This document shows, in pieces, positions 1-64,000 of a stretch of DNA of 64,000 bases (the first letter of the stretch is position 1; each line of letters opens with the position of its first letter). The notes beneath the pieces were generated by a model, which saw only the letters and a program-made list of their open reading frames with translations, was not told the DNA's origin and searched no databases. This DNA comes from Pseudomonas monteilii (GTDB lineage: Bacteria; Pseudomonadota; Gammaproteobacteria; Pseudomonadales; Pseudomonadaceae), in contig CP013997.1 of the NCBI GenBank assembly GCA_001534745.1, forward strand, positions 2,480,001 through 2,544,000, in the 5' to 3' direction. The position numbers and the translations under genes were made by a program.

Positions 1-329
1 CCGCGCAGGGTCGACAGGTTCTTCACGTTTTCCAGGCCTTCGGCGCCACAGAAACGGGCCTGGGCGAACGGCAGGTCGGCCGAGATGCACAGCACCACGG
101 TGTTGGCCAGGTCGTTGGCCTGGGCGTTGAATTTACGCACGGAGGTCGCGCAGGTCGGAGTATCGACGCTCGGGAAGATGTTCAGCACCTTGCGCTTGCC
201 GGCAAAGGCCTGCAGCGAGGTGTCCGCCAGCCCTTCGCCGACCAGGGTGAAGGCCGGAGCCTGGCTACCGACTGCGGGCAGGTCGCCTGTGACGTGAACC
301 GGATTGCCTTTGAGAGTGACCTGAGCCAT
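1..329 (-). CDS. tpx: Thiol peroxidase Tpx (3' end outside window)
   Basis: Periplasmic or cytoplasmic atypical 2-Cys peroxiredoxin that reduces hydroperoxides using thioredoxin. The first 109 residues are visible and begin [15 protein letters not shown]. The peroxidatic cysteine lies in [14 protein letters not shown] (Cys60) and the resolving cysteine in ARFCGAEGL (Cys94), which match the Cys61/Cys95 pair of the E. coli enzyme. The ATG at 329 is the conserved start of the family. The gene runs off the left edge, so its C-terminal third is missing here. It is transcribed in the same direction as the next three genes, but a gap of about 150 bases separates it from the permease. Confidence 0.95.
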
Positions 330-481
330 GAACGGTTTCCTTGTAGGGATGAAAGAGGATGCCGAGTTAAGCATGAAGCCGCTCGAGTGCCTATGCCCCA
401 AGCGGCAAAATGTATGTAGGCAAAGCTCGACCCATGCGCAGGAACCCTGTGCGGCAACCCACGCCTGGACCGTCAAGGCCT

Positions 482-1771
482 TCAGTCGAACAATCCACCG
501 ATCACCGAGTACAGCACCGACGACATCGCCACCAGCCCGACCACCACCACGAACGCATTGGACAACGCGCCCCGGTACTTCTGCATGGCCGGCACGCGGC
601 GAATGGCGTACATCGGCATGAGGAACAGGATGGCGGCGATCACCGGCCCGCCGAACGACTCGATCATCGACAGGATGCTCGGGTTCAGGGTCGCGACGAT
701 CCAGCACACCACCAGCATGCCGATCGCCACCAGGCGGTCCAACCCTTTGCCCTGGGGGCTGCGGCCGGTCTTGGCGATGATGCCCTTGAGCCCTTCGCTG
801 GCGCCGATGTAGTGGCCCAGGAACGACTTGGCGATGGCCACGAAGGCGATCAGCGGCGCGGCGAAGGCGATGCTCGGGTTGTCGAAGTGGTTGGCCAGGT
901 AGGACAGGATCGACAGGTTCTGCGCCTTGGCCTCGGCCAACTGGGCGCTGTCGAGGGTCAGCACGCAGCTGAACACGAAGAACAGCACCATCGCCACCAT
1001 CAGCAGGTGCGCGCGGGCCAGCACCTGGCCGCTGCGCGCATCCGCGTGCTCGCCATGCAGGCGCCTCTGGTCGACGGCGAAGGCCGAGATGATCGGCGAG
1101 TGGTTGAAGGAGAACACCATCACCGGAATCGCCAGCCACAGGGTGTGCAGGAAGGCACCGCCCGCCGGGACTTCACGGGCGGTGTCGAGAATGCCACCGT
1201 TCCAGTGCGGGATCAGGTAGAGCGCCAGCAACGCCAGCGCCACGATGAAGGGATAGACCAGCAGGCTCATGACCTTGACCGTGGCCTGCTCACCACAGCG
1301 CACGATCGCCAGCAGGGCCAGGATCAGCACGAACGACAGCACGATCCGTGGCGGTGGCGTCATGTGCAGCTGGTGCTCCATGAAGCTGGCGACGGTGTTG
1401 GTCAAGGCCACGCTGTAGATCAGCAGGATGGGGAAGATGGCGAAGAAGTACAGCACGGTGATCAGCGCACCGGCGCGGATGCCGAAGTGCTCCTCGACCA
1501 CTTGGGTGATGTCGCCACCGTTGCGCCCGGACAGCACGAAGCGGGTCAGGCCCCGGTGGGCGTAGTAGGTCATCGGGAACGCCAGTACGGCCAGCACCAG
1601 CAGTGGCCAGAAGCCGCCCAGGCCGGCGTTGATCGGCAGGAACAGCGTCCCGGCGCCGATGGCCGTGCCGAACAGGCCGAGCATCCAGGTGGTGTCCTGA
1701 CGTAGCCAGCTGCCTGCAGCAGCCGACTCTGTTTCAAGGCGCGCTTCGACGCCGGGGGCCCGCTCGTTCAT
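482..1771 (-). CDS. HAAAP-family serine/threonine-type amino acid permease
   Basis: Inner-membrane amino acid/proton symporter of the hydroxy/aromatic amino acid permease family (SdaC/TdcC/YhaO group). The protein is 429 residues with about eleven hydrophobic segments. The N-terminal [19 protein letters not shown] is the typical first-helix motif of this family. I chose the ATG at 1771 ([11 protein letters not shown]) because the upstream ATG at 1816 adds a Cys-rich 15-residue leader not expected in this family. It lies downstream of the AmaC-like aminotransferase on the same strand, so it may import the amino acid that enzyme uses. The substrate cannot be read from the sequence. Confidence 0.85.
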
Positions 1772-1918
1772 CCGGATGCAACTCCACTCGCAAGATTGCA
1801 ACAGGCTGAAGGCCACGCGACGCAGGCCACGCGCACCTCAGCCGAAAAGAGGGGCGCGATTGTGCGCTGGATCGCCTGCACTTGCAAAGCCAAACTGCCC
1901 GGCGTGCGATCGGCTGGG

Positions 1919-1948
1919 TGGCGCGGGCCGTCAGGTCAGCCCGCGCCA
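1919..1948 (-). terminator. GC-rich hairpin downstream of the aminotransferase gene
   Basis: A perfect 10-base inverted repeat (TGGCGCGGGC and GCCCGCGCCA) with a 10-base loop lies 18 bases beyond the amaC stop codon. There is no T-run after it on the minus strand, so it could end transcription weakly or protect the mRNA 3' end. The rest of the 194-base gap to the permease shows nothing I recognise. Confidence 0.45.
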
Positions 1949-1965
1949 GGGTACGGCATGAAGCG

Positions 1966-3159
1966 TTACTGCACTGCGGCGAACGCCTCTGCTACCCGTT
2001 CCAGGTTGTCCGGGCGCAGGCCGGCCATGCAGACCCGGCCACTGTCGATCAGGTACACGCCGAACTGGTCACGCAGACGACGCACCTGCTCGACGCTGAA
2101 GCCGGTGTAGCTGAACATGCCGCGCTGACGCAGCAGGAATTGGAAGTCCTGGCCGGGCAGGCGACGGGCCAGCGCATCGACCAGGCCCTGGCGCATGTCG
2201 AGGATGCGCAGGCGCATGGCCTCGACCTCGTTCGCCCAGTCCTCGGCCAGCGCCGGGTCGGCCAGTACCGTGGCGACCAGTTGCGCGCCGTGGCATGGGG
2301 GGCTCGAATAGTTGCGACGCACCGTGGCCTTGAGCTGGCCGAGCACGCTGACGGCGCTGTCGGCATCGTCGCTGACCACCGACAGCCCCCCTACCCGCTC
2401 GCCGTACAGCGAGAAGATCTTCGAGAACGAATTGCTCACCAGGCATGGCACCCCGGCCCGGGCCATTTCGCGGATGGCGTAGGCATCCTCGGCCAGCCCT
2501 TCGCCGAAGCCCTGGTAGGCGATGTCGAGGAAGGCGATCAGCTCGCGCGCCTTGACCACCTCGATCACCTGCTGCCATTGCGCCTGATCCAGGTCCACGC
2601 CCGTCGGGTTGTGGCAGCACGGGTGCAGCAGCACGATGCTCTGGGCCGGCAACTGGCGCAGGGTCGAGAGCATGCCGTCGAAATCCAGGCCACGGGTCGC
2701 CGGGTCGAAGTATGGGTAGGTGTTCACGGTGAATCCAGCGCCTTCGAAGATGGCGCGGTGGTTGTCCCAGGTCGGGTTGCTGACCCACACCTGCGCGTCG
2801 GGGAAATAGCGCTTGAGGAAGTCGGCACCGACCTTCAGTGCGCCCGAACCACCGACGGTCTGCACGGTGGCGACGCGTCCGGCGCTGACCATCGGGTGCT
2901 CGGCGCCGAACAGCAGCGACTGGATCGCGGTCCGGTAGCTGCCCAGGCCTTCCATGGGCAGGTACAGCGAGGCGCCGTGGGCCTGGTCGGCCAGGCGCCG
3001 CTCGGCCTCGCCCACGGCCGCCAGCTGCGGTACCGCGCCGTCGGCGTCGTAGTACAGGCCGATGCTCAGGTTGACCTTGTCGGCGCGCGGGTCGGCCTTG
3101 AAGGTTTCCATCAGCGAGAGGATCGGGTCGCCGGCATAGGCATCGACATGTTTGAACAC
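1966..3159 (-). CDS. amaC: Aromatic/D-lysine aminotransferase, AmaC/TyrB-like (class I PLP)
   Basis: PLP-dependent class I aminotransferase of the AspC/TyrB fold, 397 residues. The PLP lysine is in [17 protein letters not shown] near residue 245 and the NPTG motif of the fold is in [11 protein letters not shown]. The start is taken as GTG at 3159 (read as [12 protein letters not shown]), because AAGGAG lies nine bases upstream and this is where TyrB homologues begin. In P. putida KT2440, as I recall it, the homologue directly beside dpkA is AmaC, which converts D-lysine to the keto acid that cyclises to piperideine-2-carboxylate. Sequence alone would equally allow a general aromatic aminotransferase. 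dpkA lies upstream on the same strand, about 150 bases away. Confidence 0.85.
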
Positions 3160-3312
3160 AGCGTGCAGCTCCTTGGGATCAGGATGGGTACGGGGATGGC
3201 TGGGTGCAGGATACGCGTTGTCGCGCCGTGACGACATATCACGCGCGCATTGATGGCCTGCACGGTCGCACGGGGTGCTGGACAAAGACTATGTAGGCTT
3301 CTCGTGCGTGCC

Positions 3313-4353
3313 TCACGTTGACGAGGCGCCGGGACCGGTGCCGGCCAGCGTGTGCAATTCGGCAAGTTCGCTGCGGGTCAGCGCCACCCCCTCACGCGCC
3401 GACACGGCCCGCTCATGGTAGCGCCGCTCGCCCGGCAGCCGCTCCAGCCCCACGGCACGCAACTGCGCCACCAGCTCCCCCGCGCGCTCGGCGAACCGTT
3501 GCCCTTCGCTACGGGTCGGGTCTATAACGATCAGTGCCTGCCCCGTCCAGGGTGTCTTGGCCCCAGGGTGCCCGGACCAGTCGAACTCCCAGGAGAAGTG
3601 CCCACCGGTCAGCGCCGCGGCCAACAGCTCAACCATCATCGACAGCGCCGAGCCCTTGTGCCCACCGAACGCCAGCAACGCACCGCCGTCGAGGATCGCC
3701 CGAGGGTCGCAGGTCGGCTGGCCGGCCGCATCCACGCCGACGCCTGGCGGCAGGCTACGGCCTTCGCGCGCGGCGATCTGGATGTCGCCATGGGCCATGG
3801 CGCTGGTGGCCATGTCGAAGACCAGGGGGTCGTGGCCGGCGCAAGGCGCGGCGAAGGCGATGGGGTTGGTGCCGAATAGGGGCTGCCGGGCACCGTGTGG
3901 CACCACGCAGGTCATGCTGTTGACCACCGTCAGCGCCACCAGCCCGGCGTCGGCGAACGGCTCGACGTCCGGCCACAGGGCGCCGAAGTGGTGCGAATTG
4001 TGGATGGCCAGGGCCGCGATGCCGGCGCTGCGCGCCTTGTCCATCAAGGCCGCTCGCGCCGCAGCCAAGGCCGGCTGGGCGAAGCCGCCGGCCGCATCGA
4101 CCTTGAGCAGACCGGCGGCCACGTCCGATACCACCGGCCGCGCCGTGCCGTCGACCCAGCCACTGGCCAGCGTCGAGACATAGCCGGGCACGCGGAACAC
4201 ACCATGGCTGTGAGCGCCATCACGTTGCGCCGCGGCGCAATTGTCGGCCAGCACGGCGGCGACCGAGGTGCTGCAACCATGACGAACGAGAAGGCCAGTC
4301 AGCAGCGCGACCAGGTCGGCGTGCGGGAGGCGGACAGTGTCTGAAGGGTTCAC
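3313..4353 (-). CDS. dpkA: Delta-1-piperideine-2-carboxylate / delta-1-pyrroline-2-carboxylate reductase
   Basis: NADPH-dependent reductase of the malate/L-lactate dehydrogenase-2 family. It reduces piperideine-2-carboxylate to L-pipecolate in D-lysine catabolism, and pyrroline-2-carboxylate to proline. The protein has RDGAHSHGVFRVPGY near residue 50, IHNSHHFGALWPDVEPF near 120, and GGHKGSALSMMVELLAAALTG in the C-terminal half, all hallmarks of DpkA. The first ATG in the region is out of frame. A GTG at 4353 has GGAG eleven bases upstream and a TTG at 4359 has it five bases upstream, so the true start is one of these two. The length of about 346 residues fits the family. Confidence 0.9.
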   Translation of the reverse strand: MNPSDTVRLPHADLVALLTGLLVRHGCSTSVAAVLADNCAAAQRDGAHSHGVFRVPGYVSTLASGWVDGTARPVVSDVAAGLLKVDAAGGFAQPALAAARAALMDKARSAGIAALAIHNSHHFGALWPDVEPFADAGLVALTVVNSMTCVVPHGARQPLFGTNPIAFAAPCAGHDPLVFDMATSAMAHGDIQIAAREGRSLPPGVGVDAAGQPTCDPRAILDGGALLAFGGHKGSALSMMVELLAAALTGGHFSWEFDWSGHPGAKTPWTGQALIVIDPTRSEGQRFAERAGELVAQLRAVGLERLPGERRYHERAVSAREGVALTRSELAELHTLAGTGPGASST

Positions 4354-4445
4354 AGGCAAGGCAACTCCATGTCAGGACGCCAGGGCGGCGCGGCGATCGG
4401 CACTGTCGAACGATTCGACCGGCGTTGTCAAAGGGCTTACGCAGC

Positions 4446-4604
4446 TGCAAACGAATGCACCCACAGGCGCTTCGATCATTGCAGCGACGCAAACGACCGT
4501 TTGCATGCTCAACCGGTGGCGACCTGGCCTTGCCGCAAGCCCTTGATGGCAAAGGCCCGGCGCCTGAATTCGACGCTCGAGGGCCGCTGGCACCGTTCGT
4601 TTGC
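4446..4604. promoter_or_regulatory. Cluster of three GCAAACG sites in the dpkA/amidotransferase divergent gap
   Basis: The 407-base gap between two divergent genes holds no gene. At 4489-4504 there is a palindrome with perfect 7-base arms, GCAAACG-AC-CGTTTGC. The same half-site occurs alone at 4446-4452 (GCAAACG) and at 4598-4604 (CGTTTGC). A TTGACA at 4609-4614 could be a -35 element for the downstream plus-strand gene, although no good -10 follows. The repeated half-sites suggest a regulator, possibly of LacI or TetR type, but none is encoded next to it. Confidence 0.4.
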
Positions 4605-4766
4605 CTGTTTGACATCTCGAACGGCTCTGGCAAGCTGGCTTCGAGTCCCGACCGGTCCATCGCCGTACGTCCGGCCAGCCGGCAGTGCTCGGGACTTCAG
4701 GCACGGCACATGCGTCTCGCCGGCCTGCACGACAACGGCAGGGCAACCCCTGTCCCAAGGTGACTT

Positions 4767-5579
4767 ATGTCCAACAGCAACATTGGCGAGAAGACTCAAT
4801 CCCTGCGCAAACCGGTCGTCCTGATGACCATGGGTACGCAGGAGCGCAAAGGCCACGACTATCAAGTCATGACCCACAAGTACATCACCCCGCTGGTCGA
4901 CTTCGCAGGCTGTGTGCCGGTGCTGGTGCCGACCTGCTGCGGCACCGACGACTTGGAGGCTTACCTCGACATGGCCGACGGCGTCTACCTGACCGGCGCG
5001 GGCAGCAACATCGACCCGGCGCTGTACGGCCAGGAGAACGAGACTCCTGGCAAGACGCAGGACAAGCAGCGCGACCTGTTCGACATCCCGCTGGTGCAAC
5101 TGGCCATCGCCCGTGGCCTGCCGATCTTCGGCGTGTGCCGCGGCATGCAGGAGATCAACGTGGCCCTGGGCGGCGACATCTACCAGAAGGTCTATGCCGA
5201 GCCGGGTTTCAACGACCACCGGGAGAACCCGGACGACCCGGTCGATGTGCAGTACCAGGCCGTTCACGACGTCACGGTCGAAGCCGGCAGCTGGCTGCAG
5301 GCGACGCTGGGCCGCGACACGATCCGCGTCAACTCGCTGCATGGCCAGGGCCTGCGCACCCTGGGCGACGGGTTGCAGGCGATCGCCTGGGCGCCGGATG
5401 GCCTGGTCGAGGCCGTACATGGCCCGGCCATCTCGCCCTTCCTGTTCGCCGTGCAATGGCACCCGGAATGGAAAGCGGCGAGCAACCCTGACTCGATTCG
5501 CCTGTTCCAGGCCTTCGGCGAGGCCTGCCGGGTTCAGGCACGCAAGCGGCAGCCGGCGCCACGGCAGGCCATGGCCTGA
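4767..5579 (+). CDS. Class I glutamine amidotransferase-like hydrolase (peptidase C26, PuuD-like)
   Basis: Cytoplasmic gamma-glutamyl hydrolase of 270 residues. The nucleophile elbow is FGVCRGMQEIN (Cys124), and the His/Glu pair lies in FAVQWHPEW (His232, Glu234), so the catalytic triad is complete. Such enzymes cleave gamma-glutamyl conjugates, for example gamma-glutamyl-GABA in putrescine breakdown (PuuD). No other polyamine gene is nearby, so the substrate is open. The start ATG at 4767 follows AAGG by six bases. A strong terminator follows about 70 bases after the stop, which makes this a single-gene unit. In KT2440, as I recall, D-lysine transport and AmaD genes lie between dpkA and this gene; they are absent here. 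Confidence 0.85.
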   Translation: MSNSNIGEKTQSLRKPVVLMTMGTQERKGHDYQVMTHKYITPLVDFAGCVPVLVPTCCGTDDLEAYLDMADGVYLTGAGSNIDPALYGQENETPGKTQDKQRDLFDIPLVQLAIARGLPIFGVCRGMQEINVALGGDIYQKVYAEPGFNDHRENPDDPVDVQYQAVHDVTVEAGSWLQATLGRDTIRVNSLHGQGLRTLGDGLQAIAWAPDGLVEAVHGPAISPFLFAVQWHPEWKAASNPDSIRLFQAFGEACRVQARKRQPAPRQAMA

Positions 5580-5650
5580 GTGATGGGTGTGAAGCTGTAG
5601 GTCGATCCTGATTCAGAAGGCCTGATACGCCTTCAGACGTGCGTGTTCGA

Positions 5651-5684
5651 ACGCCCCGACTGCCTGTGTGGTCGGGGCGTTTTG
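5651..5684 (+). terminator. Rho-independent terminator
   Basis: A perfect 10-base stem (ACGCCCCGAC and GTCGGGGCGT) with a 10-base loop is followed by TTTT. It lies 72 bases after the stop of the amidotransferase-like gene and should end its transcript. Confidence 0.85.
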
Positions 5685-5746
5685 CGTTGTCTGCTGTTTG
5701 TCAGGACGCGGGCTGCTGGAGGAAATGAGGGGGAATGTACTACCGT

Positions 5747-5940
5747 TATCGCGGGCAAGCCCGCTCCCACAAGCTGCTTGCGCAGCCATGACTACATTGA
5801 TGGCTGCAGAGGTCTGGGTGGGAGCTGGCTTGCCAGCGATGAGGCCCTGTCAGGCACTGCCTGCGTTGCGGATAAGCCCAAACATCAGCCCATGCGATCG
5901 GGCATGTACCAAGTAGAAAAAGACAGTTGCTCCCACAGGT
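5747..5940 (-). repeat. Paired-REP (BIME-like) mosaic, copy 1
   Basis: Two REP sequences face each other at 5747-5772 (core GCGGGCAAGCCCGCTCCCAC) and 5818-5840 (GTGGGAGCTGGCTTGCCAGC), with a 46-base spacer. The 92-base pair in reverse complement differs from 21716-21808 at only about five positions. Similarity continues beyond it to a third, partial REP-like end near 5935, with gaps. The 784-base gap from 5580 to 6363 that contains it holds no gene that I can support. It contains a terminator, these repeats, one more REP and the kdgD control region. Confidence 0.85.
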
Positions 5941-6136
5941 ACCTTTTTCAGGTCAATCGCAGCATGGTGGCTCACCCACCCCTGGGAGCAGTCTTGCCGG
6001 TGCTGCAGTCAAAAATGGCAGAAATCTGAACATCCCCAACAGTATTCGTATCGGTCTAGCCCTGATTGACAGACTAGTGCACCGAATAACCATGTTGTCG
6101 TACCTCTAGCCATCATCCCAATCATCCAGCCTCCTT

Positions 6137-6160
6137 GTGGGAGCTGGCTTGCCAGCGATA
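6137..6160 (-). repeat. Single REP sequence
   Basis: GTGGGAGCTGGCTTGCCAGC followed by GATA, a P. putida-type REP unit in minus orientation. It stands alone about 140 bases upstream of the kdgD control region. Confidence 0.75.
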
Positions 6161-6300
6161 GCGATCGCACAGCCACGCTGCCTTGAGCCTTCACACCAGG
6201 CTTTATCAGCGCTACAACCGCCTGCAACCTGCCTTTCCTCGATCTTACGCTCCTTCACCCTTCACAAAAAATATTGCCAATCCCTCTAGCCACAAATCTA

Positions 6301-6313
6301 GTTGTACGATAAC
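6301..6313. promoter_or_regulatory. Probable FadR/GntR operator upstream of kdgD
   Basis: The hyphenated palindrome GTTGTACGATAAC ends 50 bases before the kdgD start. Ten of its bases (GTTGTACGAT) are repeated in front of the GntR regulator gene at 14127-14139, where the copy reads GTTGTACGATCAC. A shared site before an operon and its nearby regulator is the usual pattern of autoregulated FadR-family repressors. I infer the assignment; binding is not shown. Confidence 0.55.
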
Positions 6314-6363
6314 TTACCTCAAGCGCCACAATGACAATCAACCGCGCCACAGGATGCCTCCCC

Positions 6364-7275
6364 ATGACGCCACGTGAACTGCAATCCATTCTTTCCCACG
6401 GCCTGCTGTCCTTCCCGCTGACCGACTTCGACGCAGGCGGCGACTTCCATGCCGAAGGCTATCGCAAGCGCCTCGAGTGGCTCGCGCCGTACGGTGCGAC
6501 CGCCTTGTTCGCCGCCGGAGGCACCGGTGAGTTCTTCTCCCTCGCCGCCAGTGAATACAGCCAGGTGATCAAGACCGCCGTCGATACCTGCGCCGGCACG
6601 GTGCCGATCCTGGCCGGTGTGGGCGGCTCGACCCGCCAGGCCATCGAATACGCCCGCGAGGCCCAGCGTCTGGGCGCCAAAGGGTTGCTGCTGCTGCCGC
6701 ACTACCTGACCGAAGCCAGCCAGGACGGCGTGGCCGCCCATGTCGAGGCGGTCTGCAAATCCGTCGACATCGGTGTGGTGGTGTACAACCGCAACGTCTG
6801 CCGCCTCAACGCCGATCACCTCGAGCGCCTGGCCGAGCGCTGCCCGAACCTGATCGGCTACAAGGACGGGCTGGGCGACATCGAGCTGATGGTGTCCATC
6901 CGCCGTCGCCTGGGCGAACGCTTCAGCTACCTGGGCGGGCTGCCGACCGCCGAAGTCTACGCAGCGGCCTACAAGGCCTTGGGCGTACCGGTCTACTCTT
7001 CGGCCGTGTTCAACTTCGTGCCCAAGACCGCGATGGACTTCTACAACGCCATCGCCCGCGACGACCACGCGACCGTGAACCGCCTGATCGACACGTTCTT
7101 CCTGCCTTACCTGGACATCCGTAACCGCAAGTCGGGCTACGCCGTGAGCATCGTCAAGGCCGGCGCACGCATCGCCGGTCACGATGCAGGCCCGGTGCGC
7201 ACGCCGCTGACCGAGCTGACCGAAGACGAATACGCTCAGCTCGCGGCCCTGATGGACACGCTCGGGCCGCAATAA
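6364..7275 (+). CDS. kdgD: 5-dehydro-4-deoxyglucarate dehydratase KdgD
   Basis: Class I lyase of the dihydrodipicolinate synthase family. It dehydrates and decarboxylates 5-keto-4-deoxyglucarate to alpha-ketoglutarate semialdehyde, the key step of non-phosphorylative glucarate/galactarate breakdown. The protein is 303 residues. The Schiff-base lysine is in [10 protein letters not shown] (Lys167), the active-site tyrosine in VVYNRNVC (Tyr141), and GGTGEFFSL is at 52-60. The ATG at 6364 ([10 protein letters not shown]) is the family start; the in-frame ATG at 6331 would add an 11-residue leader. It is the first gene of a four-gene operon with the permease, GarD and the semialdehyde dehydrogenase. 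Confidence 0.93.
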
Positions 7276-7379
7276 GCGCCCAGCCAGGCAGGCTGCCACC
7301 TGCCGCACCGAGCGGGCCTGCGCCCGCTCAGACAACATGATCGCCCCCGCATAACAATAACGAGTGGGAGTACCTTCGC

Positions 7380-8753
7380 ATGCAAGCGCCCAAGAAGACG
7401 CATGTGCGTTACCTGATTTTGTTGATGCTGTTCCTGGTGACCACCATCAACTACGCCGATCGAGCGACCATCTCGATCGCCGGCTCCGCCCTGCAGAAAG
7501 ACCTTGGCATCGACGCCATCACCCTGGGCTACATCTTTTCGGCCTTCGGCTGGGCCTACGTGCTCGGGCAGATTCCCGGGGGCTGGCTGCTCGACCGCTT
7601 CGGCTCGAAGAAAGTCTACGCCCTGAGCATCTTCACCTGGTCGTTGTTCACCGTGCTGCAAGGCTTCGTCGGCTACCTGCCAGTGGCCAATGCCATCGTC
7701 GCGCTGTTCATGCTGCGCTTTCTGGTCGGCTTCGCCGAAGCGCCCTCCTTCCCCGGCAACGCACGTATCGTGGCGGCCTGGTTCCCCACCGCCGAACGCG
7801 GCACCGCCTCGGCGATCTTCAACTCGGCCCAGTACTTCGCCACCGTGCTGTTCGCCCCGCTGATGGGCTGGATCGTCCACTCCTGGGGGTGGGAGCACGT
7901 GTTCGTGGTCATGGGCGGCCTGGGTATCGTGTTCTCGCTGGTCTGGCTCAAGCTGATCTACAACCCCAAGGAACACCCGATGATCAGCGCCGGGGAGCTG
8001 GAGCACATCGAGCGCAACGGCGGCCTGGTGGACATGGACAAGCCCCGCGCAGCCGGCAATGGCGGCCCCAAGTGGGGCTACATCCGCCAACTGCTCACCA
8101 GCCGCATGATGCTCGGCATCTACCTGGGCCAGTACTGCATCAACGCCATCACCTACTTCTTCCTGACCTGGTTCCCGGTGTACCTGGTGCAGGACCGTGG
8201 CATGTCGATCCTCAAGGCCGGCTTCATCGCCTCGCTGCCGGCGATCTGCGGGTTCGTCGGCGGCGTGCTGGGTGGCGTGATCTCCGACCACCTGCTGCGG
8301 CGCGGCAACTCGTTGACCTTCGCCCGCAAGGCGCCGATCGTGATCGGACTGCTGCTGTCCACCACCATGGTCATCTGCAACTACGTCGATGCCGAATGGA
8401 TGGTGGTGGCGATTATGGCCCTGGCGTTCTTCGGCAAGGGCCTGGGCGCGCTGGGCTGGGCTGTGGTCTCGGACACCTCGCCCAAGCAGATCGCCGGGCT
8501 GTCCGGCGGCATGTTCAACACCTTCGGCAACATCGCGTCGATCACCACGCCGATCATCATCGGCTACATCATCAGCGCCACCGGCTCGTTCAAGTGGGCG
8601 CTGGTGTACGTGGGCGCCAATGCCCTGGTAGCGGTGTTCAGCTACCTGGTGATCGTCGGCCCGATCAAGCGGATCGAGCTGCGCGATCTGCCGCGTGAAG
8701 ATGAACCGGCCCTGCCACCGGCCGGCAGCGAGCTGGCCGACAGCCGCCGTTGA
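7380..8753 (+). CDS. gudP: MFS glucarate/galactarate permease (GudP-type)
   Basis: Twelve-helix major facilitator of the anion:cation symporter family, 457 residues. The start motif is TINYADRATISIAG in helix 1, followed by GQIPGGWLLDRFGSKKVY between helices 2 and 3, which is typical of GudP/GarP hexarate transporters. It probably imports D-glucarate and galactarate with protons. GAGTGGGAG, an extended ribosome site, lies 5-13 bases upstream of the ATG. It sits between kdgD and garD on the same strand, so transport and catabolism are co-transcribed. The symbol rests on family and context. Confidence 0.88.
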   Translation: MQAPKKTHVRYLILLMLFLVTTINYADRATISIAGSALQKDLGIDAITLGYIFSAFGWAYVLGQIPGGWLLDRFGSKKVYALSIFTWSLFTVLQGFVGYLPVANAIVALFMLRFLVGFAEAPSFPGNARIVAAWFPTAERGTASAIFNSAQYFATVLFAPLMGWIVHSWGWEHVFVVMGGLGIVFSLVWLKLIYNPKEHPMISAGELEHIERNGGLVDMDKPRAAGNGGPKWGYIRQLLTSRMMLGIYLGQYCINAITYFFLTWFPVYLVQDRGMSILKAGFIASLPAICGFVGGVLGGVISDHLLRRGNSLTFARKAPIVIGLLLSTTMVICNYVDAEWMVVAIMALAFFGKGLGALGWAVVSDTSPKQIAGLSGGMFNTFGNIASITTPIIIGYIISATGSFKWALVYVGANALVAVFSYLVIVGPIKRIELRDLPREDEPALPPAGSELADSRR

Positions 8754-8829
8754 CCCCACGCTGGCGACCTGCCCGTCAGGTCGCCAGCCGACGATATACG
8801 CCTGAGAGCACCGCACGAGGGGCCTTGTC

Positions 8830-10383
8830 ATGCAACTGATCGAAACATCCGAATCACCCCGCCACGTTCGCCTGCACGCCGACGACAATGTCGTGGTGGT
8901 GGTCAACGACGGAGGCCTGGGCGAAGGCGCCCGCTTCGCCGACGGCCTGACCTTGATCGAGGCCGTGCCGCAAAGCCACAAGGCGGCCACCGTGGACATC
9001 GCCCAGGGCATGCCGGTGCGCCGCTATGGGCAGATCATCGGCTATGCCGTCGAGAACCTGCGCCAGGGCAGCTGGGTGCGCGAAAGCCAGCTGGACATGC
9101 CCGATGCCCCACCGCTCGACAGCCTGCCCCGCTGCGACGCCATCCCGGCGCCTGCACCGGCACTGGAGGGTTACACCTTCGAGGGCTACCGCAACGCCGA
9201 CGGCACGGTCGGCACCCGCAACCTGCTCGGCATCACCACCACCGTGCAGTGCGTGACCGGCGTGCTGGAGCACGCGGTCAAGCGCATTCGCCAGGAACTG
9301 CTGCCGCGCTACCCCCATGTCGACGACGTGGTGGCGCTGACCCACAGCTATGGCTGTGGCGTGGCGATCAACGCACGCGACGCCTACATCCCGATCCGTA
9401 CCGTGCGCAACCTGGCCCGCAACCCGAACCTCGGTGGCGAGGCACTGGTGATCGGCCTGGGCTGCGAGAAGCTGCAGGCCGAGCAGGTGATGCACGCCGG
9501 CGATCCTTCGGTGGACCTCAGCGAGCCATGGCTGTACAAGCTGCAGGACGCCAGCCTGGGCTTCACCGAGATGATCGAGCAGATCATGGCTCTGGCCGAG
9601 ACGCGGCTGCGCAAGCTCGACCAGCGTCGGCGCGAGACGGTGCCGGCCAGCGAACTGATCCTGGGCATGCAGTGCGGCGGCAGCGACGCGTTTTCCGGGA
9701 TCACCGCCAACCCGGCCCTGGGTTTTGCCGCCGACCTGCTGGTGCGGGCCGGGGCCACGGTGATGTTCTCCGAGGTCACCGAAGTGCGCGATGCGATCTA
9801 CATGCTCACCTCGCGTGCCGAGACGCCCGAGGTGGCCGAGGCGCTGGTGCAGGAGATGGACTGGTATGACCAATACCTGCAACGTGGCGCCGCCGATCGC
9901 AGCGCCAACACCACGCCTGGCAACAAGAAAGGCGGGCTGTCGAACATCGTCGAAAAGGCCCTGGGTTCGATCGTCAAGTCCGGCAGCGGCGCCATCCAGG
10001 GCGTGCTGGGGCCTGGCGAGCGCGCCGCGCGCAAGGGCCTGCTGTTCTGCGCCACGCCGGCCAGCGATTTCATCTGCGGCACGTTGCAACTGGCCGCGGG
10101 CATGAACCTGCACGTGTTCACCACCGGGCGCGGCACCCCCTACGGGCTGGCCATGGCCCCGGTGGTCAAGGTCTGCACCCGCACCGAACTGGCCCAGCGC
10201 TGGCCCGACCTGATCGATATCGATGCCGGACGCATCGCCACCGGCCAGGCGAGCATCGAGACCCTGGGCTGGGAGCTGTTCCACTACTACCTGGACGTCG
10301 CCAGCGGGCGTCAGCAGACCTGGGCCGAGCGGCACCGCCTGCATAACGACATCACCCTCTTCAACCCTGCTCCGGTGACCTGA
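8830..10383 (+). CDS. garD: Galactarate dehydratase GarD
   Basis: Cytoplasmic UxaA/GarD-family dehydratase, 517 residues. It converts galactarate to 5-keto-4-deoxyglucarate, the KdgD substrate. The N-terminal SAF-type region (about 1-95) is followed by the catalytic region with [18 protein letters not shown] near residue 125 and [11 protein letters not shown] near 170. [18 protein letters not shown] lies near residue 280. Length and motifs match the family. Eight bases before the ATG there is an AGGGG ribosome site. No glucarate dehydratase (GudD) gene lies in this operon, so glucarate use would need one elsewhere. Confidence 0.93.
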
Positions 10384-10417
10384 CTCAGGCTCGCCCCCTC
10401 ACTTCGAAGGAGTTTCC

Positions 10418-11989
10418 ATGCACGAGATCCTTGGCCACAACTTCATCGCCGGTCAGCGCAGCGCCGCTGGCGAGCAACGCCTTCACAGCCTCGACGCCAG
10501 CACCGGCGAGGCCTTGCCCTTCACCTTCAGTCAGGCGACCGAGGCCGAAGTCGATCAGGCCGCGCGTGCCGCTGCCGATGCCTTCGCCGCCTTCCGCCAA
10601 CTGCCGCCCGCGCGCCGGGCCGAGTTCCTCGAGGCCATCGCCGCTGAACTGGATGCGCTGGACGAAGCGTTCGTCGCCATCGTCTGCCGTGAAACCGCCC
10701 TGCCAGCCGCCCGCATCCAGGGCGAGCGAGGCCGGACCAGCGGGCAGATGCGCCTGTTCGCCCAGGTCCTGCGCCGTGGCGACTTCCTGGGCGCACGGAT
10801 CGACCTTGCGCTGCCGGACCGTCAGCCCCTGCCGCGTCCCGACATTCGACAGATGCGCATCGGTGTCGGCCCGGTGGCCGTGTTCGGTGCCAGCAACTTC
10901 CCGCTGGCTTTCTCCACCGCCGGAGGCGATACCGCCGCCGCGTTGGCCGCCGGCTGCCCGGTGGTGTTCAAGGCCCACAGCGGACACATGGCGACCGCCG
11001 ACCTGGTCGGCTGCGCCATCCAGCGCGCGGCCGAGCGCACCGGCATGCCCGCCGGGGTGTTCAACATGGTCTATGGCCATCGTGTCGGCGAATGGCTGGT
11101 CAAGCACCCGGCCATCCAGGCCGTGGGCTTCACCGGCTCGCTCAAGGGGGGCGATGCCTTGTGCCGCCTGGCGGCCGAGCGCCCGCAGCCGATCCCGGTG
11201 TTCGCCGAGATGTCCAGCATCAACCCGGTGATCATCCTGCCGAGTGCCCTGGCCAAGCGCGGCGCGGCCATCGCCCGCGAACTGGCCGGTTCGGTCACCC
11301 TGGGGGCTGGCCAGTTCTGCACCAACCCCGGCCTGGTGCTCGGGGTGCGTGGGCCTGCGTTCGAACAGTTGCTGGCTGACCTAGGAGAGCACCTGGGGCA
11401 ACAGGCGCCGCAGACACTGCTCAACCAAGGCGGGCTGGACAGTTATGCCCGCGGCCTGCAACACCTGGATGCCCACGCTGGCATCGAACGCCTGGCCGGC
11501 CAGCCCCAGGAAGGCCAGCAGGCCCAGGCGCGCTTGTACAAGGCCAAGGCCGACCTGCTGGTGAACAGCGACGCCCTGCTGCAGGAAGAGGTCTTCGGCC
11601 CGGCCACCGTCGCGGTGGAGGTGGTGGACGACGCGCAGCTCAAGGCCGCGCTGCAAGGCCTGCGCGGTCAGCTGACCGCCACCCTGATCGGCGAGCCGGA
11701 CGATCTGGAAGCCTACGCCTGGCTGGTGCCGATCCTCGAAGAAAAGGTCGGTCGGATCCTGCTCAACGGTTACCCCACCGGGGTCGAGGTCTGCGACGCC
11801 ATGGTTCACGGCGGGCCTTACCCAGCCACCTCGGACGCCCGCGGCACCTCGGTCGGCACCCTGGCCATCGACCGCTTCCTGCGCCCGGTGTGCTACCAGA
11901 ACTACCCGCAGTCGCTGCTGCCGGCCGCGCTGCAGGACGCCAACCCGCTCGGGCTGCGGCGGCTGGTGAATGGTGCCTGGGAGGGGTAA
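10418..11989 (+). CDS. 2,5-dioxovalerate (alpha-ketoglutarate semialdehyde) dehydrogenase
   Basis: NADP-dependent aldehyde dehydrogenase, 523 residues, which oxidises alpha-ketoglutarate semialdehyde to alpha-ketoglutarate and so completes the hexarate route into the TCA cycle. The catalytic cysteine is Cys301 in LGAGQFCTNPGLV, the general base Glu is in PVFAEMSSINPV, and VGFTGSLKGGDAL is the cofactor region. GAAGGAG lies six bases before the ATG. It is the last gene of the kdgD operon, 34 bases after garD. A heptamer-repeat element begins ten bases after its stop codon. Confidence 0.92.
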   Translation: MHEILGHNFIAGQRSAAGEQRLHSLDASTGEALPFTFSQATEAEVDQAARAAADAFAAFRQLPPARRAEFLEAIAAELDALDEAFVAIVCRETALPAARIQGERGRTSGQMRLFAQVLRRGDFLGARIDLALPDRQPLPRPDIRQMRIGVGPVAVFGASNFPLAFSTAGGDTAAALAAGCPVVFKAHSGHMATADLVGCAIQRAAERTGMPAGVFNMVYGHRVGEWLVKHPAIQAVGFTGSLKGGDALCRLAAERPQPIPVFAEMSSINPVIILPSALAKRGAAIARELAGSVTLGAGQFCTNPGLVLGVRGPAFEQLLADLGEHLGQQAPQTLLNQGGLDSYARGLQHLDAHAGIERLAGQPQEGQQAQARLYKAKADLLVNSDALLQEEVFGPATVAVEVVDDAQLKAALQGLRGQLTATLIGEPDDLEAYAWLVPILEEKVGRILLNGYPTGVEVCDAMVHGGPYPATSDARGTSVGTLAIDRFLRPVCYQNYPQSLLPAALQDANPLGLRRLVNGAWEG

Positions 11990-11998
11990 GGCTGGAGA

Positions 11999-12160
11999 GC
12001 CGCAAGCCGCAAGCCGCAAGCCGCAAGCCGCAAGCCGCAAGCCGCAAGCCGCAAGCCGCAAGCCGCAGCGTCAGCGCCACATCAACATCCTGTCAACACC
12101 TGGCGAACCGCACTACCGTCCGCTTGTAGCTTGTAGCTTGTAGCTTGTGCTTCGCGGCGC
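11999..12160. repeat. Heptamer-array element, copy A
   Basis: Nine perfect tandem copies of GCCGCAA (11999-12061) and a near copy are followed by a core of about 55 bases. Then come three perfect copies of GCTTGTA and one variant (12122-12149). The two arrays share the complementary pentamers CAAGC and GCTTG, so they can fold on each other as spaced 5-base stems. The core resembles that of the element at 17665-17768, including CCTGTCAAC and CGCACTACCG. It starts ten bases after a stop codon. Confidence 0.8.
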
Positions 12161-12240
12161 GTCGCGCGCCGCCGGGGAACCGGGCAGTGATGGCAATGTC
12201 CCATGACCGTTCCACTCCCTCACTCAAGGACCCTACCGAC

Positions 12241-12942
12241 ATGAACGTCTCATTCCGCCCGCAGTGGTTGCTCGCCCTCGCCCTTCCCCTGGCCTTGGCT
12301 GCCTGTGGCGACAAGGAACCTGAGCAGCGTGCGGCTTTCAGCCAGTTCCTGCAGACCCGGATCATCGACAAGCCGGGCGTGCGGGTGCCGCAGCTGACAC
12401 CGGAAGAATCCAAGGCCTTCGGCGACTACACCAGCCACTATGCCGTGATCACCGACTTCAATGGCAGCATGGATGCCTCGATCAAGCCCATGAAGGGCCT
12501 GGTGGAGAAAGGCGCCGTGCGCTCGATCAACGACGTGATCGCACGACGCGCCGACATCGAAAGCGCCAAGACCGGGCTGCACGACATGGGCACCGCGCTC
12601 AAGGCAGAGCAGGCCAAGGCCGATGCGGCCCATGCGGCGCTGAAGCAGCCGGATGACCTCAAGCCGGTGTACGACAAGGCTTACGAGAAGACCGTGACCT
12701 TGCCTGCCACGACCTTCCTGGGCGTGCTGCCGAACCTGGAAGCGACCCTGGACAGCAGCCTGAAGGTGGCCGACTACGTCAGCGCCCACAAGGACCAGAT
12801 CGAGGTCAATGGCGCCATCGTGCGCGTTGCCGACCCCAAGGTTCAGGCAGAACTGAACGGTCTGCTGGGCGAGCTCAATGCCCAGGCCAAGACCGTGCAG
12901 GAGGCGCAGGGTCGGGTTCAGCAGGTACTGTTGGGGCGCTGA
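12241..12942 (+). CDS. DUF3053 family lipoprotein (YiaF-like)
   Basis: Predicted lipoprotein of 233 residues and unknown function. The signal peptide MNVSFRPQWLLALALPLALA ends in the lipobox LAAC with Cys at residue 21, and the next residues GDKE would favour outer-membrane sorting. The mature part is largely helical, with FSQFLQTRIIDKPGVRVPQL and an Ala/Lys-rich coiled region near 110-140, as in the DUF3053 family. The ATG at 12241 is chosen because it begins the signal peptide; longer forms would bury it. A strong terminator follows, so it is a single-gene unit. Confidence 0.85.
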   Translation: MNVSFRPQWLLALALPLALAACGDKEPEQRAAFSQFLQTRIIDKPGVRVPQLTPEESKAFGDYTSHYAVITDFNGSMDASIKPMKGLVEKGAVRSINDVIARRADIESAKTGLHDMGTALKAEQAKADAAHAALKQPDDLKPVYDKAYEKTVTLPATTFLGVLPNLEATLDSSLKVADYVSAHKDQIEVNGAIVRVADPKVQAELNGLLGELNAQAKTVQEAQGRVQQVLLGR

Positions 12943-12991
12943 TCGTGTGCAGGGCATGAGCCGAGCAAGTGTATCGCCGGCTCGAGCAGAC

Positions 12992-13019
12992 AAGGCAGCT
13001 CCGGATGGGCTGCCTTTTT
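12992..13019 (+). terminator. Rho-independent terminator
   Basis: AAGGCAGC and GCTGCCTT form a stem around a 9-base loop, followed by a T-run (TTTTT). It lies 50 bases after the DUF3053 gene. The 376-base gap up to the GntR gene otherwise holds a long interspersed repeat and one REP, and no gene. Confidence 0.9.
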
Positions 13020-13056
13020 CATGGATGATCGGCAGCTGTGTCGCTGATTGATTTCT

Positions 13057-13219
13057 GGGGCCGCTTTGCGGCCCATCGCGGCACGGGGGCCGCTCCTACA
13101 CCCGTAGCCCCACCGCGGGGTTGTAAGCTGCCGCGGTCACCTGTAGCGGCCCCGGCCGCGATTGGGCCTGCAAGGCCCACCAGGATCTTCAAGCCACTTC
13201 CTTTTAAATCAATAAGATA
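13057..13219 (+). repeat. Long interspersed repeat, copy 1
   Basis: About 160 bases that recur at 30921-31096. The first 61 bases (from GGGCCGCTTTGCGGCCCATC at 13058) are identical in the two copies. The middle diverges and has an insertion in the other copy, and the ends agree again (GGCCGCGATTGGGCC, then TTTAAA-TCAATAAGATA). It contains several GC-rich inverted repeats. A REP lies 55 bases downstream. Confidence 0.85.
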
Positions 13220-13273
13220 ATCGATTATTTTGAGATCGGACTGTTCATAACGAGACGGTGATGGACCGGGCGT

Positions 13274-13302
13274 TATCGCGGGCAAGCCCGCTCCCACAGG
13301 GG
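13274..13302 (+). repeat. Single REP sequence
   Basis: A full REP core (ATCGCGGGCAAGCCCGCTCC followed by CACAGG) in plus orientation. It lies just past the stop codon of the minus-strand GntR gene. Confidence 0.85.
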
Positions 13303-13318
13303 CATGAGCTGTCTTCAC

Positions 13319-14077
13319 TCATGCGCCTGACGGCTGCTGCCCCTGTGCCTGCTGATGCGCATGGCGCAAGCGTTCGCGGCTGTTGCACAGGTGCATGCGC
13401 ATGGCGAGCTTGGCGCCTTCAGGGTCGCGGCGGACGATGGCCTCGAAGATGGCTTCGTGCTCGTAACGCAGGCGACTCAGGTAATGCGCCTGATCGTCCT
13501 GGGCCAGGCTTGCCGAATTCAGCCGGGTACGCGGGATGATGCTGGTGCCCAGGTGGCCGAGGATGTCGGCGAAGTAATGGTTGCCGCTGGCCTGGGCGAT
13601 CTGCAGGTGGAACTGGAAATCCGCCGCCACGGCATCCGACGCCTTGGCTGCGCCCAAGTTGATCTCGTCCAGGGCCGCACGCATGGCCGCCAGGTGCGTC
13701 TCGTCCCGGCGCTCGGCGGCAAGGCCGGCGGATTCGATCTCCAGGGCGATGCGCAGCTCCAGCACCGCCAGCACATCGCGCAGGGTCACCACCGTGGCCG
13801 GGTCGATGCGAAAACCGTTGCTTGGTGGGGTGTCCAGCACGAACGTGCCGATGCCGTGACGGGTCTCGACCTGACCGGCTGCCTGCAAGCGGGAAATGGC
13901 CTCGCGCACCACCGTGCGGCTGACCCCTTCCTCGACCATGATCTGCGATTCGGTGGGCAGCTTGTCGCCGCGTTTGAGCTGGCCGCTGCGAATGCGCTCG
14001 GTGAGGACCGTGACCAACTCCTGCGCCAGGCTGCGAGGCTTGCGCCGGGCCCGTGGCTGTACCTGCTGCTCTGTCAT
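13319..14077 (-). CDS. FadR-family GntR regulator, probable hexarate operon repressor
   Basis: Cytoplasmic DNA-binding protein of 252 residues. The winged helix is at about 20-80 (GDKLPTESQIMVEEGVSRT, VVREAISRLQAAGQVETRHG). A helical FCD ligand-binding domain follows at about 95-235, with the metal-type residues in DFQFHLQIAQASGN and HEAIFEAIVRRD. Its promoter region carries GTTGTACGATCAC, nearly the same as the site before kdgD. I infer that it controls the kdgD-gudP-garD operon in response to a hexarate or its catabolite, as known for regulators of this family. The ATG at 14077 fits the family start. Confidence 0.88.
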   Translation of the reverse strand: MTEQQVQPRARRKPRSLAQELVTVLTERIRSGQLKRGDKLPTESQIMVEEGVSRTVVREAISRLQAAGQVETRHGIGTFVLDTPPSNGFRIDPATVVTLRDVLAVLELRIALEIESAGLAAERRDETHLAAMRAALDEINLGAAKASDAVAADFQFHLQIAQASGNHYFADILGHLGTSIIPRTRLNSASLAQDDQAHYLSRLRYEHEAIFEAIVRRDPEGAKLAMRMHLCNSRERLRHAHQQAQGQQPSGA

Positions 14078-14126
14078 GCCCTGTACGTTTCATGTGAGGA
14101 AGCCAGTGCCCATGATACCTCATGCA

Positions 14127-14139
14127 GTTGTACGATCAC
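14127..14139. promoter_or_regulatory. Probable FadR/GntR operator upstream of the regulator gene
   Basis: GTTGTACGATCAC lies 50 bases upstream of the gntR start and repeats ten bases of the kdgD-upstream site at 6301-6310. This suggests autoregulation. Confidence 0.5.
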
Positions 14140-14311
14140 ACCGACCTGTGAGGCAGCGGCCACGTGGTCTCTCCCGAGCCTATTCGACCCGGCGCGCACC
14201 TCCGGCGTGCATCCTCCAGTCGCCTTTTGTCCGTTGACGGCATTTTACTGGCCCCTGCACCCAGCAAAGCGCGGCAGACTTCGATTTTTTTCAACGGGTT
14301 AGGACAACCTC

Positions 14312-14653
14312 ATGAAGTCATTTCAAAGCGCCTTGGCCGGATGCCTGCTCATGGCGGCCGCCTCTTCACTACAGGCCAAAGGGCTGAGCACAGGTGATCG
14401 TCAGGTGTGTGAGTGGGGAGCCCGCATTGCAGCCGAGGCTCAGCAGTCCAAGCTGTCCGGCGTGAGCCTGTACGCCGTGCGCAAACGGTTGCAGAACCGC
14501 CGGTTCCCCAAGCCGTGGATGCGCATGACGGCATTCGGGATCACCGAACAGACCTACACCAGTGCTTCACACCTCAAGCCCGTGGCGATTCGCCAAACCT
14601 ACTATGAGCAATGCACTGCGCATGCCCAGGCGGCGCGCCAGGCACACCGATGA
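14312..14653 (+). CDS. Small secreted hypothetical protein
   Basis: A 113-residue protein that I do not recognise. The N-terminus MKSFQSALAGCLLMAAASSLQA is a clear Sec signal peptide with cleavage after residue 22, so the mature periplasmic protein is about 91 residues. It is basic and has two cysteines (in RQVCEWG and YEQCTAH) that could form a disulfide. TTAGGACAACCT before the ATG gives a weak ribosome site. It stands alone between a divergent GntR gene and the AraC regulator. Confidence 0.7.
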   Translation: MKSFQSALAGCLLMAAASSLQAKGLSTGDRQVCEWGARIAAEAQQSKLSGVSLYAVRKRLQNRRFPKPWMRMTAFGITEQTYTSASHLKPVAIRQTYYEQCTAHAQAARQAHR

Positions 14654-14659
14654 AGACTC

Positions 14660-14745
14660 TTGATAAATCACATTAAGTAAATGAAAAATAAGTATAAAAA
14701 TCATAAGCATAAGATTAATTTCTAATTCTTTTTATCACTGGGTAT
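14660..14745. other. AT-rich island upstream of the AraC gene
   Basis: About 85 bases of very AT-rich sequence (for example TAAATGAAAAATAAG) in an otherwise GC-rich region. It lies 110 bases before the AraC gene and could be its promoter zone. I see no clean -35/-10 pair and no gene. Confidence 0.4.
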
Positions 14746-14851
14746 GTGAGCTGCGCTCGAGTCAGCCACATGCCTTCCTGTGCACAAATCTTCCAGCATT
14801 CACCCGTCCCCTGTCGTACAGTTGACGCTCTCTCCTTGTCGCGGGCCGCCC

Positions 14852-15685
14852 ATGGACAACTGGATCGACCTCGCTCTGCACGCGGACACCGGCATCGAAT
14901 CGGTACGCGCGCATTTCAAAGGGCATGCCTATGAACCGCATTGGCACGACAGCTTCCTGATCGGCTTCACCGAGCAAGGCGTGCAGCAGTTCCATTGCCG
15001 GCGCCTGCGCCATCACAGCACACCCGGCCAGGTGTTCCTGCTCGAACCCGGGGAACTGCACGACGGGCATGCGCCGACCGAGGACGGCTTCACCTATTCG
15101 ACGCTCTACCTGCGCCCCGACTGGCTCGAAAGCGCCTTGTGCGCCCTGTTCGAGCAGGCACCTGCCCACTGCCTGCCCGGGTTTGCCGATACGTTAAGCG
15201 AAGACCCGATCCTGGCCCGGTCGATCGCGCGCGCGTTCCAGGCCGTCCACGGCGGCTCGCTGCGCATGGCCCAGGACGTGGCCCTGGATGACCTGCTCGC
15301 CCACCTGACCCGCCACGTGCACTGGCGTCGTCAGATGAACCCCGACCCTCGCCTGCCTGGGGTAGCACGCCGGGCACAGGAACTCATCCATGCCTGCTAC
15401 GCCCAGGACCTGAGCCTGGACAGCCTGGCCGAGGCCTGCCAGGTGGACCGCTTCAGGCTGACCCGGGCCTTTCGCAGTGCGTTCGGCCTGCCGCCCCATG
15501 CCTATCTGGTGCAGGTGCGCCTGGCCAAGGCTCGCGAACTGCTGGCCCGTGGCGACACGCCGGTCCATGTGGCCAGCGCCGTGGGGTTTGCCGACCAGAG
15601 CCACCTGGGCCGCTGGTTTCAGCGGGCGTACCGCCTGACCCCGGCGGACTACCGACGGCGTTGCTCAAACCTTCCAGACCGCTAG
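14852..15685 (+). CDS. AraC-family transcriptional regulator
   Basis: Regulator of 277 residues. The N-terminal cupin (AraC_binding, about 10-150) contains EPHWHDSFLIGFTEQGVQQF and LLEPGELHDGHA. The C-terminal double helix-turn-helix (about 175-275) has LSLDSLAEACQVDRFRLTRA and ASAVGFADQSHLGRWFQRAY. I chose the ATG at 14852 (MDNWIDLALH) over the one at 14780 because family members start close to the cupin. A LysE-type exporter begins 46 bases downstream on the same strand. Regulators of this type commonly control such exporters, so I infer that amino acid excess may be the signal. Confidence 0.87.
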   Translation: MDNWIDLALHADTGIESVRAHFKGHAYEPHWHDSFLIGFTEQGVQQFHCRRLRHHSTPGQVFLLEPGELHDGHAPTEDGFTYSTLYLRPDWLESALCALFEQAPAHCLPGFADTLSEDPILARSIARAFQAVHGGSLRMAQDVALDDLLAHLTRHVHWRRQMNPDPRLPGVARRAQELIHACYAQDLSLDSLAEACQVDRFRLTRAFRSAFGLPPHAYLVQVRLAKARELLARGDTPVHVASAVGFADQSHLGRWFQRAYRLTPADYRRRCSNLPDR

Positions 15686-15731
15686 CCTGGCATGCGGCAG
15701 GCTGATGGCTCGATGTCCAGGAGCGCTTGCC

Positions 15732-16331
15732 ATGTCCGCCGTTTCGTTGTCGTTTCTGTTGTTCGCCCTCGTCGCCAGTATCAGCCCCGGCCCCAGCAAT
15801 GTGCTGATCCTGGCCGAGGGCGCCCGGGTCGGCACCCGCCGCACCCTGCCCCTGGTGCTGGCCGCCTGCGTGTCGGCCGCTGGCGTGGTGCTGCTGGTGG
15901 GCCTTGGACTGGGTACGCTGCTGGTGCGCCATCCGCTGATCGAGCAGGCGATGGCCTGGTTCGGCATCGCCTGGTTGAGCGTGATGGCCTGGCAGATGCT
16001 GCGCGCCGCAGGTCAGCCGTTGCCAGCCGATGCTCCGCCTCGCCAGAGCCTTGTGAGCCTGGCCCTCTTGCAGGTGATCAATCCGAAGGTATGGATGATG
16101 GCGATGGCGGTGGTCAGCGTCTTCGCCCTGCCCGCTGCCGAGGGCTCGGCTGCGGCCATTGCCTGGCTGGCGGCCGCCTTCCTGCTGGTGGCCGTGCCCT
16201 GCATGACCCTGTGGGCCGCCCTGGGCGCTGCGAGCGCGTCCTGGCTGAACAGCCCTCGGGCACTCAGGCGCCTCAACCAGGCACTGGCGATCCTGTTGCT
16301 GGCGTCGGCCTGGTCAGCGCTGTGGCTGTGA
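15732..16331 (+). CDS. LysE-family amino acid exporter
   Basis: Inner-membrane exporter of the LysE/RhtB family, 199 residues with about six hydrophobic helices. The typical family motif SPGPSNVLILAEGARVGTRR is near residue 20, and LLQVINPKVWMMAMAVVSVF near 115. AGGAG lies eight bases upstream of the ATG. It follows the AraC regulator directly and converges on the sotB-like gene, whose end is 23 bases away. The exported amino acid is not evident. Confidence 0.88.
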   Translation: MSAVSLSFLLFALVASISPGPSNVLILAEGARVGTRRTLPLVLAACVSAAGVVLLVGLGLGTLLVRHPLIEQAMAWFGIAWLSVMAWQMLRAAGQPLPADAPPRQSLVSLALLQVINPKVWMMAMAVVSVFALPAAEGSAAAIAWLAAAFLLVAVPCMTLWAALGAASASWLNSPRALRRLNQALAILLLASAWSALWL

Positions 16332-16354
16332 CCTGAGCCTTCGCCCGCCTTGAC

Positions 16355-17557
16355 TCAGCGATCCGTCGGGACACTCGGCAAGGCCTGAGCGAAACGCCGC
16401 GTGTTCAGCGCCGCGAGCACCAGGCCGACCAGCGCCACGCTGCCGCCGACCAGGCCGATGTTGGCCACGCCCATCTGCGAGCTGACGATACTGCCGAGCA
16501 GCGCGCCGCCGCCGATGCCGATGTTGTAGATGCCGGAAAACAGCGCCATGGCCACGTCGGTGGCGTCCGAGGCAAGTTTCAAGGTGCGCGACTGCAAGGA
16601 CAGGCTGAAGCTGAGGATGGAGATCCCCCAGAGCATGCTCAACCCGGCGAACACCGGGAAGTGGCCGGAGAGTGGCAGCAACAGGAGCAGACAGGCGGCC
16701 AGCATGCCGATCGAACCCAGCAACAGGCCATGGGGGAACCGATCGCTGTAACGGCTGAACAGCACCGACCCCAACACGCCCGCCCCACCGAACAGCAGCA
16801 ACAGCACGGTCGTCTGTTGACCGCTGATCTGCGCCACGTGCAGTGCGAAGGGTTCGATGTAGCTGTAGGCGGTGAACTGTGCGGTGATCACCAGGGTGAC
16901 CAACAGGTAGACGACCACCAGGGCCGGCCGCTTGAACAGCACCGGCAGACTGCGCAGCGACCCGGAGTTCTGGCTCGGCAGCAGCGGCAGCGACTTCATC
17001 AGGCACAGCAGCGTCGCCAGTGCGACCCCGCCGATGCACAGGAACGTCACCCGCCAGCCCAGGCTCTCGCCCACCACCCGGCCCAGCGGGATACCCAAGA
17101 CCATGGCCAGCGTGGTGCCGGTGGCCAACAGCCCCAGCGCCTTGGCCTGCTGCCCCGGCGGCGCCACCCGCACTGCCAGCGACGCGGTGATCGACCAGAA
17201 GATGGCATGCGCCAGGGCGATGCCGATCCGGCTGACCAGCAGCATGGCGAAGCTCTGCGCCATCCAGGACAGCAGGTGACTGACGATGAACACAGCAAAG
17301 ACCACGGTCAGCAGGCGACGGCGCTCGACGTTGCGGGTCAGCAACATCATCGGCAACGACGCCAGCGCGACCACCCAGGCATAGATGGTCAGCATCAGGC
17401 CGACCTGTGCCGGGGTCATGGCGAAACTGCGGCCGATGTCGCTGAGCAGCGCCACCGGGACGAACTCGGTGGTGTTGAAGATGAACGCCGCCAGGGCCAG
17501 GGCGATGACGCTCAGCCAGCTGCCGCCAGCGGTGGGAGGGGTGGTGGACGTATGCAT
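16355..17557 (-). CDS. sotB: MFS sugar efflux transporter SotB-like
   Basis: Twelve-helix drug:H+ antiporter-1 family exporter, 400 residues. [20 protein letters not shown] in helix 1 and [20 protein letters not shown] in helix 4 match SotB/YdeA, which exports arabinose, IPTG and similar sugars. The ATG at 17557 ([14 protein letters not shown]) is preferred, since the upstream in-frame extension of 51 residues is unlike the family. The gap between its start and the adh stop holds a heptamer-array element. Confidence 0.85.
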
Positions 17558-17664
17558 GGACAGGACGCGGACTCCGAAAACGCAACGACCCGCCAACGCC
17601 TGGACGGTATTCGGCCAGGCGCGGGCAGGTTGTTGTTGGAATGGGAAGATACGGGCATGGTACG

Positions 17665-17768
17665 GGCTGCAAGCTGCAAGCTGCAAGCCAGAAGGTCGGC
17701 GCCGCTTCAACGTCCTGTCAACGCCTGACGTATCGCACTACCGCCCGCTTGCCGCTTGCCGCTCGTTT
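17665..17768. repeat. Heptamer-array element, copy B
   Basis: Three tandem GCTGCAA units (17666-17686) are followed by a core with CCTGTCAACGCCTGACG and CGCACTACCG, then by GCTTGCC repeats (17748-17761). The core matches copy A at 11999-12160 closely. It abuts the stop codon of the minus-strand alcohol dehydrogenase gene, only three bases away, and could act in 3' end formation. Confidence 0.8.
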
Positions 17769-17770
17769 CT

Positions 17771-18823
17771 TCAGGCCTTCAGGGTCGCCATGTCGATCAC
17801 GAACCGGTACTTCACATCGCCAGCGATCATCCGCTCGTAGGCTTCGTTGATGTTGCGGATGTCCAGCATCTCGATGTCGCAGGTGATCTGGTGCTCGGCG
17901 CAGAAGTCCAGCACTTCCTGGGTCTCGGCGATACCGCCGATGAGCGAACCGGCCAGGACGCGACGCTTCATGACCAGGTTGGCCGCATGCACCGGTGGGT
18001 CGATGGGTTCGATCAGCCCGACTAGGATATGCACGCCCCCGAAGGTCAGGGTCTCCAGGTAGGGGTTGATGTCGTGCTGCACCGGAATGGTGTCGAGCAG
18101 GAAGTCGAAACGCCCCGCCGCTGCACGCATCTGCTCGGGATCGCTGGAGATGATCACGTGGTCGGCACCCTGGCGACGGGCCTCTTCGGCCTTGGCCACC
18201 GAACGGGTGAACAAGGTGACTTCGGCGCCCAGGGCCTTGGCGAGCTTGATGCCCATGTGGCCCAGGCCACCCATGCCCAGCACGCCGATTTTATGGCCAG
18301 GACCGACGCCGTGGTGCTTGAGCGGCGAGTAGGTGGTGATACCGGCGCACAGGATCGGTGCGGCGCTGGCCAGGTCGAGGCTGGCGGGGATGCGCACGAC
18401 GAAGTGCTCGCTGACCACGATGCTGTTGGAGTAGCCGCCCATGGTGTTGCTGCCATCGACCCGGTCCGGGGTGGCGTAGGTCATGGTCGGGCCTTCCAGG
18501 CAGTACTGTTCTTCATTGGCCTGGCACGCCGGGCACTGACGGCAGGAGTCGACCATGCAGCCGACGCCGACCAAGTCGCCGACCTTGTGCTGGCTGACCT
18601 TGTCACCGACGGCGGTCACACGGCCGACGATCTCGTGACCGGGCATCAGCGGGTACACGGCGATGCCCCACTCGTTGCGCGCCTGGTGGATATCGGAGTG
18701 GCAGACGCCGCAGTACAGGATCTCGATCGCCACGTCGTCCGGACGCGGGCTGCGGCGTTCGAAGGTCATGGGCGCCAGCGGGCTGGTGGATGTCTGGGCG
18801 GCATAGCCGATTGCGGTGTACAT
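17771..18823 (-). CDS. Zinc-dependent NAD(P) alcohol dehydrogenase (YahK/cinnamyl-type)
   Basis: Medium-chain dehydrogenase, 350 residues, that interconverts aldehydes and alcohols. Catalytic zinc ligands are in YCGVCHSDIH (Cys/His near 40) and LMPGHEIVG. The four structural-zinc cysteines are in SCRQCPACQANEEQYC, and the nucleotide site is GVLGMGGLGHMGIKLAKALG. The sequence resembles E. coli YahK, a broad NADPH aldehyde reductase. The ATG at 18823 (MYTAIGYAAQ) is the family start. It is divergent from the AraC gene at 18973, which may regulate it. Confidence 0.9.
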   Translation of the reverse strand: MYTAIGYAAQTSTSPLAPMTFERRSPRPDDVAIEILYCGVCHSDIHQARNEWGIAVYPLMPGHEIVGRVTAVGDKVSQHKVGDLVGVGCMVDSCRQCPACQANEEQYCLEGPTMTYATPDRVDGSNTMGGYSNSIVVSEHFVVRIPASLDLASAAPILCAGITTYSPLKHHGVGPGHKIGVLGMGGLGHMGIKLAKALGAEVTLFTRSVAKAEEARRQGADHVIISSDPEQMRAAAGRFDFLLDTIPVQHDINPYLETLTFGGVHILVGLIEPIDPPVHAANLVMKRRVLAGSLIGGIAETQEVLDFCAEHQITCDIEMLDIRNINEAYERMIAGDVKYRFVIDMATLKA

Positions 18824-18972
18824 GCGATGGACCTCTCGATGAAACGATTCAGTGTCGACAGTGTGCAGGCACAACGCGCCCATGCCCACCGCAGATCCTC
18901 CGGCCCTCATGCCTGATTCTCCGGACCTTCACGCGACAGCTGCCAACCCTCGTTGGTTCTGCGAAGATACGC

Positions 18973-19902
18973 ATGTCCAATCCTCTTTCCAGGCCACTCA
19001 TGCACCTGACCCGTCACCTCGACGCCAATGCGTCGCTCTGTGCGCTAATCGAAACCCTGGCCGTGCGGCCTGGCTTCGTCCCGACCGCCCTGCCCCAGGT
19101 CAAGGTGCTGAGCTGGGACCACTACGTGGCCAGCAGCCCGCAGATCTACGAACCCAGCCTGATGATCCTCGCCCAGGGCAGCAAGCTGGCACGCCTGGGC
19201 CCGCGCACCCTGGAGTACGGCGCCGGCCACTATCTGGTGCAGGCGTTGTCGGTACCGTTCATGTGCGAGACCTTCGCCACCCGTGAGGCGCCCCTGCTCG
19301 GGGTCGCGGTGGACATCGACCGGGCGATGCTCGGCGATCTGGTGCAGAGCATGGGGCCCATGCTCGACGTACCCGTACAGGCGCAGACGCCTCAGTCGAT
19401 GACCTCGGCCGCGCTCGACGCGCCGATGCGCGACAGCGTCAAACGGCTGTTGCGCTGCCTGCAGGATCCGGTGGATGCGCGGGTGTTGGGGCCGGCGCGG
19501 GTGCGCGAGGTGCTGTACACGGCATTGCGCGGGCCACAGGCCGGGGTATTGCGAGCGCTGGTCGAACAGCAAGGGCACTTCGCACGCATCGGCACCGCGT
19601 TGAGCTATCTGCGCGAGCATTACGCCGAACCGTTGAACGTGGACACGCTGGCCGAACGCGCCAACATGAGCGTGTCGACCTTCCACGAACACTTCAAGCG
19701 CTGCACGGAACTGGCGCCGATCCAGTACCTCAAGCGCCTGCGCCTGCTCAAGGCCCAACAGATGCTGATCGCCGAAGGGCTGGGCGTGGCCCAGGTCGCG
19801 CACCGCGTCGGCTACCAGAGCACCTCGCAGTTCAGCCGCGAGTACAAGCGCCAGTTCGACTGCAGCCCAGGCCAGGAACAGGCGCGCCTCGCCTCGGTGT
19901 AA
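18973..19902 (+). CDS. AraC-family regulator (AraC_N type)
   Basis: Regulator of 309 residues. The N-terminal AraC_N domain (about 20-180) has YEPSLMILAQGSKLARLG and GHYLVQALSVPFMCETFA. The C-terminal helix-turn-helix pair (about 205-300) has LNVDTLAERANMSVSTFHEH and VAHRVGYQSTSQFSREYKRQ. Proteins of this type often sense aldehydes or control neighbouring dehydrogenases; here the divergent alcohol dehydrogenase is the obvious candidate target. The ATG at 18973 (MSNPLSRPL) is used, but an in-frame ATG at 19000 (MHLTRHL) is an alternative. Confidence 0.87.
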   Translation: MSNPLSRPLMHLTRHLDANASLCALIETLAVRPGFVPTALPQVKVLSWDHYVASSPQIYEPSLMILAQGSKLARLGPRTLEYGAGHYLVQALSVPFMCETFATREAPLLGVAVDIDRAMLGDLVQSMGPMLDVPVQAQTPQSMTSAALDAPMRDSVKRLLRCLQDPVDARVLGPARVREVLYTALRGPQAGVLRALVEQQGHFARIGTALSYLREHYAEPLNVDTLAERANMSVSTFHEHFKRCTELAPIQYLKRLRLLKAQQMLIAEGLGVAQVAHRVGYQSTSQFSREYKRQFDCSPGQEQARLASV

Positions 19903-19917
19903 GCCGCCTGCTGCCCA

Positions 19918-20451
19918 TTACGCCAGTGCCCAATCGGCCAGGGGCAGGTAGCGCCCCTTGTACGACTCGTACAACGTGAACTGCCGCACCTTCAACCAGA
20001 ACGCCGGCGCGATTGCGGCTTCCGGCACCTGGCCGCGAAACTCGCGCATCAAGGTCAGGTGAGGACGGTATTCCTGCGCCGGCGGCTGCGGCACCCACGG
20101 CAGCACGGCCTGTTGCAGGTCATAGGCCAGACGACGTAGCGCCGGGGGCGCGTCGGGGGATTCGAGCACCAGCACACCGGGGCGCTGCCAGACCGTCAGG
20201 CGATCGAGCACCAACCGCATCGCCGCAGGCCGGCTGACACTTTCGATGGCCGCGCACACGGCCGGCACCTGCTGGCTGTCGACATCGCCCAGGAAAAGCA
20301 GCGTCAGGTGGAACTGGCCAGGCGGTACCGGTTTGCCACCGCGCAGGTTCAAGGCATGGCGAAAGCGGGCGATGTCCTGGCGCTGCGGCGCCTCGCATTC
20401 GACGGCGACGAACAGGCGCTTGAAGGGTTGGCCGGTTTCACGTGTGTTCAT
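19918..20451 (-). CDS. thpR: RNA 2',3'-cyclic phosphodiesterase ThpR
   Basis: 2H phosphoesterase of 177 residues that opens 2',3'-cyclic phosphate RNA ends to 2'-phosphates (the LigT-like family). Both catalytic HxT motifs are present: FHLTLLFLGDV near residue 45 and PHLTLMREFRG near 130. The start begins RLFVAVECEAP, as in the family. The gene converges on the AraC gene 15 bases away and is divergent from lpxO. Confidence 0.92.
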   Translation of the reverse strand: MNTRETGQPFKRLFVAVECEAPQRQDIARFRHALNLRGGKPVPPGQFHLTLLFLGDVDSQQVPAVCAAIESVSRPAAMRLVLDRLTVWQRPGVLVLESPDAPPALRRLAYDLQQAVLPWVPQPPAQEYRPHLTLMREFRGQVPEAAIAPAFWLKVRQFTLYESYKGRYLPLADWALA

Positions 20452-20613
20452 GAGGAGGGCTTCCAATCGGACGATGACGATTGGAGGGGGCGGCACGGCA
20501 TTGGTGCGATCGTATTGTTCCCCTGCCAACGTAACAAAGTGTACAAAGCCGTCGGTCATTTGTTTATGCTGGCACGCTCACGCCCTGGGCTCGACCTGCT
20601 GACCTGTATTCCC

Positions 20614-21513
20614 ATGAAAATCGCACTCGTACTGCTCTTCGTCTTCTCCATCGCCTATGTCCACCTGCGCGGTCGCGTGCGCCACAAGCTGACCCGTCAA
20701 CTGGGCGACCACTCGAGCTTCCTGGCACCGATCAACACCTTGCTCTACCTGTGCTCGCGCCACCCAGCCAAGCCGTACCTGCCGGTCGAGGCCTTTCCCG
20801 AGCTGCAGCCGCTGAAGGACCACTGGCAGGAGATCCGCGCCGAGGCACAGCAGTTGCTTCAGGTGGGCGAGATCAAGAAGTCCGACAACCACGACGACGT
20901 CGGCTTCAACTCGTTCTTCAAAAGTGGCTGGAAACGCTTTTATTTGAAGTGGTACGGCGAGAGCCACCCCTCGGCCATGACCCTGTGCCCGCGCACCACC
21001 GAGCTGTTGCAAGGCATCGGCTCGGTCAAGGCGGCGATGTTCGCCACCCTGCCGCCGGGCGCCAAGCTGGTGCGTCACCGGGACCCGTACGCAGGTTCCT
21101 ACCGGTACCACCTGGGGCTGGACACGCCGAACGACGACGCCTGCTTCATCGAGGTGGATGGCGAGCGCTATGCCTGGCGCGATGGCGAGGCGGTGATGTT
21201 CGACGAGACCTACATCCACTACGCGGCCAACACCACCGAACACACGCGGATCATCCTGTTCTGCGACGTCGAGCGGCCCTTGAAGTACCGCTGGGCGACG
21301 GCCTTCAACCGCTGGTTCAGCCGCAATGTGATGTCCGCGGCGGCCGCCCCGAACGATGCCAAGGACAAGACCGGCGGCATCAACCGCCTGTTCACCAAGA
21401 TCTATGCGATCAGGGCACGCGGCAAGGCCCTGAAGAAGCGCAACCGCATGCGCTACTACCTGGAGAAGTGGGTGGTGGTCGCGGCGCTGGTGGCGTTGTT
21501 CATCTATATCTGA
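20614..21513 (+). CDS. lpxO: Lipid A 2-hydroxylase LpxO (aspartyl/asparaginyl hydroxylase family)
   Basis: Inner-membrane Fe(II)/2-oxoglutarate dioxygenase, 299 residues, that 2-hydroxylates a secondary acyl chain of lipid A. It has an N-terminal membrane anchor (MKIALVLLFVFSIAYVHLRG) and a C-terminal hydrophobic segment (WVVVAALVALFIYI). The iron ligands are in KLVRHRDPYAGSYRYHLGL (HxD) and ETYIHYAANTTEHTRIIL. Substrate-contact region SVKAAMFATLPPGA precedes it. Length and layout fit LpxO. The gene is monocistronic and followed by REP-rich DNA. Confidence 0.92.
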   Translation: MKIALVLLFVFSIAYVHLRGRVRHKLTRQLGDHSSFLAPINTLLYLCSRHPAKPYLPVEAFPELQPLKDHWQEIRAEAQQLLQVGEIKKSDNHDDVGFNSFFKSGWKRFYLKWYGESHPSAMTLCPRTTELLQGIGSVKAAMFATLPPGAKLVRHRDPYAGSYRYHLGLDTPNDDACFIEVDGERYAWRDGEAVMFDETYIHYAANTTEHTRIILFCDVERPLKYRWATAFNRWFSRNVMSAAAAPNDAKDKTGGINRLFTKIYAIRARGKALKKRNRMRYYLEKWVVVAALVALFIYI

Positions 21514-21546
21514 GACAGCGTTGACCTGGCGGCCGCTCCGGGGCCG

Positions 21547-21571
21547 ATCGCGGGCAAGCCCGCTCCCACAG
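21547..21571 (+). repeat. Single REP sequence
   Basis: REP core (CGCGGGCAAGCCCGCTCCCA) in plus orientation, 34 bases after lpxO. The 370-base gap between lpxO and the next gene holds only REP-type repeats. Confidence 0.85.
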
Positions 21572-21649
21572 GCTCGCGGCAGCTTGTCTGACTGTGGCGT
21601 GCCGGGGGGTGTTTGGACTACATCGCTGGCCTGCCAGGCTGATGCGCTC

Positions 21650-21810
21650 CCCTTTGTGGGAGCAACTGTCTTTCTCGGTACATGCCCGACCGTGTGCTGC
21701 GCTTGACAGGGCCCTATCGCGGGCAAGCCAGCTCCCACCCAGACCTCCGCAGCCATCAACACAGTCATGGCTGCGCAAGCAGCTTGTGGGAGCGGGCTTG
21801 CCCGCGATGC
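21650..21810 (+). repeat. Paired-REP (BIME-like) mosaic, copy 2
   Basis: A REP pair at 21716-21740 and 21785-21808 with its spacer matches the reverse complement of 5747-5840 at about 87 of 92 positions. The left flank (TGTGGGAGCAACTGTCTTT, then GGTACATGCCCGA and TTGACAGGGCC) also matches the flank of the other copy, with gaps. Confidence 0.85.
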
Positions 21811-21883
21811 ACACCACGCTGAACACGCTCCTGTCGATGATCGGCAGCCTCACCCGCTCTACGGGTGCGGTACATCCATTCGC

Positions 21884-22810
21884 TCACCGCCACACCGCCC
21901 CCGCCACGTCCACCCGCCGCGGCAGCACCTTGTTTTCCAGAAACAGGTCCGCCGTACGCTGTTGCGCCGCGACGATCTCGTCGCTCACCGGCAGGATCGG
22001 CGATGCCGGTCGGTGGCTGAAGATTTGCCGGACCACGGCTTCGGACACCCCCATGAACCCGGCCAGCAGCGTGATGCTGCCTGCCTCGTCGTGGCGTGTC
22101 AGCGCTTCGGCTGCCGTGATCTGGTCGAGCACGGCCTGCACGAACCGAGGATGCGCCTGGACGTAGCCACGCGCGCCGAGCATGAACGGCCCGGTCAAGC
22201 CCAGCCCTTCCCCGTTGGCCAGCAGCCGCGAGGTCCCCTCCAGGTCGATGGCCGAGTAGAACGGGTCCCAGATCGCCCAGGCATCGACGCTGCCCCGCTC
22301 GAACGCCGCCCGCGCATCGGCAGGCGCCAGGTAGACCGGCTGCACGTCACGCAGGCTCAATCCTGCCTTGCCCAACGCCCGCAGCAGCAGGTTGTGTGCG
22401 CTCGAGCCTTTCTGGAAGGCGATGCGCTTGCCTTTGAGGTCGGCCACCTGGGTCAAGGGACTGTCCTTGGGTACCAGGATCACCTCGGCCCGGGGCTTGG
22501 GTGGCTCGGCCCCCAGGTACAGCAGGTCGGCACCGGCCGCCTGGGCGAAGAGCGGCGGGATGTCGCCGGTCGAGCCGATGTCCAGGCTGCCGACGTTCAA
22601 GGCTTCGAGCATCTGCGGGCCGGCCGGGAACTCGATCCACTGCACCTGCGTGCCTGGAAAGCGCTGTTCGAGCAGTCGGTGTTCCTTGGCCAGGGCCAGG
22701 TTGATCGAACCTTTCTGATAGCCGATGCGCAGGTTCTGCGGGTCGGCCGCCAGTGCGCTGCTGCCCGCCAGGGCCAGCAGCAACAGCCAGGCCAGTCGAA
22801 GGGTCTTCAT
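21884..22810 (-). CDS. Aliphatic sulfonate/taurine-type ABC substrate-binding protein
   Basis: Periplasmic binding protein of the SsuA/TauA family, 308 residues. The signal peptide MKTLRLAWLLLLALAGSSALA is cleaved near residue 22. Mature motifs are LRIGYQKGSINLALAK, NVGSLDIGSTGDIPPLFAQA and VDAWAIWDPFYSAIDL, typical of SsuA. It is the last gene of the TonB receptor operon, three bases after the aldo-keto reductase. No ABC permease or ATPase gene is adjacent, so it must share a transporter encoded elsewhere. I infer a role in uptake of an organosulfur compound. Confidence 0.87.
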   Translation of the reverse strand: MKTLRLAWLLLLALAGSSALAADPQNLRIGYQKGSINLALAKEHRLLEQRFPGTQVQWIEFPAGPQMLEALNVGSLDIGSTGDIPPLFAQAAGADLLYLGAEPPKPRAEVILVPKDSPLTQVADLKGKRIAFQKGSSAHNLLLRALGKAGLSLRDVQPVYLAPADARAAFERGSVDAWAIWDPFYSAIDLEGTSRLLANGEGLGLTGPFMLGARGYVQAHPRFVQAVLDQITAAEALTRHDEAGSITLLAGFMGVSEAVVRQIFSHRPASPILPVSDEIVAAQQRTADLFLENKVLPRRVDVAGAVWR

Positions 22811-22813
22811 GGC

Positions 22814-23857
22814 TCACTCCTTCCAATCGGTCGAGGGTTTTTCCCACAGGTTGATGCCGCCTTCGACGGCGTGCTGGTCGATCTCGGCCAGCTCTTCGTC
22901 GCTGAAAGCCAGGTTTTCCAGGGCCGCCACGTTCTCGGTGATCTGTTCCGGGCGGCTGGCGCCGATCAGGGCCGACGTCACCCGCGGATCGCGCAGGGTC
23001 CAGGCCAGCGCCAGCTGCGCCAGGCTCTGCCCTCGGCGGGCGGCAATGGCATTGAGCGCGCGGGCGCGGGCCAGGTTGGCGTCGCTCAGGTGTTCGGGCC
23101 GCAACGAGCTGCCGCCCGCGCGGTTGACGCGGGCGTCGTCAGGAATGCCGTTCAGGTACTTGTCGCTGAGCAGGCCCTGGGCCAGTGCGGTGAACACGAT
23201 CACACCGGCGCCCAGCGCCTCGGTGGTGTCCAGCAGGTCCTGTTCGATCCAGCGGTTGAACAGGTTGTAGGCCGGTTGGTGGATCAGCAGAGGTACCCCT
23301 CGCGCCTGCAGCAGTGCGGTGATCTCCCGCGTCTTTCCGGCCGAGTACGAAGAGATGCCGATGTACAGCGCCTTGCCCTGCCGGACGATGTCGGCCAGCG
23401 CCGCTGCGGTTTCCTCCAAGGGCGTGTCCGGGTCGAAACGGTGCGAATAGAAGACGTCGACGTAGTCCAGGCCCAGCCGCTGCAGGCTCTGGTCGAGGCT
23501 GGCGATCAGGTACTTGCGCGAGCTGCCGCCCTGACCGTATGGCCCTGGCCACATGTCCCAGCCGGCCTTGCTGGAGATGATCAACTCGTCGCGGTAGGCA
23601 CGCAGGTCCTCGCGCAACAGGCGGCCGAAGTTGGTTTCGGCGCTGCCGTACGGTGGCCCGTAGTTGTTGGCCAGGTCGAAGTGGTTGATGCCCGCGTCGA
23701 ACGCGGTGCGCAGCAGGGCGCGCTGGGTATCCAGGGGCGTGGCGTCGCCGAAGTTGTGCCACAGGCCAAGGGACAGCGCCGGCAGCACCAGGCCACTGCG
23801 GCCGACGCGACGGTAAGGCATGTGATCGTAGCGTTGCGGATGGGCGACGTAGCTCAT
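22814..23857 (-). CDS. Aldo/keto reductase, L-glyceraldehyde 3-phosphate reductase type (YghZ)
   Basis: NADPH-dependent TIM-barrel reductase, 347 residues, very like E. coli YghZ/Gpr. The catalytic Tyr is in HFDLANNYGPPYGSAETNFG, the catalytic Lys in IISSKAGWDMWPGPYGQGG, and SALIGASRPEQITENVAAL is the cofactor loop. YghZ reduces methylglyoxal and L-glyceraldehyde 3-phosphate. In this operon it may instead act on the aldehyde released by the neighbouring monooxygenase. Its start overlaps the stop of that monooxygenase by four bases (ATGA), so translation is coupled. Confidence 0.9.
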   Translation of the reverse strand: MSYVAHPQRYDHMPYRRVGRSGLVLPALSLGLWHNFGDATPLDTQRALLRTAFDAGINHFDLANNYGPPYGSAETNFGRLLREDLRAYRDELIISSKAGWDMWPGPYGQGGSSRKYLIASLDQSLQRLGLDYVDVFYSHRFDPDTPLEETAAALADIVRQGKALYIGISSYSAGKTREITALLQARGVPLLIHQPAYNLFNRWIEQDLLDTTEALGAGVIVFTALAQGLLSDKYLNGIPDDARVNRAGGSSLRPEHLSDANLARARALNAIAARRGQSLAQLALAWTLRDPRVTSALIGASRPEQITENVAALENLAFSDEELAEIDQHAVEGGINLWEKPSTDWKE

Positions 23858-25197
23858 GGGCAGCCTCGTTCGGTGAAGTAAGGGTTGGCAGGCCGTTGCA
23901 GGCCCAGGTGATCACGCAGGGTCCGACCCTCGTAGCGCTGGCGGAACAGCCCGCGGCGCTGCAATTCGGGCACCACGTGCATGGCGAAGTCTTCGAGGCC
24001 CTGGGGCAGGTGCGGGACCAGCACGTTGAAGCCATCGGCAGCGCCGTGCTCGAACCAGGCCTGCAGGGCATCGGCCACCTGGACCGGGGTGCCGATCACG
24101 GTGTAGTGCCCTCGCCCGCCGGCAATCCGGCGCCCGAGCTGGGCCAGGGTCAACTGCTCGTCCCCGGCCAGCTCGGTCAGCAACTGCTGACGGCTGCGCT
24201 GGCCGTTCTCGGTGAGGGGCAGGTCGAGCAATGGGCCGTCCAGCGGGTAGCCGGACAGATCGAAGTTGCCAAGCATGCGCCCCAGCAAGGCAACGCCCAC
24301 GCGGGGATCGACCAGGGCCTGAAAGTGCGCGTGCTTGGCCTGCGCTTCCGCCTCACTGGAGGCCGTCACCACATAGACACCGGGCATGATCTTCAACGCT
24401 TCGGTGCTGCGCCCGAACCGGGCCAGGCGCCCTTTCACGTCTGCATAGAACGCCTGCGCCTTCGCCAGGGAAGGTTGCGCGGTGAACACCACCTCGGCAC
24501 TCTGCGCCGCCAGTTCGCGACCGACCTCGGAAGAGCCGGCCTGCACCAGCACGGGCCGCCCCTGGGGTGAACGCGCCACGTTGAGCGGGCCGTCGACCGA
24601 GAAATGCTCGCCGCGGTGGTCGAGGCGGCGCACGCCGTCCGGGCGATGGAACAGGCCGACCGTCTTGTCGCGCACGAAGGCATCGTCGGCCCAGCTGTCC
24701 CACAGCCCTTGCACCACCTGCTGGAATTCCCGCGCCCGGGCATAGCGCTCGGCATGGGGGATGTGGGCGTCGCGGCCGAAGTTGCCAGCCTCGGCGGCGG
24801 CATCGGAGGTCACCAGGTTCCAGCCGGCGCGCCCGCCGGAGAGGTGATCGAGCGAGGCGAACGCGCGGGCCACGTGGTAGGGCTCGTTGTAGCTGGTGGT
24901 GGCCGTGCTGATCAGGCCGATGCGTTCGGTGACGGCGCTGAGCGCCGACAGCAGCGTCAGCGGCTCGAAGTGCACCGAGCGGGCACTGTGACTGGCCAGC
25001 GCATCACTGGGCGCGGCCACGCTATCGGCGATGAACAAGGCATCGAAGCAGGCCGCTTCGGCGATATGGGCCACACGTCGGTAGATGGCGAAGTCCAAAG
25101 GATCGCTCGGCACTTCGGGATGACGCCAGGCGGCGACATGGTGCCCGGTCGCCATGACGAAGGCGCCGAGGCTCATGTGTCGTACAGGTGTGTTCAT
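23854..25197 (-). CDS. Flavin-dependent monooxygenase, NtaA/SnaA/DszA family
   Basis: Luciferase-fold FMNH2-dependent monooxygenase, 447 residues, class C. Motifs are VASGHHVAAW-like start (FVMATGHHVAAWRHPEVP), FEPLTLLSALSAVTERIGLI, LSGGRAGWNLVTSDAAAEAG and PVLVQAGSSEVGRELAAQSA. Family members oxidise nitrilotriacetate, dibenzothiophene sulfone, pristinamycin or dimethyl sulfide and need a separate FMN reductase, none of which lies in this operon. With the sulfonate-type binding protein and the TonB receptor it suggests organosulfur or siderophore-like substrate breakdown. The TonB receptor gene ends 92 bases upstream. Confidence 0.88.
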   Translation of the reverse strand: MNTPVRHMSLGAFVMATGHHVAAWRHPEVPSDPLDFAIYRRVAHIAEAACFDALFIADSVAAPSDALASHSARSVHFEPLTLLSALSAVTERIGLISTATTSYNEPYHVARAFASLDHLSGGRAGWNLVTSDAAAEAGNFGRDAHIPHAERYARAREFQQVVQGLWDSWADDAFVRDKTVGLFHRPDGVRRLDHRGEHFSVDGPLNVARSPQGRPVLVQAGSSEVGRELAAQSAEVVFTAQPSLAKAQAFYADVKGRLARFGRSTEALKIMPGVYVVTASSEAEAQAKHAHFQALVDPRVGVALLGRMLGNFDLSGYPLDGPLLDLPLTENGQRSRQQLLTELAGDEQLTLAQLGRRIAGGRGHYTVIGTPVQVADALQAWFEHGAADGFNVLVPHLPQGLEDFAMHVVPELQRRGLFRQRYEGRTLRDHLGLQRPANPYFTERGCP

Positions 25198-25289
25198 GGT
25201 GGTGCGCTCGTGTACGGGGTGTCATGAAACGACGCGCCGACCCGACCGGACCGTAACGGTGCAGGCAGGGTCGGCCCGTCGGACGGGGC

Positions 25290-27533
25290 TCAGAAGTCCT
25301 TGCGGACCTGCACGCCGACATAGCGCTGGTCGTCACGCGGCACCGCGCGGTAGAGATAGTCGCCGCCGGTGTTGAGCATCTGCGCGTAGGACCGGTCGCC
25401 CAGGTTCTTGCCGAGCAGGGCCACGCGCCAGCCCGCGTCGTAGTCGGCCAGGGCCACGCTGGCATTCCAGATGCCGTAGGCGCCCTGACGGGTGTCGGGG
25501 TTCTGGTCGAGGCTGAACTGCACCTCGTCCTGCCAGCTGTAGTCGGTGGAAAGTTCGATATCCAGGCCGCTGTCCAGGGGGATGCTGTAGTCGGCCCGCA
25601 GATAACTCTTCCAGTCCGGGGTGAACGGCAGGTGTCCGCCGTCGATGTTGCAGCTGGCCGCGGCACCCGCCGGGCAGTCGAAGTGGTCGATACGCGCCTT
25701 GGTGTAGGCCACCGCGCCGGACAGCTTGAACTGCGGGGTCACCTGGAGACTGGCGTCGAGTTCGACGCCTTGGGTGTTGACCTTGCCGGCGTTGACCAGG
25801 CGAGTCACTACCTGGTTGGCCACGGTGTCGAAGAAGTTGGCCTGGTAGTCGTTGTAGTCGGTGTGGAACAGCGCCAGGTTGGCGACCAGGCGGTTGTCCA
25901 GGGCGGTGCTCTTGAGACCGATCTCGTAGGCGTCGGACGTTTCCGGCTTGAGGGCGCCGGTGTCACGCGGCTGCATGTTGAAGAACACGTTGTAGGCCGG
26001 GCCCTTGTAGCCACGGGAATAGGTGATGTAGCCGGTCAGGTGCTCGTTGAAGTCGTATTGCAAGCCCGTGCGGCCGCTCCAGCCGGTCTCGCTGACCGAA
26101 CCGGAGCTGCGCGTCGAAGGCTGGATGCCGGTGACCGGGGTCGCCGAGCTGGACACCCGGCGGTGATCGTAGTCGAGGTCATCGTGGGTCCAGCGCAGGC
26201 CGAGGATCGCTCGGAAGTCGTCGGTGAGGTTGAAGGTGTTCTCGCCGAACAGCGCGACGCTGTCGTTGGTGGTCGAGTAGTCGGCGCGGCCGGTGCTGGC
26301 CACGCCACCGTTGACCGACAGGCGCCGATAGGTCTCGTCGGAGCGGCCATGCATGTAGAAGGCGCCGAGCACGTATTCGTTGAACGCGCCCTTGGGCGAG
26401 GCCAGACGCACTTCCTGGCTGAACTGGTCGTAGTCCACCGTGCCCTTGTCGTGGGACGCCGTGACCGGCAAGGCGGCGCGGCGGTCGCCGTCCTGGTACT
26501 GGGTGTTGTCCCAGCCGCGCCAGGCGCTGATGGACGTCAGCGTGTAGTCGCCCAGTTGCCAGTCCACCTGCGCCGACAGGCCCTGGTTCTGGTCTTCGAC
26601 GTGACTCTTGAAGTCACTGTCGATGTCACGGTTGTGGTCGCTCGGCGTCACGCCACGCAACTGCCGGGTGAAGGCGCTGCTGGCACGGGTGAGCACCCCG
26701 TTGGGCAGGGTGTCTTCGCCTTTCATGTAGTCGGCGATCAGGGTCAGCTGCAGGTCCTCGCGCGGCTCGAACTCCAGCTTGCCGCGCACGCCCTGGCGTT
26801 CGTAGCCATTGACGTCGTGGCCGTTGGCTTGGTTCTCGACATTGCCCTCGTAGTCGCCCCACAGGGTGCTCAGCGAACCTTTGAGCTGGTCGGTCAGGCG
26901 CCCGCCGATGCCGAAGCGCAGGCGGTTCTCGTTGCCACCGCCGTAGTGCGAATAGTCGACATAGCCTTCGGTCTGTTCCGGCACCGGGCGGCTGACGATG
27001 TTGAGCACGCCCGCCGAAGCGTTCTTGCCGAACAAGGTGCCCTGCGGCCCGCGCAGCACTTCGATGCGCGCCAGGTCGAGCAGGTCCAGGGTCGATTGCC
27101 CGGGCCGGCCGAAGACCACGCCATCGACCACGGTGGCGACGGTCGGCTCGACGCCTGGCGAGGTGGAGATGGTGCCGACGCCGCGGATGAACAGCGAGGT
27201 GTCCTTGTTCGACGCGCCTGCCCGGTAATTCAGGGTCGGCACCTGCTGGACGAGGCTGGCGACGCTGTTGCGGTTGTCACGCTCGAGCTGCTCGCCCTGC
27301 ACCACCGAGACAGCGACCGGAACGGCCTGCAGGGTCGACTCGCGACGGGTGGCGGTGACGGTCACGGCACCCAAGGCAGTGGCCTGGGCGCCACTGTCCG
27401 AGGCGTCGGCCGCCAGGGCCGTCTGCCCAGGCCCGGCCAGCAAGACGGCCACGGCCAGGGGTGCCAACGGCGGGAAGGTGGAGAACGAAGAAAACGTACC
27501 GCTCCTGGCGGCGGAATTGACGAGATCGTGCAT
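25290..27533 (-). CDS. TonB-dependent outer-membrane receptor
   Basis: Outer-membrane beta-barrel receptor, 747 residues. A long signal peptide (to about residue 42, ending QTALAAD) precedes a TonB box-like segment GAVTVTATRR. The plug has SLVQQVPTLNYRAG and EVLRGPQGTLFGKNASAGVL, and the barrel ends in the aromatic-rich YVGVQVRKDF with C-terminal Phe. I chose the ATG at 27533 since it begins the signal peptide. It leads the operon with the monooxygenase, reductase and binding protein and is divergent from the LacI regulator. The ligand may be a sulfur compound rather than an iron chelate, by context only. Confidence 0.9.
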   Translation of the reverse strand: MHDLVNSAARSGTFSSFSTFPPLAPLAVAVLLAGPGQTALAADASDSGAQATALGAVTVTATRRESTLQAVPVAVSVVQGEQLERDNRNSVASLVQQVPTLNYRAGASNKDTSLFIRGVGTISTSPGVEPTVATVVDGVVFGRPGQSTLDLLDLARIEVLRGPQGTLFGKNASAGVLNIVSRPVPEQTEGYVDYSHYGGGNENRLRFGIGGRLTDQLKGSLSTLWGDYEGNVENQANGHDVNGYERQGVRGKLEFEPREDLQLTLIADYMKGEDTLPNGVLTRASSAFTRQLRGVTPSDHNRDIDSDFKSHVEDQNQGLSAQVDWQLGDYTLTSISAWRGWDNTQYQDGDRRAALPVTASHDKGTVDYDQFSQEVRLASPKGAFNEYVLGAFYMHGRSDETYRRLSVNGGVASTGRADYSTTNDSVALFGENTFNLTDDFRAILGLRWTHDDLDYDHRRVSSSATPVTGIQPSTRSSGSVSETGWSGRTGLQYDFNEHLTGYITYSRGYKGPAYNVFFNMQPRDTGALKPETSDAYEIGLKSTALDNRLVANLALFHTDYNDYQANFFDTVANQVVTRLVNAGKVNTQGVELDASLQVTPQFKLSGAVAYTKARIDHFDCPAGAAASCNIDGGHLPFTPDWKSYLRADYSIPLDSGLDIELSTDYSWQDEVQFSLDQNPDTRQGAYGIWNASVALADYDAGWRVALLGKNLGDRSYAQMLNTGGDYLYRAVPRDDQRYVGVQVRKDF

Positions 27534-27628
27534 GACGCTCACTGCCTTGAGAGACCAGACCGGACCCACCGCAGGATGGGCCATCGAAGAGCATGCCGCG
27601 GGATCTGGTCTCGCTCGTGCGAGTGGCA

Positions 27629-27661
27629 GCCGGTAACCGGCAGTTGCGCTTGGTAGCGCTA
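27629..27661. promoter_or_regulatory. Palindromes in the receptor/LacI divergent gap
   Basis: The 260-base divergent gap contains a perfect 13-base palindrome GCCGGTAACCGGC (27629-27641) and TAGCGCTA (27654-27661). Either could be the operator of the neighbouring LacI-type regulator. An AT-rich stretch follows near 27695-27740 that could hold promoters for both genes. Confidence 0.35.
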
Positions 27662-27793
27662 ACAGGACGAAGTATCGAAGCTCTTTGCTTAGTCCGTCAA
27701 ATGATAAAAAAGCAGATATATATTCTTTAAGGTTATTGGAAACCAGCCGCACTCTGCGCGCTACCATCGAGTACTTTTTCCAGGAATGCCACT

Positions 27794-28840
27794 GTGGGCT
27801 CAGCCAAGACTCCCTTTCGCAAGCGCCGTGGCGCAGGCCGTGTCACGCTGACCGAGGTGGCCCATGCGGCCGACGTGTCGGCCATCAGCGTGTCGCGCTT
27901 CTTCAATCAGCCCGAGCAGGTGTCGCTGCCCCTGCGCGAGCGCATCCAGGCTGCCGTGGAGGCGCTCGGCTACGTACCCAATCGGGTGGCTGGTGGATTG
28001 GCTTCGGCCAGGGGGCGCATCGTCGGCATGGTCGTTCCGAACCTCTCCGGGCCGATCTTCGCACCGACCCTGCAAGCGTTCAGCGATACCCTGAGCCGTC
28101 ACGACTACCAGGTGCTGCTGGCATCGAGCGACTTCGATCCTGTTCGCGAAGAGCGGGCCGTACGGGCGTTTCTTGGCTGGTCGCCCGCCGCCCTGGTGGT
28201 CACCAGTCGGTTCCACAGCTTGGCGACGGAAAAACTGCTGGCCCAGGCGGACCTGCCGGTGGTGGAGACCTGGGACTACACCCCGGAGCGCGCACCCGTC
28301 CAGGTGGGCTTCGTACACCGTGACGCCGGCGCCCAGGCCTGTCGTTACCTGCTGGACAAAGGCTATCGACGCATCGCCTTCGTGCCCAACAGCGTGCCGG
28401 GTGACTTGAGCGCGCTGGAGCGCCGCGATGGCTACCTGGACGTGCTGGCCGAGGCCGGGTTGCCGCCTACGGTGTGGGTGCCCTCGCCGCACGCCACCCC
28501 GCTCGACGCCGGGCGGCAGGCGATGGAGGCGCTGCTGGCCTGCGATCCACGGCCTGATGCGATCCTGTTCGCCAATGACAACCTGGCCGCCGGCGCGCTG
28601 CTGGCCGGTCAGCGCGCCGGGGTGCGCATGCCCGAGGACATGGCCATCGTCGGCTTCGGCGACTACCCCTTCGCCGGGCTGCTGCTGCCGAGCCTGACGA
28701 CCCTGCGCCCGCCTGCGCAGGCCATCGGCGAAGTGGCGGCGCAACGGGTGTTGCAAGCCCTCGGCGTGATCGCCGTCGAAGGCGACGTGGCGCGGTTGAA
28801 TCGCTTGCATTGCGAGGTGATCGAGCGTGAAAGCAGCTGA
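27794..28840 (+). CDS. LacI-family transcriptional regulator
   Basis: Repressor of 348 residues. The helix-turn-helix is at about 16-40 (VTLTEVAHAADVSAISVSRF) and the hinge helix follows (GYVPNRVAGGLASARGR). A periplasmic-binding-protein-like sensor covers 65-335, with FGDYPFAGLLLPSLTTLRPP near its end, as in GntR/IdnR-type members. The start is GTG at 27794, with CAGGA eight bases upstream. It is divergent from the TonB receptor operon and most likely controls it. Confidence 0.88.
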   Translation: MGSAKTPFRKRRGAGRVTLTEVAHAADVSAISVSRFFNQPEQVSLPLRERIQAAVEALGYVPNRVAGGLASARGRIVGMVVPNLSGPIFAPTLQAFSDTLSRHDYQVLLASSDFDPVREERAVRAFLGWSPAALVVTSRFHSLATEKLLAQADLPVVETWDYTPERAPVQVGFVHRDAGAQACRYLLDKGYRRIAFVPNSVPGDLSALERRDGYLDVLAEAGLPPTVWVPSPHATPLDAGRQAMEALLACDPRPDAILFANDNLAAGALLAGQRAGVRMPEDMAIVGFGDYPFAGLLLPSLTTLRPPAQAIGEVAAQRVLQALGVIAVEGDVARLNRLHCEVIERESS

Positions 28841-29020
28841 AGCACGGGCGCGAGACACCCGATCGATGATTCGATGGAGCCATCATTGGATCGGATTTTT
28901 CTGACCGCCTTCAGTGAACCGAACCTTCAAAAAAAGGTCTTTGGCTGACGGTCGTTTACCTGACCCGTTCGCCGGCCCGCCCATGGGCCTACATTCGTCC
29001 TGTACATGCGAAGACTCACA

Positions 29021-29668
29021 ATGCCCGATTCCCGCTCCTTCACTGCCCTCGCCGCCCTGCGTGGTGGTTTGATCGGCGCCGTGCTGGCGCTCGCCGCGCC
29101 CGTCCATGCCGAGGAAGCTGCCAGCGACGCCCGCTGGGTCAGCGACAGCCTCAGCACCTACGTGCGCAGCGGACCGACCGATGGCCACCGCATCGTCGGC
29201 ACGCTCAAGTCCGGGCAGAAGGTGACGCTGATCGGCACCCAGGGCAACTACAGCCAGGTGCGCGGCCAGAGCGGCGACGTGGTCTGGATCAACAGCAGCG
29301 ACTTGCAGGCGGTGCCCGGCCAGTTCGAGCGCCTGCCGCAGCTCGATGCCCAGGTAGCGCAGTTGAGCGACCAGCTCAAGAACATCGACGACACCTGGAA
29401 GAACCGGGTGCAGGGCATGCAGGAAACCCTCGACTCGCGTAAATCGCTGATCACCGAGCTGGAAACCCGTAACAAGGACCTGAGCGAGCAGCTCGACCAG
29501 GCCCAGTCCAACCTGCGCGATACCCAGGCGCGGTTGGGCGACGAGAACAAGCAAGTGATGATGCGCTACATGGTCTATGGGGGCAGCATCGCCGGTGCCG
29601 GTCTGCTTGCCGGCCTGATCCTGCCTGCCCTCACCCGTGGTCGCAAACGTAACGATCGCTGGTTCTGA
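29021..29668 (+). CDS. SH3-domain membrane protein, YgiM/TIGR04211 family
   Basis: Envelope protein of 215 residues. It has a signal peptide (cleaved after PVHAEE region, about residue 30), an SH3b domain (about 35-100: VSDSLSTYVRSGPTDGHRIV), a coiled coil (about 105-180) and one C-terminal transmembrane helix (IAGAGLLAGLILPALT) ending in basic residues. The family is widespread in gamma-proteobacteria and of uncertain role. The ATG at 29021 (MPDSRSF) is preferred over 29006. A diverged heptamer-type repeat may begin 14 bases past its stop. Confidence 0.85.
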   Translation: MPDSRSFTALAALRGGLIGAVLALAAPVHAEEAASDARWVSDSLSTYVRSGPTDGHRIVGTLKSGQKVTLIGTQGNYSQVRGQSGDVVWINSSDLQAVPGQFERLPQLDAQVAQLSDQLKNIDDTWKNRVQGMQETLDSRKSLITELETRNKDLSEQLDQAQSNLRDTQARLGDENKQVMMRYMVYGGSIAGAGLLAGLILPALTRGRKRNDRWF

Positions 29669-29681
29669 AGCAGCTGCATGT

Positions 29682-29895
29682 CGTGAGCGGCACGCGGCAA
29701 GCAGAGCGTCTGGGCGGAAAGTACCTGGATGGCTGAACGCAGGACGGGGGTGTAGGGGCTTGGGTACCAGCCCCCTATGCGCCGAGTCTCTGCTCAATCT
29801 GAGCCTTCCAAGCGTCGCGTATGCTCTGCTGGAGCGCCATGGGACAAGCACTGCGGTATGCTTGCGGCTTGCAGCTTTCTGCTTGCCGCTCACCC
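29682..29895. repeat. Possible diverged heptamer-array element, copy D
   Basis: GTGAGCGGCACGCGGCAAGC near 29683 and GCTTGCGGCTTGCAGC plus CTGCTTGCCGCTCAC (to 29893) form an imperfect inverted pair 150 bases apart. They carry the same CAAGC/GCTTG blocks as copies A-C, but the core is not clearly conserved. It lies directly after a stop codon, as the other copies do. Confidence 0.4.
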
Positions 29896-29921
29896 CCCCG
29901 CTTTCCCGTTGGAGTCATGTG

Positions 29922-30608
29922 ATGTTCATTCTCAGCCGTCTCGACGGCATGCCCCCCGAATCGTTCCAGAGCCAGATCCGTCAACTGGTGATCGACCATG
30001 TCGGGGAGGTGAGCAGCGTGGCCATCGCGCCGTCGAACACGCTCTATCCGCTGTACCAGTACGGTGTGGGCCTGGAGGCCCATCAATACCTCGAAGCGCT
30101 CGACGGCACCCGCGGACTACAGGCCCGGCTGACCTTGGCGCTCGATGCCGAGGCGCCGGATCGCCTGCTGGGTTTTGCCCTCGGATTGCCGGCGGCGGAC
30201 CGCGACGATACCTGCGCGCTGGCGTTCTTGATCGTCTTGCCCGAGGCGCGGCGCCAGGGCATCGCCCGGGCCTTGCTGGGTGAGCTGCAGGCCGACTACG
30301 CGTGTGTCGAACTGGCCGCTTTCGCGCACCAGGTGCCGTGGTTCGAGGCCATGGGCATGCAGGTGGTGGCGGCCAGCGGCCCGCAGGTGTTGATGACCAG
30401 TACCGGGCGGGTCAGCGAGGCCTTGATCGGGCGCCTGGACATTGCACCGCTGTATCAGACCACCGAGGTGGGGCAGATCCATGCCTATCTGCTCAATCAC
30501 AATGGCGAAGAGGCGATGATTGAGGCGGAGCGTCAGCGTGACGAACGCTTGGACCAGCTGACGCTGGAAGCGGCGCAGTGTGTCGAGGGACGTAGACGGG
30601 TGCACTGA
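29922..30608 (+). CDS. GNAT-family N-acetyltransferase
   Basis: Acetyl-CoA-dependent transferase fold, 228 residues. The core (about 70-150) has LAFLIVLPEARRQGIARALL, the pyrophosphate-binding R-x-x-G-x-A loop of GNAT enzymes. The N-terminal region (about 1-60) and a C-terminal charged tail (ERQRDERLDQLTLEAAQ) have no function I recognise. GGAG precedes the ATG at 29922 by seven bases. It stands alone, followed by REP-rich DNA, and the acceptor substrate is unknown. Confidence 0.8.
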   Translation: MFILSRLDGMPPESFQSQIRQLVIDHVGEVSSVAIAPSNTLYPLYQYGVGLEAHQYLEALDGTRGLQARLTLALDAEAPDRLLGFALGLPAADRDDTCALAFLIVLPEARRQGIARALLGELQADYACVELAAFAHQVPWFEAMGMQVVAASGPQVLMTSTGRVSEALIGRLDIAPLYQTTEVGQIHAYLLNHNGEEAMIEAERQRDERLDQLTLEAAQCVEGRRRVH

Positions 30609-30650
30609 GGCTGGTGCTTGTGTCTTGAAGACGCGGTGAAGCGACCGCCG

Positions 30651-30836
30651 CCATCGCGGGCAAGCCCCACAGGGTGGCGGTCATTGCGCCAATACATGCG
30701 TGGAATCAGAACCTGTGGGAGCTGGCTTGCCAGCGATAGCGCCCGATTAAGCGCCGCCTGCATCGAGGGCAAGCCCACTCCCAGGGTGGCGGTCATTGCG
30801 CCAATGCATGCGTGGAATCGAGACCTGTGGGAGTCC
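30651..30836 (+). repeat. Tandemly duplicated REP unit, 112-base period
   Basis: The segment starting AGGGTGGCGGTCATTGCGCC at 30671 recurs at 30783 with few changes, each time between REP-like ends (GGGCAAGCCC on the left, CTGTGGGAG on the right). This is a direct tandem duplication of a REP-spacer unit. The 723-base gap from 30609 to 31331 holds only repeats, with no gene that I can support. Confidence 0.75.
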
Positions 30837-30920
30837 ACCCGCCGCCTTGGCGCCGCGCTGTGGCGCAGAGAACATGGCGATAGCCGGCAAGATCCGAAGC
30901 TTCATTGCTAATCGATTTTA

Positions 30921-31096
30921 GGGCCGCTTTGCGGCCCATCGCGGCACGGGGGCCGCTCCTACACCCGTAGCCCCACCGCGGTGATACAGGTCATCGCGGT
31001 TCCTGTGGGCCCCAGCCGGGGTGCCGGACCGGCCGCGATTGGGCCCGCAGGGCCCACAAAATTCTGAAATTATTCCCTTTAAAATCAATAAGATAT
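30921..31096 (+). repeat. Long interspersed repeat, copy 2
   Basis: Same element as 13057-13219, same orientation. The first 61 bases are identical, the middle carries extra sequence (around CCCAGCCGGGGTGCCGGACC), and the copies converge again at GGCCGCGATTGGGCC and at TTTAAAATCAATAAGATA. REP units lie on both sides. Confidence 0.85.
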
Positions 31097-31102
31097 TTAT
31101 TT

Positions 31103-31172
31103 TCTGTGGGAGCGGGCTTGCCAGCGATAGCGCCCGTTCAAGCGCCGCCTGCATCGCGGGCAAGCCCCACAA
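31103..31172 (-). repeat. Facing REP pair
   Basis: CTGTGGGAGCGGGCTTGCCA and, 30 bases on, GCATCGCGGGCAAGCCCCAC form an inverted REP pair. The spacer CGCCCGTTCAAGCGCCGCCT resembles that at 30741-30760 (CGCCCGATTAAGCGCCGCCT). Confidence 0.75.
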
Positions 31173-31331
31173 GAGGGCTGAATACAGGCTGGCCTGAGCC
31201 ACGGCATGGCTGATCCGGTGGCCTGCAGGACCTACGCCATCAGCCATTCCTCTGCTTCAGACAAACCTCTGCCAGTACGGCCCAGCCGTTAGGGCTTGCC
31301 CGCGACGGGCTGCAAGGCAGCCCTCGAAGAC

Positions 31332-32741
31332 TCACTCATGCGCGCTCACCACCCGCCCCGCCTTGATGGCCGCCGCCTTTCCGCGCGTCGCCAGGCAGTA
31401 GTACAGCGGCGCCGTCACCAGCAACCCGAACAGCCAGGACAGGTCCGCCCCTTCGACGAGGTTCGAGTACGGCCCCACGTACAACGCGGTATTGGCGAAC
31501 GGCAACTGCACCAGGATTCCGCAGGCATAGGCGATGATCGCGTGGTGGTTGAAGCGGCCATAGATCCCGCCATCGGCGCTGAAGATCGAGGCGATGTCGT
31601 ACACACCCTTCTTGATCAGGTAGAAGTCGATCAGGTTGATCGACGCCCACGGCACCAGCACCAGCAGCAGCGCCAGGATCAGCCCGATGAACTGACCGAT
31701 GAAATCGGCCGAGGCGTTCAACGCCACCATGCCGCAGGCCAGCAGAATCACCGACGCCAGCACGACGCGCACCTTCACGCTCGGCGTCCAGTGGGCGAAG
31801 AAGGTCTGGATCGCGGTGACGATCGACAGCACCGCACCGTACAGGTTGAGGGCGTTGTGGCTGATGATGTTGAGCAGGAACAGCACCATCAGCACCGGGC
31901 CGAGCCAGCCGGTGGCCTGCTTCACCGCATCCATCGCATCGGTGCCCTGCGGCACGCACAACACCGCCACCGCACCGAAGCTGAAGCACAGGATCGTGCC
32001 CAGGGTCGCACCGAAGTAGGTGGCCCAGAACGGCTTGGCGATACCGATCTCCTTGGGCAGGTAGCGCGAGTAGTCGGAGGTGTACGGCGAGAAGCTGATC
32101 TGCCAGATGGTGCCCAGCGACACGGTGGCGATGAACCCGGACAGGTTGAAGGCGCCGCGACTGAAGAAGTCGGCCGGCAGTTCCTGGCTGAACATCATGA
32201 TGAAGCCGGCCAGCAGGGCCGAGCCCATCACCCAGGTGCCGATGCGGTTCAGGCTGTGGATGAAGCGGTAGCCGATCACGCCGATGGCGGTCGCGCTCAG
32301 GGCGCCGATGACGATGGCGGTCGGCATGGGCACGCTCGGGGCGATGCCATGGATCGACTTGCCCGCCAGGACGATGTTGGAAATGAAGAAGCCGACGTAG
32401 ATCAAGGCGGTGAAGAAGACGATCAGCAAGGCGCCGTAGCGACCGAACTGCCCACGGCTCTGCACCATCTGCGGAATGCCCAGCTGCGGTCCCTGCGCAG
32501 AGGCCAGGGCGATGACCACGCCCCCGATGAGGTGCCCGAGTGCGATGGCGATCAGCCCCCAGAGCAGGTTCAGGTTGAACACCTGGACCACCATGGCGCC
32601 GGTCACGATGGGCAGTGGCGCGATGTTGGTGCTGAACCAGAGGGTGAACAGGTCGCGCGCCTTCCCGTGGCGCTCGGCAGGTGGAACGTAATCGACCGTG
32701 TGATTCTCGACAAGCTGGTGCTGCGAAGACGGCTGGGACAT
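31332..32741 (-). CDS. NCS1-family nucleobase/cytosine permease (CodB-like)
   Basis: Inner-membrane symporter, 469 residues with about twelve helices. NCS1 motifs are FSTNIAPLPIVTGAMVVQVF in helix 1, GLIAIALGHLIGGVVIALAS in helix 2, GPQLGIPQMVQSRGQFG in the following loop, and FSPYTSDYSRYLP in helix 6. Relatives carry cytosine, allantoin, hydantoin, uracil or vitamin precursors. It is divergent from the monooxygenase operon and a partial copy of that operon's palindrome lies in front of it. I infer that it imports the N-heterocyclic substrate of the pathway. Confidence 0.9.
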   Translation of the reverse strand: MSQPSSQHQLVENHTVDYVPPAERHGKARDLFTLWFSTNIAPLPIVTGAMVVQVFNLNLLWGLIAIALGHLIGGVVIALASAQGPQLGIPQMVQSRGQFGRYGALLIVFFTALIYVGFFISNIVLAGKSIHGIAPSVPMPTAIVIGALSATAIGVIGYRFIHSLNRIGTWVMGSALLAGFIMMFSQELPADFFSRGAFNLSGFIATVSLGTIWQISFSPYTSDYSRYLPKEIGIAKPFWATYFGATLGTILCFSFGAVAVLCVPQGTDAMDAVKQATGWLGPVLMVLFLLNIISHNALNLYGAVLSIVTAIQTFFAHWTPSVKVRVVLASVILLACGMVALNASADFIGQFIGLILALLLVLVPWASINLIDFYLIKKGVYDIASIFSADGGIYGRFNHHAIIAYACGILVQLPFANTALYVGPYSNLVEGADLSWLFGLLVTAPLYYCLATRGKAAAIKAGRVVSAHE

Positions 32742-32815
32742 AGGATTTTAGCTCGAAAGGTCGTTTTTATCGTTGTACGGAAACCGCTCGGGGCGGCCTC
32801 TCAGCTGAGGACCAT

Positions 32816-32831
32816 ATTATGGTATTCCAAA
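32816..32831. promoter_or_regulatory. Degenerate operator half before the NCS1 permease
   Basis: TTATGGTATTCCAA (32817-32830) resembles the core TTATGGTATACCATAA of the palindrome at 34805-34826. It lies about 75 bases upstream of the permease start, within a 307-base divergent gap that contains no gene. It could let the same regulator control the permease. Confidence 0.4.
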
Positions 32832-32985
32832 CTTTTGACAACACTGATCCGCCGTAAATCGCGCCTTCTGATCCGCTCCGGTTCATCCTCAAGGCTTTTG
32901 CTGAATCCATTCAGGCCTTTAAATACGCGGCCTCCAGCCGTTCATCCTGTTTTTTTGGCGCCTGCAAAAAGCGCTTGCAAATCGG

Positions 32986-33007
32986 GTATTACGGTATACC
33001 ATCAGAC
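32986..33007. promoter_or_regulatory. GntR-type operator before the first flavin reductase
   Basis: A 22-base site with core ACGGTATACCATCAGAC matches the perfect palindrome at 34805-34826 at 19 of 22 positions. It lies 41 bases upstream of the first flavin reductase gene. The TGGTATACCA-like core is the type of dyad bound by FadR-family GntR proteins, and such a gene closes the operon (38873). Confidence 0.65.
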
Positions 33008-33048
33008 ACATCAACTATAAAAAACGGCTCCCAATCGAGGATCACGCC

Positions 33049-33534
33049 ATGATTGATGCAACCGTCTACAAGAACGTCCTGGGCTCGTTTCCTTCCGGCG
33101 TCACCGTCATCACCACCCTGGACGACGACGGCTCGATCGTCGGCCTGACGGCCAGCGCGTTCTCCTCCCTGTCGATGGATCCACCCCTGGTCCTGTTCTG
33201 CCCGAACTACACCTCCGATTCCTACCCGGTGCTGATCCGCAACAAGCGCTTCGCCATTCATCTGCTCTCCGGCGAGCAGCAGGCTGAAGCCTACGCCTTC
33301 GCCCGCAAGGGCAAGGACAAGGCGGCCGGCATCGAGTGGACCTTGAGCGAGCGCGGCAACCCGCTACTGGCCAACGCCACCGCCATCATCGAATGCGAAC
33401 TGTGGCGCGAGTACGAAGGTGGCGATCACGCCATCATGGTCGGCAAGGTCGAGAACCTGATCGTGCCCGCCGATGCCCCCAACCCCATGATCTATTGCCG
33501 CGGCAAGATGGCCAGCCTGCCAGCCCTCGGCTGA
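33049..33534 (+). CDS. Flavin reductase family protein (RutF/HpaC-like), copy 1
   Basis: NAD(P)H:FMN oxidoreductase of the flavin_reduct family, 161 residues. Motifs are YKNVLGSFPSGVTVITTLDD near residue 7, GLTASAFSSLSMDPPLVLFC near 32-51 and FAIHLLSGEQ near 69. It should supply reduced flavin to the luciferase-like monooxygenase encoded 87 bases downstream, as RutF does for RutA. GAGG precedes the ATG at 33049. A second reductase of the same length lies at 37841 in the same cluster and is about 70% identical by hand count. Confidence 0.9.
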   Translation: MIDATVYKNVLGSFPSGVTVITTLDDDGSIVGLTASAFSSLSMDPPLVLFCPNYTSDSYPVLIRNKRFAIHLLSGEQQAEAYAFARKGKDKAAGIEWTLSERGNPLLANATAIIECELWREYEGGDHAIMVGKVENLIVPADAPNPMIYCRGKMASLPALG

Positions 33535-33621
33535 GCCAGACGCCGCCTGCGGGCCTGCGCCCGCCCTGCCCGCTTCAGCCTGCCCGCCAGGCCACCATGA
33601 CAATTCTGCGAGGAAAGCCCC

Positions 33622-34665
33622 ATGAAGTTTTCGTTGTTCGTGCACATGGAACGTTGGGATGACCAGGTCAGCCACCGCCAGCTGTTCGAAGACCTGACCG
33701 AACTGACCCTGATGGCCGAAGACGGCGGTTTCAGCACCGTCTGGATCGGCGAACACCACGCCATGGAGTACACCATCTCGCCCAGCCCGATGCCGCTGCT
33801 GGCCTACCTGGCCGCGCGCACCGAGACGATCCGCCTGGGCGCCGGCACCATCATCGCCCCGTTCTGGAACCCGATCCGGGTGGCAGGCGAATGCGCGCTG
33901 CTCGACGTGATCAGCAACGGGCGCATGGAAGTCGGCCTGGCCCGCGGCGCCTACCAGTTCGAGTTCGACCGCATGGCCAATGGCATGCCGGCGACCGATG
34001 GCGGCAAGGCCCTGCGCGAAATGGTCCCGGCGGTGCGTGAGCTGTGGAAGGGCGACTATGCCCACGAAGGCGAGGTGTACAACTTCCCCACTTCGACCAG
34101 CGTGCCCAAGCCGGTGCAGGACGGCATGCCACCGATGTGGATCGCCGCGCGTGACCCGGACTCGCACAACTTCGCGGTCAAGCACGGCTGCAACGTGATG
34201 GTCACGCCCCTAATGAAGGGTGATGAAGAGGTGCTGGACCTGAAGAACAAGTTCCAGGCCGCACTCGACAACAACCCGGACGTGCCGCGCCCTCAACTGA
34301 TGGTGCTGCGCCACACCCATGTGCACAGCCCGGCGGATCCGGACGGCTGGAAGGTCGGCGCCGAGGCGATCTCGCGCTTCTACCGCACCTTCGACGCCTG
34401 GTTCGGCAACAAGACCACGCCGGTCAACGGCTTCCTGGCGCCGAGCCCGGAGTCGAAGTTCGCCGAGGTGCCTGCGTTCGCCCTGGACAACATCCGCAAG
34501 AACACCATGATCGGCACGCCCGAAGAAATCATCGCGCGGATCAAGTACTACCAGGAACTGGGCGTCGACGAGTTCAGCTTCTGGTGCGACAACAGCCTGC
34601 CCCATGCCGAGAAGAAAAAGTCGCTGGAGCTGTTTATCAACGAAGTGGTACCGGCGTTCCGGTAA
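33622..34665 (+). CDS. Luciferase-like (LLM class) flavin-dependent monooxygenase
   Basis: FMNH2-dependent TIM-barrel monooxygenase, 347 residues. Motifs are TVWIGEHHAMEYTISPSPMP near residue 40, RLGAGTIIAPFWNPIRVAGE near 73-92, NGRMEVGLARGAYQFEFDRM near 102-121 and MIGTPEEIIARIKYYQELGV near 300. The fold matches RutA and other ring-opening or C-S/C-N cleaving two-component enzymes. It follows a flavin reductase and lies opposite an NCS1 permease, so an oxidative attack on an N-heterocycle is the natural reading. It is not close enough for me to name it RutA. The next gene has its own operator and is 195 bases away. Confidence 0.9.
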   Translation: MKFSLFVHMERWDDQVSHRQLFEDLTELTLMAEDGGFSTVWIGEHHAMEYTISPSPMPLLAYLAARTETIRLGAGTIIAPFWNPIRVAGECALLDVISNGRMEVGLARGAYQFEFDRMANGMPATDGGKALREMVPAVRELWKGDYAHEGEVYNFPTSTSVPKPVQDGMPPMWIAARDPDSHNFAVKHGCNVMVTPLMKGDEEVLDLKNKFQAALDNNPDVPRPQLMVLRHTHVHSPADPDGWKVGAEAISRFYRTFDAWFGNKTTPVNGFLAPSPESKFAEVPAFALDNIRKNTMIGTPEEIIARIKYYQELGVDEFSFWCDNSLPHAEKKKSLELFINEVVPAFR

Positions 34666-34804
34666 ACGGTGCGAGGGGGTCTTTACCGCCTTCTGAAGCG
34701 GTTCCTGCCGGGGTGCCGGCACGACCGCGAAAGGCCGGATGGCGGCAGCGTCACCCCGCCCCTACGCGCGCGACGTATTTTCCATACACCCTGTTGCAGG
34801 TATC

Positions 34805-34826
34805 GTCTTATGGTATACCATAAGAC
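34805..34826. promoter_or_regulatory. Perfect 22-bp palindromic operator before the DUF1185 gene
   Basis: GTCTTATGGTAT and its exact complement ATACCATAAGAC overlap to give a perfect 22-base palindrome centred on GTATAC. It lies 34 bases before the DUF1185 start and defines a second regulated promoter within the cluster. Its near copy is at 32986-33007. Confidence 0.7.
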
Positions 34827-34860
34827 AACAAAGCCCCGAACACCCATCATGGAGCCGCTC

Positions 34861-35457
34861 ATGAGTTTCGAAATCCGCAAGATCGTCACCTACTCCGAAG
34901 AAACCCGCATCGAAGGCGGCAAGGCTACCGACAAGCCGGTGACCATGGTCGGCCTGGCCGTCGTGATCAAGAACCCTTGGGCAGGTCGCGGTTTCGTCGA
35001 AGACCTCAAGCCTGAGATCCGTGAGCACTGCTCCGACCTCGGCGCGCTGATGGTCGAGCGCCTGACCGCTGCCATCGGTGGCGCGGACAAGATCGAAGCC
35101 TACGGCAAGGCCGCCGTGGTCGGCGCCGATGGCGAGATCGAGCACGCCTCGGCCGTGATCCACACCCTGCGTTTCGGCAACCACTACCGCGAGGCGGTGC
35201 AGGCCAAGAGCTACCTGAGCTTCACCAACAAGCGTGGCGGCCCGGGCACGTCGATCCAGATCCCGATGATGCAGAAGGACGACGAAGGCCAGCGCTCGCA
35301 CTACATCACCCTGGAAATGCAGATCGAAGACGCGCCGCGCGCCGACGAGATCGTGGTGGTCCTGGGTGCCTCCGACGGTGGCCGCCTGCACCCGCGCATC
35401 GGCAACCGCTACATCGATCTCGAAGAGATCGCTGCCGAGAAAGCCAACGCTCAATAA
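34861..35457 (+). CDS. DUF1185 / amino acid synthesis (AA_synth) family protein
   Basis: Protein of 198 residues in the AA_synth (DUF1185) family, whose biochemical role I do not know to be established. Visible conserved segments are KIVTYSEETRIEGGK, KNPWAGRGFVEDLKPEI near residue 42, GKAAVVGADGEIEHASAVIH near 82, and GGPGTSIQIPMMQKDD near 122. GGAG precedes the ATG at 34861 by six bases; an ATG at 34849 is less likely. It opens the second transcription unit of the cluster. A hydrolase or isomerase acting on a ring-opened intermediate is a guess from context. Confidence 0.85.
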   Translation: MSFEIRKIVTYSEETRIEGGKATDKPVTMVGLAVVIKNPWAGRGFVEDLKPEIREHCSDLGALMVERLTAAIGGADKIEAYGKAAVVGADGEIEHASAVIHTLRFGNHYREAVQAKSYLSFTNKRGGPGTSIQIPMMQKDDEGQRSHYITLEMQIEDAPRADEIVVVLGASDGGRLHPRIGNRYIDLEEIAAEKANAQ

Positions 35458-35515
35458 CAATGATCAGAGGAAACGGGCGCGCCGTCGGCCGCCCTGCCCT
35501 CAAGGAGCGCCGTCC

Positions 35516-36349
35516 ATGATTCAGCCTGCTGCTGAACGTACACCGGCCGGGACCAGTTACCTGAGCCTCGGCCAGGGTCAACCTGTGGTGCTGATCCACG
35601 GCGTGGGCCTGAACAAGGAAATGTGGGGCGGGCAGTTCGTCGGCCTGGCCAACGACTACCGCGTCATCGCCTACGACATGCTGGGACACGGCATGAGCCC
35701 ACGCCCGGCAGCCGACACTGACCTGGCCGGCTATGCCGCGCAACTGGTCGAGCTGCTCGATCACCTGCAGATCCAGCAGGCGACGGTGATCGGTTTCTCC
35801 ATGGGCGGCCTGGTGGCTCGGGCCTTCGCGCTGCACTACCCACAGCGCCTGAGCGCACTGGTCGTGCTCAACAGCGTCTTCAACCGCACGCCCGAGCAGA
35901 GCGCCGGGGTCATCGCCCGGGCTGCCCAGGCCGCCGAACTGGGCCCGGACGCCAACGTCGACGCCGCCCTGGAGCGCTGGTTCAGCCCTGAATACAAGGC
36001 CGCCAACCCGGCCCAGGTCGCAGCCATCCGCCAGGTGCTGGGCGACAACGACCCCCAGGGCTACCACACCACCTATTCGCTGTTCGCCACCCAGGACATG
36101 TACCGCGCCGACGACCTGGACACGATCCAGGCCCCAACGCTGATCGCCACCGGCGAGCTGGACACCGGCTCCACCCCGGCCATGACGCGCCAGCTGGCCG
36201 CACGCATCCCGGGCGCCCGCAGCGTGATCCTCGCCGAACAACGCCACATGATGCCGGTGGAAGCGCCGCGTGAAGTCAACCGCATGCTGCTGGACTTCCT
36301 TGGCCACGCCCGCACGCTTACCGAATCCGCCAAGGGGATAGTCGCATGA
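35516..36349 (+). CDS. Alpha/beta hydrolase (RutD / enol-lactonase-like)
   Basis: Alpha/beta hydrolase of 277 residues. The oxyanion motif is VVLIHGVGLNKEMWG near residue 25, the nucleophile elbow is VIGFSMGGLVARAFA (Ser near 99), the acid lies in LIATGELDTGSTPAM and the His in LAEQRHMMPVEAP near 250. The layout resembles 3-oxoadipate enol-lactonase (PcaD) and RutD. AAGGAGC lies seven bases before the ATG. Its stop overlaps the start of the aldehyde dehydrogenase by four bases, so the two are translated together. It probably hydrolyses a lactone, amide or carbamate formed after ring oxidation. Confidence 0.88.
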   Translation: MIQPAAERTPAGTSYLSLGQGQPVVLIHGVGLNKEMWGGQFVGLANDYRVIAYDMLGHGMSPRPAADTDLAGYAAQLVELLDHLQIQQATVIGFSMGGLVARAFALHYPQRLSALVVLNSVFNRTPEQSAGVIARAAQAAELGPDANVDAALERWFSPEYKAANPAQVAAIRQVLGDNDPQGYHTTYSLFATQDMYRADDLDTIQAPTLIATGELDTGSTPAMTRQLAARIPGARSVILAEQRHMMPVEAPREVNRMLLDFLGHARTLTESAKGIVA

Positions 36350-37827
36350 CCCTCGTTCGTTTCCAGATGTGCATCGATGGCCAATGGCGCGATGCGCAGA
36401 GCGGCAAGACCTTCGACAGCCTCGATCCGGCCACCGCCCAGGCCTGGGCCCAGTTGCCCGACGCCGACGAAGCCGATGTCGAGCAGGCCGTGCAGGCGGC
36501 CCAGCGCGCCTTCGACAACCCGGCCTGGCGTGGTCTGACCGCCACGGCCCGAGGCAAGCTGCTGCGCCGCCTGGGCGACCTGATCGCCGAGAACAAGGAG
36601 CACCTGGCCCAGCTGGAAAGCCGCGACAACGGCAAGCTGATCCGCGAGACCCGCGGCCAGGTCGGTTATCTGCCCGAGTTCTTCCACTACACCGCCGGCC
36701 TGGCCGACAAGCTCGAAGGCGGTACCCTGCCGCTGGACAAGCCGGACCTGTTCGCCTACACCGTGCACGAGCCGATCGGCGTGGTGGCCGGGATCATCCC
36801 GTGGAACAGCCCGCTGTACCTGACCTCGATCAAGCTGGCACCGGCCCTGGCCGCCGGCAACACCATCGTGCTCAAGCCCTCCGAGCATGCCTCGGCGACC
36901 ATCCTCGAGCTGGCGCGCCTGGCCCTGGAAGCCGGCTTCCCGCCGGGCGTGGTCAACGTGGTCACCGGTTTCGGCCCGAGCACGGGCGCAGCCCTCACCC
37001 GCCACCCGCTGGTGCGCAAGATCGCCTTCACCGGCGGCGCGGCCACGGCGCGTCACGTGGTGCGCAGCAGCGCCGAGAACTTCGCCAAGCTGTCGCTCGA
37101 GCTGGGCGGCAAGTCGCCGAACATCATCTTCGCCGACGCCGACCTGGACAGCGCCATCAATGGCGCCGTGGCCGGGATCTACGCGGCCTCCGGGCAGAGC
37201 TGCGTGGCCGGTTCGCGCCTGCTGGTGCAGGACGAGATCTTCGATGAGTTCGTCGAGCGCCTGATCGCCCGCGCCCAGCGCATCCGCATCGGCAACCCGC
37301 AGCACGACGACAGCGAGATGGGCCCGATGGCCACCGCGCAGCAGCTGGCCGTGGTCGAGCAGCTGGTCGCGGCCGCCCAGGCCGAAGGCGCTACCCTGCG
37401 CATGGGCGGCAAGCGCGCCCAGGTCGAGGGGGACGGCTGGTTCTACGAACCGACGCTGTTCGAATGCGACAGCAACTCGATGACGATCATGCAGGAAGAA
37501 GTCTTCGGCCCGGTCGCGGCGGTGATCCGCTTCAAGACCGAGGAAGACGCCCTGGCGATCGCCAACGACTCGCAGTTCGGCCTGGCCGCCGGCATCTGGA
37601 CCCGCGACCTGGGCCGTGCGCACCGGCTGGCGCGCGATGTCCGCTCGGGTATCATCTGGGTCAACACCTACCGCGCGGTCTCGGCCATGGCCCCGATCGG
37701 TGGGTTCAAGAACAGCGGCTACGGCCGCGAGAGCGGCATCGACTCGGTGCTCGCCTATACCGAGCTGAAGACCGTGTGGATCAACCTGTCCACCGCGCCG
37801 ATGCCCGACCCCTTCGTGATGCGTTGA
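36346..37827 (+). CDS. NAD(P)-dependent aldehyde dehydrogenase
   Basis: Aldehyde dehydrogenase of 493 residues. The cofactor region is GIIPWNSPLYLTSIKLAPAL near residue 150, the general base Glu is in LSLELGGKSPNIIFADADLD near 252, and the catalytic Cys is in ASGQSCVAGSRLLVQDEIF near 287. EEVFGPVAAVIRF follows near 384. It should oxidise the aldehyde left after ring opening, for example a semialdehyde. It overlaps the hydrolase gene by ATGA and is followed 14 bases later by the second flavin reductase. Confidence 0.92.
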   Translation: MTLVRFQMCIDGQWRDAQSGKTFDSLDPATAQAWAQLPDADEADVEQAVQAAQRAFDNPAWRGLTATARGKLLRRLGDLIAENKEHLAQLESRDNGKLIRETRGQVGYLPEFFHYTAGLADKLEGGTLPLDKPDLFAYTVHEPIGVVAGIIPWNSPLYLTSIKLAPALAAGNTIVLKPSEHASATILELARLALEAGFPPGVVNVVTGFGPSTGAALTRHPLVRKIAFTGGAATARHVVRSSAENFAKLSLELGGKSPNIIFADADLDSAINGAVAGIYAASGQSCVAGSRLLVQDEIFDEFVERLIARAQRIRIGNPQHDDSEMGPMATAQQLAVVEQLVAAAQAEGATLRMGGKRAQVEGDGWFYEPTLFECDSNSMTIMQEEVFGPVAAVIRFKTEEDALAIANDSQFGLAAGIWTRDLGRAHRLARDVRSGIIWVNTYRAVSAMAPIGGFKNSGYGRESGIDSVLAYTELKTVWINLSTAPMPDPFVMR

Positions 37828-37840
37828 GAGGTACACTGAG

Positions 37841-38326
37841 ATGATCGAACCCGGGATCTACAAAGACGTGATGGGCTCGTTCCCATCCGGCGTGACGATC
37901 GTCACCACCCTGGATGCCGACGGCGGCATCGTCGGCATCACCGCCAGCGCCTTCAGCGCGCTGTCGATCGATCCGGCGCTGGTGCTGTTCTGCCCCAACT
38001 ACAGTTCGGACACCTACCCGGTCCTGCGCGACAGCAAGTCCTTCGCCATCCACCTGCTGTCGGCCGAACAGACCAAGGAGGCCTATGCCTTCGCCGGCAA
38101 AGGCAAGGACAAGGCCAACGGCATCGACTGGCAGTTGAGCGAACGGGGCAATCCCATCCTGCCCAACGCCACGGCGGTGATCGAATGCGAACTGTGGCGC
38201 GAATACGACGGTGGCGACCACGCCATCATCGTCGGCGCGGTCAAGCACCTGATCCTGCCGGACACCCCGCTGGCACCGATGCTCTATCACAAGGGCAAGC
38301 TTGGCGCCCTGCCGCCGCTTGGCTGA
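37841..38326 (+). CDS. Flavin reductase family protein, copy 2
   Basis: Second flavin reductase of exactly 161 residues. It is colinear without gaps with the protein from 33049, with about 113 of 161 identical positions by hand. It shares YKDVMGSFPSGVTIVTTLDA, ITASAFSALSIDPALVLFCP and ECELWREYDGGDHAIIVG. Differences concentrate at the flavin-distal loop around residues 62-90 and near the C-terminus. Either it serves a second oxygenation step, or it is a redundant copy. GAGAGG precedes the ATG. Confidence 0.9.
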   Translation: MIEPGIYKDVMGSFPSGVTIVTTLDADGGIVGITASAFSALSIDPALVLFCPNYSSDTYPVLRDSKSFAIHLLSAEQTKEAYAFAGKGKDKANGIDWQLSERGNPILPNATAVIECELWREYDGGDHAIIVGAVKHLILPDTPLAPMLYHKGKLGALPPLG

Positions 38327-38333
38327 TACCGTT

Positions 38334-38380
38334 TTTGGGGTCGTGCCGCACTCACCCTCGGTTGCGGCCCCGTTTTCTTT
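38334..38380 (+). terminator. Possible internal terminator/attenuator
   Basis: GCCGCA (38345-38350) pairs with TGCGGC (38363-38368), with an outer GGG/CCC after a small bulge, followed by CGTTTTCTTT. It lies between the second flavin reductase and the decarboxylase-like gene, so it may lower expression of the last genes. Confidence 0.35.
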
Positions 38381-38395
38381 CCAGGAGCTTGCGCC

Positions 38396-38785
38396 ATGAG
38401 CAGCGAGAAGTACGAAAAAGGCCTGGCCATCCGCACCCAGGTGCTGGGCGAGGACTACGTCAACCGCTCGATCCAGAATGCCGATGCCTTCACCCAACCC
38501 TTGCAGGAACTGGTCACCGAGTACTGCTGGGGCCACGTCTGGGGCCGTGATGGTTTGTCGCTCCAGGAACGCAGCATGATAAACTTGGCCATGATTTCCG
38601 CGCTCAACCGCCCCCATGAGCTCAAGCTGCATATCCGCGGCGCCTTGCGCAACGGGCTGAGCCGCGAACAGATTCGCGAAATCCTGCTCCAGGTCGGCAT
38701 CTACTGCGGCGTGCCGGCGGCGGTGGACAGTTTCCGCCTGGCGCGCGAAGCGTTCGCCGAGGCCGACGCGGAGTCAACCCGTTAA
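38396..38785 (+). CDS. Carboxymuconolactone decarboxylase family protein (PcaC-like)
   Basis: Small helical protein of 129 residues that closely follows the PcaC pattern. It has GLAIRTQVLGEDYVNRSIQN at the start, EYCWGHVWGRDGLSLQERSM near 43-62, and ILLQVGIYCGVPAAVDSFRL near 100. PcaC decarboxylates 4-carboxymuconolactone; it lacks the AhpD CxxC pair, as here. The presence beside an enol-lactonase-like hydrolase suggests decarboxylation of a cyclic or lactone intermediate, by inference. TCCAGGAGC lies seven bases before the ATG. Confidence 0.87.
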   Translation: MSSEKYEKGLAIRTQVLGEDYVNRSIQNADAFTQPLQELVTEYCWGHVWGRDGLSLQERSMINLAMISALNRPHELKLHIRGALRNGLSREQIREILLQVGIYCGVPAAVDSFRLAREAFAEADAESTR

Positions 38786-38872
38786 CAACGGGCCAGTCGA
38801 ACCCTGCAGGAAGCACCCAGGTTCGGGGTGTCCCGCAGCCAGGATTCGGCGGCCTCTCTCAGAGCGCACTCG

Positions 38873-39625
38873 ATGAAACGCCAGCCCCTCGACGACAGCT
38901 TCAAGGTCAACCGCAATCCCGTTACCCTGCGTGAAATCGTGCTCGACAAGCTGCGCGCCGCGATCATGAACTTTCACCTGCTGCCCGGCGACCGTCTGGT
39001 CGAGCGCGACCTCTGCGAGCGGTTGGGCGTCAGCCGCACGTCGGTGCGCGAGGCGCTGCGTCACCTGGAATCCGAAGGGCTGGTGGAATTTGCAGACGCC
39101 AAGGGGCCCCGCGTCGCCATCATCACCCTGGAAGACGCGCGCGACATCTACGAGCTGCGCTGCGTGCTGGAAGGCCTGATCGTCCAGCTGTTCACCCTCA
39201 ACGCCAAGGCCAAGCACATCCGGGCCCTGGAGCGCGCGCTGGAAGAAAACCGCGAAGCCCTGGAAGAAGGCGAGCTGCAACAGGTGCTCGACTCGGTCCA
39301 GGGTTTCTACGACGTGCTGCTGGAAGGTTCGGGCAACCAGGTCGCCGCGACCCAGCTGCGCCAGCTGCAGGCGCGCATCAGCTACCTGCGCGCCACCTCG
39401 GTATCGCAGGTCAACCGCCGAGGTGCCAGCAACCTGGAGATGGAGAAGATGGTCGAGGCGATCAAGAGCGGCGATCCGCTGGTCGCGCACCAGGCCTCGG
39501 TCGATCACGTACGTGCCGCCGCCAAGGTGGCGCTGGAGTATCTGCGCCAGAAGCAGGATGACACGGCCAAGGTGCGCGACCTGGTCGCCCCGGTGGCCCT
39601 CAAGGACCCCCGCATAGGCCGCTGA
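38873..39625 (+). CDS. FadR-family GntR regulator of the cluster
   Basis: DNA-binding protein of 250 residues. The winged helix is at about 18-85 (PGDRLVERDLCERLGVSRT, SVREALRHLESEGLVEFADA). An FCD domain follows at about 95-230 (DARDIYELRCVLEGLIVQLF). It is in the same direction as the catabolic genes and 88 bases after the PcaC-like gene. The shared palindromes at 32986-33007 and 34805-34826 are of the type bound by this family, so I infer it is the local repressor. The ATG at 38873 is taken as the start, with an in-frame ATG at 38828 possible. Confidence 0.88.
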   Translation: MKRQPLDDSFKVNRNPVTLREIVLDKLRAAIMNFHLLPGDRLVERDLCERLGVSRTSVREALRHLESEGLVEFADAKGPRVAIITLEDARDIYELRCVLEGLIVQLFTLNAKAKHIRALERALEENREALEEGELQQVLDSVQGFYDVLLEGSGNQVAATQLRQLQARISYLRATSVSQVNRRGASNLEMEKMVEAIKSGDPLVAHQASVDHVRAAAKVALEYLRQKQDDTAKVRDLVAPVALKDPRIGR

Positions 39626-39627
39626 TC

Positions 39628-40191
39628 ATGCCCAACGCCCCGCGCTACTGCCCCCACTGCACCCTGGAACTGGCTCGGGGCACCCCGCCCGGCGATACCC
39701 ATGAGCGCCTGCACTGCACAGGCTGTGGGTACATTCATTACGTAAACCCGAAGATCATCGCCGGCTGCATCATCGAACGCGAGGGCAAGTACCTGCTCTG
39801 CCGGCGCGCCATCCCGCCCCGTCCTGGGACCTGGACGCTGCCTGCAGGCTTCATGGAAGCCGGCGAGACCACCGAGGAAGCCGCCTTGCGCGAGGTGTGG
39901 GAAGAAACCGGCGTTCGCGCCGACATCTTTGCGCCCTATTCGGTGTTCAGTGTGCCGCGCATCAGCGAGGTCTACATCATCTTCCGCGCCACCGTCATCG
40001 AGGAAACCGGGCAGTTCGGCACCGAGACGCTGGAGTACCGGTTCTTCGAGCCGGCGGACATTCCGTGGGATGAGATCTATTACCCGGCCATCCGGCAGAT
40101 CCTCGAACGTTACATCCTCGAGCGGCAAGCCGGTGTCTATGGCATCTACATGGGCAACGATGACACGGGCAAGGTGCACTTCATTCGCTAA
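39628..40191 (+). CDS. Nudix hydrolase with zinc ribbon
   Basis: Pyrophosphohydrolase of 187 residues. A four-cysteine zinc ribbon (CPHCTLELARG, then CTGCGYIHYVNP) occupies about 9-36. The Nudix box is GFMEAGETTEEAALREVWEE followed by TGV, at about 73-95, with all catalytic glutamates. The layout resembles NudC/ADP-sugar-type Nudix proteins. It starts two bases after the GntR stop and so is probably translated with it. Whether it belongs to the pathway, for example removing a nucleotide side product, is open. Confidence 0.88.
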   Translation: MPNAPRYCPHCTLELARGTPPGDTHERLHCTGCGYIHYVNPKIIAGCIIEREGKYLLCRRAIPPRPGTWTLPAGFMEAGETTEEAALREVWEETGVRADIFAPYSVFSVPRISEVYIIFRATVIEETGQFGTETLEYRFFEPADIPWDEIYYPAIRQILERYILERQAGVYGIYMGNDDTGKVHFIR

Positions 40192-40447
40192 GCGATGGGC
40201 TGCCATACCGGCTCCGTCGGCTACCGTCGATCGGCCTGTTCCGAAGATGCTTGAATTAACGCACCTGTCGCTTGACCCTCGATCGACCCTTTGCCACCCT
40301 CAAAGAACCGACAGGTTCCGCGACGTGCGTTATCTGTCGCGCAAATGAATTGAACGCCTGAAGCCGGGAGGCTTCGAACAGGGACTTTCGCCTACCCTCC
40401 CGGGTCATTCGCCAGATGCCCCGACCCTCGTCGATGGAGTCAGTCCC

Positions 40448-40735
40448 ATGAAGTCATCCTGCCGTGCACCCAGCGCCTGCCTCGAACTGGACTATGTTCG
40501 CGATACCCTCTTCGGGCCGCTGTCTCAACGGGTCGAGTGCGAAGTGCAGCTCGCCCCGTTGCAATTGGGCGGCCGGCAGGGCTTGCAGCTTCATATCGCA
40601 CCGCCCCTGCCCAAGAAGCTGGATCGCTCGCACAGCCTCGCCTTCGTCTGGGAAGGCAAGGCGTATCATGGCGTGGTGCGTCACCATGGCAAATGCGGGG
40701 ACGGCGGCATCAAGCTGCTGCTGGAGCTTCAATAG
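40448..40735 (+). CDS. Small hypothetical protein
   Basis: A 95-residue protein that I do not recognise. GGAG lies eight bases before the ATG at 40448, which favours this strand over an antisense frame of similar length. The sequence has a beta-rich look (RVECEVQLAPLQLGGRQGLQ, LAFVWEGKAYHGVVRHHG) that could be a PilZ-like or similar small barrel, but no diagnostic motif is complete. It converges on the DUF1652 gene 44 bases away. Confidence 0.6.
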   Translation: MKSSCRAPSACLELDYVRDTLFGPLSQRVECEVQLAPLQLGGRQGLQLHIAPPLPKKLDRSHSLAFVWEGKAYHGVVRHHGKCGDGGIKLLLELQ

Positions 40736-40779
40736 CTTCCAGCAGCATCAGGCAACGGCATGCCAGGCCCTTTCTGGCT

Positions 40780-41046
40780 TCAGGCGAATGCCCGGTGCTG
40801 GGCCTGGCTGGCAGGAGGATGCTGTTGGTGGCGCAACTGCACGATGAGCCCCAGCACATCCCGGGTGCTGTTCAGGCTGTCGAGCGGCACGCCATCGAGT
40901 ACCACGCATTCCTCGAGCGAATCGCCTCTACCCAGGCGAATCGTCAGGTGACCGTCTTCCGAGCAGCTCACTTCGCATCGGTCGGGCAGGCAGGCCCGTT
41001 CGATGAGCTGACGCATTTCCAGCGTCGACAACCCTAGCAGTGACAT
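40780..41046 (-). CDS. DUF1652 family protein
   Basis: An 88-residue protein of the Pseudomonas-specific DUF1652 family, function unknown. It begins MSLLGLSTLEMRQLIERACL and has the conserved pattern CEVSCSEDGHLTIRLG, then LNSTRDVLGLIVQLRHQQ near residue 55-75. It is monocistronic. The 316-base gap upstream (41047-41362) contains its promoter region and that of aroD, plus the small hairpin described at 41308. Confidence 0.8.
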   Translation of the reverse strand: MSLLGLSTLEMRQLIERACLPDRCEVSCSEDGHLTIRLGRGDSLEECVVLDGVPLDSLNSTRDVLGLIVQLRHQQHPPASQAQHRAFA

Positions 41047-41307
41047 ACCTTGGCCCTCTCAAGATGGTCCATGGGTGCGAAGGCAGAGCTGACGTCAGTC
41101 GAGCGCCGATTGGTGGATGACCAGCCCAGCAATGGGTCATTCGCTCAGGTGCGAATGCGTGCTTCGCCTCTTCACCATAACTGAAGAAATGCCTTGCACC
41201 GGTGTTGTGCGATTAACGGAAAGGTCCGAACGACCGGCGGTCTTCGGCGCTGCCTGGGCAAGGCACGCCCAGTATCGGGGTTGAACCCTCCATACCGCGT
41301 GCGGTTC

Positions 41308-41338
41308 GAAGCCTGAAGGCTCTAGTCAGGGGCTTTGC
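41308..41338 (+). other. Hairpin motif repeated before two neighbouring genes
   Basis: GAAGCC-TGAA-GGCTCT followed by CAGGGGCTTTGCG lies 24 bases before aroD. A close relative, GAAGCC-GGGA-GGCTTC followed by CAGGGACTTTCG, lies at 40360-40390, upstream of the 95-residue protein gene. The 41047-41362 gap otherwise shows nothing I recognise. The role is unknown; it could be a leader RNA element or chance. Confidence 0.3.
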
Positions 41339-41362
41339 GGACCCATCGCCACAGGAGGGCGC

Positions 41363-42256
41363 ATGCAACGTCGTGAATTCTTGATCAAGTCCGCCGTGAC
41401 CACGGCGGGCATGGCGCTTGTCCAGGGTGCCTGGGCCAAAGCAGCGCATGAACGCCAATTCGATCATCTGTCTGGCCAAAAAGGTGCAGGTCCAGTGCTA
41501 CGCCTCAAGGGCCTGGCCATCGGCGAGGGCGCGCCCACGATCATCGCCTCGATCACCGGTCGGGACCTCGACACGATCCGTCGACAGACACAGGCCCTGG
41601 CCGCCAGCGAGGCCGTGGACATCGCCGAGCTGCGCCTGGACTACCTGCCCGACACGCTGTCGCTTCAGGACACGGTGGCGTGGGTCGACCAGGTGGTGTC
41701 CGACCTGCACGGCAAGCCGCTGCTGGCGACCTTCCGCAGCGCCCAGGAGGGTGGCGAGCGTGCGCTGCCAGACGATGCGTATGCTCGCCTGTGCAGAGCC
41801 CTGCTGGAACAGACACGCATCGACCTGCTCGACATCGAGATGATGAAACCCCAGGCCAGCGTCCAGGCGCTGGTCGCCAAGGCGCATCAGCAAGGCGTGG
41901 CGGTGATTCTGTCGAACCATGACTTCCAGGCCACGCCCAGCCGTGAGGTGATCGTCGAGCGTCTGCTGCGCCAGCAGGCATTGGGTGCCGATATCCTGAA
42001 GATCGCCGTGATGCCCAAGGCGCCGGAAGATGTCCTGACGCTGATGGCGGCCAGTCAGGAGGTGTACCGCCGCGCGGATCGCCCGTTGCTGACGATGTCC
42101 ATGGGGCCGCTGGGCGTCACTTCTCGCCTGAGCGGCCAGTTGACCGGCGCGGCGCTGACCTATGCCAGCGTCGGACAGGCCTCGGCCCCCGGGCAACTGG
42201 AGGCCAGCGCGGTACGCGAGGTGCTGGACATCGTCCAGCGTGGGGCTCAGGACTGA
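41363..42256 (+). CDS. aroD: Type I 3-dehydroquinate dehydratase with Tat-like leader
   Basis: Schiff-base 3-dehydroquinase of 297 residues that makes 3-dehydroshikimate. Catalytic residues are visible: ELRLDYLP (Glu near 93), the His in ILSNHDFQATP near 195, and the lysine in DILKIAVMPKAPED near 220. Unlike biosynthetic AroD (about 250 residues) it starts MQRREFLIKSAVTTAGMALV with an RR-x-F-L motif and ends the leader at AWAKA, a Tat-like signal. This suggests export and a role in quinate use with a periplasmic quinate dehydrogenase, rather than in biosynthesis. AGGAGG lies four bases before the ATG. Confidence 0.88.
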   Translation: MQRREFLIKSAVTTAGMALVQGAWAKAAHERQFDHLSGQKGAGPVLRLKGLAIGEGAPTIIASITGRDLDTIRRQTQALAASEAVDIAELRLDYLPDTLSLQDTVAWVDQVVSDLHGKPLLATFRSAQEGGERALPDDAYARLCRALLEQTRIDLLDIEMMKPQASVQALVAKAHQQGVAVILSNHDFQATPSREVIVERLLRQQALGADILKIAVMPKAPEDVLTLMAASQEVYRRADRPLLTMSMGPLGVTSRLSGQLTGAALTYASVGQASAPGQLEASAVREVLDIVQRGAQD

Positions 42257-43104
42257 GCCCGGCGGTCCATGGCCATGGCCAGCGCATCGAAAGTGCCCTT
42301 GCTGGCCTCGACCGCCTGCACCACCGTGGCCTTGTCGGCCCACAATGAGTCGGACACGGCTTCCGAAAAGATTTCCAGTACATAGTCACCGGTATACCCG
42401 CACGCGACGATCGCGCCCAGCAGCCCACTCAAGGGGATCGCACCCTCCCCCAGGGCACGGCGGTCGTGCAGCGAGCGTGGGCGGCGCCAGTCGGCCAACT
42501 GCACCAGGAACAGCTTGTCCGCGCTAAGGGTTTCGACCAGCCCGGGATCCTGCCAGCTGTTGTAGAGGTCCAGGCACACCCCGAATGCCGGATGGTCGAC
42601 CTGGGCGGCCAGCTCGCGCGCCTGGCTGAACGCGAACAGGATCGAGTTGCGGTTCATCAACGAAGGCCCCAGGGCCTCCAAGGCGATCTTAAGGCCATGG
42701 GCCTGGGCATGCCGCGCAAGGGTCGGATAGCGCTCGAGGCAGCCGTCCCACACCCGCGCTTCGTTACCTTCGGCATCGGCACCCGTGTTGGTCACCAGCG
42801 GCACGTCCTGCCAGAAGCCTGCGAACAGCTCGACCGTGCGCATCAGCGCATCCAGTCGGGCTTCCGGGGCCTGTGGCTCAGGCGCCGACTGCGTGGGGTA
42901 GAGGGTCAGGATACGCGGCTGGATCGAGGTGATGCGCACCCCGCTGTCCTTGATCATCGCCAACTGGTCGCGCGCCTGCTGCGGGTCGGTGGACAGCTTC
43001 TTTTCGGCAAGTTCCAGCGCGCACCCCAGGCGCCTGCACAGCTGCAGGTCGTCTTCGATGGACAACGGCTGGGTGGTGATCTGGCTGATGGACAGGCGTT
43101 GCAT
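42247..43104 (-). CDS. Sugar phosphate isomerase/epimerase-fold protein
   Basis: TIM-barrel protein of 285 residues in the xylose isomerase-like AP2Ec family. Candidate metal ligands are in ALEALGPSLMN (Glu near 143), GVCLDLYNSWQDP (Asp near 177), VQLADW, and YVLEIFSEAV (Glu near 248); GEGAIPLSG is the usual phosphate/lid motif. The family includes 3-dehydroshikimate dehydratases (AsbF/QuiC-type). It converges on and overlaps the exported dehydroquinase gene by ten bases, and conversion of dehydroshikimate to protocatechuate is an attractive guess. The ATG at 43104 is used; a GTG at 43110 is in frame. Confidence 0.78.
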   Translation of the reverse strand: MQRLSISQITTQPLSIEDDLQLCRRLGCALELAEKKLSTDPQQARDQLAMIKDSGVRITSIQPRILTLYPTQSAPEPQAPEARLDALMRTVELFAGFWQDVPLVTNTGADAEGNEARVWDGCLERYPTLARHAQAHGLKIALEALGPSLMNRNSILFAFSQARELAAQVDHPAFGVCLDLYNSWQDPGLVETLSADKLFLVQLADWRRPRSLHDRRALGEGAIPLSGLLGAIVACGYTGDYVLEIFSEAVSDSLWADKATVVQAVEASKGTFDALAMAMDRRAQS

Positions 43105-43211
43105 GGGCACCCCGGTGAACTGACGGCAAGAAAGACATGCAGTGTCAGAACGACCGGGGTCGGGGGAAGTTCAGGTGGCAAGCGGCAAGCCAGGCCCTGC
43201 TCGCGTTGCCT

Positions 43212-44588
43212 TCAACATTCGACGTAAGCGACCGCCAACCCGCCGCGCGAGGTCTCTTTGTACTTGTCGTGCATGTCCGCGCCCGTGTCGCGCAAGGTGC
43301 GGATCACCTGGTCCAGGGAAATGAAGTGCTCGCCATCCCCGCGCAGCGCCATCTGCACGGCATTGATGGCCTTGACCGCGGCGATCGCGTTGCGCTCGAT
43401 GCACGGCACCTGGACCAGTCCTCCGACCGGGTCGCAGGTCAGGCCGAGGTTATGTTCCAGGGCGATCTCGGCCGCGTTTTCCAGCTGCGGCGGGGTCGCG
43501 CCCAGCACTTCGGCCAGACCGGCGGCCGCCATGGAGCAGGCCGAGCCGACCTCGCCCTGGCAGCCGACTTCGGCGCCGGAGATGGACGCGTTCTTCTTGC
43601 AGAGGATGCCCACGGACGCAGCGGCCAGCAGGAACGCCACCACGTCATCGTCACAGGCATCGGGGTTGAACTTCATGTAGTAGTGCAGCACGGCAGGAAT
43701 GATGCCGGCGGCGCCATTGGTGGGCGCGGTGACCATGCGCCCGCCCGCGGCGTTTTCTTCGTTGACGGCCAGGGCGAACAGGTTGACCCACTCCATGGCG
43801 CTGAGCGTCGAGCCGATGACATTGGGCTTGCCCAACTCCTGAAGGCTGCGGTGCAGCTTGGCCGCCCGCCGACGGACGTTGAGGCCGCCCGGCAGAATGC
43901 CCTCATGACTCAGGCCATTGGCGACGCATTCGCGCATGGCTGCCCAGATCTTCAGCAGGCCGTCACGGATGTCCTGTTCGCTGCGCCAGGCGCGCTCGTT
44001 GGCCATCATCAACTGCCCCACGCTCAGGCCGTGGGTCTTGCACAGCGCCAGCAACTCGGCCGCGGTGGAGAACTCATAGGGCAGTATCACGTCGCCCTCA
44101 CCCTGCGACGGCGCATCGATCTCGGCCTGCTCGACGATGAAACCACCGCCCACCGAATAATAGGTGTGCGACAGCAGGCTGCCGCCCGCGCCAAATGCCT
44201 CGAGGCGCATGGCATTGGGGTGGTACGGCAGGTTCTCGTCGAGCAGCAGCAGGTCACGGGTGTAATGGAAGTCGACCGGGTGACGGCCGTCGAGCATCAG
44301 GCAGTGCTCCTGCATCAGCTGGTCGATGCGGGGGCCGATGCTGTGCGGGTCGATCTGGTCCGGCCATTGCCCCATCAAGCCAAGCAAGGTGGCACGGTCG
44401 GTCGCATGGCCGACGCCAGTGGCCGACAGCGATCCGTACAGACGGGTCTCGACCCGTTCGACCTGTGTCAGCAGACCCTGATCGCTCAGCGCCTTGGCGA
44501 AGGTCGCCGCAGCGCGCATGGGGCCGACGGTGTGCGAACTGGAAGGGCCGATGCCGATCTTGAACAAGTCGAACACACTGATAGCCAT
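43212..44588 (-). CDS. sdaA: L-serine ammonia-lyase (iron-sulfur dependent)
   Basis: Single-chain [4Fe-4S] L-serine deaminase, 458 residues, that converts serine to pyruvate and ammonia. The N-terminal beta domain starts [20 protein letters not shown]. The alpha domain carries cluster cysteines in [20 protein letters not shown] and [19 protein letters not shown]. Length fits SdaA. It is divergent from the LysR gene at 44734, its likely regulator. Its stop lies about 20 bases from GGCAAGCGGCAAGCC (near 43177), which resembles one arm of the heptamer elements. Confidence 0.94.
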
Positions 44589-44733
44589 GCTAATACCTCA
44601 CCGTCGGTCACGAGATGCGATCGATGAATTCCACGTGAAGGAAGCGATCGATGCCGTTGTGGTGCGATGGTGACGTGATTACCCTACACTGACCAACGAA
44701 AATTCCTAACCAAGCCTTTAGCAGGACTAAACC

Positions 44734-45681
44734 GTGCATCGACAGCTCACCGGCCCCCTGTTCGTCTGGCTGCACGTGTTTTCCTGCGCGGCGCGGCACC
44801 TGTCGTTCACGCGCTGCGCCGAGGAGTTGCACATTACACCCGGTGCCGTGAGCCAGCAGATGCGCCAACTGGAAGAGCGGCTCGGCTTTCGCCTGTTCCT
44901 GCGCCGTGCCCGTGGCGTGGAGCTGACGGCCGAGGGCCAGCGCCTGGCGCAGACGGTCACCGATGCCTACGGCAGCATCGAGGCCGAGCTGGTGCGGCTG
45001 AACGCCGGCGACATCCGTGGCACGGTGCGCCTGCGCTCCATCCCTTCGTTTCTCGCCAAATGGCTTACACCACGGCTGCCACGCCTGCAGCAGCGCTACC
45101 CGGACATCGAACTGCGCCTGGTGGCCGAGGACAGCAACCAGCCGCTGCACGAAGGCGACTTCGACCTGGCGGTCGACCTGAACGACGGCAGTTACCCAGG
45201 CATGCTCTCCACGCCCCTGCTGGACGAACAGATCTTTCCGGTGTGCTCGCCGGCCCTGCTGCGCGGCCGGCCGCCGCTGCACGGGCCAGCGGACCTGGTC
45301 CATTACCCGCTCCTGCACGACATCACCGCCTGGCGTGGCAGCTCCGAGTATTCGGAGTGGGAGTTCTACCTGGACAGGATCGGCGCGGGCGGGCTGGACG
45401 TGCGCCGGGGTCATACCTTCAACCGCAACCACCTGACCATCGAAGCCGCCATTGCCGGCATTGGCGTGGCCATCGCCCGGCGCACCTTGCTCAACGACGA
45501 GCTGGAGCGTGGCGCCCTGATCGTGCCGTTCGGCACACCGATCCCCAACCACAAACGTTACGTGCTGCTCTACCCACCCGCAGGCCTGATGCGCCCCGGC
45601 CCACGGGCGGTACACGACTGGCTGGTGTCGGAGGCGCAGAGCTTTCGGGCGCTGCACCCCTTGAACCCTGAAGCCGACTGA
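44734..45681 (+). CDS. LysR-family regulator (GcvA/DsdC-like)
   Basis: LysR-type regulator of 315 residues. The helix-turn-helix is at about 18-70 (RHLSFTRCAEELHITPGAVS, QQMRQLEERLGFRLFLRRAR). The effector domain spans about 95-300, with the GcvA-group feature GIGVAIARRTLLNDELERGA. The start is GTG at 44734, with GCAGGA ahead of it. It is divergent from sdaA, 145 bases away, and I infer that it activates sdaA in response to serine or glycine. Confidence 0.87.
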   Translation: MHRQLTGPLFVWLHVFSCAARHLSFTRCAEELHITPGAVSQQMRQLEERLGFRLFLRRARGVELTAEGQRLAQTVTDAYGSIEAELVRLNAGDIRGTVRLRSIPSFLAKWLTPRLPRLQQRYPDIELRLVAEDSNQPLHEGDFDLAVDLNDGSYPGMLSTPLLDEQIFPVCSPALLRGRPPLHGPADLVHYPLLHDITAWRGSSEYSEWEFYLDRIGAGGLDVRRGHTFNRNHLTIEAAIAGIGVAIARRTLLNDELERGALIVPFGTPIPNHKRYVLLYPPAGLMRPGPRAVHDWLVSEAQSFRALHPLNPEAD

Positions 45682-45705
45682 CGCACGACGCACGACGCAC
45701 GACGC
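45679..45705. repeat. Short tandem heptamer repeat (GACGCAC)
   Basis: Three perfect copies of GACGCAC and a partial one run from the LysR stop codon to just before the stop of the convergent transporter gene. The unit differs from the CAAGC-type heptamers elsewhere, but the period and the 3' position are the same. Confidence 0.7.
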
Positions 45706-45709
45706 CGCC

Positions 45710-46702
45710 TCAGCGTGCGGCGGGTGCGCCTTCGATGTCCACGTCGCGGCGTGCATAGCGCTGCGCGAGCACGGCACAGACCATCAGCTGGATCTGATGG
45801 AACAGCATCAACGGCAGGATCATCGCGCCGATGCCGCTGCCGACGAACAGCACCTGAGCCATGGGCACGCCCGTGGCCAGGCTTTTCTTGGAGCCGGCGA
45901 ACAGGATCGTGATGCGGTCTTCCAGGTTGAATCCGAACAGCCGACCCACCAGGTGCGTCACCAGCAGGATCGCCGCCAGCAGGACCCCGCAGACCGCGAA
46001 CAGCCCGGCCAGGTGCTGGGGCGACACGCTCTGCCAGAGGCCGGTGACCACGGCGTCACTGAAGGCGGTGTAGACCACCAGCAGGATCGAGCCCTGGTCG
46101 ACGATCTTGAGCCAGCGGGCATTGCGCTTGACCCATCCGCCGATCCAGCGGCGCGCCACCTGACCGGCGACGAAAGGCACCAGCAGCTGCAAGGTGATCT
46201 TCAGGACCGCATCCAGGCCCGACCCGGTCTCGCCGTCGGCGCCCAGCAGCAGCATCACCAGCAACGGGGTCAGGAAGATCCCCAACAGGCTGGACGCCGC
46301 CGCACTGCAGATCGCGGCTGGCACGTTGCCCCGGGCCAGGGAGGTGAAGGCAATGGCCGACTGCACCGTGGCCGGCAAGGCACAGAGGTACAGCACCCCC
46401 AGGTACAGCTCGTTGCCCACCAGGGGCATGAACAGCGGCTTGAAGGCCAGGCCGATCAAGGGGAACAGCGCGAAGGTGCAACTGAACACTGCCAGGTGCA
46501 GGCGCCAGTGGCCGGCACCGGCGATGATCGCCTCACGGGACAGCTTGGCGCCGTGCAGAAAGAACAGCAGACCGATGGCCAGGTTGGTCAGCCAGCCGAA
46601 CACCTGGGCGCCCTGCCCATGGCAAGGCACCACGGTGGCCAGCGCGACCACCGCCAAGAGGGTCAAGGTGAAAGGGTCGAAGAGCGTGCGCAGGTATTTC
46701 AT
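45710..46702 (-). CDS. Bile acid:sodium symporter (BASS) family transporter
   Basis: Inner-membrane protein of 330 residues with about ten helices, of the YfeH/SbtA-like BASS group (solute carrier 7/10 type). Motifs are LAIGLLFFLHGAKLSREAII near residue 43-62, LPATVQSAIAFTSLARGNVP near 108 and FAGSKKSLATGVPMAQVLF near 275, which correspond to the crossing helices of the fold. The ATG at 46702 (MKYLRTLF) is the family start; a 56-residue in-frame extension upstream lacks support. The substrate is not known for bacterial members of this type. Confidence 0.88.
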   Translation of the reverse strand: MKYLRTLFDPFTLTLLAVVALATVVPCHGQGAQVFGWLTNLAIGLLFFLHGAKLSREAIIAGAGHWRLHLAVFSCTFALFPLIGLAFKPLFMPLVGNELYLGVLYLCALPATVQSAIAFTSLARGNVPAAICSAAASSLLGIFLTPLLVMLLLGADGETGSGLDAVLKITLQLLVPFVAGQVARRWIGGWVKRNARWLKIVDQGSILLVVYTAFSDAVVTGLWQSVSPQHLAGLFAVCGVLLAAILLVTHLVGRLFGFNLEDRITILFAGSKKSLATGVPMAQVLFVGSGIGAMILPLMLFHQIQLMVCAVLAQRYARRDVDIEGAPAAR

Positions 46703-46847
46703 GGCAACCGGTTCCGAGCGGAGAGAAAGAGCGCTACAGCATAAGCCGCGAAAGGCTGTCCTGCTAACGCCAACACCACCCTGACTGTCGATGAAAGGAC
46801 AGCGCAAGGCCTTTCGATATCCCTCAGGAAACTGCGACCGCCCAGTC

Positions 46848-46875
46848 TTGTAGTGACTTTTATTTTTCACTACAA
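46848..46875. promoter_or_regulatory. Inverted repeat TTGTAGTGA-N10-TCACTACAA
   Basis: A perfect 9-base dyad with a T-rich 10-base centre. It lies 145 bases before the BASS transporter start (minus strand) and 234 bases before the small gene at 47109. TTGACG at 46881 follows six bases later. It looks like a regulator site rather than a terminator, given its AT-rich, wide spacing. The rest of the 406-base gap (46703-47108) shows no gene or recognised element. Confidence 0.45.
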
Positions 46876-47108
46876 AACGGTTGACGGGTGCTTTCAGGGT
46901 TATGCATGATGAGGCCGTCTTCCTGATCGGAGGCAGGCACGGGTAGTCCAGGCGGTCGATTCAGCAGGAAACGGCCGCTCGTGGAGCAGGAACTGTCCAA
47001 AAGGCAGGTGACAAAGCCCCTGTGGTGACGCTGCGGTAGCAGCCTGGGTAACGCGCTACATATGAGAAGCGCTGGGAATCACTTCATATTGGATAAAGGG
47101 GCTTGACC

Positions 47109-47420
47109 ATGAACTTGAACGATCAACTCACGCTCGACCAACTGGCTCGTCTGTTCGCCACGCGCAAGGATAGCCACGACGACCATGTCCTGTGGATCAG
47201 CCAGGCCGGCGACGTACGCCTCGACCGCCTGCCGCCGAACATCGGCGAAAGCGAGATCGACGCGCACATGCCCAGCATGAAAGCCTGTCTCAAGGTGTTC
47301 CGCCGCGGCCAGGGCTACGTCGGCAGGAAGGCCGCCGCCGATACCGACTTCGTCGGCGGCGTCCTGGAGTCGCTCAAGGCGCTGGCGCCTGAGGGTGCGG
47401 GCCGTCACCTGGCACGTTGA
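47109..47420 (+). CDS. Small hypothetical protein
   Basis: A 103-residue soluble protein that I do not recognise as a named family. It begins MNLNDQLTLDQLARLFATRK and has HVLWISQAGDVRLDRLPPN and FRRGQGYVGRKAAADTDFVG. The ATG at 47109 follows AAAGGGGC by five bases. A hairpin terminator lies 16 bases past its stop, and the next gene converges on it. Confidence 0.65.
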   Translation: MNLNDQLTLDQLARLFATRKDSHDDHVLWISQAGDVRLDRLPPNIGESEIDAHMPSMKACLKVFRRGQGYVGRKAAADTDFVGGVLESLKALAPEGAGRHLAR

Positions 47421-47436
47421 AGCCCTTCTCGGATCA

Positions 47437-47469
47437 GCCACCCCTTCCCTGTCCAGGGTCCGGGGTGGC
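47437..47469. terminator. Bidirectional hairpin between convergent genes
   Basis: GCCACCCC and GGGGTGGC form a perfect 8-base stem with a 17-base loop between two convergent small genes. No long T-run follows on either strand. Confidence 0.5.
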
Positions 47470-47484
47470 CGACCTTGACGTGCC

Positions 47485-47781
47485 TCACGCACGTTTCTGC
47501 TGAGCGCCGCGACCCTCCTCATCGATCGCCAGCGCCCTGGCCCGATTCACGCCCCAGACCATCGCACGGGTCATGCTCTCGCCAGGCCTCGACGGGTAGT
47601 ACTCCTCCACAAGGGCCTTGCCCGAACGGTCATACACGCCCAGAAACAGCTGGGCAGCGCCTAGCCGCGACAAGCGAACCTGCACGTCGAGGGTGGTGCC
47701 GTCGCTCAGGACTTCGTCATGGCAGCGGCTGTGCAAGTGGGCATCGGCCCACGTCCAGTAAGTCTCTTCCCTGATGCGCAT
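47485..47781 (-). CDS. Small hypothetical protein
   Basis: A 98-residue acidic-basic soluble protein that I do not recognise. It has WTWADAHLHSRCHDEVLSDG near residue 9, a strand-rich middle (LDVQVRLSRLGAAQLFLGVY) and a charged tail (EEGRGAQQKRA). The ATG at 47781 is chosen because the longer in-frame form from 47877 begins with an arginine-rich stretch of low coding quality. It follows the YbjQ gene on the same strand at a distance of about 195 bases. Confidence 0.6.
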   Translation of the reverse strand: MRIREETYWTWADAHLHSRCHDEVLSDGTTLDVQVRLSRLGAAQLFLGVYDRSGKALVEEYYPSRPGESMTRAMVWGVNRARALAIDEEGRGAQQKRA

Positions 47782-47975
47782 GGTGTCGGTCTCCTGTGCC
47801 GAAAAGCGCGCACAGTAAGGCACAGCCAACGTTCGACGGCGAGGCGTACTTGCCCTTCGCTTGAGCCGCGTCAACAAACTTGGGAAAATTCCTCAACCAG
47901 ATTGCCAATCGTCTGATTGCCCAGCGCACAGAACGCTACTGAGCGCCCAGGGCAATCACGCGCCCCATCCCGGCA

Positions 47976-48296
47976 TCAGTTCAGCCGCACCGCCGTACCG
48001 GTGGCGAAGACCACTACCATGCCCCCTTGCACCGACGGCATGCTGATCTCGAAATCGACGCCGATCACGGCGTCCGCCTTCACGTGGCGGGCCCGTTCTA
48101 TCAACTCGGCCGTGGCCTGCTCCCGGGCCTGGCGCAAGGCGCTTTCCAGCGTTTGCGAGCGACCGCCGAAGACATCCCGGAAGCGGGCGAAGAAGTCTCT
48201 GACGAAGTTCACGCCTTGTACCGACTCGGCGCTGACGATGCCCAGGTAAGCGCCGACCGGGCGACCTTCGACATGGTGGGTGGTGGTCACGATCAT
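47976..48296 (-). CDS. YbjQ family (UPF0145) protein
   Basis: Small protein of 106 residues in the YbjQ/UPF0145 family (heavy-metal-binding-like fold, assembled as a pentamer or decamer in known structures). Conserved segments are GRPVGAYLGIVSAESVQGVN near residue 11, LRQAREQATAELIERARHVK near 54 and ADAVIGVDFEISMP near 74. Function is unknown. It is monocistronic as far as can be seen and lies 72 bases past the start-distal end of the eamA-like gene. Confidence 0.9.
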   Translation of the reverse strand: MIVTTTHHVEGRPVGAYLGIVSAESVQGVNFVRDFFARFRDVFGGRSQTLESALRQAREQATAELIERARHVKADAVIGVDFEISMPSVQGGMVVVFATGTAVRLN

Positions 48297-48368
48297 GGGA
48301 CTCTCCTCGAGCCAGGAAGCAGCGTGAAACCGCTGCCCTCTCAGACAGGGTGAACGGAAGCGCCCATC

Positions 48369-49253
48369 CTAGCAAAACACCGCGCGCAGACGCTGGCCGA
48401 GGCGCGCCCCGAACACGTTGATCAGCAGGCCGAGCATGACCAGCAGCGCCCCCCACCCCTGGATCGCGCTCAGCCGCTCACCCAGCAACCAGGCCGAGGA
48501 ACTCAGGCCGATCACCGGCACCAGCAGGGAAAACGGTGCCACCTTGCCGGCAGGATGGCGGGACAGCAGCGTACTCCACAGGCTGTAGCCGAGCATGGTG
48601 GCGATGAACGCCAGGTAGGCCAGCGCGCCGATCGAGTGCCAGCCGATGCCCGTCAGGGCCTGACCGATCAGGTCCGGCCCCTCCAGCCAGTACGACAGGG
48701 CCAGGAACGGCAGCGGTGGGATCAGGCCACCCCAGATCACCAGCGCCACCAGATCCACCGAACCGAAGCGCCGAGTGATGATGTTGCCCATGCCCCACAT
48801 GGCCCCGGCGCACAGGGTCAACACCAGGGCCAGCAGCGGAACGTGGCTGCTGTCCTCGCTGCCGATCAACGCCAGCCCGCCCGCGGCCACCAGCAGGCCG
48901 GCCAGGCTGGCCGGACGCAACGGTTCGCGCAGGAACAGGGCGGCGAAGAACAGGGTGAAGAACGCCTGGGACTGCAGCACCAGCGACGCCAGGCCTGGGG
49001 GCATGCCGCTGTACATGGCCTGGAACAGGAAGGCGAACTGACCGAGCGAGATGGTCGCGCCGTAGGCGATCAACCAGCGCCAGGGCAGTTGCGGCCGCTT
49101 GATGAAGAACACGGCAGGGAACGCCACCAGGGCAAAGCGCAGCGCGCCCAGCAGCATGGGGGGCAGGCCGTCGAGACCGATCTTGATCACCACGAAATTC
49201 AGCCCCCACACCACGATGACCACCAGGGCCAGCAACAGGTCTCTCAGCGGCAT
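48369..49253 (-). CDS. eamA: EamA/DMT-family exporter
   Basis: Ten-helix drug/metabolite transporter, 294 residues, with two EamA repeats (about 5-135 and 145-285). It begins MPLRDLLLALVVIVVWGLNF and has SLGQFAFLFQAMYSGMPPGL, as in E. coli EamA (YdeD), which exports cysteine and O-acetylserine. The symbol is tentative because DMT proteins vary in substrate. It is divergent from the PstS-OmpA gene, 134 bases away. Confidence 0.82.
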   Translation of the reverse strand: MPLRDLLLALVVIVVWGLNFVVIKIGLDGLPPMLLGALRFALVAFPAVFFIKRPQLPWRWLIAYGATISLGQFAFLFQAMYSGMPPGLASLVLQSQAFFTLFFAALFLREPLRPASLAGLLVAAGGLALIGSEDSSHVPLLALVLTLCAGAMWGMGNIITRRFGSVDLVALVIWGGLIPPLPFLALSYWLEGPDLIGQALTGIGWHSIGALAYLAFIATMLGYSLWSTLLSRHPAGKVAPFSLLVPVIGLSSSAWLLGERLSAIQGWGALLVMLGLLINVFGARLGQRLRAVFC

Positions 49254-49386
49254 CGTGCCTCCTCTTTGTGCGGTTCTTGGAAATATTTCGTAACAGCATA
49301 AGCGCAGAGGCCTTCCGGCGGCCAGTCATCGACGTGTCATTCACAGCCGGTAGCCTGGACCCCTGACCCACCGAGAACACGCGTCC

Positions 49387-50694
49387 ATGCGTCATGTGTG
49401 CCTTCTGCTGTCGTTGTGGCTGAGCCCTGCCTGGGCAACCGAGCCTCTCCTGCGTATCGCAGGCTCCAACACCCTGGGCGCCGCTGCCCTGCCCACGCTG
49501 GTACGCGGTTGGCTGGCCGGGCAAGGCGCTTCGGGCATTCGAACCCAGGCAAGCCCGGTCCTGAACGAAGTATCCATCACTGCCCTGGGCACCGATGGCC
49601 AGCCTCTGCGCGTCGAGATCGCCGCCCATGGTACCCAGACCGGCTTCGATGCCTTGGCGGCTGGTCGTGCGGACCTTGCCGCCGCGTCGCGCCCCCTGGA
49701 TGCCGCTTCTGCCTGGCGACTGCGCGCGCTGGGTGACCTGCACGCGGCCGAGGCCGAGCAGGTCATCGGTCTGGACGGCGTGGCCGTGGTCGTCCATCCG
49801 GCCAATCCGTTGAAGGCACTCACCCTCGACCAGCTCACGGCGGTCTTCGCCGGGCGCTTGAGGGACTGGGAGCAGTTGGGCGTGTTGGGCGGTGAAATCC
49901 ATGTGCTGGCGCGTGACGGGCGTTCAGGCACGTTCGACACCTTCCGGGCGTTGCTGCTCGACGACGCCTCGGCAGCCTTGACGGCGCGTGCCGAGCGCTT
50001 CGAATCCAACGCGGCATTGGTCGCACGGGTGGCGAGCGACCCGCAGGCCATCGGCTTCAGCAGCCTGACCGCCCTGCACCACGCCAAGGTCCTGGCCATT
50101 GCCGCAGGCGACGCCCCTGCCCTGCTGCCCACACCGGCGACCGTGGCCAGTGAGGACTATTCGCTCACCCGTCGCCTGTACGTCTATCGGCCGACAGCGT
50201 TGCCAAACCCTTCGGCCAAAGCCTTGGTGGCCTTCATGCACAGCCCGGCCGGCCAGGCCATCGTTGCCCGCCAAGACTTCGTGTCGCAGCAGGTGCTCGC
50301 CTTGCCGACGCGGCGCCTTGGCAACGTGCCGGTCCGTTACCAGGCCTTGCAGAACGACGCGCTGCGGCTGAACGTGAGCCTGCGCTTCCAGCCAGCGAGC
50401 GCGACGCTGGACAACAAGGCGCTGCACGATGTGCAACGGATCGCGACCTACGTCCGGGGTCGGGGGCTGGCCGCCACGCAGGTGACGCTGGTCGGCTTTG
50501 GCGACCCCAAGCAGACGCCAGGACGCGCCGCCCTGCTGTCGCGCCTGCGGACAATGGCCGTGCGCCGTGAACTGGCCCGTGCCGGGGTGGACGTACGCGA
50601 GGTCCTGGGCCTGGGCGATCAATTGCCGGTCGCCGACAATGGACGCGCCAGCGGGCGCCAGCGCAACCGACGGGTCGAAGTCTGGGTGCGCTGA
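49387..50694 (+). CDS. PstS-like phosphate-binding domain fused to OmpA domain
   Basis: Periplasmic protein of 435 residues. A short signal peptide (MRHVCLLLSLWLSPAWA) precedes a PstS-like binding domain (about 20-300) with LRIAGSNTLGAAALPTLV, FAGRLRDWEQLG and ARDGRSGTFDTFRALLLDD. A peptidoglycan-binding OmpA domain closes it (about 325-435: LRFQPASATLDNKALHDVQR, GRASGRQRNRRVEVWVR). The fusion suggests a wall-anchored phosphate or anion binder, perhaps a sensor or buffer, not a free ABC partner. No pst transporter gene is near. Confidence 0.85.
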   Translation: MRHVCLLLSLWLSPAWATEPLLRIAGSNTLGAAALPTLVRGWLAGQGASGIRTQASPVLNEVSITALGTDGQPLRVEIAAHGTQTGFDALAAGRADLAAASRPLDAASAWRLRALGDLHAAEAEQVIGLDGVAVVVHPANPLKALTLDQLTAVFAGRLRDWEQLGVLGGEIHVLARDGRSGTFDTFRALLLDDASAALTARAERFESNAALVARVASDPQAIGFSSLTALHHAKVLAIAAGDAPALLPTPATVASEDYSLTRRLYVYRPTALPNPSAKALVAFMHSPAGQAIVARQDFVSQQVLALPTRRLGNVPVRYQALQNDALRLNVSLRFQPASATLDNKALHDVQRIATYVRGRGLAATQVTLVGFGDPKQTPGRAALLSRLRTMAVRRELARAGVDVREVLGLGDQLPVADNGRASGRQRNRRVEVWVR

Positions 50695-50885
50695 GGCCAT
50701 GCGCTCCATGCACCTGAGCCAGACTGCCTGGCTGGAAAAACGCTGTAACACCCTGCTCGCTCACTGCCGGTACGACTGCAGCTAGTCTTGATTCAAGTGA
50801 TTACCGGGCCCCTCTGACGGCTGCCAGGCCGCCATGTCGGAATCACGGTTGCCCATGCAACGACGACATTCATCAGGAGGGGCTC

Positions 50886-51998
50886 ATGACAGCTCTGCAG
50901 ACGTTTTTGACAACGCCCGTACTGGGCACCAGCACCTGGTTGTGGCTGGTGTTCGTCGCCATCGTCATCGGCTTGCTGGTGCTCGACCTCGGCGTCTTGC
51001 ATCGCCAGGAGCGCGAGATCGAGATGCGTGAAAGCCTGTTGCTGTATTCAGGCTATTTCAGCGTCGGTGTGCTGTTCGGCGTGTGGATCTGGGTGCAGTT
51101 GGGCGCCCAGTCGGCCATGGAGTTCTACACGGGCTTTCTGGTCGAGCAGTCGTTGTCCATGGACAACGTGTTCGTCATGGCGATGATCTTCAGCTACTTC
51201 GCCATCCCCCGCCGCTACCAGCACCGTGTGCTGTTCTGGGGCATCCTGGGGGTCGTGGTGCTACGGGCGATCATGATCGGCGTGGGGGCCGCGCTGGTGC
51301 AGAACTTCGCCTGGGTGCTGTACCTGTTCGGGGCGTTCCTGCTGTTCACCGGGGTGAAGATGGCGCTGTCCAAGGAGGACAGCCAGCCCGACCTGGCCAA
51401 CAACCCCATGTTGCGCTTCGTCCGCCGGCACCTGCGGGTCACCGACGAGCTGCATGGCGCCCGCTTCTTCGTGCACAAGACGCCCCCGGGCCAGTCGCGA
51501 GCGTTGCGCCATGCCACGCCGCTGTTCCTGGCACTGGTGCTGATCGAACTGGCGGACCTGGTGTTCGCGGTCGACAGCGTCCCGGCCATCTTCGCCATCA
51601 CCCAGGACCCGTTCATCGTCTACACCTCGAACATCTTCGCGATCCTGGGCCTGCGCTCGTTGTACTTCGCCCTGGCCGCGCTGATGCACCGCTTCGTCTA
51701 CCTGAAGTATGCGCTGGCGATGGTACTGGTGTTCATCGGCTGCAAGATCTTCTACCACGGGTTGATCGGCAAGGTGCCGGCGCTGCTGTCGCTCGGCGTG
51801 ACGCTGGGGCTGCTGGTGGGCGGCGTGGTGCTGTCGCTGCTCAAGACCCGTGGACAGCCTGCGGCGCCGTTGACGAACGGACAGCCTCACGCTTCGTCGC
51901 TGGCAGACCCTGGCGAAGGGTCCCCCGAGACAAAGGATGAACCCACACCAGGCTCCTCTTATAACCAAAATATCGAACGAAATCAGCGAACGCCATAA
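50886..51998 (+). CDS. TerC/Alx family integral membrane protein
   Basis: Membrane protein of 370 residues with about eight to nine helices. The TerC signature is VEQSLSMDNVFVMAMIFSYF near residue 91 and ELADLVFAVDSVPAIFAITQ near 220, with acidic residues inside helices as expected for a manganese exporter such as Alx. The C-terminal 50 residues are hydrophilic. AGGAGG lies seven bases before the ATG. I looked for a yybP-type manganese riboswitch upstream and did not see one. Confidence 0.9.
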   Translation: MTALQTFLTTPVLGTSTWLWLVFVAIVIGLLVLDLGVLHRQEREIEMRESLLLYSGYFSVGVLFGVWIWVQLGAQSAMEFYTGFLVEQSLSMDNVFVMAMIFSYFAIPRRYQHRVLFWGILGVVVLRAIMIGVGAALVQNFAWVLYLFGAFLLFTGVKMALSKEDSQPDLANNPMLRFVRRHLRVTDELHGARFFVHKTPPGQSRALRHATPLFLALVLIELADLVFAVDSVPAIFAITQDPFIVYTSNIFAILGLRSLYFALAALMHRFVYLKYALAMVLVFIGCKIFYHGLIGKVPALLSLGVTLGLLVGGVVLSLLKTRGQPAAPLTNGQPHASSLADPGEGSPETKDEPTPGSSYNQNIERNQRTP

Positions 51999-52130
51999 GC
52001 GTTGAATAAAATTTCCTCATATTACGATTATCTAGAATTTAATTTCACCGCATAAGGATCAAGCCAGTACAAAAAATAATATTTTTCCCGTGAAGCATTA
52101 GTACCATTTTGACAGGGGCGTCGACGGTCG
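51999..52130. other. AT-rich spacer between terC and the desulfurase gene
   Basis: About 120 bases of AT-rich DNA (for example AATAAAATTTCCTCATATTA and ACAAAAAATAATATTTTTCC) between GC-rich genes. It holds no gene. It could contain the desulfurase promoter, or be a remnant of acquired DNA. Confidence 0.4.
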
Positions 52131-52158
52131 ATGCCCGTTGTCACGATGGGTCGCCGCC

Positions 52159-53313
52159 ATGCCACGTATACCGCTGTATTTTGACTACGCCGCCACGACA
52201 CCTGTCGACGAACGTGTCATCGAGGCCATGATCGGCTGCCTCGGCAGCCAGGCCACGTTTGGCAACCCTGCTTCCACAGGACACGCCTATGGCCAGGCCG
52301 CACGCATGGCGGTCGAGCAGGCCAGGCAGCACGTGGCCGACCGCGTGGGCGCTGCCCCTGGCGACATCGTCTGGACGTCCGGCGCCACCGAATCGAACAA
52401 CCTGGCGCTCAAGGGCATCACCCTCACCTCCGGTACGCCGGGCCACGTGATCACCAGCGTGCTCGAACACAAGGCCGTGCTCGATACCGTCGCCGAACTC
52501 GAGCGCCAGGGCCATGCCATCACCCGGCTACAGCCTGATGCCCACGGACTGATCCAGCCTGAGGCCGTCGAAGCGGCCCTGAGGCCCGACACCGTCCTGG
52601 TGTCGCTGATGGCCGTCAACAACGAACTGGGCACCTGGACCGACATCGCCGCCATCGGTGAGCGGGTGCGCCGTCATGGCGCGCTGTTGCACGTCGACGC
52701 CGCACAGGCGGTGGGCCGACGGGTCATCGACGTGCAGCACGATGCGGTCGACCTGATGTCGTTTTCCGCGCACAAGGTGTATGGCCCCAAGGGCATCGGC
52801 GCGCTGTACGTCGGGCCGCGGGCCCGGCCTGCCCTGCGTGCCCAGATCCACGGCGGCGGCCACGAGGGCGGCCTGCGTTCAGGCACCTTGGCCACGCACC
52901 AGATCGTCGGCATGGGCCGTGCCTTCGCCCTGGCCAGCGTACCGGGCGATGCCGAGCATCGGCGCCTGGAGCGGTTGAGCCAGCGCCTGCGCGAAGGGCT
53001 GCTGGCCTTGCCGGGTGTCTCGCTCAACGGGTGTCCGTACCAGCGCATTCCCCACACCCTGAACCTGCGCATCGAGGTTCCTGGCTTCAACAGTGCCGCC
53101 CTGGCCGGTGAGCTGGCCCTGTCCTCCACCTCGGCCTGCAACTCTGCCAGTTCATCAGCCTCGCACGTCCTGCTGGGCCTGGGCCTTACCCCGGCACAGG
53201 CCCGTGGCAGCGTGCGCCTGAGTCTGGGTCGGCAGACCACCGAGGCCGAGGTCGAGCAGGCCCTCCAGGTGTTCGAACGCATCCTCGCGACCACGACCCC
53301 TGCGCTCTGGTGA
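52159..53313 (+). CDS. NifS/IscS-like cysteine desulfurase
   Basis: PLP-dependent class V aminotransferase, 384 residues, that takes sulfur from cysteine. It begins YFDYAATTPVDERVIEAM, has the PLP lysine in MSFSAHKVYGPKGIGALYVG near residue 200 and the active-loop cysteine in LSSTSACNSASSSASHVLLG near 325. A start at ATG 52159 (MPRIPLYFDYAATTP) matches the family; a TTG at 52138 is unlikely. It stands alone with no iscU, iscA or selD nearby, so it may supply sulfur to another pathway. Confidence 0.88.
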   Translation: MPRIPLYFDYAATTPVDERVIEAMIGCLGSQATFGNPASTGHAYGQAARMAVEQARQHVADRVGAAPGDIVWTSGATESNNLALKGITLTSGTPGHVITSVLEHKAVLDTVAELERQGHAITRLQPDAHGLIQPEAVEAALRPDTVLVSLMAVNNELGTWTDIAAIGERVRRHGALLHVDAAQAVGRRVIDVQHDAVDLMSFSAHKVYGPKGIGALYVGPRARPALRAQIHGGGHEGGLRSGTLATHQIVGMGRAFALASVPGDAEHRRLERLSQRLREGLLALPGVSLNGCPYQRIPHTLNLRIEVPGFNSAALAGELALSSTSACNSASSSASHVLLGLGLTPAQARGSVRLSLGRQTTEAEVEQALQVFERILATTTPALW

Positions 53314-53444
53314 GTGCCATCGGGTGCTTCTCGTGATGGATACCTGAAACGAGAAGCCCCTGACGGGTGCGCCAGTCTCCCAGGAACTCTTGGCCTCCTG
53401 CGCGGTTCCATCTGCTGAAGGCTTGTCAGCGAACAGGAGTTGCC

Positions 53445-54911
53445 ATGACCACCCAAGCCCTGGACGAACCCTCGGACGGCACGCAAGCGCGCCATTTCGT
53501 CACCGACATTCCGGCACGCCTCGACCGCCTGCCGTGGACGCGCTTTCACACCTTGCTGGTGCTGGCGCTGGGCATCACCTGGCTGCTCGATGGATTGGAG
53601 GTCACGCTGGCGGGCTCGGTGTCCGGCGCGTTGAAAGACAGCCCGGCCCTGCAGATGAGCAATACCGACATCGGCCTGGCGGGCGCCGTCTACATCGCCG
53701 GTGCCGTGCTCGGCGCCCTGTTCTTCGGTTGGCTCACCGATCGCCTGGGACGGCGCAAGCTGTTCTTCATCACGTTGTTCCTGTACATCGCCGCCACGGC
53801 GGCCACGGCGTTGTCCTGGAACCTGTGGAGCTTTTTGCTGTTCCGCTTCCTGACCGGCGCAGGCATTGGCGGCGAATACACGGCCATCAACTCGACCATC
53901 CAGGAATTCACGCCCGCGCGCTTTCGCGGCTGGGTGGACCTGACCGTCAACGGCACGTTCTGGATCGGTGCCGCCCTCGGCGCGGTCGGTGCGATCGTGC
54001 TGCTGGACGGGCACTGGGTCAGTACCGACCTGGGCTGGCGGCTGTGCTTTGGGATCGGCGCAGTACTCGGGCTGATCATCGTCTGGATGCGCCTGTGGAT
54101 TCCCGAAAGCCCGCGGTGGCTGATGAGCCATGATCGTCCTGACGAAGCCGAGCGTATCGTGGCCGCCATCGAGCAGCGCTACAGGTCGCACGGGATCGAC
54201 CTGCCGCCGGTGACCAGCCCGCCGTTACGCCTGCGCGCACGGGACCACACGCCGATTCGCGAGGTGTTCTCCACGCTGTTCGTCGGCCACCGCCAACGGG
54301 CGCTGGTCGGGTTGACCCTGCTCACGGCCCAGGCCTTCTTCTACAACGCGATCTTCTTCACCTACGCGCTGGTGCTGACGGACTTCTACGACGTGCCTTC
54401 GGCCCAGGTGGGCTGGTACGTGCTGCCCTTCGCGCTGGGCAATTTCTGCGGCCCCTTACTGCTGGGGCGCCTGTTCGATGTGGTCGGGCGGCGCATCATG
54501 ATCAGCTCGACCTTCCTGCTGTCCGGCCTGTTGCTGGCGGCCAGTGGCTACGGCTTCCAGCAGGGCCTGCTCGACGTGACTGAGCAGACGCTGTGCTGGA
54601 TGGTCATTTTCTTCTTCGCCTCGGCCGCCGCCAGTTCGGCCTACCTCACCGTGGCCGAGACCTTTCCGCTGGAAATCCGCGCATTGGCCATCGCGGTGTT
54701 CTACGCCTTCGGCACAGGGTTGGGCGGTATCGTCGGCCCGACGCTGTTCGGCGCGCTGATCGACACCGGGAGTCGCACGTTCGTGTTCTATGGCTACCTG
54801 CTCGGCGCGACCCTGATGGTGGTGGCAGCCGTGGTCCAGGCGGTCTGGGGCGCAGCGGCGGAGCGCAAGTCCCTGGAAGAGGTTGCCCGGCCTCTGTCGC
54901 AGGTGTCCTGA
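53445..54911 (+). CDS. MFS transporter, sugar/metabolite:H+ symporter type
   Basis: Twelve-helix major facilitator of 488 residues in the sugar porter-like/AAHS-type group. ITWLLDGLEVTLAGSVSGAL is in helix 1, GWLTDRLGRRKLFFITLFLY follows helix 2, GAGIGGEYTAINSTIQEFTP in helix 4-5 and RLWIPESPRWLM marks the central loop. The ATG at 53445 has AGGAG upstream. Its substrate is unknown. A heptamer-array element begins three bases after the stop codon, and an amidase gene follows. Confidence 0.87.
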   Translation: MTTQALDEPSDGTQARHFVTDIPARLDRLPWTRFHTLLVLALGITWLLDGLEVTLAGSVSGALKDSPALQMSNTDIGLAGAVYIAGAVLGALFFGWLTDRLGRRKLFFITLFLYIAATAATALSWNLWSFLLFRFLTGAGIGGEYTAINSTIQEFTPARFRGWVDLTVNGTFWIGAALGAVGAIVLLDGHWVSTDLGWRLCFGIGAVLGLIIVWMRLWIPESPRWLMSHDRPDEAERIVAAIEQRYRSHGIDLPPVTSPPLRLRARDHTPIREVFSTLFVGHRQRALVGLTLLTAQAFFYNAIFFTYALVLTDFYDVPSAQVGWYVLPFALGNFCGPLLLGRLFDVVGRRIMISSTFLLSGLLLAASGYGFQQGLLDVTEQTLCWMVIFFFASAAASSAYLTVAETFPLEIRALAIAVFYAFGTGLGGIVGPTLFGALIDTGSRTFVFYGYLLGATLMVVAAVVQAVWGAAAERKSLEEVARPLSQVS

Positions 54912-54913
54912 GG

Positions 54914-55030
54914 CTTCGAGCTTCAAGCTTCAAGCCAGAGCGTACCGCGTCGCCTTGACGTCCGGCCAACACCTGGCTGTCCGCCCTGACCATCCGCTTG
55001 TAGCTTGTAGCTTGCGCTTGCGCTCGCGGC
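54914..55030. repeat. Heptamer-array element, copy C
   Basis: CTTCGAG-CTTCAAG-CTTCAAG (54915-54935) is followed by a core with AACACCTGGC and CCATCCGCTTG, and then by GCTTGTA-GCTTGTA-GCTTGCG (54996-55019) and CGCTCGCGGC. The right array and the terminal CGCGGC repeat those of copy A. It starts three bases after the MFS stop codon. Confidence 0.75.
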
Positions 55031-55149
55031 CTGCCCCTCACTGCTCCACTGCAAAGACCCATTGCCCCCACGCCAGCCTGCGAGGCCGGGCGCCTTGTTG
55101 GTACACTGCCGCCCTTTATCACCCACCTGCACACAGACTGGTGAATGCA

Positions 55150-56856
55150 ATGATCGAGGTAACCGAGGTTTCCATCGCCGCCCTGCGCGAGGCGCTGGTC
55201 AGTGGCCGCACGACGGCGGTCGAGCTGGTCGAGGCGTACCAGGCCCGCATCGCGGCCTACGATGGCGCCGCGACCGCCACGGCCTTGAACGCCGTGGTGG
55301 TGCACAACCCTGAGGCACTCGAGGAAGCGCGGGCATCGGACGCCCGCCGGGCACGCGGCGAAACCCTGGGGCCGCTGGACGGCATCCCGTACACGGCCAA
55401 GGACAGCTACCTGGTCAAGGGGCTGACTGCGGCTTCGGGCAGCCCGGCCTTCGCCGAGCTGGTCGCGCAACGGGATGCCTTCACCATCGAGCGCCTGCGC
55501 GCGGCCGGTGCCATCTGCCTGGGCAAGACCAACATGCCGCCCATGGCCAACGGCGGCATGCAGCGCGGGGTCTACGGTCGCGCCGAGAGCCCGTACAATG
55601 CCGACTACCTGACCGCGCCTTTCGCTTCCGGCTCGTCCAATGGCGCCGGCACGGCCACGGCGGCCAGCTTCGCGGCCTTCGGCCTGGCCGAGGAAACCTG
55701 GTCCAGCGGGCGAGGCCCGGCGTCGAACAATGGCCTGTGCGCCTACACGCCCTCGCGCGGCGTGATCTCGGTGCGCGGCAACTGGCCGCTGACGCCGACC
55801 ATGGACGTGGTGGTGCCTTACGCCCGCACCATGGCCGACCTGCTGCAGGTGCTCGATGTGGTGGTAGCCGACGACCCGGATACCCGTGGCGATCTCTGGC
55901 GCCTGCAACCTTGGGTACCGATCCCGCGTGCCTCCGCCGTGCGTCCAGCCAGCTACCTGGACCTGGCAGTGGATGCCAATGCCCTGCGCGGCAAGCGGTT
56001 CGGCGTACCGCGTCTGTACATCAATGCCGATGCCGAGGCCGGTACCTCCGAGAAGCCCGGCATCGGTGGCCCGACCGGCCAGCGCATCCATACCCGTGAC
56101 AGCGTCATGGCCCTTTGGCACGAGGCGCGCCAGGCGCTGGAGGCAGCAGGCGCACAGGTCGTTGAGGTGGACTTCCCGTTGGTATCCAACTGCGAAGGCG
56201 ACCGCCCGGGCGCACCGACCGTGTTCACCCGTGGCATCGTCTCGCCCGAGTTCCTGCATGACGAGTTGTGGGAGCTGTCGGGCTGGGCCTTCGACGACTT
56301 CCTGCGCGCCAACGACGATCCACGCCTGAACCGTCTGGCGGACGTCGACGGGCCGAAGATCTTCCCCCATGACCCAGGCACCCTGCCCAACCGCGAGGAT
56401 GATCTGGCCGCCGGGATGGACGAGTACGTGAACATGGCCAAGCGCGGGCTCAAGCGCTGGGACGAGATTGCCAGCGTGCCGGACGGCCTGCGCGGGCTGG
56501 AGCGCACGCGCAAGCTGGACCTGGAAGACTGGATGGACGCGCATGGGCTCGACGCGGTGGTTTTCCCGACCGTGGCCGACGTCGGCCCGGCAGACGCCGA
56601 CGTCAACCCGGCCAGCGCCGACATCGCCTGGAGCAACGGCGTGTGGGTGGCCAACGGCAACCTAGCGATCCGTCACCTGGGGGTACCGACCGTGACCGTG
56701 CCCATGGGGGTGATGGCCGACATCGGCATGCCGGTAGGGCTGACCCTGGCAGGCCGTGCCTACGATGACTCGGCACTGCTGCGCTATGGCGCGGCATTCG
56801 AAGCCACCGGCAACCGCCGCCGCGTGCCGCCCCGTACGCCGCCGTTGGTAGGTTGA
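55150..56856 (+). CDS. Amidase (amidase signature family)
   Basis: Amidase of 568 residues. The catalytic triad of the family is visible: Lys in IPYTAKDSYLVKGLTAASG near residue 83, the cis-Ser in ASGSSNGAGTATAASFAAFG near 163, and the Ser nucleophile within TWSSGRGPASNN near 185. It is longer than typical members, with an insertion around 250-430 and a C-terminal VTVPMGVMADIGMPVGLTLA. The ATG at 55150 is used; GTG at 55141 is possible. It has no signal peptide and the amide substrate is unknown. The preceding MFS gene might be its transporter. Confidence 0.85.
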   Translation: MIEVTEVSIAALREALVSGRTTAVELVEAYQARIAAYDGAATATALNAVVVHNPEALEEARASDARRARGETLGPLDGIPYTAKDSYLVKGLTAASGSPAFAELVAQRDAFTIERLRAAGAICLGKTNMPPMANGGMQRGVYGRAESPYNADYLTAPFASGSSNGAGTATAASFAAFGLAEETWSSGRGPASNNGLCAYTPSRGVISVRGNWPLTPTMDVVVPYARTMADLLQVLDVVVADDPDTRGDLWRLQPWVPIPRASAVRPASYLDLAVDANALRGKRFGVPRLYINADAEAGTSEKPGIGGPTGQRIHTRDSVMALWHEARQALEAAGAQVVEVDFPLVSNCEGDRPGAPTVFTRGIVSPEFLHDELWELSGWAFDDFLRANDDPRLNRLADVDGPKIFPHDPGTLPNREDDLAAGMDEYVNMAKRGLKRWDEIASVPDGLRGLERTRKLDLEDWMDAHGLDAVVFPTVADVGPADADVNPASADIAWSNGVWVANGNLAIRHLGVPTVTVPMGVMADIGMPVGLTLAGRAYDDSALLRYGAAFEATGNRRRVPPRTPPLVG

Positions 56857-56939
56857 GCGCAGCGCCTGCGCCTTTGCTGACATCGGGGGTACAGGCGCGG
56901 CTGTGGGTTGTCCGCGATGCAGGCGGTGGCTGACCGGAC

Positions 56940-57075
56940 GTCATCGCGGGCAAGCCCGCTCCCACAGGTCCGTGGCGGCCTGTCCCATCGCGGTGTGGTC
57001 ATGGAGGGTTGGACTTGCATGGCGGGCCTGACAGAACCACGCCATCCCTTGTGGGAGCGGGCTTGCCCGCGATGC
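56940..57075. repeat. Widely spaced facing REP pair
   Basis: A plus-oriented REP (56940-56966) and a minus-oriented REP (57050-57073) enclose about 83 bases. Together with related spacer copies at 57076-57180, they fill most of the 383-base gap after the amidase. No gene is present. Confidence 0.8.
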
Positions 57076-57198
57076 AGGCGACGCGGGCTCACAGGTCCAT
57101 GGCGGTCTGTTTCACCGCAATGTGGTTAGGGAGGATTGGACTGCATGGCGGGTCTGACAGACCGACGCGCTCCTTTTGCATGCTTGACGAACGCTCTT

Positions 57199-57226
57199 CA
57201 ATTCAACACCATGTTGCAATTCAACA
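57199..57226. promoter_or_regulatory. Direct repeats CAATTCAACA before the YheO-like gene
   Basis: CAATTCAACA occurs twice, 18 bases apart (57199-57208 and 57217-57226), ending 13 bases before the regulator start. The phasing of under two helical turns suggests a regulator site, perhaps for autoregulation. Confidence 0.4.
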
Positions 57227-57239
57227 AAGCGTTTAAAGC

Positions 57240-57977
57240 ATGCCTTCACCTCCTGCTACCGACTCCGAATGCCACCTCGTCTTCACGACCCTGAAGGCCG
57301 CCTTGCAGGCCCTGGCCAGCGTGCTGCCGCGCAACGTCGAGTTGATCCTGCATGACCTGCGCACACTCGAACAGTCCGTGGTCGCCATCGCCAACGGTCA
57401 TCTTTCAGGCAGAACCGTGGGCAGTCCGATCCTCGCCGCGCCCGAGCAGGATCTGGGTTTCAAGGCGTTGATGCGTGCGTCCGAACACCAGGCTGGCAGC
57501 GACCCCGTGGTGATTACCGATTACCCGACCTGCCTCAAGGGCCGTTCGCTGCGCAGTGCCACGGCCCTGTTTCGCGACTCGGACGGGGTGCCGTTCGCCA
57601 GCCTGTGCGTCAACACCGACGTGACGGGGCTGGGCGCAGCGCTCGAACTGCTGCAAGGCCTGCACCCCCTGGGGGCTCAGCCCGCCGTGACCGAGCGGCC
57701 TGTCGCCACTCAGGCACCGGCCGACATGGCCGTGCTCATGGGCGAGATCATCGAGACGGCCCTGCGTCGCTCGGGCCGCGGCAAGATGGACAAGGCGGCC
57801 AAGGTCGAGGCCGTGCGCCTGATGCAGGAGCGTGGGCTGTTCATCGTCAAGGGTGGGGTCGAAAAGGCCGCGGCCGCCCTGGGTGTCACTCGCTTCACCG
57901 TCTACAACTACCTGGACCAATTGCGCGACGAAGCAGGCGACCCCGCCTCCGCGCGTCACGAACGGAGCCAACCGTGA
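57240..57977 (+). CDS. YheO/DauR-like PAS-type regulator
   Basis: Transcription factor of 245 residues in the YheO family. The N-terminal YheO-like PAS domain (about 15-130) has LPRNVELILHDLRTLEQSVV and ATALFRDSDGVPFASLCVNT. The C-terminal HTH (about 175-230) has KVEAVRLMQERGLFIVKGGV and AAALGVTRFTVYNYLDQLR. Relatives include DauR, the D-arginine utilisation repressor. Its last codon overlaps the start of the PLP enzyme gene by four bases (GTGA), so it very likely controls that gene. Confidence 0.87.
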   Translation: MPSPPATDSECHLVFTTLKAALQALASVLPRNVELILHDLRTLEQSVVAIANGHLSGRTVGSPILAAPEQDLGFKALMRASEHQAGSDPVVITDYPTCLKGRSLRSATALFRDSDGVPFASLCVNTDVTGLGAALELLQGLHPLGAQPAVTERPVATQAPADMAVLMGEIIETALRRSGRGKMDKAAKVEAVRLMQERGLFIVKGGVEKAAAALGVTRFTVYNYLDQLRDEAGDPASARHERSQP

Positions 57978-58891
57978 CCTTGCACATCGCTACCCCCCTG
58001 ATCGAATCGCGCCCTCTGTCGCTGGCCTGTGGCCGACCGCTGTCGCTCAAGCTCGAAGCCCTGCAACCCTGTGGCTCGTTCAAGCTGCGTGGCGTTGGCC
58101 ATGCCTGCGAAGTCCATTTCGCCCGTGGCGCCCGGCATTTCGTCTCGTCCTCCGGCGGCAATGCCGGGCTGGCCGTGGCCTACGCCGGTCGGCACCTGGG
58201 CGCCGCCGTGACCGTGGTGGTCCCACAGACCACGAGCGAGCGGGCCAAGGCACTGCTGGAGATGGAAGACGCCAAGGTCATCGTGCACGGCAGCTCCTGG
58301 CAGGAGGCCAACGAACTGGCACTGACCCTGGTCGGGCCGGACGATGCCTTCATCCACCCCTTCGATGACCCGCTGCTCTGGGAAGGCCATGCCAGCCTGG
58401 TGGACGAGCTGGCCCAGGCGGCCTACAAGCCCGACGCGATCATTCTCTCGGTCGGCGGAGGCGGTCTGCTCAGCGGCGTCATCGAGGGGCTGCGCCGCAA
58501 TGGCTGGCACGATGTACCGGTGCTGGCGGTGGAGACCGAAGGCGCCGCGTCCTTGCACCGTGCCCTCGAAGCAGGCGAACGGGTCGAACTGGAACGCATC
58601 GACTCCTTCGCCACTTCACTGGGCGCCAAGCAGGTCGCAGCCCAGGCCCTGGCCTGTGCCCAGACGCACCCGGTGATCAGCCACCTGGTCAGCGACCGCG
58701 CCGCGCTGCAGGCCTGCGAGCGCTTCCTGAATGACCACCGCCTGCTGGTCGAGCCGGCCTGTGGCGCCGCGCTGGCCCTGGCTTATGCACCCGATGCCCT
58801 GTCGGCCTACCGCAACCCGATGGTGGTGGTCTGCGGAGGCGCGACTGCGACGCTCGAACAGATTCAGGCCTGGCTGGGCACCTTGGACTGA
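57974..58891 (+). CDS. PLP-dependent serine/threonine dehydratase-like enzyme
   Basis: Fold-type II PLP enzyme of 305 residues. The PLP lysine is in LQPCGSFKLRGVGHACEV near residue 35, the asparagine loop in FVSSSGGNAGLAVAYA near 60, and the phosphate loop in SVGGGGLLSGVIEG near 158. It resembles catabolic L-serine/threonine deaminases of the liver SDH type, slightly short. It starts at GTG 57974 overlapping the YheO-like regulator, so the two form one unit. Dehydration or racemisation of a hydroxyamino acid is likely; the exact substrate is unknown. Confidence 0.86.
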   Translation: MTLHIATPLIESRPLSLACGRPLSLKLEALQPCGSFKLRGVGHACEVHFARGARHFVSSSGGNAGLAVAYAGRHLGAAVTVVVPQTTSERAKALLEMEDAKVIVHGSSWQEANELALTLVGPDDAFIHPFDDPLLWEGHASLVDELAQAAYKPDAIILSVGGGGLLSGVIEGLRRNGWHDVPVLAVETEGAASLHRALEAGERVELERIDSFATSLGAKQVAAQALACAQTHPVISHLVSDRAALQACERFLNDHRLLVEPACGAALALAYAPDALSAYRNPMVVVCGGATATLEQIQAWLGTLD

Positions 58892-59046
58892 GGCGGAGCG
58901 GTTCTGGCTGCGCGGTTCAGAATCACCCACTGCATCCAGGGCGACACATGCTGCAACCCTCGCGTGGCGATCATTCGACCGCTGGCCTGCCCCTGGCCGG
59001 GTCGATCTGTTAAACAGGGCATTCTTTCCTCGCACTGGAGCCTACG

Positions 59047-59928
59047 ATGCCCAACGCGTTTCCCACCACCAGGCGCCGCTGGCTGTTCGGCGCCCTGGCG
59101 CTGGCCCTGGCTGTGGCGTTACCCACCGGCTGCAGCGTGTTGCAACACAAGGAACGTGAACTGGTGTTTCGCATCGAGCCAGGCCAGGCCAGCTGGTTCC
59201 ACGGCCTGCCGGCCGGCGTGCAGGAGCTGGACCTGCGCGCCCCGAGCTTCGACCAGCAACAGAGCCTGCATGCCTGGTGGTGGCCGGCCAAGCGCGCCAA
59301 CGCACCCGCCATTCTCTACCTGCACGGCGTGCGCTGGAACCTGACCGGCCAGCTGTTTCGCATCGAGCAGTTGCACGCCATGGGCTATTCGGTGCTGGCC
59401 GTCGACTACCGCGGCTTCGGCCAGAGTCGCGGCGACCTGCCCTCGGAATCCACGGTCTACGAAGACGCCCGCATTGCCTGGGAGCGCCTCACCCAGCTGC
59501 AACCGGACCCCAGCAAGCGGCTGATCTTCGGCCATTCGCTGGGCGGCGCGATCGCCGTGGACCTGGCCACGGACCTTTCGCAGCGGGCGCGCCAGGCTGG
59601 CAGCCCGGTGCCGGCCCATGGGCTGATCCTGGAGTCGACCTTCACGTCGCTTGGCGACATTGCCGGGGTGGTGACCAACACCAGCCTGCCGGTGCGCTGG
59701 CTGCTGTCGCAGAAATTCGATTCGCTCGGCAAGATTCCGGAGCTCGACATGCCTCTGCTGGTCGTGCACGGGCTCAACGACCGCTACGTGCCGTCGCGCT
59801 TCAGCCAGGCCCTGTTCGACGCGGCGCCGCAGCCCAAGACCCTGCTGCTGGTGCCCGGTGCGGGCCACATCGACAGCATGCGTATCGCCGGGGCACGCTA
59901 CCGTCAGGCGATCGATGCGCTGCTGTGA
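59047..59928 (+). CDS. Alpha/beta hydrolase, probable lipoprotein
   Basis: Serine hydrolase of 293 residues in the BEM46/DUF-type group. The N-terminus has RRRW and a hydrophobic stretch ending ALPTGCSVLQ, a plausible lipobox with Cys near 29. Active-site motifs are ILYLHGVRWNLTG, the nucleophile elbow LIFGHSLGGAIAVDLA near 163, the acid in VVHGLNDRYVPSR near 240 and the His in VPGAGHIDSMR near 276. GGAG precedes the ATG. It converges on the lipoprotein gene three bases away. Confidence 0.85.
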   Translation: MPNAFPTTRRRWLFGALALALAVALPTGCSVLQHKERELVFRIEPGQASWFHGLPAGVQELDLRAPSFDQQQSLHAWWWPAKRANAPAILYLHGVRWNLTGQLFRIEQLHAMGYSVLAVDYRGFGQSRGDLPSESTVYEDARIAWERLTQLQPDPSKRLIFGHSLGGAIAVDLATDLSQRARQAGSPVPAHGLILESTFTSLGDIAGVVTNTSLPVRWLLSQKFDSLGKIPELDMPLLVVHGLNDRYVPSRFSQALFDAAPQPKTLLLVPGAGHIDSMRIAGARYRQAIDALL

Positions 59929-59931
59929 ACG

Positions 59932-60663
59932 TCACTGCACCGGCAGGAAGTTCATGAACAGCAAACTCTGGGCGTAGTTCAGGCCGATGCGTCGGTAGCG
60001 CTCGTCGAGCATTTCGGCCAGCAGGTCCAGGCGCGCGACGATCTTGCCGAAGCCCACGGCGAAACTCAGGTTGCTGCCCTCCTCCGAAATCTCGTTGGAG
60101 AACAGCAGCAACACCCCGTCGGCATCCTGTCGCTGGCTGAGCATCCAGGTGGCCTTCTCGATGTTGCGCGCCGCGTTGCTGACGAACAGCGGGTCGATGG
60201 CGTCGGTCATGAAGAACTCGGTGCGCCCGCCGTGCGCGGTGACCAGCATGCTGCCGATGGCATAGATGAAGGCACCGACCCGATCACCCCGGAAGTCGGG
60301 GTCCAGCGCGTAGCTCAGGGCCGCGAGGTCGCGACGCTGGCCCAGTTGCGGCAAGGGCTGGCGTTGCTCGATGGCCAAGCGGATCTGCCGTTCGGCGGTC
60401 TCGGCGTCCACGTAGCCCGAGCGTTTCCACTGGTCGGGGTTGCGCAGGTACAGCTTGTTCATCAGCCGGTACAGGCTGCGCAGGTTGTCACGCATCGCCA
60501 GCGTGGCCATGCGGTCGACGCTGGTCTGGAAGAACTCGCGCGGGGTGCCTTCGCTCAGCTGCGCGGCCAGGCCACGGCCTGACGAATGACTGCATGCGGC
60601 AAGGCACAGGCACAGGCTGGCCAGCAGCAGCATGCGGATACGGTTGGACGAACGAACAGCCAT
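59932..60663 (-). CDS. Hypothetical lipoprotein
   Basis: A 243-residue protein that I do not recognise by name. The signal peptide MAVRSSNRIRMLLLASLCLC ends in the lipobox LAAC with Cys at residue 24, and Ser follows, which fits outer-membrane sorting. The mature part is helical, with REFFQTSVDRMATLAMRDNL and ANAARN-like segment FVSNAARNIEKATWMLSQRQ. It is divergent from acuI, about 150 bases away. The function is unknown. Confidence 0.75.
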   Translation of the reverse strand: MAVRSSNRIRMLLLASLCLCLAACSHSSGRGLAAQLSEGTPREFFQTSVDRMATLAMRDNLRSLYRLMNKLYLRNPDQWKRSGYVDAETAERQIRLAIEQRQPLPQLGQRRDLAALSYALDPDFRGDRVGAFIYAIGSMLVTAHGGRTEFFMTDAIDPLFVSNAARNIEKATWMLSQRQDADGVLLLFSNEISEEGSNLSFAVGFGKIVARLDLLAEMLDERYRRIGLNYAQSLLFMNFLPVQ

Positions 60664-60813
60664 GAGACAGGATCGACAGTCGGCGGCGCGCCGGGGATCG
60701 GCGCGACCTGGCCATGCATAGAACCGCGAAGCCCGAAAAAGTGCAGTCGCGAGGGCTATTTGCGCGGCATCATGGGCCGTTGACAAGACCATTTCTGCTC
60801 AGAGGAGAAACAG

Positions 60814-61797
60814 ATGTTCAAGGCAATCCTGATCGACAAGGCCGCGCATGGGCAGCAGGCGCACGTCACCGACCTTGACGATGACCAGCTTCCCACTGGC
60901 ACGGTCACCGTGCGCGTGGCCTACAGCACCCTCAACTACAAGGATGCGCTGGCGATCACGGGCCAGAGCCCGGTGGTCCGGCAGTTTCCGATGGTGCCGG
61001 GGATCGACCTGGCAGGCACGGTCGAACACAGCGATCACGCTGACTGGAAGGCCGGTGACCGCGTCGTGCTCAACGGCTGGGGTGTGGGGGAGCGTCACTG
61101 GGGCGGCCTGGCTCAGCGGGCCCGGCTCGATGGCGACTGGCTGGTGCCCATGCCCGCCGGACTGGACGAGCGCCAGTGCATGGCGGTCGGCACGGCCGGG
61201 TACACCGCCATGCTGTGCCTGATGGCGCTGGAGCGTCATGGCCTCACGCCCGATCAGGGGCCGGTGCTGGTCACCGGGGCCAGCGGTGGCGTCGGCAATT
61301 TCGCCGTGAGCTTGCTGGCCCAGGCAGGCTATCAGGTCATTGCGGCCACGGGCCGTGCTGAAGAAGCCGATTACCTGCGCACCCTCGGTGCCAGCGAGGT
61401 ACTGGCGCGCAGTGAACTGTCGGAGCCGGGTAAACCGCTCGGCAAGGAGCGCTGGGCGGCGGCCATCGATTCGGTGGGCAGCCATACCCTGGCCAACGTC
61501 TGTGCCGGGACGCGGTCCGAAGGGCTGGTAGCGGCCTGCGGGCTGGCCCAGGGCATGGATTTCCCGTCCTCGGTGGCGCCGTTCATCCTGCGGGGCGTCA
61601 GCCTGCTGGGCATCAACAGCGTGACCCAGCCCTATGCGCGGCGGGTCGAGGCGTGGCAGCGGCTGGACACGGTGCTGGACCGCCAGCAACTGGACCTGAT
61701 CACCCACTCGATCGGCCTGGACGAGGCACTGGATCGAGCCCCTGCCTTGCTGGCGGGCCAGGTCCGTGGCCGCCTCGTCGTGGACGTGAACCGCTGA
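60814..61797 (+). CDS. acuI: Acrylyl-CoA reductase-type quinone oxidoreductase (AcuI/YhdH)
   Basis: Medium-chain reductase without zinc, 327 residues, of the YhdH/AcuI family, which reduces acrylyl-CoA to propionyl-CoA with NADPH. It begins MFKAILIDKAAHGQQAHVTD, has YSTLNYKDALAITGQSPVVR near residue 35, MAVGTAGYTAMLCLMALERH near 125 and the nucleotide site VLVTGASGGVGNFAVSLLAQ near 152. A GAGGAGAAACAG ribosome site precedes the ATG. It detoxifies reactive acrylyl-CoA, possibly from sulfur or amino acid catabolism. Confidence 0.9.
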   Translation: MFKAILIDKAAHGQQAHVTDLDDDQLPTGTVTVRVAYSTLNYKDALAITGQSPVVRQFPMVPGIDLAGTVEHSDHADWKAGDRVVLNGWGVGERHWGGLAQRARLDGDWLVPMPAGLDERQCMAVGTAGYTAMLCLMALERHGLTPDQGPVLVTGASGGVGNFAVSLLAQAGYQVIAATGRAEEADYLRTLGASEVLARSELSEPGKPLGKERWAAAIDSVGSHTLANVCAGTRSEGLVAACGLAQGMDFPSSVAPFILRGVSLLGINSVTQPYARRVEAWQRLDTVLDRQQLDLITHSIGLDEALDRAPALLAGQVRGRLVVDVNR

Positions 61798-61820
61798 ACG
61801 ACGTACTCCCGCACCCCGTC

Positions 61821-61842
61821 ATGTTGACGTGCACGTCAACAT
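61821..61842. promoter_or_regulatory. Perfect 22-bp palindrome, probable LiuR operator
   Basis: ATGTTGACGTG and its exact complement CACGTCAACAT form a perfect 22-base palindrome with core TTGACGTGCACGTCAA. It lies 38 bases before the MerR gene start and carries TTGACG, a good -35 hexamer. LiuR-type MerR regulators bind dyads of this kind between stretched -35 and -10 elements. A -10-like TAGCGT starts 18 bases after the -35. Confidence 0.7.
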
Positions 61843-61879
61843 GACGCTAGCGTAGGCGATCTTCTCGGCGAGCCTTCCC

Positions 61880-62284
61880 ATGAGCGATCAGACCTACAGC
61901 ATTTCCGACCTGTCGCGGGAGCTGGACATCACCACCCGCGCCATCCGCTTCTATGAAGAACAAGGCCTGCTCAGCCCCACGCGACGGGGTCAGGAGCGCA
62001 TCTATTCACCCCGTGACAAGGTCACGCTGAAGTTGATCCTGCGGGGCAAGCGCATCGGTTTCTCGATCGCCGAATGCCGCGAGCTGATCGCCCTGTACGA
62101 CCCCAGCAGCGGCAACCGCAAGCAGCTCGAAAGCATGCTGGCCAAGATCGACGAGCGCCGTGGGCAGCTCGAGCAGCAGATGCTCGACATCCAGCAGATG
62201 CAGATCGAACTGGACGTGGCCCAGGAGCGCTGCGAGCAGGCGCTGGCCACGACCCTCGCCCACCCCAGCACCCCCTTGAGTTGA
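61880..62284 (+). CDS. liuR: MerR-family regulator, LiuR-like
   Basis: MerR-type activator/repressor of 134 residues. The winged helix is at about 5-70 (YSISDLSRELDITTRAIRFY, EEQGLLSPTRRGQERIYSPR) and a coiled-coil dimerisation helix follows (about 80-125). The sequence looks like LiuR, which controls leucine/isovalerate and branched-chain catabolic genes. It is encoded 14 bases before the HMG-CoA lyase gene, the final enzyme of leucine breakdown, and has a perfect palindrome in front. In some Pseudomonas it lies with the other liu genes; here only the lyase is attached. Confidence 0.87.
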   Translation: MSDQTYSISDLSRELDITTRAIRFYEEQGLLSPTRRGQERIYSPRDKVTLKLILRGKRIGFSIAECRELIALYDPSSGNRKQLESMLAKIDERRGQLEQQMLDIQQMQIELDVAQERCEQALATTLAHPSTPLS

Positions 62285-62298
62285 ACCGGAGACCTGCC

Positions 62299-63219
62299 AT
62301 GTCACTACCGACGCACGTGCGTGTGGTCGAAGTCGGTCCACGCGACGGCTTGCAGAACGAGGCGCGCCCCATCGCGGTGGCCGACAAGATCCGCCTGGTC
62401 GACGACCTCAGCGCGGCTGGCCTGCGCTACATCGAGGTCGGCAGTTTCGTGTCGCCCAAGTGGGTACCGCAGATGGCGGGTTCGGCCGAGGTGTTCGCGG
62501 GCCTGGCGCGCCAGCCGGGTGTCACCTACGCCGCCCTGGCCCCCAACCTGCGTGGATTCGAAGACGCTCTGGCGGCCGGTGTCGAAGAGGTGGCCGTGTT
62601 CGCCGCCGCCTCGGAGACCTTTTCGCAGCGCAACATCAACTGTTCGATCCGTGAAAGCCTGGCCCGCTTCGAGCCGATCCTGACAGCGGCCAAGGCCCAT
62701 GGCGTACGGGTGCGCGGCTATGTGTCCTGCGTCCTGGGCTGCCCCTATGAAGGCACGATCAGTCCCGAACAGGTGGTGCCGGTGGCCCGGGCGCTGTATC
62801 AGATGGGCTGCCATGAGGTGTCGCTCGGCGACACGCTGGGCGTGGGCACCGCGAACGCCACGCGCCGGTTGTTCGATCAGGTGGCGAGCGCTGTGCCACG
62901 GGAGGCCCTGGCCGGGCATTTCCATGACACGTATGGCCAGGCCGTGGCCAATGTCTACGCCAGCCTGCTGGAAGGCATCGCGGTGTTCGACGCCTCGGTC
63001 GCCGGGCTGGGTGGCTGCCCCTATGCCCGCGGTGCCACGGGTAACGTCTCGACCGAGGATCTGGTGTACCTGCTCCAGGGGCTGGGCATCGAGACCGGTA
63101 TCGAGCTCGAGCGGCTGGTAGCTGCGGGCCAGCGCATCAGTGACGTGCTGGGGCGCACCACAGGTTCGCGGGTGGCGCGGGCGCGGCAGGTGTCGTCTGT
63201 CACCGAGCACGGCGGCTGA
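62299..63219 (+). CDS. mvaB: Hydroxymethylglutaryl-CoA lyase
   Basis: TIM-barrel lyase of 306 residues that splits HMG-CoA to acetyl-CoA and acetoacetate in leucine breakdown. It begins RVVEVGPRDGLQNEARPIAV with the metal ligand Asp, has SFVSPKWVPQMAGSAEVF near residue 48 and the signature GLGGCPYARGATGNVSTEDL near 235, including the active-site Cys. CCGGAG lies eight bases before the ATG. It is co-directional with the LiuR-like gene and its stop codon lies one base before the first arm of a possible CbrB site. The gene order mvaB-crcY-mgtC is as I recall it in P. putida. Confidence 0.93.
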   Translation: MSLPTHVRVVEVGPRDGLQNEARPIAVADKIRLVDDLSAAGLRYIEVGSFVSPKWVPQMAGSAEVFAGLARQPGVTYAALAPNLRGFEDALAAGVEEVAVFAAASETFSQRNINCSIRESLARFEPILTAAKAHGVRVRGYVSCVLGCPYEGTISPEQVVPVARALYQMGCHEVSLGDTLGVGTANATRRLFDQVASAVPREALAGHFHDTYGQAVANVYASLLEGIAVFDASVAGLGGCPYARGATGNVSTEDLVYLLQGLGIETGIELERLVAAGQRISDVLGRTTGSRVARARQVSSVTEHGG

Positions 63220-63220
63220 G

Positions 63221-63260
63221 TGTTACCGGCCTGCGTAAACGGGCGAAAAAGCGGGTAACA
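63221..63260. promoter_or_regulatory. Inverted repeat TGTTACC-N26-GGTAACA, possible CbrB site
   Basis: Two complementary heptamers lie about 80-120 bases upstream of the sigma-54 promoter, where an NtrC-type activator would bind. For crcY and crcZ that activator is CbrB. The assignment is an inference from position and symmetry. Confidence 0.5.
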
Positions 63261-63340
63261 GGGAAACAATTTGACGCGTATTGCCTGGCACCCCGCCGAA
63301 CGAAATCTTCAACTGCTTGATTTTAAAGGGTTTTAAAAAG

Positions 63341-63357
63341 TTGGCACGACATCTGCT
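63341..63357 (+). promoter_or_regulatory. Sigma-54 (-24/-12) promoter of crcY
   Basis: TTGGCACGACATCTGCT has the GG at -24 and GC at -12 with the normal 10-base spacing. It matches the sigma-54 consensus very well. Transcription would begin near 63367. Confidence 0.85.
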
Positions 63358-63366
63358 ATCTCTTAG

Positions 63367-63712
63367 GCATAACAAGAACAACAAGCGAAACACCCAATAA
63401 CAATAACAGGCAGCGGTTCTGACATAACAAGAACAACACGGCAGAGACGCAGCAAGCAGATTTTTTTGAAGTCGATGTGCACGGCAGGTCAACCGACACA
63501 GAACAACAAGACTACCTCGAGGTAGTGACGGTCGGACACAGGCTCGCAGGCAATTGCAGATCAGCGCTCAAAAAAATACGTTTGCTCTTGACCCCGGATG
63601 GGGGTCGTTCGCGACACCGAGACATGGCTGACAATCACAACAACAGGCCGGTCCTCGATAACAATAAGAGCACGCAGCAACATTTCGGGGGGAGCTTAGG
63701 CTCCCCCTCGTG
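63367..63712 (+). ncRNA. crcY: CrcY small RNA (Hfq/Crc-sequestering)
   Basis: Small RNA of about 345 bases that titrates Hfq-Crc and so relieves catabolite repression. Six A-rich CA motifs are visible: AACAAGAACAACAAG near 63371, CAATAACAATAACA near 63395, ATAACAAGAACAACA near 63423, AGAACAACAAG near 63500, ACAACAACA near 63637, and ATAACAATAAGAG near 63659. It has a sigma-54 promoter and a terminator, and lies between mvaB and mgtC as crcY does in P. putida by my recollection. The 500-base gap holds no protein gene. Ends are estimated, not mapped. Confidence 0.88.
63688..63712 (+). terminator. Terminator of crcY
   Basis: GGGGGAGC and GCTCCCCC form a perfect 8-base stem with a TTAG loop. The hairpin lies between crcY and the convergent mgtC stop codon, so it may serve both. 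Confidence 0.8.
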
Positions 63713-63720
63713 CTTTGCGC

Positions 63721-64000
63721 TCACCCGTTCTCTTCCTCTTCACGCGCCTTGCGCTCGGACCTCACTTCGATACGGTCGACCAGCGTCGGCATGCTGTGCA
63801 GCACCAGCAGTGCCATCAGCGTGCTCACCAACGCCGTCGCCTCACGCCCCATGCCCGCTGCCGTACCGATCGCCGCCGTCATCCACAGACCGGCGGCCGT
63901 GGTCAGCCCTTTCACGTGACTGGTCTCGCGGCCATTGCCCTTCAGGATGGTCCCGGCCCCGAGAAAGCCGATGCCGGCGACGATGCCCTGAATGACACGG
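63721..64000 (-). CDS. MgtC/SapB family membrane protein (5' end outside window)
   Basis: C-terminal 92 residues of an MgtC/SapB-type inner-membrane protein. The visible part has IQGIVAGIGFLGAGTILKGN and KGLTTAAGLWMTAAIGTAAG, the defining MgtC signature, then a last helix and a charged tail ending EEEENG. The N-terminal part lies beyond the right edge. MgtC proteins relate to magnesium homeostasis and virulence or membrane-potential control. The gene converges on crcY. Confidence 0.92.
   Translation of the reverse strand, partial: RVIQGIVAGIGFLGAGTILKGNGRETSHVKGLTTAAGLWMTAAIGTAAGMGREATALVSTLMALLVLHSMPTLVDRIEVRSERKAREEEENG

Follow-up and report, generated by a model that had tools for sequence, protein, structure and literature searches.

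The gene set analyzed here has a close and known relative in the trigonelline (Tgn) pathway. Trigonelline is a plant compound, N-methylnicotinate, and its tgn pathway was reportedly described by Perchat et al. in 2018, the source of the reaction order used in our proposal. Arthrobacter sp. 68b reportedly degrades pyridine by means of a pyr cluster (Casaite 2020), whose genes are said to encode a luciferase-like monooxygenase (LLM) with a flavin reductase, an aldehyde dehydrogenase (ALDH), an amidohydrolase and a succinate semialdehyde dehydrogenase (SSADH). Trigonelline degradation starts with ring opening by TgnA/TgnB (PMC8269262), and the role given to TgnE is that of SSADH (PMC7913881). For reference we used the annotated tgn cluster on plasmid NZ_CP094644.1 of Acinetobacter sp. 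PK01.

The window is a stretch of 64,000 nucleotides from Pseudomonas monteilii (contig CP013997.1, positions 2,480,001 to 2,544,000). All nine genes named in the original prediction were present and placed as claimed, at 31332-39625, each scoring above the Pfam cut-off of its own family (Table 1). Its text had missed a tenth gene within the predicted interval, which encodes a zinc-ribbon Nudix hydrolase and is part of the set. The open frame of the GntR/FCD regulator begins at 38828, and an inner ATG was chosen as its start. The two flavin reductases, FR1 and FR2, are 64% identical (locus L001), and the DUF1185 protein has relatives with solved structures (2qtp, 3byq). The window contains no SSADH gene; at C1:179640 the same genome carries a homologue 67% identical to the SSADH copy that lies within the cluster of locus L111 and scores above the SSADH cut-off.

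Table 1. Genes and operator-like sites of the locus, in window coordinates.
Feature	Position	Strand	Evidence
NCS1-type permease, proposed importer	31332..32741	-	PF02133, 156.7 bits
Operator-like site TGGTATTCCA, one mismatch	32820..32829	.	site comparison
Operator-like site CGGTATACCA, one mismatch	32992..33001	.	site comparison
FR1, flavin reductase	33049..33534	+	PF01613, 148.2 bits
LLM, flavin-dependent (luciferase-like) monooxygenase, proposed ring-opening enzyme	33622..34665	+	PF00296, 190.5 bits
Putative operator, exact palindrome TGGTATACCA, 40 bp upstream of DUF1185	34811..34820	.	
DUF1185 (AA_synth) protein, 198 aa	34861..35457	+	PF06684, 241.7 bits
Alpha/beta hydrolase, proposed deformylase/amidohydrolase	35516..36349	+	PF00561, 106.6 bits
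ALDH, TgnC type	36346..37827	+	PF00171, 577.2 bits
FR2, second flavin reductase	37841..38326	+	PF01613, 146.4 bits
CMD-family protein, proposed decarboxylation helper	38396..38785	+	PF02627, 78.1 bits
GntR/FCD regulator	38873..39625	+	PF00392, PF07729
Nudix hydrolase, zinc ribbon, Nudix box intact-looking	39628..40191	+	PF00293, PF14803

Comparison with the PK01 cluster was made gene by gene. Both loci have DUF1185, hydrolase, flavin reductase, LLM, ALDH, NCS1, CMD and GntR genes, as well as a palindrome before DUF1185. Identity to the PK01 counterpart is highest in the CMD protein (77%), followed by the NCS1 permease (56%), DUF1185 (55%) and the ALDH (52% to TgnC over 494 columns), and falls to 36% for the regulator (by alignment) and 35% for the hydrolase, whose tgn-cluster homologue we take to be TgnD. 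FR1 is 41% identical to TgnA over 130 aa, and the LLM is 50% identical to TgnB. The term "uncharacterised", which the original prediction had applied to the cluster, is thus too strong, because the closely related Tgn pathway is known.

The LLM deserves separate consideration. In a tree built from 41 of 82 rows it falls into a sister clade of TgnB, outside the TgnB clade itself, and it differs from that clade at 14 fixed positions, among them the non-conservative Tyr62 for Asp, Met193 for Gln, Gly242 for Asp and Leu337 for Arg. Its nearest relative outside the order is a cluster-encoded plasmid protein of Arthrobacter dokdonellae with 75% identity. In the reductase tree the Arthrobacter row sits on a long branch, and support at the key fork is only 80/85.

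How well is the gene set preserved within Pseudomonas? The original prediction had proposed to examine the genome neighbourhood of DUF1185. At no less than 70% identity, the hydrolase, the ALDH, a second-reductase match and the regulator accompany DUF1185 in 80/80 Pseudomonas loci, and the Nudix gene in 79/80. At 80% identity or more, the CMD gene was found in 67/80 and the LLM in 29/80; all these counts refer to the fetched stretches, some of which end at contig ends. Conservation of the block is well above chance. The LLM and DUF1185 are not always adjacent, and co-occurrence was therefore scored over whole genomes, one per species. Among 119 Pseudomonas genomes, orthologues of both were present in 63 and of neither in 55, with DUF1185 alone in one and the LLM alone in none (raw counts, kinship ignored), and the pair lies more than 25 kb apart or on separate contigs in 32 of the 63. 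The set is linked in, for instance, the laboratory strain Pseudomonas capeferrum WCS358 (locus L022). The Nudix orthologue occurs in the same 63 genomes and in one more (G076). Genome G095, with a 69-residue LLM fragment, and G058, with a partial DUF1185 gene and a Nudix copy containing stops, were scored negative; G046 and G080, with the LLM in pieces, were scored positive.

The palindrome TGGTATACCA lies upstream of DUF1185 as an exact copy in 80/80 Pseudomonas loci. Upstream of DUF1185 in tgn-type loci it is exact in 9/11 and has one mismatch in 2/11; the comparison across tgn-type and related loci covered 18 loci, with L147, L151, L152 and L156-L159 left out. In 28/28 cases the divergent region between NCS1 and FR1 carries two copies of the site, neither with more than one mismatch. 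Genome-wide, copies with one mismatch numbered 46, against 39 in the reversed control, which is not significant, and weight was therefore given to exact copies and conserved positions. The regulon probably extends, judging by the operator, to riboflavin synthesis (RibBA) and an ABC transporter 38 kb past the Nudix gene; the DUF1330-RibBA site is at C1:2558395 of the same genome. The GntR protein would control all blocks by binding TGGTATACCA.

We propose, with a probability of roughly 0.62, that the locus encodes Tgn-type catabolism in which a pyridine ring is opened, trigonelline or a very close pyridine betaine being the most likely substrate. The proposal draws on the gene-by-gene homology to the annotated tgn cluster, on the co-occurrence of LLM, DUF1185 and Nudix genes across Pseudomonas genomes despite their distance, and on the same palindrome preceding DUF1185 in Pseudomonas and tgn-type loci. 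It is further favoured by the SSADH genes of loci L030 and L111, by the BCCT transporter gene of locus L142 and by the published ring opening through TgnA/TgnB. From the observed gene content, homology, co-occurrence and shared palindrome we infer the reactions, the substrate and the role in flavin supply as follows. The substrate would enter through the NCS1 permease and through the ABC transporter elsewhere in the genome that has the same operator. FR1 and FR2 would use NAD(P)H to provide reduced free flavin, with which, and with O2, the LLM may cut the pyridinium ring; the product would be an N-formyl enamine aldehyde. Its aldehyde group would then be oxidized by the ALDH and its formyl group removed by the alpha/beta hydrolase; enamine hydrolysis and loss of CO2, perhaps assisted by DUF1185 and the CMD protein, would yield succinate semialdehyde, to be converted to succinate by SSADH, and the Nudix enzyme and co-regulated RibBA would supply flavin. 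The original prediction agrees with this scheme in part. Homology favours the predicted oxidative ring opening, in which a flavin monooxygenase with a reductase attacks an N-heterocycle, the subsequent aldehyde oxidation, hydrolysis and decarboxylation, and an uptake role for the NCS1 permease, while the shared palindrome speaks for the suggested co-regulation of permease and operon.

The part concerning flavin is more tentative, and we put it at less than even odds. PK01 TgnA is a single protein with a C-terminal Nudix-like domain, whereas the window has a gene of its own for each of FR1, FR2 and Nudix. A Pfam search of TgnA found the flavin reductase domain only and no Nudix domain; its Nudix-like domain is recognized from BLAST matches and a full-length match to PDB 3rh7. 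BLAST aligns the window Nudix with the C-terminal domain that TgnA-type reductases carry, and 3rh7 aligns to this Nudix with E 2.9e-5. The fused domain is predicted to be degenerate and the window Nudix to be intact. The locus might be pictured as a Tgn variant that is split and rewired, with one operator defining the regulon. Its Nudix, catalytically intact, and co-regulated RibBA would make up a dedicated flavin-supply arm: Nudix would convert FAD to FMN, and riboflavin would be made on demand for a monooxygenase using free reduced flavin.

Several observations count against a tgn-type reading, namely the sister position of the LLM with its non-conservative residues, the Arthrobacter origin of its nearest relative outside the order, the 35% identity of the hydrolase, the missing SSADH in the window, the CMD gene that was absent at the 80% level from 13/80 fetched loci, and the one-mismatch operator copies, which genome-wide are no commoner than the reversed control would lead one to expect. 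A rival reading keeps the chemistry but takes as substrate pyridine without substituents, or another simple pyridine that carries no charge, on the model of the Arthrobacter sp. 68b Pyr pathway. This is unlikely, though it is the most serious competitor. The A. dokdonellae cluster, which contains the LLM with 75% identity, also includes a reductase, hydrolase, ALDH and SSADH, the gene kinds reported for Pyr. However, only the LLM is close to A. dokdonellae (NCS1 25%, ALDH 53%, DUF1185 44-49%, hydrolase 41%), and that locus has neither CMD nor operator. In locus L142 (LLM 65%) the gene adjoining the LLM and facing the operators encodes a BCCT (betaine/carnitine/choline) transporter, which hints at a charged betaine; a TctA-type transporter gene, also nearby, counts against the tgn-type reading. 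Several related clusters carry different transporters and reductases, so substrates may differ among clades, and the pathway might merely have enzymes in common with Tgn while acting on another N-heterocycle or a non-pyridine compound. The operator, regulator and gene set shared with tgn clusters make this improbable.

Two further readings were rejected. A protocatechuate branch, with the hydrolase as PcaD and the CMD protein as PcaC, is very improbable: these are the kinds of the top full-length models, and the CMD protein is the sole PcaC-like match in the genome, but the scores remain under the cut-offs (PcaD 176.9 against 255.85 bits; PcaC, a narrow miss, 152.7 against 155.7), no PcaH, the protocatechuate dioxygenase, exceeds its cut-off in the genome (best 54.4 against 296.4 bits), and the CMD protein has its 77% identity to that of the tgn cluster. 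Still less credible is the Rut-like pyrimidine pathway. The broad enzyme classes are alike (LLM, flavin reductase, alpha/beta hydrolase and nucleobase-type permease), yet RutF (67.6 against 254.75 bits) and RutD (98.3 against 238.5 bits) fall far below their cut-offs, and no RutA exceeds its cut-off in the whole genome (best 72.9 against 498.3 bits), the window LLM not being among the seven matches. A Rut-like descent of the cluster is not supported. None of the ten genes is a RutB, RutC or RutE gene; DUF1185 as a substitute for RutC via a common fold was considered and is not claimed.

If the preferred Tgn-type reading and its flavin-supply arm are correct, ring cleavage, transport and cofactor supply would form one regulon, kept across Pseudomonas though its genes drifted apart. 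There would be a testable function for a gene set that 63 of the 119 genomes carry, DUF1185, CMD and Nudix proteins, so far named by family only, would be placed in one pathway, and the shared operator would offer a handle to locate scattered regulon parts in other genomes. A literature search, with subscription journals mostly outside it and hence weak as evidence of novelty, found no title on this Pseudomonas set and, in the papers it covered, no occurrence of TGGTATACCA or tgnABC.

Among known systems, the likeness to Rut consists in a partial match to the enzyme classes of RutA, RutF, RutD and RutG, with no membership by models. With Pyr of Arthrobacter sp. 68b the likeness lies, by description only, in the LLM plus flavin reductase, aldehyde dehydrogenase, amidohydrolase and SSADH. 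The hcd genes for 7-hydroxycoumarin in Pseudomonas mandelii 7HK4 include HcdD, a DUF1185 protein as in the window, which its authors relate to TgnF; the words "luciferase" and "flavin reductase" are absent from the main text of that paper (PMC7913881). Compared with PK01 tgn, the window differs in gene order, its TgnB homologue stands in a sister clade, and the SSADH gene lies inside the PK01 cluster, as it does in locus L030 (71% identical to PK01 SSADH). Regulator type and operator are the same as in tgn-type loci, a criterion derived from our own comparison. By homology, the window set is a rearranged cousin of the Acinetobacter tgn pathway, a variant of a known pathway type.

The ten genes at 31332-40191 of the window (see table) belong to a 4.7 Mb Pseudomonas genome, in which the window is C1:2480001-2544000. 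The closest named match to the DUF1185 protein is 99% identical and is located on a Pseudomonas entomophila contig. The hydrolase and aldehyde dehydrogenase (ALDH) genes overlap by 4 bases, and 2 bases separate the GntR and Nudix genes, which together suggest an operon organisation. The genes named in the original prediction were correct, but its list lacked the Nudix gene.

Features of the window and neighbouring genes outside the described set
Feature	Position in window	Strand	Remark
Whole gene set	31332-40191		ten genes
NCS1 permease		minus	first of the ten
Flavin reductase 1 (FR1)		plus	second
Luciferase-like monooxygenase (LLM)		plus	third
DUF1185 protein		plus	fourth
Alpha/beta hydrolase		plus	fifth
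ALDH		plus	sixth
Flavin reductase 2 (FR2)		plus	seventh
PcaC-like family protein (CMD)		plus	eighth
GntR regulator		plus	ninth
Nudix protein		plus	tenth
Palindrome ATGGTATACCAT			end 40 bp upstream of DUF1185
Aldo/keto reductase	22814-23857		outside the set; adjoins the next gene
Second luciferase-like monooxygenase (PF00296)	23854-25197		outside the set
Type I 3-dehydroquinate dehydratase and TIM-barrel protein	41363-42256 and 42247-43110		dehydratase: 206 bits (cut-off 139.3), Tat-like N-terminus; TIM-barrel: weak QuiC match (60 of 1200 bits)

A tblastn search of plasmids with the LLM matched 1303 records; the 40 that were listed include one site annotated as tgnB, the oxygenase of trigonelline monooxygenase. 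Around tgnB the plasmid of Acinetobacter sp. PK01 carries DUF1330, GntR, DUF1185, hydrolase, tgnA and tgnC genes, as well as cytosine permease, a hypothetical gene, succinate semialdehyde dehydrogenase (SSADH) and CMD. Compared with the window proteins, identity is 77% for CMD, 56% for NCS1, 55% for DUF1185, 52% for ALDH/TgnC, 50% for LLM/TgnB, 36% for GntR and 35% for the hydrolase, while TgnA is 41% identical to FR1 over 130 residues. Ring opening by TgnA/TgnB is described as the first step of bacterial trigonelline degradation, and Ruegeria pomeroyi as growing more poorly on homarine than on trigonelline (PMC8269262). TgnF, a DUF1185 homologue, is described as stimulating TgnE-dependent oxidation of succinate semialdehyde, no such stimulation being observable for HcdD in the same study (PMC7913881). 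In 14 of 80 loci the genes for FR2 and CMD flank a further ALDH, 38-46% identical to that of the window; the one compared, from L030, shares 71% identity with the SSADH of PK01. Its L111 counterpart, the same protein, scores above the SSADH cut-off and has a 67% homologue elsewhere in the genome studied here.

Across 119 Pseudomonas genomes (orthologues of at least 84% identity for LLM, 86% for DUF1185 and 71% for Nudix) LLM occurred in 63, in pieces in two of them (G046 and G080), and DUF1185 in 64. Both were found in 63 genomes, LLM alone in none, DUF1185 alone in one (G076, 650 contigs) and neither in 55 (Fisher p 1.6e-33, kinship uncorrected). The Nudix orthologue was found in the same 63 genomes and in G076, which adds little because its gene sits in the DUF1185 block. 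The broken LLM genes of G046 and G080 are decaying copies, as are two genes of G058, where DUF1185 is partial and the Nudix copy is interrupted by stops. The LLM and DUF1185 blocks are probably one pathway although they are scattered: LLM and DUF1185 start less than 3 kb apart in 14 of the 63 genomes, 3-25 kb in 17, 25-100 kb in 14 and more than 100 kb in 7, and on separate contigs in 11, a number inflated by contig breaks. Separated LLMs are adjoined by FR1 and NCS1 in six loci (L105-L110); L111 has FR1 and no visible NCS1, and L104 shows neither of the two. In L044, L060 and L065 another NCS1-type gene, 38-39% identical to the first, lies between LLM and DUF1185, in L060 together with an isochorismatase-family hydrolase. 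At E 1e-60 the LLM was present, the genome studied here counted, in 9 of 369 genomes of the class sample and 23 of 398 of the phylum sample; 18 stretches surrounding such LLMs were read. FR1 and FR2 are 64% identical, both copies fall within Pseudomonadaceae in the reductase tree (key fork support 80/85), and L142 and L146 show one reductase each. We read this as a duplication at the time when the cluster split into two blocks.

The sequence TGGTATACCA was found 33-51 bp upstream of DUF1185 in all 80 Pseudomonas loci. It occurs 124 times in their 1,134,690 bases, whereas 29 control palindromes with half-sites of identical letter content average 0.34 occurrences and never exceed 3. Each of the 28 NCS1-FR1 divergent regions measured contains two copies that deviate in no more than one base. 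The genome studied here has two exact copies, one upstream of DUF1185 and the other at C1:2558395 between DUF1330 and RibBA, plus a one-mismatch copy at C1:2559611 upstream of an ABC binding protein. Single degenerate copies prove nothing, because 46 one-mismatch sites in this genome compare with 39 for the reversed control. The DUF1330-RibBA-ABC block begins about 38 kb past the Nudix gene, beyond the window, and adjoins the main cluster in L110, L111 and L146. Among 11 loci whose LLM belongs to the TgnB or Mesorhizobium clade, or is basal to both (L143), all have the palindrome upstream of DUF1185, nine exactly and two with one mismatch, and the PK01 cluster has a further one-mismatch copy upstream of SSADH. 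When the window regulator is aligned with that of PK01, 22 of 30 residues of the helix-turn-helix are the same by manual count. The palindrome probably marks one regulon as its putative operator. It is absent from the Arthrobacter dokdonellae plasmid locus and from all four loci of a fourth, related cluster type (L102, L103, L150, L155). A DUF1330 gene lies near the clusters in L082, L085, L111, L142, L146, L148, L149, L153 and L182, and in Pseudomonas DUF1330 and RibBA have the putative operator in common.

What does the pathway degrade? The original prediction saw a Rut-like set, but the RutF and RutD models score far below cut-off, no gene of the genome passes that for RutA, and the LLM is not among the RutA matches. 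The Pca branch was likewise rejected: PcaC falls narrowly below cut-off (152.7 of 155.7 bits), PcaD well below, and a model search of the genome gave no PcaH over cut-off. The 3-dehydroquinate dehydratase/TIM-barrel pair occurs in this same genome. We estimate a probability of roughly 0.85 that the pathway opens a pyridine ring, and its substrate is rather probably trigonelline or a very close betaine. CMD, which is 77% identical to the tgn-cluster protein and is the only PcaC-like match in the genome, would fit a ring carboxylate leaving as CO2. Trigonelline is a betaine, and in L142 (LLM 65%) a carrier of the BCCT (betaine/carnitine/choline) family adjoins LLM, facing operators, with a TctA-type gene farther away. 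OpuAC, a glycine-betaine-type binding protein, is encoded in the fourth-type clusters L102 (G048), L103 (G044) and L150; G048 has this cluster in addition to its orthologue of the gene set described here.

Against trigonelline or a close betaine, CMD of at least 80% identity is missing from 13 of the 80 loci, and the most similar LLM from beyond the order belongs to the Arthrobacter cluster, which has neither CMD nor operator. In the tree, the window LLM, the Arthrobacter protein and that of G847 form one clade, sister to TgnB plus the Mesorhizobium clade. Ten rows of each side differ at 14 fixed positions, most of them mildly; the others are Tyr62 for Asp, Met193 for Gln, Gly242 for Asp and Leu337 for Arg, the last of which slightly lowers confidence in such a substrate.

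The Nudix protein offers a further comparison with the trigonelline system. Its sequence can be aligned with the C-terminal region of TgnA-type reductases, at E 2e-10 for TgnA itself and E 2e-15 for the reductase of Burkholderia multivorans. The reductase domain is the only one that Pfam detects in TgnA, but TgnA matches PDB 3rh7 along its length, and 3rh7 also aligns with the window Nudix protein. The latter carries GFMEAGETTEEAALREVWEETGV, which we take to fit the Nudix consensus, and the inspected alignment shows no recognisable box in TgnA. Since RibBA belongs to the probable regulon, we infer a role in flavin supply, perhaps from FAD to FMN. The Arthrobacter cluster too has a separate Nudix gene, adjoining a riboflavin kinase gene. 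Thus, with the box recognisable in the window protein and not in TgnA, the Nudix-like domain of TgnA is fused and apparently dead, whereas its counterpart here is encoded on its own and seems to be a live enzyme.
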